This document shows, piece after piece, positions 1 through 16,696 of a stretch of 16,696 nt of DNA. Numbering within the stretch: position 1 is the stretch's first letter; every line of letters starts with the position of its first letter. Source of the stretch: Leucobacter sp. GTDB lineage: Bacteria > Actinomycetota > Actinomycetes > Actinomycetales > Microbacteriaceae. The stretch is from assembly GCA_017990305.1 (NCBI GenBank), contig JAGNOB010000005.1:1-16696 (forward strand). Reading direction: 5' to 3'. Both the position numbers and the translations under genes were made by a program. Below the pieces are notes generated by a model. It did no database searches and had not been told where the DNA came from. It saw only the letters and a list, made by a program, of their open reading frames with translations.

Positions 1-1
1 C

Positions 2-1141
2 CCCCGCCCCGCGACACTATTCGAGAAACCGGTCAAGCTCGCGGAAGCGGGCGAGCAGGTACGCGAGGCCCTCGGCGACAGAAGTGCGGCGATCGATTCG
101 CCACCGAAACTCTTGCGCGCGCTCCGTGCCGCCGGAGTCGAGGTGTCCTCAACCTCGCAGTGGGAGCTCGCCGACCACGATCATCCCGCAATTGCCCCGC
201 TTCTGACCTACAAGAAACTCGCGCGGCTGCTCTCCGCCAACGGCTGGAGTTGGATTGACGAGTGGGTGCGAGATGGCCGCTACCGCCCGGTGTACGTTCC
301 CGGTGGCGTTGTGACGGGACGGTGGGCCTCGAGCGGCGGGGGCGCACTCCAGCTCCCTCGCTCGCTGCGTCCAGCCCTCCGCGCAGACCCGGGCTGGAAG
401 CTCGTGACCGCCGACGTCTCACAGCTTGAGCCTCGCGTACTTGCCGCGATGTCTGGAGACCGAGCAATGGCTGCGGCCGGCCGCGGTAAGGATCTCTACT
501 CAGGCATCGTCGAGAGTGGTTCGATCGAGAGCCGAACAGAAGCGAAACTCGCGATGCTCGGTGCGATGTACGGTGCCACCTCCGGCGAGAGCGGCCGTTT
601 GGTGCCCCGATTGCGACGCGCCTTCCCTGAGGCGATGCGGCTCGTCGATCACGCCGCTGACACGGGTGAGCGCGGCGGGACTGTCACGACGTGGCTCGGC
701 AGGTCCTCACCCGACGCAGAGCCTGAGTGGCAAGCTTTGCAGGCAGCAGCGACCCTCCCGAGCGCAACACCGCGTGACGAGGAGCGCGCGCGCCGCGCTG
801 CCAGAGATCGCGGGAGATTCACGCGCAACTTCATCGTGCAGGGCACCGCCGCTGAGTGGGCGCTGGCCTGGCTCGCGGAGATCCGCAGACGGCTCACGGG
901 CTTCGACCCTGTCGACTCTGCGAATGCCGCACACCAATCTGGCCCGGTATTTGCTGCGGTACCCCATCTCGCGTTCTTTCTGCACGATGAAATCATCGTG
1001 CACACTCCAGCTGTGTACGCCGATGACGTCGCTATGGCGGTCACTGATGCCGCACACGCTGCGGCTCGGCTACTCTTCGGCGATGGTGCCGTCGACTTCC
1101 TGCTCGACATGCACACCTCCGAACGCGCAATCAAAGCGTGA
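2..1141 (+). CDS. PolI-type DNA polymerase (bifunctional 3'-5' exonuclease/DNA polymerase family), 5' end missing
   Basis: Partial gene: the reading frame is open from base 2 to the TGA at 1139-1141, so the N-terminal part, including any exonuclease domain, lies outside the window. Family A polymerase motifs are visible. Motif A is DVSQLEPRVLAAMSGD, with its Asp at 413-415. Motif B on the O-helix (533-574) keeps the Arg, Lys (R+4) and Tyr-Gly of the R-x3-K-x7-YG pattern. Motif C is HDEIIVHTP, with HDE at 983-991. The catalytic Asp residues of motifs A and C are both present, so it should be an active DNA polymerase acting on primed template, probably in repair. The O-helix position usually filled by Phe/Tyr (Phe762 in E. 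coli Pol I) is Leu here. The call as the short actinobacterial exonuclease/polymerase protein rather than full-length PolA rests on divergence from canonical PolA (motif A has EPR instead of ELR) and is an inference. A TTG codon at 113 could be read as a start but lies inside the domain. Confidence 0.88.
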   Translation, partial: PRPATLFEKPVKLAEAGEQVREALGDRSAAIDSPPKLLRALRAAGVEVSSTSQWELADHDHPAIAPLLTYKKLARLLSANGWSWIDEWVRDGRYRPVYVPGGVVTGRWASSGGGALQLPRSLRPALRADPGWKLVTADVSQLEPRVLAAMSGDRAMAAAGRGKDLYSGIVESGSIESRTEAKLAMLGAMYGATSGESGRLVPRLRRAFPEAMRLVDHAADTGERGGTVTTWLGRSSPDAEPEWQALQAAATLPSATPRDEERARRAARDRGRFTRNFIVQGTAAEWALAWLAEIRRRLTGFDPVDSANAAHQSGPVFAAVPHLAFFLHDEIIVHTPAVYADDVAMAVTDAAHAAARLLFGDGAVDFLLDMHTSERAIKA

Positions 1142-1369
1142 TGGGCATGGGGTCTTAGGCTGCTGTCCCCTACGCGGAGCTCACGCGGTGACACCTATCC
1201 GCTCGTGCTACTCATGTCCAGACCTGAGTGCTCCCTGACTCCCAGAGTGCGTCCACGAGTGTGGCATTTTGGAACGCATGAGTATAGGATCCGACTAGGA
1301 CTGAGTACCCGGGGACTCACCTCACCATTTCACGGGAGACAACCGACTGGTCCGGAAATGGGTGATGGC

Positions 1370-3967
1370 ATGCGCGCAAAAGAGTTGGACAAGCTCGTCG
1401 AGCATCTCCAGCGCAGGGACACAGTGCGCCTCGTTGCTGGCCGCGAATACGGTGCGACGAGCTTGCTCAACGAACTCGAAGCGAAGCTGGTCACGCTCGG
1501 TTTCTCCGTTGTCCGCATTGCTGGCGACCCTTCGGCAACCGAGGTGCGATTCTCTGCGATCCGCCAGGCACTGCTGGCTTCCGATCGGCTCCCGCCTCAG
1601 GCTTCTCAAGACGAAGTGAGGGACATTCTTGCGGTCGAGCTCAGTCGCACCCCCAATACCGTGCTCTTAATCGACGACTCCGAGCTCCTCGACATTCCCT
1701 CAGCGCAAGTACTCGCTCCGCTGTTCGACCGAACGAAGCTCGCTGCGGTGTTCGTCAGCGTTCCGTTCACACAGCTCAGTACCGAACAGCGAGTGGTCTC
1801 TCGAATACTGCGAGCAAACGCACGGGTCGATCTCAATGCACTCACGTTCGAACAGGTAGGGGTGCTCGCCGAGTCGCTTCTTGAGGCCCCAGTGAGCCCT
1901 GCGATCACGTCTGAGGTGTTCTCCATGTCGTCAGGCATCACTGGCGTAGCCTCTGAGATATTGCGCACTGCACAGGCGACCGGCAAGATTCGACGGGACG
2001 GAAGCCGCTGGACGCTCTCCGAGGGAAACCTGTGGAACCCCCACCTCGAGGAAAGCATCGAGCGCCTCCTTGCCCCGATCGAAAATACGGCGCTGCGACT
2101 GTTGCACGCGCTCGCGTTCGTGGGGAGCCTCACCGCGGAAGATCTCCACGACTTCGATCCCAGCTCCGCCGAGAGCCTGACTCGAAGCGGCCTCATCACT
2201 GCGTTCAAAGACCCGCAGGGAGTGTCGAGGGTGTCTCCGCGCCCCGCATTGATCGCAGACTATTTCCGGCAGCGCCCGTTCGATCTCCTGAGCATGGCGG
2301 CAACGAACCTGTTGGATGGCTTGATTGCGAGCCGCGGCGACGGGGCGGCCCGGGTCGCCCGTCAGGAGCTCAAGCTCGACGCACACGTGCGGCACTCGGA
2401 CACAGCGGAGACCCACAACGCCGGCCTCTCCCGATTTCTTCGGGAAGAGAATGAGCAGCAACTCGCTATCGCGTCGCGAGAGTGGCGTCGTCACCATGAC
2501 ACGCCACGGGCGCTCATCTATCTCGAGGCACTCCTGCAGTCAGGAAGGTATGTATCGACCGCCGTGGGTGTGCTCGAACGCACGCCCTCTGACGACGCCA
2601 GCGGCCCCGAGCTGCTCCAGCTCGCGCTCCACGAGCACATCCTCCAACGGGAAGCCTCCGCGCCGCAAACGCTTCACTCGCTGACGTTGCGGCGCCATCA
2701 CCCTGCCTACGCCGTCGCTCTCGACGCGTACGAAATCTATCTGAGGTTTTGTGATGAGGGCAGGGTCGCGAGCGTCGAAAAATGGCTGGAGGATCCCGGC
2801 GATGATCCGGTCGGCTTCTGCAAGACGATTGCTGAATACATCAGGGTGATGTCTGGCGAAACGCTCGAGCAGGTCGTTCCGAGCCCGCCGCTTGATGCGC
2901 CGCCGTTTCAGCACGTTATCGTCGAGCAGAATCGCCTTGTGCTGTTTATTAGGCAGGCAGTGAGCAATGACGAGCTTGAAGATCTTCTGTCTGACCCGCT
3001 CCAATTGGGTCCTGGGGAGGACCCGGTACCCTTCCTCGTGAACTCCTACGTGCGCTCACAGCTGCTCCTGGGGTTGGGCAGGGTCACTGAGGCCCGCCGC
3101 ACACTCAGCCAGGCGCTCTCAATCGGGGACTTCGATCTTCGCTACGCGGTGCTCTACGCAGCTATGCTCCGCTGGTCGGCGTTCTTGCATTTCCGAGAAG
3201 GTCGCGCAGATATCGCGGAGTCGCTACTCCGCGAGAGTCAGGATTACGCTACCGTTCGGGGCCCGATGCCGGGTATGCGGCCGGAATTCGGTGACGCACT
3301 CGGCGTGCTCCTCAGCGGCGACCGAGCCGCCGCAGGCGCCGCTTTCCTAGCCGAGGCGAACACGTGCTACGAGCAGTCATTCTTTGACGCCTCGTGGACG
3401 TCCGCGCGCTTCGCTTTCCAGCTCGATCCCGGCGAGGAAGCGCTCGAGATCATCGAACGGCTCAGCCGGGTGCCGTCTCAGTCATGGATTACGCCACTTC
3501 TCGAGTTCGCGCGATCAGCGATCCGGCAAGATCCGAGCATTTCGATCTACGTCTCGCGCTTCCGAACCCTTCCCGAACTCGTTGCCGCGGCAGATTTTCT
3601 CGACGACATCGGATTCGCGCACCGGGCACGTGGAACAGAGATCTCCCCGGAGTTCGCGCAGGCTTTGGCTGAGGCGCGTGACACGCTGCACATCTCCCGC
3701 GAGCCGCTCAGCCGGGTGACTTTTCGGGAGACCCCGCTACCCGTCGACAATCTGACCCCGCGGGAGCGCGAAATTGCGCCACTCACCGCAACACTGAGTA
3801 ATCGGGAGATTGCGAACCGCCTTACGCTCAGCATTCGAACCGTTGAGAACCACATAGCGCGCTCGATGAAAAAACTTGGCCTCACCTCGCGGGCCGACCT
3901 CAGTGCTGCTCTCGCGGCCTCTGCAAAAGCAGGTGGCGGGGCCCAGCAGTTTCGGGCACAGAACTGA
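1370..3967 (+). CDS. Large LuxR-family transcriptional regulator with degenerate ATPase domain
   Basis: About 865 residues. The C-terminus is a LuxR/GerE helix-turn-helix: LTPREREIAPL, then LSNREIANRLTLSIRTVENH and IARSMKKLGL, about residues 795-845. The N-terminus resembles the AAA/STAND ATPase of LAL (MalT-like) regulators. The Walker B-like run is VLLIDDSELLD (Asp102-Asp103). The Walker A region reads VAGREYGATSLL (residues 22-33), with Ala where the catalytic Lys belongs and glycines missing. The middle (about residues 280-790) is helical and probably TPR-like, as in this class. The frame is open back to a GTG at 1205, but conserved sequence begins around 1370. ATG1358 is an in-frame alternative four codons upstream. 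A weak promoter-like TATAGG at 1283-1288 fits a 5' leader of 60-75 bases. The target genes and ligand are unknown. It is a solitary regulator with no partner on its strand. Confidence 0.85.
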   Translation: MRAKELDKLVEHLQRRDTVRLVAGREYGATSLLNELEAKLVTLGFSVVRIAGDPSATEVRFSAIRQALLASDRLPPQASQDEVRDILAVELSRTPNTVLLIDDSELLDIPSAQVLAPLFDRTKLAAVFVSVPFTQLSTEQRVVSRILRANARVDLNALTFEQVGVLAESLLEAPVSPAITSEVFSMSSGITGVASEILRTAQATGKIRRDGSRWTLSEGNLWNPHLEESIERLLAPIENTALRLLHALAFVGSLTAEDLHDFDPSSAESLTRSGLITAFKDPQGVSRVSPRPALIADYFRQRPFDLLSMAATNLLDGLIASRGDGAARVARQELKLDAHVRHSDTAETHNAGLSRFLREENEQQLAIASREWRRHHDTPRALIYLEALLQSGRYVSTAVGVLERTPSDDASGPELLQLALHEHILQREASAPQTLHSLTLRRHHPAYAVALDAYEIYLRFCDEGRVASVEKWLEDPGDDPVGFCKTIAEYIRVMSGETLEQVVPSPPLDAPPFQHVIVEQNRLVLFIRQAVSNDELEDLLSDPLQLGPGEDPVPFLVNSYVRSQLLLGLGRVTEARRTLSQALSIGDFDLRYAVLYAAMLRWSAFLHFREGRADIAESLLRESQDYATVRGPMPGMRPEFGDALGVLLSGDRAAAGAAFLAEANTCYEQSFFDASWTSARFAFQLDPGEEALEIIERLSRVPSQSWITPLLEFARSAIRQDPSISIYVSRFRTLPELVAAADFLDDIGFAHRARGTEISPEFAQALAEARDTLHISREPLSRVTFRETPLPVDNLTPREREIAPLTATLSNREIANRLTLSIRTVENHIARSMKKLGLTSRADLSAALAASAKAGGGAQQFRAQN

Positions 3968-4215
3968 GGGAGCCTCGTCACGCTGCTGAGCCACAAACGC
4001 ACAGCACACACATCGGGCGCGCTGTCGAAACTACTCACTGCATCGCAGGGGCGACTACCTAGTACTCAGTCGCCGCCGCGCTATCCGCCAAGATCACTAC
4101 GCAAACTCGTAAGAATTCCACGCAAACAGGGTATGTTTCCCCCCTCCCCTGCCTCATCCGCCGTAGAGTCATACGTAGCCCGGTCAATGACGCAGGGCTG
4201 TTCATCGCAATTACA

Positions 4216-4321
4216 GATACCTTCCCCCAAATTCGGTATCGCGTATGAACAAGGTTTGATGTGTGGGGAGCGGGCTTCCCCCCATTCGCTTCCCCCAAAT
4301 ATTGCGACTCCCCACACATCA
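4216..4321 (+). ncRNA. Candidate C-rich-loop small RNA (6C-like)
   Basis: Two consecutive hairpins each display the motif TTCCCCCAAAT in a loop. Hairpin 1 has arms GATACC (4216-4221) and GGTATC (4235-4240) with loop TTCCCCCAAATTC. Hairpin 2 has a perfect 14-bp stem, 4257-4270 with 4308-4321. Inside it a small TCGC/GCGA stem (4286-4289 with 4304-4307) again exposes TTCCCCCAAAT, and a bulge carries a CCCCCC run. Known biology: the 6C RNA of actinobacteria is defined by two stem-loops with C-rich loops that base-pair with G-rich mRNA sites. Assignment to that family is inference from architecture, since I could not compare it with a covariance model. The strand is chosen because the C-rich face is on plus. 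No convincing promoter or T-tract was found, so the transcript ends are unknown. Confidence 0.4.
4257..4321. repeat. Perfect 14-bp inverted repeat with 37-base loop
   Basis: The left arm TGATGTGTGGGGAG (4257-4270) is exactly complementary to the right arm CTCCCCACACATCA (4308-4321). It could be the closing stem of the candidate small RNA or a structure separating the two convergent genes. Without a T-run it is not a classical intrinsic terminator. Confidence 0.85.
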
Positions 4322-4375
4322 GGCCGTCTCACCTCATGGGCTCGCAGACGCCCTCGCAGGGAAGACACGCTGCGC

Positions 4376-5839
4376 TCAGCGCACGCTCATATCAGGCGCC
4401 ACGATGCCGTACTCGTTTCTGAGAACCGAACGCGCTGCGTACCATCCGACAAGCCCGTGAACGCCGGGGCCTGGGGCAGCCGACGAAGAGCAGAGATAGA
4501 TCCCCGGCGACGGAGTTCGCCAGGGGTCCGCGGCGACCGTGGGCCGAGCAAGCAACTGCCGCAGTGAAACCTCCCCGGAGCTAAAGTCGCCACCGATGTA
4601 ATTGTGGTTCTCGACACCAAGCTCAGCCGCCGTAGTGACCTTGTGCTCCGTGACCCGATCACGGAACCCCGGGGCAAACCGCTCGATCTGCGCAAACACG
4701 GCCTCAGTGGCATCACGCACTGATCCACGGGGAACGTGCGTGTAGCTCGAGACGGCATGGACATCGGGGGCATTGCGCACGACGTCGAAGGCAGCTGTCT
4801 GCGCAAGCAGCACGTAGGGCCGCTCTGCGTGCTGGCCGCGGGCAACAGCCCGCTCGGCCTCGGCTATCTCTGCACGCGTCCCTCCGAGATGCACGGTCGG
4901 TGCTTGCGCAACCCGGGGGTCCCGCCACGGGATTGGGCCGTCAAGCACGAAGTCGACCTTGGTCGCGGCATTGCCGTAGCGAAACCTTTCCAGCCGTGCC
5001 GCGTAGCGAGACGGCAGGCGCTCTCCGGCGATCCTGGCGAGCGCGCGCGCCGACGTATCGAACAGCTTCACGTCAAAGCCGTCGAGCTCGCCGATGTCTG
5101 TGATTTCGTGGCTCGTTTCGAACCGACCGCCGTGCGCGAGCACGTCTGCGACGAGGGCGTCCGTAATGGCCTGTGAGCCGCCGACGGGGACTGGCCATCC
5201 GCTCGCGTGCCCCAGCGCACCCAGCACGAAGGCCACGCCGGCGTTGGCGAGCCCCGGCATCGGACCAATGTTGTGCGCGGCGACGCCTGCGATCAGTGCG
5301 GGCGCTGCTGCCTCACGAAACCGAACGTTCCAGAGTGGTGAGCCTTGTTCGAGCGTACGCACCCCAAATGCGGCAGCCGCCAGGATATCCTTCGGCCACC
5401 GGAGCAGCGCGCCGCCGAGTGCGAGATCGATCGCTCCTTCGAGTCGGCGAAGCACCGGCCGGTACAGACGGGCGTAAGATTCGCCATCACGGCCGAGCTC
5501 CGCGACAGTGCGTTCGAGGTCGCGGTAGGCAATCGCAGCGCGGTCTCCAGCTGCACCATCTAGCGGGTGCGCGTACGACGCTTCTGGGACGACGAACTCG
5601 ATCCGCCGATCGAGCTGAAACTCACGGAAGAAATCTGTTGCGAGGGCCATCGGGTGAATCGCAGAGCACACGTCGTGCAGCACTCCCGGCACGACGTGTG
5701 CTTCCGTGCGTGCGCCCCCGCCGACAGTGTCATTGGCCTCAAAAACCGTAACCGCTACGCCCGCGCGAGCGAGCGTAGCGGCAGCGGCAAGCCCGTTTGG
5801 TCCGGAACCAACAATGGCCGCCCCGCGCGATGACTGCAT
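4376..5839 (-). CDS. Phytoene dehydrogenase-like FAD-dependent oxidoreductase
   Basis: About 487 residues from the ATG at 5839. The frame extends to 5920, but that would overlap the desaturase gene. The Rossmann dinucleotide motif is at the N-terminus: AIVGSGPNGLAAAATLARAGVAVTVFE, with the G-x-G-x-x-G at residues 11-16 and the ribose-binding Glu at 34. It is followed by GGGARTE. The C-terminal FAD signature APGPGVHGLVGW resembles the closing motif of CrtI-type desaturases and related NAD(P)/FAD oxidoreductases (COG1233 type). The cellular substrate cannot be read from sequence. No carotenoid genes (crtB, crtE) lie nearby, so a lipid or isoprenoid role is only suggested by the upstream acyl desaturase. 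Only 34 bases separate it from that gene, which suggests co-transcription. A ribosome binding site is weak (AAGAA just upstream of ATG). Confidence 0.85.
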   Translation of the reverse strand: MQSSRGAAIVGSGPNGLAAAATLARAGVAVTVFEANDTVGGGARTEAHVVPGVLHDVCSAIHPMALATDFFREFQLDRRIEFVVPEASYAHPLDGAAGDRAAIAYRDLERTVAELGRDGESYARLYRPVLRRLEGAIDLALGGALLRWPKDILAAAAFGVRTLEQGSPLWNVRFREAAAPALIAGVAAHNIGPMPGLANAGVAFVLGALGHASGWPVPVGGSQAITDALVADVLAHGGRFETSHEITDIGELDGFDVKLFDTSARALARIAGERLPSRYAARLERFRYGNAATKVDFVLDGPIPWRDPRVAQAPTVHLGGTRAEIAEAERAVARGQHAERPYVLLAQTAAFDVVRNAPDVHAVSSYTHVPRGSVRDATEAVFAQIERFAPGFRDRVTEHKVTTAAELGVENHNYIGGDFSSGEVSLRQLLARPTVAADPWRTPSPGIYLCSSSAAPGPGVHGLVGWYAARSVLRNEYGIVAPDMSVR

Positions 5840-5873
5840 AGTTCTTGAGTGTAGTCGTCGCTGGGAAACCGGG

Positions 5874-6992
5874 TTACGCTCGGCGGTACTCCGCGGTGAT
5901 CGGGCATTCGAAGGGGTCACGGGCTGCGAGGCCCACCCTGTTGAGGTACTCGATCACGATCGCGTATGAGCGGAGCAGCGAGGTTTCCGTGTACGGCACG
6001 CCAAGGGTCTTGCAGTGTTCGCGCACGAGCACGCGCACCTTCGAGAGGTTGGGTCGGGCCATGTTCGGGAAGAGGTGGTGCTCGACCTGGTAGTTCAGGC
6101 CGCCCATGAGTGTGGTTGCCCACCAACCGCCCTTGATGTTGCGCGAGGTGCGGACCTGCTTGGAGAAGAAGTCAAGCTTGGCGTCATGGGCGATAACGGG
6201 CATGCCCTTGTGGTTCGGCGCGAATGATGCGCCCATGTAGACGCCGAACACGGCGAACTGCACGCCCATGAACGCGAACGCCAACCCCAGCGGCAGGAAC
6301 ATGAATACTGGTACGAGGATCACGACAAAGCGCGCAGCGATAATCGACAGTTCGATCCAACGGCCCTTGATCGGCTCACGTCGGAAGAGGTGAACCAGAC
6401 TGTGCCTGTGCAGGTTCAGGCCTTCGAGCGTGAGCAGCGGGAAAAACAGCCAGCCCTGACGCTGCGTGATGAAGCGAACAATGCCACGCGCTTTAACAGC
6501 GTCTTCCTCGATGAAAGAGATCGTGTCGATCTCAATGTCGGGGTCCTTGCCGACGCGGTTGGGGTTCGAGTGGTGGCGGGTGTGCTTCGAATCCCACCAG
6601 GAATAACTCATGCCGATACTCGCCGCGAGCACCCGGGCCAGCCTGTCATTCGCTGGTCCTGTCGACAGGATCTGGCGGTGAGCAGCCTCGTGAGTCAGGA
6701 ACGCGATCTGAGTGAACAGCAGCGCGAAGGCTGCAGCCATCAGCAGCTGGAACCAGCTGTCGCCGAGCAGGATTGAGCCCGTAATCGTCGCCGCGAGACC
6801 GAGCGCGATGCCGACGCCGACGAGCGCGTAGAACCAGGGGGCGCGAGCGTACAGCCCGGATTCACGCGCGACCTGCGAGATGCTGGAGTATGCCTTCGCC
6901 ACGGGGGGAAAGTCTTCGGCGCGTGCCCGCGTGTAACGCAGCGGCCCGAGGCCATCTAATGTCTGAGGAGCGGTCGTCGTCATGAGCGGCAC
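5874..6992 (-). CDS. Membrane fatty acid (acyl-CoA/acyl-lipid) desaturase
   Basis: 372 residues from a GTG at 6992; an ATG at 6983 is the alternative (369 residues). GGGAA about six bases before the GTG favours 6992. The three histidine clusters of the membrane di-iron desaturase family are intact: HEAAH (residues 101-105), HTRHH (137-141) and QVEHH (302-306). The QxxHH form of the third box is typical of front-end or DesA3-like desaturases. Hydrophobic segments lie between them (about 54-76, 84-100, 218-255). It should insert a double bond into a membrane fatty acyl chain using O2 and an electron donor not encoded here. It is followed closely by an FAD oxidoreductase gene in the same direction. 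Regioselectivity cannot be told from the sequence. Confidence 0.92.
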   Translation of the reverse strand: MPLMTTTAPQTLDGLGPLRYTRARAEDFPPVAKAYSSISQVARESGLYARAPWFYALVGVGIALGLAATITGSILLGDSWFQLLMAAAFALLFTQIAFLTHEAAHRQILSTGPANDRLARVLAASIGMSYSWWDSKHTRHHSNPNRVGKDPDIEIDTISFIEEDAVKARGIVRFITQRQGWLFFPLLTLEGLNLHRHSLVHLFRREPIKGRWIELSIIAARFVVILVPVFMFLPLGLAFAFMGVQFAVFGVYMGASFAPNHKGMPVIAHDAKLDFFSKQVRTSRNIKGGWWATTLMGGLNYQVEHHLFPNMARPNLSKVRVLVREHCKTLGVPYTETSLLRSYAIVIEYLNRVGLAARDPFECPITAEYRRA

Positions 6993-7177
6993 CTATTCCC
7001 GTTCCGAGCTGCTAGATGAGCCGCTCTGGTCAAGCCACTGGCAGTTGCCGATCGCTGGCCTCAGCGTACCCCGGGGCCTGTACCCGGAGCTGCATGTACT
7101 CGACTTCACAGCTCCGAGCCACTCGCTGGTGGGCAGGACGATGACTGCGCTGGCGCAGCTCAGCCGGACCGCGCGGC

Positions 7178-7771
7178 CTAGGCTCGGTCGCCGCTCGCGG
7201 CTTCGGCGCTGCTCGCTGCCGACTCTGTCAGCAACCGCCAGAGGGCGGCTCGGCGCCTCTCCACCGAGTCCACCTCGCCGTAGAGCAGTTCGACCTGGAT
7301 GCTATCGACGACGCCGAGGTATGACTGCGCGAGATGATCCTGCTCGGCCTCGCTGAGCGTCCCCCGCAGCCGAGCCCGGAAGAGCGAGTCGATTTCCGCG
7401 AGGAACGCCCGGTAGTGGTTGATGATTGACTCTCGGATCGCGAGCGGAGGCGCATACGCGGTGCGCAGCAGGAACCGCAGGCTCGCCGCCGCACGGTACC
7501 GCTCGGTGACGCGTTCGAGGTAGACCCCTCCCGGCAGATCGCCGCGATCGTCAGCGAAGCAGGTCGCGACGAACTCGCGCTCGGCGCTGAGGGACATCTC
7601 GAGCGCAGCGGAGACAAGGTCGTCCTTGCCGGCGAAGTGGGAGTACAGGGAAGCCTTGCGCATCCCCGCCATGCGGGCGATCTCGCCAAGCGAAGAGCCG
7701 TCATACCCGCGATCGGCGAGCAGATCTAGGGCGGCAACGCAGACGCGTCTCGCAGCGGGGCTCAGCGACAT
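7178..7771 (-). CDS. TetR-family transcriptional repressor
   Basis: 197 residues from the ATG at 7771 (MSLSPAARRVC...). A GTG at 7792 in the same frame adds seven residues but has no ribosome binding site. The N-terminal TetR DNA-binding domain is clear: ALDLLADRGYDGSSLGEIARMAGMRKASLYSHFAGKDDLVSAAL, with the helix-turn-helix around residues 28-48 including the YSHFAGKDDL signature. The C-terminal ligand domain is divergent, as usual. It starts 43 bases after the stop of the MFS exporter on the same strand, so the two are probably one transcript. The palindrome upstream of the exporter (9053-9070) is its likely operator, giving autoregulated drug-responsive control. The inducer is unknown. Confidence 0.93.
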   Translation of the reverse strand: MSLSPAARRVCVAALDLLADRGYDGSSLGEIARMAGMRKASLYSHFAGKDDLVSAALEMSLSAEREFVATCFADDRGDLPGGVYLERVTERYRAAASLRFLLRTAYAPPLAIRESIINHYRAFLAEIDSLFRARLRGTLSEAEQDHLAQSYLGVVDSIQVELLYGEVDSVERRRAALWRLLTESAASSAEAASGDRA

Positions 7772-7814
7772 AGTTTCCGTGTACTCCCTCACTGTTCATG
7801 TGCGCCGAGTTCGG

Positions 7815-9014
7815 CTACGACCGGGCTCGCCGTGCGCTGACACCAACGATAACAAGTGCGACGACGCCGGTCACGGCCATTCCGGCGAGCCAGAGGAGCG
7901 AGCCTCCGGGAACCAGCGCCCCTGCCAAGGGGGTAGCGAGCGAGGAGATAATCAGCTGGAAGGCCCCGAGCAGGGCCGCCGTGCTGCCGAGGTTCACCTC
8001 TTGCGACGACATCGCAAGCGCCATCAGGGTCGCCTCGCTGATGCCGAGGCCGAGCAGGGCAACAAACATGCCAGCGACGATCCCCCACAGGCCAAGGCCT
8101 ACCTGGCTGAGCAGGATCGCGAGCACCGCGCCGATGAGGATCAGTACGGCCCCCGTGACCGCGAGCTTTGCGGCACCGAATCGCTGCACCGTGCGGCCGG
8201 AGAATACTGCGCCGACCAGCACTGCGATGCCCGTGCCCCCGAACACCAGCCCGAAGGCGTCGGTATCGAGCCCGTAGACGCCCTGGTAGATGAAGGTCGC
8301 ACCTCCGATGTAGACGAACAGGAAGAAAAACACTGCCGAGAGCCCGAGCGCCGGCAGGAGGAAGCGGCTGTCCCGAATGATCACGCCGTACGCCCGAATG
8401 ACGCTCCCAAGCCGAAGCGATGACCGCGCCGACCGCGGCAAGCTCTCGGGAAGGCTCACGCTCGTGTTCACGAGCGCGACCGCCGCGAGTCCGGCGAGCA
8501 CGAGGAGGACGGCGCGCCACCCCCACGCCGCGTCGACGAATCCGCCGACTGTCGGTGCCAGGACAGGAGCAAGCCCCTCAATAGTCATGAGCAGCGCGAA
8601 GAGTTGCGCGGCGCGAGCACCGCTCGCGCGGTCGCGCACCATGCTCATGGCGACGACGAGCGTCATCGCCGCGGCCAGTCCCTGGAGGAAGCGGGCGACG
8701 AGGAGGATCGTGATCGTCGCGCTTACCGCTCCCCATGCCGACGCGAGGAGGAACGCAGCAAGGGCAATCATCAGGGGCCAGCGTCGCCCCACCGAGTCGA
8801 TGATCGGCCCAAAGAACAGCTGCCCGACGCCCATCGCCAGTAGGTAGACCGTGAGGGTGAGCTGCCCTTGGGCGGTCGAGGCCCCGAGCTCCGACACCAT
8901 CTCGGGCAGCGACCCGAGGTACATATCGGTGCCAGCCGGGCCAAGGATCGTGACGAGTCCAAGCGAGATGGCGAACCAAAGACCTGCGCGCGGGAGGCGC
9001 TGATCGTGTGACAT
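7815..9014 (-). CDS. Bcr/CflA-type MFS multidrug efflux transporter
   Basis: 399 residues, consistent with a 12-helix DHA1 transporter. The start is ATG at 9014, with AAAAGGA seven bases upstream. Helix 1 ends in TDMYLGSLP, the signature of the Bcr/CflA subfamily. The loop 2-3 motif A is present as GPIIDSVGRRWPLMI, and helix 4 holds RFLQGLAAAM. It is a cytoplasmic-membrane proton-coupled exporter of small hydrophobic compounds. The substrate cannot be predicted. It is the first gene of a two-gene unit with a TetR regulator, and its leader carries a strong palindrome where repression would act. Confidence 0.92.
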   Translation of the reverse strand: MSHDQRLPRAGLWFAISLGLVTILGPAGTDMYLGSLPEMVSELGASTAQGQLTLTVYLLAMGVGQLFFGPIIDSVGRRWPLMIALAAFLLASAWGAVSATITILLVARFLQGLAAAMTLVVAMSMVRDRASGARAAQLFALLMTIEGLAPVLAPTVGGFVDAAWGWRAVLLVLAGLAAVALVNTSVSLPESLPRSARSSLRLGSVIRAYGVIIRDSRFLLPALGLSAVFFFLFVYIGGATFIYQGVYGLDTDAFGLVFGGTGIAVLVGAVFSGRTVQRFGAAKLAVTGAVLILIGAVLAILLSQVGLGLWGIVAGMFVALLGLGISEATLMALAMSSQEVNLGSTAALLGAFQLIISSLATPLAGALVPGGSLLWLAGMAVTGVVALVIVGVSARRARS

Positions 9015-9052
9015 GAGAGTCCTTTTCCGTGGGTGCGTATCGGCCGATTTGC

Positions 9053-9078
9053 CTACCTACCGTTAGGTAGCTGACCTA
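9053..9078. promoter_or_regulatory. Likely TetR operator upstream of the MFS exporter
   Basis: CTACCTACCGTTAGGTAG (9053-9070) is a palindrome with perfect 7-bp arms CTACCTA/TAGGTAG around CCGT. A second, overlapping dyad TAGGT-N5-TGACCTA shares the right arm and ends at 9078 (arms TAGGT at 9064-9068 and ACCTA at 9074-9078). It sits 39 bases upstream of the exporter ATG, the usual place for a TetR operator. Assignment to the TetR encoded at 7178-7771 is inference from neighbourhood. Confidence 0.72.
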
Positions 9079-9206
9079 CTCTATCCGCCGATCGTTTCCC
9101 GACGCCACTCGACCTGCCCAGTGCAGCGCAGCCACGCGAAGTCGCGCCCTACCCCGCGTTGCGTTAGTGTTCGAGCGAGCACCGCGCCCGCGCGACCTGC
9201 TCTTCT

Positions 9207-9233
9207 TTGACGCCGCGCCAGGTCCAATAGTGT
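9207..9233 (+). promoter_or_regulatory. Possible promoter of the SulP transporter gene
   Basis: TTGACG (9207-9212) and TAGTGT (9228-9233) resemble -35 and -10 boxes, but the spacing is only 15 bases. It would give a leader of roughly 40 bases before the ATG at 9282. The call is weak. Confidence 0.3.
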
Positions 9234-9281
9234 GAGCCGGGTGTCACGTCAGACCACACCAACCTCATCCGAAGGAACCGC

Positions 9282-10805
9282 ATGTCACCCACCGCGGAGC
9301 ACACTCCCCGAGTCAAGCGCTATCGCGAAGCGCCTTCAGTGCTCGCCGTCGTGCGCGATCCACGGCTGCTGCTCCGCGAGGCCCTCGCTGGCCTCGTCGT
9401 CGCTCTCGCCCTCATCCCCGAGGCAATCTCGTTCTCGATCATCGCGGGCGTCGACCCCAACGTTGGGTTGTTCTCCTCATTCATCATGGCGGTGTCGATC
9501 GCCTTCCTCGGGGGCAGACCCGCGATGATCACCGCGGCGACCGGTGCGGTGGCCTTGGTGATCGCACCGGTGATGCGGGAACACGGCATGGACTATTTCA
9601 TCGCAACGGTGCTTCTCGCCGGCGTTCTGCAGATTCTGCTTGCCGTGCTCGGCGTAGCGAAGCTCATGCGTTTCATTCCGCGAAGCGTGATGGTCGGGTT
9701 CGTCAATGCGCTCGCGATTCTCGTCTTCAGCGCCCAGCTTCCCGAACTCATCGGGGTACCGTGGCTCGTCTACCCCCTCGTCGCTGCCGGAATTCTCGTC
9801 ATCCTGGTCATGCCGAAGATCACGAAGGCTGTGCCAGCGCCCCTCGTGTCCGTCATAGCGGTCACGGCTGCGGCTGTGGTGTTCTCGATCACCGTGCCGA
9901 CGGTCGGCGACAAGGGCGAGCTACCGAGCAGCCTGCCCGAATTCTTCCTACCGAACGTACCGCTGACGTCGGAAACCCTCATGATCATTGGCCCCTTCGC
10001 CCTTGGCATGGCGCTCGTCGGGCTCCTCGAGTCGCTGATGACAGCAAAGCTCGTCGATGAAATCACCGACACCCACTCGAACAAGACACGAGAGAGCTGG
10101 GCACAGGGCGTCGCCAACCTCCTCTCCGGCTTCTTCGGCGGGATGGGCGGCTGCGCAGTCGTCGGCCAGACAATGATCAACGTGAAGGTTTCGGGGGCGC
10201 GCACGCGCGTCTCAACGTTCCTCGCGGGCGCATTCTTGCTGCTCCTGATCCTCGTGCTCGGCGACCTCGTCGCAATCATCCCGATGGCCGCACTCGTCGC
10301 CGTCATGATCATGGTGTCGGTGGCGACGTTCGACTGGCATTCGATCTCCCCTGCCACCCTCAGGCGGCTGCCGAAGAGCGAAACGTTCGTGATGCTCGCG
10401 ACCGTCGCCGGAGTTCTTGCAACGCAGAACCTCGCCGTCGGCGTGATCATCGGCGTCGTCGTTGCCTCAGTCATGTTCGTGCGTCGCGTCGCCCACTTCG
10501 TGTCGGTGGATCGACGTATTGCGGGCGACGGCGAGCACTCCATCGCCCGCTACACCGTAACCGGCGAACTGTTCTTTGCGTCAAGCAACGACCTCACGAC
10601 GATGTTCGCGTACAGCGCCGATCCCGCGCGCATCGAGATCGATATGACCCACTCCCACATTTGGGATGCCTCCTCAGTTGCATCGCTCGACGCGATCGTC
10701 ACGAAGTACGCCCGACTCGGAAAAACCGTTGAGATCACCGGAATGAACGACGCGACACGTCAGTTCCACGGCAGGCTTTCTGGCGAGCTCAGCCCCGACG
10801 CGTGA
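9282..10805 (+). CDS. SulP-family inorganic anion transporter with C-terminal STAS domain
   Basis: 507 residues. The start is ATG at 9282, preceded by GAAGGAA at six bases. The N-terminal two thirds is a polytopic SulP (SLC26-like) transporter. It includes GLVVALALIPEAISFSIIAG in helix 1 and LGGRPAMITAATGAVALV, the conserved stretch around the anion site. GFFGGMGGCAVVGQTMINVKVSGA follows near residue 290. The C-terminus (about 415-500) is a STAS domain: GELFFASSNDLTTMF, then IEIDMTHSHIWDASSVASLDAIVTKY. It acts in the cytoplasmic membrane as an uptake or exchange protein for sulfate, bicarbonate or another small anion; the sequence does not decide which. It lacks sulfate-assimilation or carbonic-anhydrase neighbours. 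The only downstream gene on its strand is the small basic protein at 10901. Confidence 0.93.
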   Translation: MSPTAEHTPRVKRYREAPSVLAVVRDPRLLLREALAGLVVALALIPEAISFSIIAGVDPNVGLFSSFIMAVSIAFLGGRPAMITAATGAVALVIAPVMREHGMDYFIATVLLAGVLQILLAVLGVAKLMRFIPRSVMVGFVNALAILVFSAQLPELIGVPWLVYPLVAAGILVILVMPKITKAVPAPLVSVIAVTAAAVVFSITVPTVGDKGELPSSLPEFFLPNVPLTSETLMIIGPFALGMALVGLLESLMTAKLVDEITDTHSNKTRESWAQGVANLLSGFFGGMGGCAVVGQTMINVKVSGARTRVSTFLAGAFLLLLILVLGDLVAIIPMAALVAVMIMVSVATFDWHSISPATLRRLPKSETFVMLATVAGVLATQNLAVGVIIGVVVASVMFVRRVAHFVSVDRRIAGDGEHSIARYTVTGELFFASSNDLTTMFAYSADPARIEIDMTHSHIWDASSVASLDAIVTKYARLGKTVEITGMNDATRQFHGRLSGELSPDA

Positions 10806-10900
10806 CCCCTCGTAGCTGGCATTCTTCACAGCACGGGCTAGTCTCCACCTCGGTGGGCTAGGGTCAGGCTTGGGCACCCCTTCAACCGGAAGGAGATGAG

Positions 10901-11020
10901 ATGTCCAGTAAAGATCGCGGCCAGAAGGCTACGAAGAAACCCGCGGCGCAGACGCTGAAAGAAAAGCGTGCGGCAAAGCGGAGCAAGACTGAGTCACAGA
11001 GTTCACAGCTGAACAAGTAA
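10901..11020 (+). CDS. Small basic protein of 39 residues, function unknown
   Basis: ATG at 10901 to TAA at 11018-11020, with the strongest Shine-Dalgarno of the window (GGAAGGAG at 10888-10895) directly upstream. The protein begins MSSKDRGQKATKKPAAQTLK and ends with SQLNK. It is very rich in Lys, Arg, Ala, Ser and Gln, with no hydrophobic core, so it is probably unstructured and nucleic-acid or ribosome associated; that is inference. It reminds me of short conserved Lys/Ala-rich proteins of actinobacteria, but I cannot name a family. A TAGGGT at 10859-10864 could be its own -10 box. It is followed seven bases later by a strong hairpin terminator, which also supports its being a real gene. 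Confidence 0.75.
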   Translation: MSSKDRGQKATKKPAAQTLKEKRAAKRSKTESQSSQLNK

Positions 11021-11026
11021 TCGGTA

Positions 11027-11056
11027 GCGGGGCGCACGTTGGTGCGCCCCGCTTTC
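11027..11056 (+). terminator. Strong intrinsic terminator after the small basic gene
   Basis: GCGGGGCGCAC (11027-11037) pairs perfectly with GTGCGCCCCGC (11042-11052) over 11 bp around a GTTG loop, followed by TTTCC. It closes the plus-strand unit and lies just beyond the stop of the convergent M56 gene (11062), so the hairpin may act on both transcripts. The T-run exists only on the plus side. Confidence 0.85.
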
Positions 11057-11061
11057 CGCTG

Positions 11062-12042
11062 TCAACAGCCACTTACCACGGCGACGACGTAGGGCAGATT
11101 CACGGCCGCGATGACGGCAGCGAGCATAAACGCGTACGCCCCAACGGCCGCGGCCAGCGCCGCGCTCGCCGCCGGTCTCGGCACCCCAACAAGGTGGCGG
11201 ATGCGTTCTGAACCCGCGGCATGCAGCATCGCGTGCGCCGGGACACCAGCAGCTGAGGCCGGTACCTCGGGCTGGCCAAGCTTGAGGAGGGCGCCCGCTA
11301 GAGCGGTCGTGCCAGCTGCCTGTTTTGCAGCCTGGTCAGCTGCGATCTCAAGGTAGTGCGGCACCGATTCACGCACCGCGCGCACGAGCGGGATCCAGCG
11401 GAAATACCGCGTCGTCCCATTCAGGATCGCCATGATGAGGTGGTGTCGCTGGTCGAGGTGCGCCTGCTCGTGCGCCAGCACTGCCACTAGCTCGCCGGGC
11501 GACAGCGTCGAGAGCGTTCCGCGCGAGAGCACGATGCCACCGTGCTCGTGCGGCAACGAGAATGCCTGTAGCCCGATATCTGGCGTGATGCGCGCTTGGC
11601 TGCCGAGCACGGAGATCCGGTCGCTCCCGGCACGCAGTTCCGAGCCGAACGCGGCCTGGGACTTGCGGAGGAGCACGAACTCTCGGGCAAGCCCAGCGAG
11701 TACCGCGACAACGCCGACCACGGGCAACGCGAGTGGCACGACCGCTGGAATCCCGAGTGACAGGGCGCTCTCGCCAAACGGGCTCGCGGCGCTCAGACAT
11801 CTGCCACAGACCTCGGCGGCCTGCTGCGGAAGCCAGGCGGGCCCAGAGCTCATCCAGGCCACAACGGGGCCGAGCGCGACGAGGGCGGCGATCCAGAGCA
11901 GCGCTGTCACCGTCAGCGCAACAGCTGCGATCCGGGGAATGATCGCGAGGGTGGGCGCAGCTCGCCGCAGCAGCCACGGCCCCCAGAACGCGGCCGCGAC
12001 AAGCACACTGCTGAGCAGCAGTGTGAGCAGCGTCGTGGTCAC
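11062..12042 (-). CDS. M56-family (BlaR1-like) membrane metallopeptidase
   Basis: 326 residues. The GTG start at 12042 overlaps the BlaI stop by GTGA. Hydrophobic segments lie at about 4-24, 36-62 and 98-122 and near the C-terminus (298-322). The zinc protease motif is AVLAHEQAHLDQRHH, with HExxH at residues 191-195, placed in the loop before the last helix as in BlaR1. There is no penicillin-binding sensor domain after the last helix; the protein ends in VVAVVSGC. In the family this protease inactivates the partner BlaI repressor when a signal is sensed. The loop between helices 2 and 3, extracytoplasmic by analogy with BlaR1, contains CGRC (residues 79-82, bases 11797-11808). That raises the possibility of redox or metal sensing. 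It is the last gene of a three-gene operon. Confidence 0.9.
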   Translation of the reverse strand: MTTTLLTLLLSSVLVAAAFWGPWLLRRAAPTLAIIPRIAAVALTVTALLWIAALVALGPVVAWMSSGPAWLPQQAAEVCGRCLSAASPFGESALSLGIPAVVPLALPVVGVVAVLAGLAREFVLLRKSQAAFGSELRAGSDRISVLGSQARITPDIGLQAFSLPHEHGGIVLSRGTLSTLSPGELVAVLAHEQAHLDQRHHLIMAILNGTTRYFRWIPLVRAVRESVPHYLEIAADQAAKQAAGTTALAGALLKLGQPEVPASAAGVPAHAMLHAAGSERIRHLVGVPRPAASAALAAAVGAYAFMLAAVIAAVNLPYVVAVVSGC

Positions 12043-12440
12043 TGCGGTTCGTTCCCGCCGAGCAGGTGTTGGCGGAGGAGCCGGAGATCTTCCTCAGGCA
12101 TGCTGTTCACGAAGTGCAGGATAGACGCCTCGCGATCCCCCGAAGCCTCGAGCGCGTGCTCCATGATGCTCGTTGCGTGCGCTTCTCGCGTCACGGATGC
12201 AGCGTAGAGGGTGGTGTGGCCGTCCTTACGGGTACAGACGAGGTGCTTCTTGCGGAGGTTTCCGAGCACCGTCGCAATCGTCGTGTACGCGGGGTTCGAG
12301 GGGAGCCTGTCAATGAGGTCTCGCACGGTGAAGCCGCCGCCTTCCCAGAGCAGATCCATTACCTGGGTTTCGAGCGCGCCAAGGCGGGCGGGCTCGCCAG
12401 CCGACGTGCCGCCGTGCGTGTGTCTCTGATCACTTGTCAT
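12039..12440 (-). CDS. BlaI/MecI/CopY-family transcriptional repressor
   Basis: 133 residues from the ATG at 12440 (MTSDQRHTHGG...), whose ATGA overlaps the stop of the upstream membrane protein; GGAG lies about nine bases before it. The winged-helix core is typical of the family: LGALETQVMDLLWEGGGFTVRDLIDRL, then AYTTIATVLGNLRKKHLVCTRKDGHTTLYAA, followed by a dimerisation helix region ending LRLLRQHL. Family members bind as dimers to TACTA-type inverted repeats and are inactivated by the cognate M56 protease encoded just downstream. Matching inverted repeats occur at 13024-13055 and 15860-15891, so it likely represses its own operon, the divergent DsbA-like gene and the distant DsbA-CcdA pair. 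The longer frame reaching 12587 lies inside the upstream gene and is rejected. Confidence 0.93.
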   Translation of the reverse strand: MTSDQRHTHGGTSAGEPARLGALETQVMDLLWEGGGFTVRDLIDRLPSNPAYTTIATVLGNLRKKHLVCTRKDGHTTLYAASVTREAHATSIMEHALEASGDREASILHFVNSMPEEDLRLLRQHLLGGNEPQ

Positions 12441-13000
12441 CGGTTCGTCTCCATCTCTGCCGCCTTCGCGGTCGGGCGCTTTGTCGGCACGGGGCAGGCC
12501 ACCTGACCGCTCAATCGCCACACGAGTGCGAGCCCTGTGAGAATCAGTGCGGCAATTGCGAGCACAGGCTGCAGCGGGGCAAACCACGTGATCGCACCAG
12601 AGTAGCCGAGCGCGATGAGCGCGATCTTGTTGCAGACAGGACAGCCGACAGCGAACCAGGTGAGCACGCCGCCGGCGATGCCCATCCGGGTGGTGCGGCG
12701 CTCGCTGGGCTCCTCTTCAGGGCCTGCGACCGGCGCCGCGCCGGACTTCACATAGGTCGCGGTGAGGAGACCCACGCCGATCGCGGTGAGCGCCCAGACA
12801 GGGTAGTTCCACCACACGGTGTCGATATCGCGCGCGAACCACGGGTTCGGGATGAGCACGGTGACGACACCAACGAGTAGTGCGAACCCGGCAGCGACGA
12901 GCGCGGCGATGAGGTACTGCCGCGAGCTCCAGCCCCGCAGCGCTCGCCCCGCGAAGACAAGACGCTGCCGCGCTGCCGCGAGGCTCCATGGCCGAATCAT
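12437..13000 (-). CDS. Integral membrane protein with CPVC motif, function unknown
   Basis: 187 residues from the ATG at 13000, preceded by GAGGAAAGGGG. About four hydrophobic segments are seen (29-51, 66-84, 106-130, 143-163). The most distinctive stretch is AVGCPVCNKIALIALGYSG, where C120-P-V-C123 lies at the start of a membrane segment; a further Cys sits at 169. A CxxC of this kind at a membrane edge suits thiol-disulfide exchange or metal (copper, mercury) binding, but I cannot name a family. It heads the operon with BlaI and M56 (ATGA overlap with blaI) and is transcribed divergently from a DsbA-like gene. Its promoter region carries the double BlaI-type operator. Context suggests a role in envelope thiol redox or metal handling; that is inference. 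Confidence 0.82.
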   Translation of the reverse strand: MIRPWSLAAARQRLVFAGRALRGWSSRQYLIAALVAAGFALLVGVVTVLIPNPWFARDIDTVWWNYPVWALTAIGVGLLTATYVKSGAAPVAGPEEEPSERRTTRMGIAGGVLTWFAVGCPVCNKIALIALGYSGAITWFAPLQPVLAIAALILTGLALVWRLSGQVACPVPTKRPTAKAAEMETNR

Positions 13001-13023
13001 CGCAGCCCCTTTCCTCAGACTTA

Positions 13024-13038
13024 ACTATGCTCGATAGT
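13024..13038. promoter_or_regulatory. BlaI-type operator, site 1 of the divergent promoter
   Basis: ACTATGCTCGATAGT: arms ACTAT/ATAGT around GCTCG, with a flanking A and T extending the dyad to 13023-13039. It lies in the 103-bp region between the membrane protein gene (minus) and the DsbA-like gene (plus). It also lies 23 bases upstream of the minus-strand ATG, so a bound repressor would cover that promoter. The half-sites match the TACTA-type used by the BlaI family. Confidence 0.75.
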
Positions 13039-13040
13039 TT

Positions 13041-13055
13041 ACTATTCACGGTAGT
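13041..13055. promoter_or_regulatory. BlaI-type operator, site 2 of the divergent promoter
   Basis: ACTATTCACGGTAGT, extended to TTTACTA/TAGTAAA arms at 13038-13044 and 13052-13058 (perfect 7-bp arms, 7-base centre). Its centre is 17 bp from that of site 1. TACTAT at 13040-13045 is a good plus-strand -10 box for the DsbA-like gene at 13104, so the operator overlaps the promoter core. Confidence 0.75.
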
Positions 13056-13103
13056 AAATGCTCCCTGTGAGTCGCCACCGAACTCCAGCGAAAGGACCCG
13101 CGA

Positions 13104-13817
13104 GTGCTCTCATCCTCTCCGCGACCACCGCGCGTGAGCCTCGCCGCGCCGCTCGCGATCTTTGCGGTCATCGCCGTCATTATCGGCGCCACCTTCCTGG
13201 CGCAGCGCGGCTGGCAAGCGGACGCTGCGCCAGGCCCCGTGGACGCGGAAGTGTGGCGCGCAGAGCGACAGGCCGACATCGACAGGTTCGCTGTTGGCGA
13301 CCGGCGCGCGCCCGTCGAACTGGTTGTGTACTCCGATTACCAGTGCCCGTTCTGCGCACACTGGGACCGCGATACCCTGCCCAACCTGGTACCGTACGTC
13401 GACGCTGGGCAGCTCCGCATCGTCTGGCGCAACGCAAACCTGTCCGGCGACGCATCACGGCTCGGTTCCCAGGCAGCGTACGCCGCTGCCCTCCAGGGCG
13501 CGCTACTCCCCTTCCACAACGCGCTCGCACAGCACGACCGCGGGGCTGCAGCTGCAGACCTCTCCGAGGACGCCCTCATTGCCCTCGCAGACGAACTCGA
13601 ACTCGACACCGCCAGGTTCCTCGCAGATATGACGTCGCCCGAGGCTCAACGGACGGTGTCCGAGAACGAGGCTGCAGCGCAGCGAGCCGGGGTTGTGAGC
13701 ACGCCCTCCTTCCACTTCAATGACGTGTTCGTATCAGGGCTGAAGCCCTCGGAGGTGTTCATCGACCAGCTCGAGGCCGCTCTCAGCGAAACCGACCCCT
13801 TGAGCACCACCGAATAG
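13104..13817 (+). CDS. Membrane-anchored DsbA-like thiol-disulfide oxidoreductase (copy 1)
   Basis: 237 residues from GTG at 13104, with AAAGGA seven bases upstream. One N-terminal membrane anchor (about 12-33) without a lipobox places the catalytic domain outside the cell membrane. The thioredoxin-fold DsbA-like domain (Thioredoxin_4 type) starts near 66. It reads APVELVVYSDYQCPFCAHWDRDTLP, with active-site C81-P-F-C84 and the cis-Pro region VSTPSFHF near 208. It should exchange disulfides in secreted or membrane proteins. It is paralogous to the protein encoded at 15136-15840 (both share VVYSDYQCPFCA, a W, then DTLP). It is followed 53 bases later by a thioredoxin gene, and divergent from the CPVC protein-BlaI-M56 operon. 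Two BlaI-type sites overlap its promoter, so repression by that BlaI is expected. Confidence 0.9.
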   Translation: MLSSSPRPPRVSLAAPLAIFAVIAVIIGATFLAQRGWQADAAPGPVDAEVWRAERQADIDRFAVGDRRAPVELVVYSDYQCPFCAHWDRDTLPNLVPYVDAGQLRIVWRNANLSGDASRLGSQAAYAAALQGALLPFHNALAQHDRGAAAADLSEDALIALADELELDTARFLADMTSPEAQRTVSENEAAAQRAGVVSTPSFHFNDVFVSGLKPSEVFIDQLEAALSETDPLSTTE

Positions 13818-13846
13818 CAGACAGCGGCTGATCCCAGCCGTACGAT
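13818..13846 (+). promoter_or_regulatory. Possible internal promoter for thioredoxin with a dyad in the spacer
   Basis: CAGACA (13818-13823) and TACGAT (13841-13846) are separated by 17 bases. The spacer is almost filled by the hairpin-forming dyad CGGCTG-ATCC-CAGCCG (13825-13840). It could be a promoter with an operator in its spacer, or simply a small hairpin between co-transcribed genes. It has no T-run, so it is not a terminator. Confidence 0.3.
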
Positions 13847-13870
13847 GGACGAGAAGAGAGGACGCCGCGG

Positions 13871-14293
13871 GTGAGACTCAGCCGCGCACACACTATGAGC
13901 ACAGTAGAGATCACGAAGGACAACCTCGAAGAGACGATCACGTCGGGCGGTATCGTGGTGCTCGACTTCTGGGCCGCCTGGTGCGGTCCGTGCCGCTCCT
14001 TCGCCCCCGTCTTCGAGAAGTCTTCAGAGACACACGAGGACATCGTCTTCGGAAAGATCGACACCGAGGCGGAGCAGGAGCTCGCCGGGATGTTCGGCAT
14101 CACCTCGATCCCGACAATCATGGCGTTCCGCGACGGCATCAACGTGTTCTCGCAGGCAGGCGCACTTCCAGCACCAACGCTTGAGCAGCTTGTGGAGGCC
14201 GTGCGCGGGCTCGACATGGATGAGGTGCGCTCTCAGCTCGCCAAGGAGGCCACCGCGGAGGGCGACGCCCAGGCGGAGACGCCCCAGGCCTAA
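13871..14293 (+). CDS. Thioredoxin
   Basis: 140 residues from the GTG at 13871, which has GAGAGGA about nine bases upstream. The ATG at 13895 gives 132 residues (MSTVEITKDN..., the usual thioredoxin beginning) but lacks a clear ribosome binding site. The thioredoxin fold is complete: VVLDFWAAWCGPCRSFAPVFEK with the CGPC active site, then DTEAEQELAGMFGITSIPTIMAFRDG with the cis-Pro in SIPT. It has an acidic Ala/Glu/Gln-rich tail after residue 120. With no signal peptide it should act in the cytoplasm, where it could supply reductant to the CcdA-type transporter next door. It is downstream of a DsbA-like gene on the same strand. Its stop overlaps the convergent ccdA-like stop by three bases. 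The symbol is left blank because several thioredoxins usually exist per genome. Confidence 0.93.
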   Translation: MRLSRAHTMSTVEITKDNLEETITSGGIVVLDFWAAWCGPCRSFAPVFEKSSETHEDIVFGKIDTEAEQELAGMFGITSIPTIMAFRDGINVFSQAGALPAPTLEQLVEAVRGLDMDEVRSQLAKEATAEGDAQAETPQA

Positions 14294-15132
14294 GCTTCCT
14301 GTCGCTGTGCGGCCTTGCGCCGCGCAGCGATCCAGATCCACAGCGCGACACCCGCGAGCACGACGATGCCGAGTACATCGAACACGGGGCTCGAGAACAC
14401 TGCACCCTGCTCCTGCACCCACGCCTGCACCGAGGTTGGTACGAGCGACGGCATCGCGACAAGACCATTGGTGAACCAGAACAGCAGACCGACGCCGATA
14501 ATCAGCAGGCCAGTGACAAGCGAGGTGGTGTGGAGCTGCCTCCCGAAGACCGTGATGGCTCGGCCGCGAAGGATCCGCTGCCCCCGAGTGCCGAGCTTCT
14601 CCCAGAGCGCAGCAATGATCACGAGCGGCACCACCATACCCGCTCCGTACACGGCCAGGAGTGCGCCGGCCATAAGACTCGAGCCTTGCCCCATCGCGAG
14701 GGTGAGCACCGCGCCAAGGATCGGGCCAGCACAGAACCCTGCCACACCGCTCACCGCCCCCAGGAGCAACGTGCGCACGAGCCCCTTGCGTGACGAGGCC
14801 TTTTGCTGCAGCGCCGCGGTGCCGGGGATCATTCGCGAGACGTCAAAGCCGTAACCGAGCACCTGCAGCACACCGAGCACGACGAGCACGAGCGAGGTGA
14901 CCGCAATCACCAAGCCCCGCTGCTCCATAAAGAGCGTGCCGAGCGCACCGATGCCAAGGCCGAACGGCACGAGCGTGAGCACGAGTCCGAGATAGAACAC
15001 TCCACCGTGCACGAGCAGCCTGAGCTTCGCGCCGACTGTCGAAGCGAAGAACGCGGGCAGCAGCAGCGCACTGCACGGGCTCAGGAGCGCAAGCACGCCG
15101 CCGAGAAACGCGGTGACAAATCCGATTTCCAT
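14290..15132 (-). CDS. CcdA/DsbD-type transmembrane thiol-electron transporter
   Basis: 280 residues from ATG at 15132, three bases after the stop of the DsbA-like gene. It is polytopic with roughly six to seven helices. The two membrane cysteines of the family are seen in LLSPCSALLLPAFF (helix 1) and VAGFCAGPILGAVLTLAMG (about residue 133). In the family, these shuttle electrons from cytoplasmic thioredoxin to extracytoplasmic thiol proteins, for cytochrome c maturation or disulfide reduction. No ResB/ResC or cytochrome genes lie in the window. Coupling to a DsbA-like gene and a convergent thioredoxin gene makes envelope thiol-disulfide exchange the likelier job here. The C-terminal helix (about 255-272) ends in a basic tail. 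Confidence 0.9.
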   Translation of the reverse strand: MEIGFVTAFLGGVLALLSPCSALLLPAFFASTVGAKLRLLVHGGVFYLGLVLTLVPFGLGIGALGTLFMEQRGLVIAVTSLVLVVLGVLQVLGYGFDVSRMIPGTAALQQKASSRKGLVRTLLLGAVSGVAGFCAGPILGAVLTLAMGQGSSLMAGALLAVYGAGMVVPLVIIAALWEKLGTRGQRILRGRAITVFGRQLHTTSLVTGLLIIGVGLLFWFTNGLVAMPSLVPTSVQAWVQEQGAVFSSPVFDVLGIVVLAGVALWIWIAARRKAAQRQEA

Positions 15133-15135
15133 CAG

Positions 15136-15840
15136 CTAGCGGGCCTCGGCAAGCGCGCGTTCGAAGGTCTCGACGAATACGCTCTCGGGCTGCGCACCCA
15201 CGATGGGCTCGCCGCCGAGCACGAAGGTCGGGGTGCCAGAAACGCCGAGCTCTTGACCACTTCGGGCATACTGCTGCACGAGTTCGAGGGTCTCTGCCGA
15301 TGTGAGATCTGCCGCGAATTCATCACTGTCGAGCCCAAGGCTTCCCGCAAGTGCAATGAGGGAGTCCGCTGTGAGTTGTTCGGGGGGAAGGTGCTCACCG
15401 TCAGGGAAAAGCGCGTCGTGGAATTCCCAGAATTTACCTTGCTTGCCTGCAGCGTGGGCAGCGAGCGCGCCACGCTCGGAATCTGCGCCGTACTGGTTCA
15501 CGTCGCGCCATTCGATGCGCAGATCGCCCGCGTCGGCGTACTCCATCATCGTGGGGAGCGTATCGTTCGACCATTTCGCGCAGAACGGGCACTGGTAGTC
15601 CGAGTAGACGACGAGCGCGACGGGAGCGTCGACGGGGCCAGCTGTCTGCACGTCCCCTGCTTCACGGGTTTCCACGAAGGTGAGGTCGGGCTGTTGCGGC
15701 TGCTGCGCAGCGGCGTTTGCCTGACCACCTCCTCCTCCCTTCACCTGCATCACCACGATTGTGATGAGCAGGCCTGCGATGACGATGATCCCAATCGGCA
15801 CGAGCCACGAGCGGAAACGTTGGGCAGCTGTTTGCGTCAT
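15136..15840 (-). CDS. Membrane-anchored DsbA-like thiol-disulfide oxidoreductase (copy 2)
   Basis: 234 residues from ATG at 15840, preceded by GAGGAGAAGA. The longer frame to 15909 runs through the operator and is rejected. A membrane anchor lies at about 12-32, then a Gly/Gln/Ala linker (35-50). The DsbA-like domain begins near 70 with APVALVVYSDYQCPFCAKWSNDTLP (C84-P-F-C87), and the cis-Pro region is GVSGTPTFVLGG. It is expected to face outside the membrane and to oxidise or isomerise thiols; the downstream CcdA-type protein could keep it reduced. It is a paralogue of the protein at 13104-13817, and the two promoter regions are also related. The 38-bp double operator immediately upstream predicts control by the BlaI encoded at 12039-12440. 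Confidence 0.92.
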   Translation of the reverse strand: MTQTAAQRFRSWLVPIGIIVIAGLLITIVVMQVKGGGGGQANAAAQQPQQPDLTFVETREAGDVQTAGPVDAPVALVVYSDYQCPFCAKWSNDTLPTMMEYADAGDLRIEWRDVNQYGADSERGALAAHAAGKQGKFWEFHDALFPDGEHLPPEQLTADSLIALAGSLGLDSDEFAADLTSAETLELVQQYARSGQELGVSGTPTFVLGGEPIVGAQPESVFVETFERALAEAR

Positions 15841-15856
15841 TCTTCTCCTCAGACTG

Positions 15857-15894
15857 ATTACTATGCCCGATAGTAAACTATCGGGCATAGTAAT
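15857..15894. promoter_or_regulatory. 38-bp palindrome made of two BlaI-type operators
   Basis: Perfect 18-bp arms: ATTACTATGCCCGATAGT (15857-15874) and its exact complement at 15877-15894, separated by AA. Each arm contains a complete smaller dyad, ACTATGCCCGATAGT (15860-15874) and ACTATCGGGCATAGT (15877-15891), centres 17 bp apart. On the minus strand TACTAT (15875 down to 15870) is a plausible -10 box, so two repressor dimers would cover the promoter of the DsbA-CcdA pair. Confidence 0.85.
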
Positions 15895-15915
15895 TGCTGC
15901 GAGTCTCATGCACGA

Positions 15916-16696
15916 CTAGCCCGCGACGGCCACCTCACTCGGAGCGTGCGCAAGCTGCCGGCGGCGCCTGCGCGCAAGCAGCCGCGTGCCAATGAGTCCG
16001 TGACGCGGGCTGAAGAGGTAGGTGAGCGCAAATGCGGTGCCCTGCGCGAGCACGACCATGCCGCCAGAGGCAGTGTCAAGGTAATAGCTCAAATACAGAC
16101 CGGCGACAGCACATACGGCAGAGATCGCTGGCGCGATGACGAGCATCCGCGAGAACCTGTCCGTGAGCAGGTAGGCGGTTGCCCCCGGGATGATGAGCAT
16201 CGCGACGACAAGCACCACGCCAACAGCCTGCAGCGCAACCACAGACGTCAGCGCGAGCAGCCCAAGCAACAGCGCTCCGAGCATGCGCGGGTTCAACCCG
16301 ATGGCGTGCGCGTGCGTCGGGTCAAAGGCAAAGAGCGTAAAGTCCCTGCGCTTCGCAACGAGCACAACCAGCGTCACCGCCCCAAGGATGGCGATCTGCA
16401 GCAGGTCGGCCTTCGACACCCCAAGGAGGTTCCCAAAAATAATGTGGTTCAGGTCAGTCTGAGACGGAGTCACCGAGATCAGTACGAGCCCGAGCGCGAA
16501 CAGCGTGGTGAACACGATCCCGATCGCCGCATCCTCCTTCACGCGGCTCGTGTCTCGCACCGCGCCAATGAGCGCAACCGCAAGAAAGCCGAACACGACC
16601 GCGCCGAGCGCGAAGGGCGCCCCGACAATGTAGGCAAGCACGACACCAGGGAGCACCGCATGCGAAACGGCGTCACCCATGAGCGACCAGCCAATG
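15916..16696 (-). CDS. Metal ABC transporter permease (Mn/Zn/Fe type), N-terminus outside window
   Basis: The frame is open through the right edge, where the residues before the Met at 16680 (IGWSL) continue the family motif, so the first helix is missing. The visible part is a typical ABC-3 (MntB/ZnuB/TroC-like) permease: SLMGDAVSHAVLPGVVLAYIVG, SRVKEDAAIGIVFTTLFALGLVLIS, then HAHAIGLNP and VGVVLVVAMLIIPGATAYLL. At least seven hydrophobic segments follow one another, with a basic tail (ARRRRRQL). It forms the membrane channel for uptake of a divalent metal together with an ATPase and a binding protein, presumably encoded beyond the edge. It ends 75 bases before the DsbA-like ATG on the same strand, so read-through into that operon is possible. 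The metal cannot be told from the permease alone. Confidence 0.92.
   Translation of the reverse strand, partial: IGWSLMGDAVSHAVLPGVVLAYIVGAPFALGAVVFGFLAVALIGAVRDTSRVKEDAAIGIVFTTLFALGLVLISVTPSQTDLNHIIFGNLLGVSKADLLQIAILGAVTLVVLVAKRRDFTLFAFDPTHAHAIGLNPRMLGALLLGLLALTSVVALQAVGVVLVVAMLIIPGATAYLLTDRFSRMLVIAPAISAVCAVAGLYLSYYLDTASGGMVVLAQGTAFALTYLFSPRHGLIGTRLLARRRRRQLAHAPSEVAVAG

Follow-up and report, generated by a model that had tools for sequence, protein, structure and literature searches.

A BlaI/M56 pair apparently dedicated to an extracytoplasmic thiol-redox module in Leucobacter and other actinobacteria

Little is understood of how Gram-positive bacteria detect thiol-disulfide stress on the outer side of the membrane. 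Repressors of the BlaI type and membrane proteases of the M56 type, mostly known in connection with resistance to penicillin, form the staphylococcal BlaI-BlaR1 and MecI-MecR1 pairs, in which the adjacent repressor and protease genes are divergent from their target, under dyad operators. In Staphylococcus aureus BlaI, the passage on cleavage in PMC9834060 gives Phe102 as the residue after the cut (P1'). Among actinobacteria, the targets reported for the mycobacterial BlaI Rv1846c include blaC, ftsQ and Rv1303 of the ATP-synthase operon (PMC12565901). Finally, the cg0026-cg0025 operon of Corynebacterium glutamicum encodes a DsbA-like and a CcdA-like protein and is described as being under redox-related transcriptional control by OsnR (PMC8524982). 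A PMC full-text search, to which subscription papers and preprints do not belong, returned no description of a BlaI/M56 pair controlling dsbA-ccdA among the matches listed. PMC12421883, considered as a BlaI paper, was rejected, the sole occurrence of "BlaI" in its searched text being the author name Blair.

We analysed a whole contig of 16,696 nucleotides (the window) from a Leucobacter assembly of 2.42 Mb that is 74.7% complete. The CPVC, BlaI and M56 genes overlap on the minus strand and make up one unit, divergent from a unit of DsbA1 and thioredoxin; a DsbA2-CcdA unit (15840 down to 14290) is convergent to the latter. As in staphylococci, the repressor and protease genes are adjacent and divergent from an operator-bearing target. 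However, the module targets would be DsbA, CcdA, thioredoxin and CPVC proteins and not a beta-lactamase or PBP2a, and the proposed regulator differs from that of cg0026-cg0025, which is OsnR (BlaI has no occurrence in the main text of PMC8524982). The features are as follows.

11062..12042, minus strand: M56-type membrane zinc protease, 326 amino acids (HExxH at residues 191-195, ExxxD at 232-236)
11065..11067, minus strand: codon of the C-terminal Cys326 of M56, three residues past the last helix (291-323)
11797..11808, minus strand: CxxC codons of M56 (Cys79, Cys82), in the loop joining helix 36-64 to helix 101-139
12039..12440, minus strand: BlaI-type repressor, 133 amino acids (ATG at 12440, longest frame from 12587; PF03965)
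12111..12113, minus strand: BlaI Phe110 codon, the counterpart in the alignment of P1' Phe102 at the scissile bond of S. aureus BlaI
12437..13000, minus strand: CPVC membrane protein, 187 amino acids (C120, C123, C169), of a family with no Pfam entry
13024..13038, unstranded: operator, first of the divergent-region tandem pair (ACTAT-N5-RTAGT pattern)
13041..13055, unstranded: operator, second of the divergent-region tandem pair (same pattern)
13104..13817, plus strand: DsbA-like protein 1 (CPFC; N-terminal membrane anchor by eye; PF13462, 79.9 bits versus 23.2)
13895..14293, plus strand: cytoplasmic-type thioredoxin (WCGPC; no signal peptide by eye; TIGR01068, 102.8 bits versus 96.8; start checked)
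14290..15132, minus strand: CcdA-type transmembrane electron carrier (PF02683, 40.8 bits versus 27.1; conserved Cys20 and Cys134)
15136..15840, minus strand: DsbA-like protein 2, adjoining CcdA (CPFC; N-terminal membrane anchor by eye; PF13462)
15860..15874, unstranded: operator, first of the pair preceding DsbA2-CcdA (same pattern)
15877..15891, unstranded: operator, second of the pair preceding DsbA2-CcdA (same pattern)

All seven genes that the initial annotation had called are present, at about the same coordinates. Its statement that every non-regulatory gene handles thiols holds by homology for four of them, and for the CPVC protein we infer such a role. The longer frame of DsbA2 (15136-15909), which was used for its Pfam scan (PF13462, 81.8 bits versus a cut-off of 23.2), would place the operators inside the gene, so that a start at 15840 is likely.

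The operators of this genome are tandem pairs, spaced by 17 bp from centre to centre. The same operator type had been proposed to precede both DsbA genes and the repressor operon; the type holds, and the places number two and not three, because the pair of the repressor operon also precedes the divergent DsbA1. A scan of the window allowing up to two mismatches gave 10 matches, eight of which are these four sites on both strands, while shuffled versions of the window gave a mean of 3.6 matches and reached 10 in one of 200 shuffles. In the genome scan that had been suggested, the exact ACTAT-N5-RTAGT sequence was found at these tandem pairs only, in an assembly that is about three-quarters complete. 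A slightly longer pattern detects four single one-mismatch sites outside the module, three of them within apparent genes, and, once two mismatches are allowed, 122 matches on one strand and 123 on the other, so that weaker sites are indistinguishable from chance.

We then looked at the conservation of the module. Species genomes scanned with the CPVC alignment gave 154 confirmed relatives, 80 loci of which were taken, and a family search added five (85 annotated loci). Leaving out two duplicates (L042 of L049, L044 of L099) results in 83 loci; L042 is still counted below for the M56 CxxC and tail cysteine, the BlaI phenylalanine and the CPVC, DsbA and CcdA residues. Among these 83 actinobacterial loci, all found through CPVC, the operator is present in 64 of the 69 that bear BlaI versus one of the 14 that do not. 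Most of the sites (136/148) lie at module gene starts, i.e., at most 300 bp upstream or 250 bp downstream of the longest-frame start, and 40 further 16-kb regions, taken from 14 module genomes, contain no site. The common order is CcdA-DsbA, then the operator, then CPVC-BlaI-M56. It is found again in many genera of actinobacteria, among them Brevibacterium, Nesterenkonia, Dietzia, Rhodococcus, Isoptericola, Microbacterium, Corynebacterium and Amycolatopsis, which answers positively the question of conservation across related genera. Leucobacter loci show variants, in which either DsbA2-CcdA is split off behind the second DsbA, as in the window, or all genes point in the same direction (L062). 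The CPVC gene was found in six of 199 genomes of a family sample, own genome counted, which indicates a patchy distribution. Class-wide, the tandem pair occurs in four of 393 genomes: our own, two with the full module and one with a BlaI-M56 locus that is devoid of CPVC.

Such a distribution could also be read as that of passengers, DsbA-CcdA and CPVC-BlaI-M56 travelling together on mobile DNA and sharing an operator by mere common descent of the intergenic region. Indeed, a cassette is 97-99% identical in several genera (Cellulosimicrobium, Microlunatus, a Microbacterium MAG and Haematomicrobium; over 7.5 kb in Thermocrispum), and 50 plasmid records match CPVC, 20 with a match that covers 80% or more of the protein. 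However, the spacers vary (100 distinct sequences among the 148 sites), and the Leucobacter loci with two DsbA genes (L043, L047, L048, L049) carry sites at both DsbA units. Moreover, in two drafts, pairs precede DsbA-CcdA on contigs other than that of the module, in one case (L159) lacking any match to CPVC, BlaI or M56 within 1.5 kb and in the other (L198) with fragmentary CPVC matches upstream, near a contig end. We hold this passenger explanation to be quite improbable.

At the genome scale, 46 of the 85 loci were chosen and the genomes of 45 of them searched; tandem pairs were found in 34. When loci were cut around these pairs, one per genome in 30 of the 34, DsbA and CcdA lay within 1.5 kb in 29 of the 30. 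In Brevibacterium casei (L136), the one exception, an extra pair is close to a CsoR-like gene and to a gene taken as AraC-like by eye, and the other pair is at the module. Judged by comparison between genomes, a dedicated regulon is well supported. Together with the co-occurrence of operator and BlaI, the proximity of the pairs to DsbA and CcdA supports the main claim of the initial annotation, namely, that the BlaI/M56 pair is dedicated to an extracytoplasmic thiol system. As a side observation, another pair of the mobile cassette (L082 and relatives) precedes a small protein that has no Pfam match and looks sortase-like by eye only; the same small protein, again sortase-like by eye, is divergent from DsbA2 across a pair in L048.

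The repressor belongs to the same Pfam family as the staphylococcal ones (PF03965, winged-helix Penicillinase_R domain, 79.4 bits versus a cut-off of 22.6), and its Phe110 aligns, in a profile alignment, with the Phe that is conserved in BlaI (1sd4) and MecI (1okr). This scissile-bond Phe is kept in 64 of 65 BlaI proteins accompanied by M56 versus two of six BlaI proteins with no M56, a contrast that is suggestive only since the four lacking it look like close relatives. Likeness to the mycobacterial pair lies in an actinobacterial BlaI, the best PDB match of the BlaI profile being 2g9w (6.7e-28), which we take to be Rv1846c. On the contrary, the reported targets differ, and so may the M56 partner, Rv1845c, if judged by 29 sampled non-module M56 proteins with no CxxC. 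The initial annotation had also considered that a different BlaI paralogue might bind these sites; this is partly tested, with one BlaI above the Pfam cut-off in the assembly at its present completeness.

The M56 protein scores above the cut-off for PF01435 (M48; 37.1 bits versus 20.3) and below it for PF05569 (M56; 19.9 bits versus 31). Structural comparison ranked BlaR1 first, tied with an M48 protease, and the residues of the gluzincin motifs (H191, E192, H195, E232 and D236) are invariant in an alignment of 42 sequences. Its predicted structure contains four long helices. Unlike BlaR1 and MecR1, it has no penicillin-binding sensor domain: no such Pfam domain was found and the chain ends at residue 326, three residues past the last helix. 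What it has instead are cysteines. The CxxC, located in the loop matching the extracellular loop of BlaR1, is present in 64 of 65 module M56 proteins (window counted) and invariant in alignments A2 and A3, and a cysteine lies within the last six residues of 62 of 63 complete ones (L094 and L119, cut by contig ends, were left out). Among 29 other actinobacterial M56 proteins, CxxC was found in none and a cysteine within the last five residues in one; the 30 loci of this control came from the top-scoring matches, 67 of 98 genomes having a match, rather than from a random draw, and L165, which belonged to the module, was left out. Thus, the module M56 resembles BlaR1 but is devoid of the penicillin sensor, with its own conserved cysteines where this sensor would sit, and this is new here. 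It could act as a sensor of thiol stress that has gone unrecognised, a reading that we consider likely.

Since BlaI/M56 pairs are known for cell-wall signals, the inducer could be an antibiotic acting on the cell wall or a fragment of peptidoglycan, as for BlaR1/MecR1, the thiol genes repairing envelope damage. A serine hydrolase is encoded near the module in five Dietzia loci (that of L072, the one tested, is PF00144). Yet the operators listed for these five loci precede module genes only, the M56 chain ends three residues after its last predicted helix, and no sensor domain was found in it. Moreover, as had been claimed, a Pfam scan of 15 proteins of the window shows no beta-lactamase family. 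This makes a cell-wall inducer very improbable, the least probable reading that we considered.

Both DsbA proteins score above the cut-offs of PF13462 and PF01323 (Thioredoxin_4/DSBA). Their active site is CPFC in 67 of 86 and CPYC in 14 of 86 sequences, and the residue preceding the cis-proline is a threonine in at least 70 of 86, as is typical of reductases and isomerases. In CcdA, which carries a DsbD_TM domain (the PF02683 score above), Cys20 is kept in 71 of 73 and Cys134 in 73 of 73 sequences; the presence of CcdA and thioredoxin suggests an outward electron flow. For the CPVC family, 2,873 homologues were found, with no Pfam domain among the 120 listed. All 86 sequences compared (window counted) retain its cysteines, and structure comparison gave no informative fold match.

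We consider it probable that the module is a self-contained membrane-to-DNA BlaI/M56 switch for extracytoplasmic thiol chemistry. BlaI, bound to the tandem operators, would repress CPVC-BlaI-M56, the divergent DsbA1-thioredoxin unit and DsbA2-CcdA. M56 would act as a BlaR1-like receptor, in which the penicillin sensor is replaced by three cysteines predicted to lie outside, the loop CxxC and the C-terminal one. The making or breaking of a disulfide, or the modification of a thiol, would change the state of these cysteines and thereby the cytoplasmic zinc protease of M56, which, once activated, would cut BlaI at the conserved Phe110 bond; the cut repressor would leave the operators and the module would be induced. 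The enzymes would then form a reductive or repair line, electrons passing from the cytoplasmic thioredoxin through CcdA across the membrane to the DsbA-like proteins on its outer side; the CPVC protein would be one more thiol partner in the membrane. If true, the sensor would need two proteins only and would be genetically simple, its three cysteines being named, its operators defined and its regulon small; it would occur across many genera of actinobacteria, partly on plasmids. The BlaR1 scaffold would be a receptor with an exchangeable input part, and the CPVC family would obtain its first functional context.

The neighbourhood of the module gives a hint on the signal. Rhodanese-containing, CoA-disulfide-reductase-like, DsrE or TauE genes are found in 25 of the 83 loci, and a PQQ-type propeller protein in 44 of them; both are absent from all 40 control regions. 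Five of the loci counted share one near-identical cassette. None of these families turned up in the Pfam scan of 15 proteins of the window. By association only, reactive sulfur is a candidate signal. The sulfur-metabolism genes near the relatives, like the M56 cysteine signature, go beyond the initial annotation. Tentatively, M56 might represent a new class of membrane-protease redox receptor, a three-cysteine switch reading reactive sulfur species (persulfide, polysulfide, sulfite) or disulfide stress outside the membrane and relaying it via BlaI cutting, spread in Actinobacteria with an undescribed CPVC thiol carrier and, often, persulfide-handling genes.

On the other hand, the same circuit could respond to a soft metal (copper, mercury, arsenic) on the CxxC and tail cysteines, the thiol enzymes being a metal-stress response. 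Three conserved cysteines could coordinate a metal just as they could form a disulfide, and BlaI, of the same superfamily as the CopY copper repressors, scores distantly to the CopY_TcrY NCBIfam equivalog. However, this score (30.6) is below the family cut-off of 121.95 and BlaI has a single cysteine; the enrichment in sulfur genes also speaks against a metal, although the count was of sulfur genes and does not weigh the two readings fairly. We find a metal signal unlikely, though more probable than a passenger origin. Plasmids illustrate both kinds of company: CPVC is near cation or heavy-metal P-type ATPases on those of Rubrobacter (L196) and Pseudonocardia (L194), plasmid L195 lacks the sulfur and propeller genes, and Arthrobacter and Streptomyces plasmids carry these same genes near CPVC.

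A cassette carrying the module is common to five of the collected loci (L082, L083, L084, L087 and L091) and is 97-99% identical among them, the hosts being isolates from different genera and one MAG. Because this identity spans different genera, the sequences point to a likely recent horizontal transfer of the cassette.

At six loci (L096, L103, L107, L113, L120 and L125), BlaI adjoins the gene for the CPVC membrane protein and no M56 gene was detected; in four of these six, BlaI is missing the scissile-bond phenylalanine, i.e., the residue aligned with P1' Phe102 of S. aureus BlaI.

A gene for a PQQ_2-type propeller protein was found in 44 of the 83 actinobacterial CPVC loci, for instance:

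L091, 4988-6244: PQQ_2-type propeller protein
L048, 4749-5957: PQQ_2-type propeller protein

This gene often adjoins CcdA, and it is a frequent partner of the module.

Five Dietzia loci carry additional genes. A second DsbA-CcdA pair, devoid of operator, is present in L072, L074 and L101, and a serine hydrolase gene is found in the following locus:

L072, 1952-3706: serine hydrolase, PF00144

Similar genes occur in L074, L092, L101 and L119, the PF00144 assignment having been made on L072 only.

In the window, the module is flanked by genes identified by Pfam scan:

9282-10805, strand opposite to the M56 gene: SulP-family anion transporter with STAS domain
15916-16680: metal ABC permease, zinc/manganese type

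The SulP-family gene lies shortly downstream of the M56 gene, and the operator pattern scan of the window revealed no operator upstream of it. The interval separating these two genes holds a short frame, about 40 residues long and rich in lysine (10902-11021; MSSKDRGQKATKK...). The end of the permease frame adjoins the DsbA2 operators, and the contig runs out shortly past this frame. Close to the other edge of the contig, there is also:

113-1141: family A DNA polymerase match
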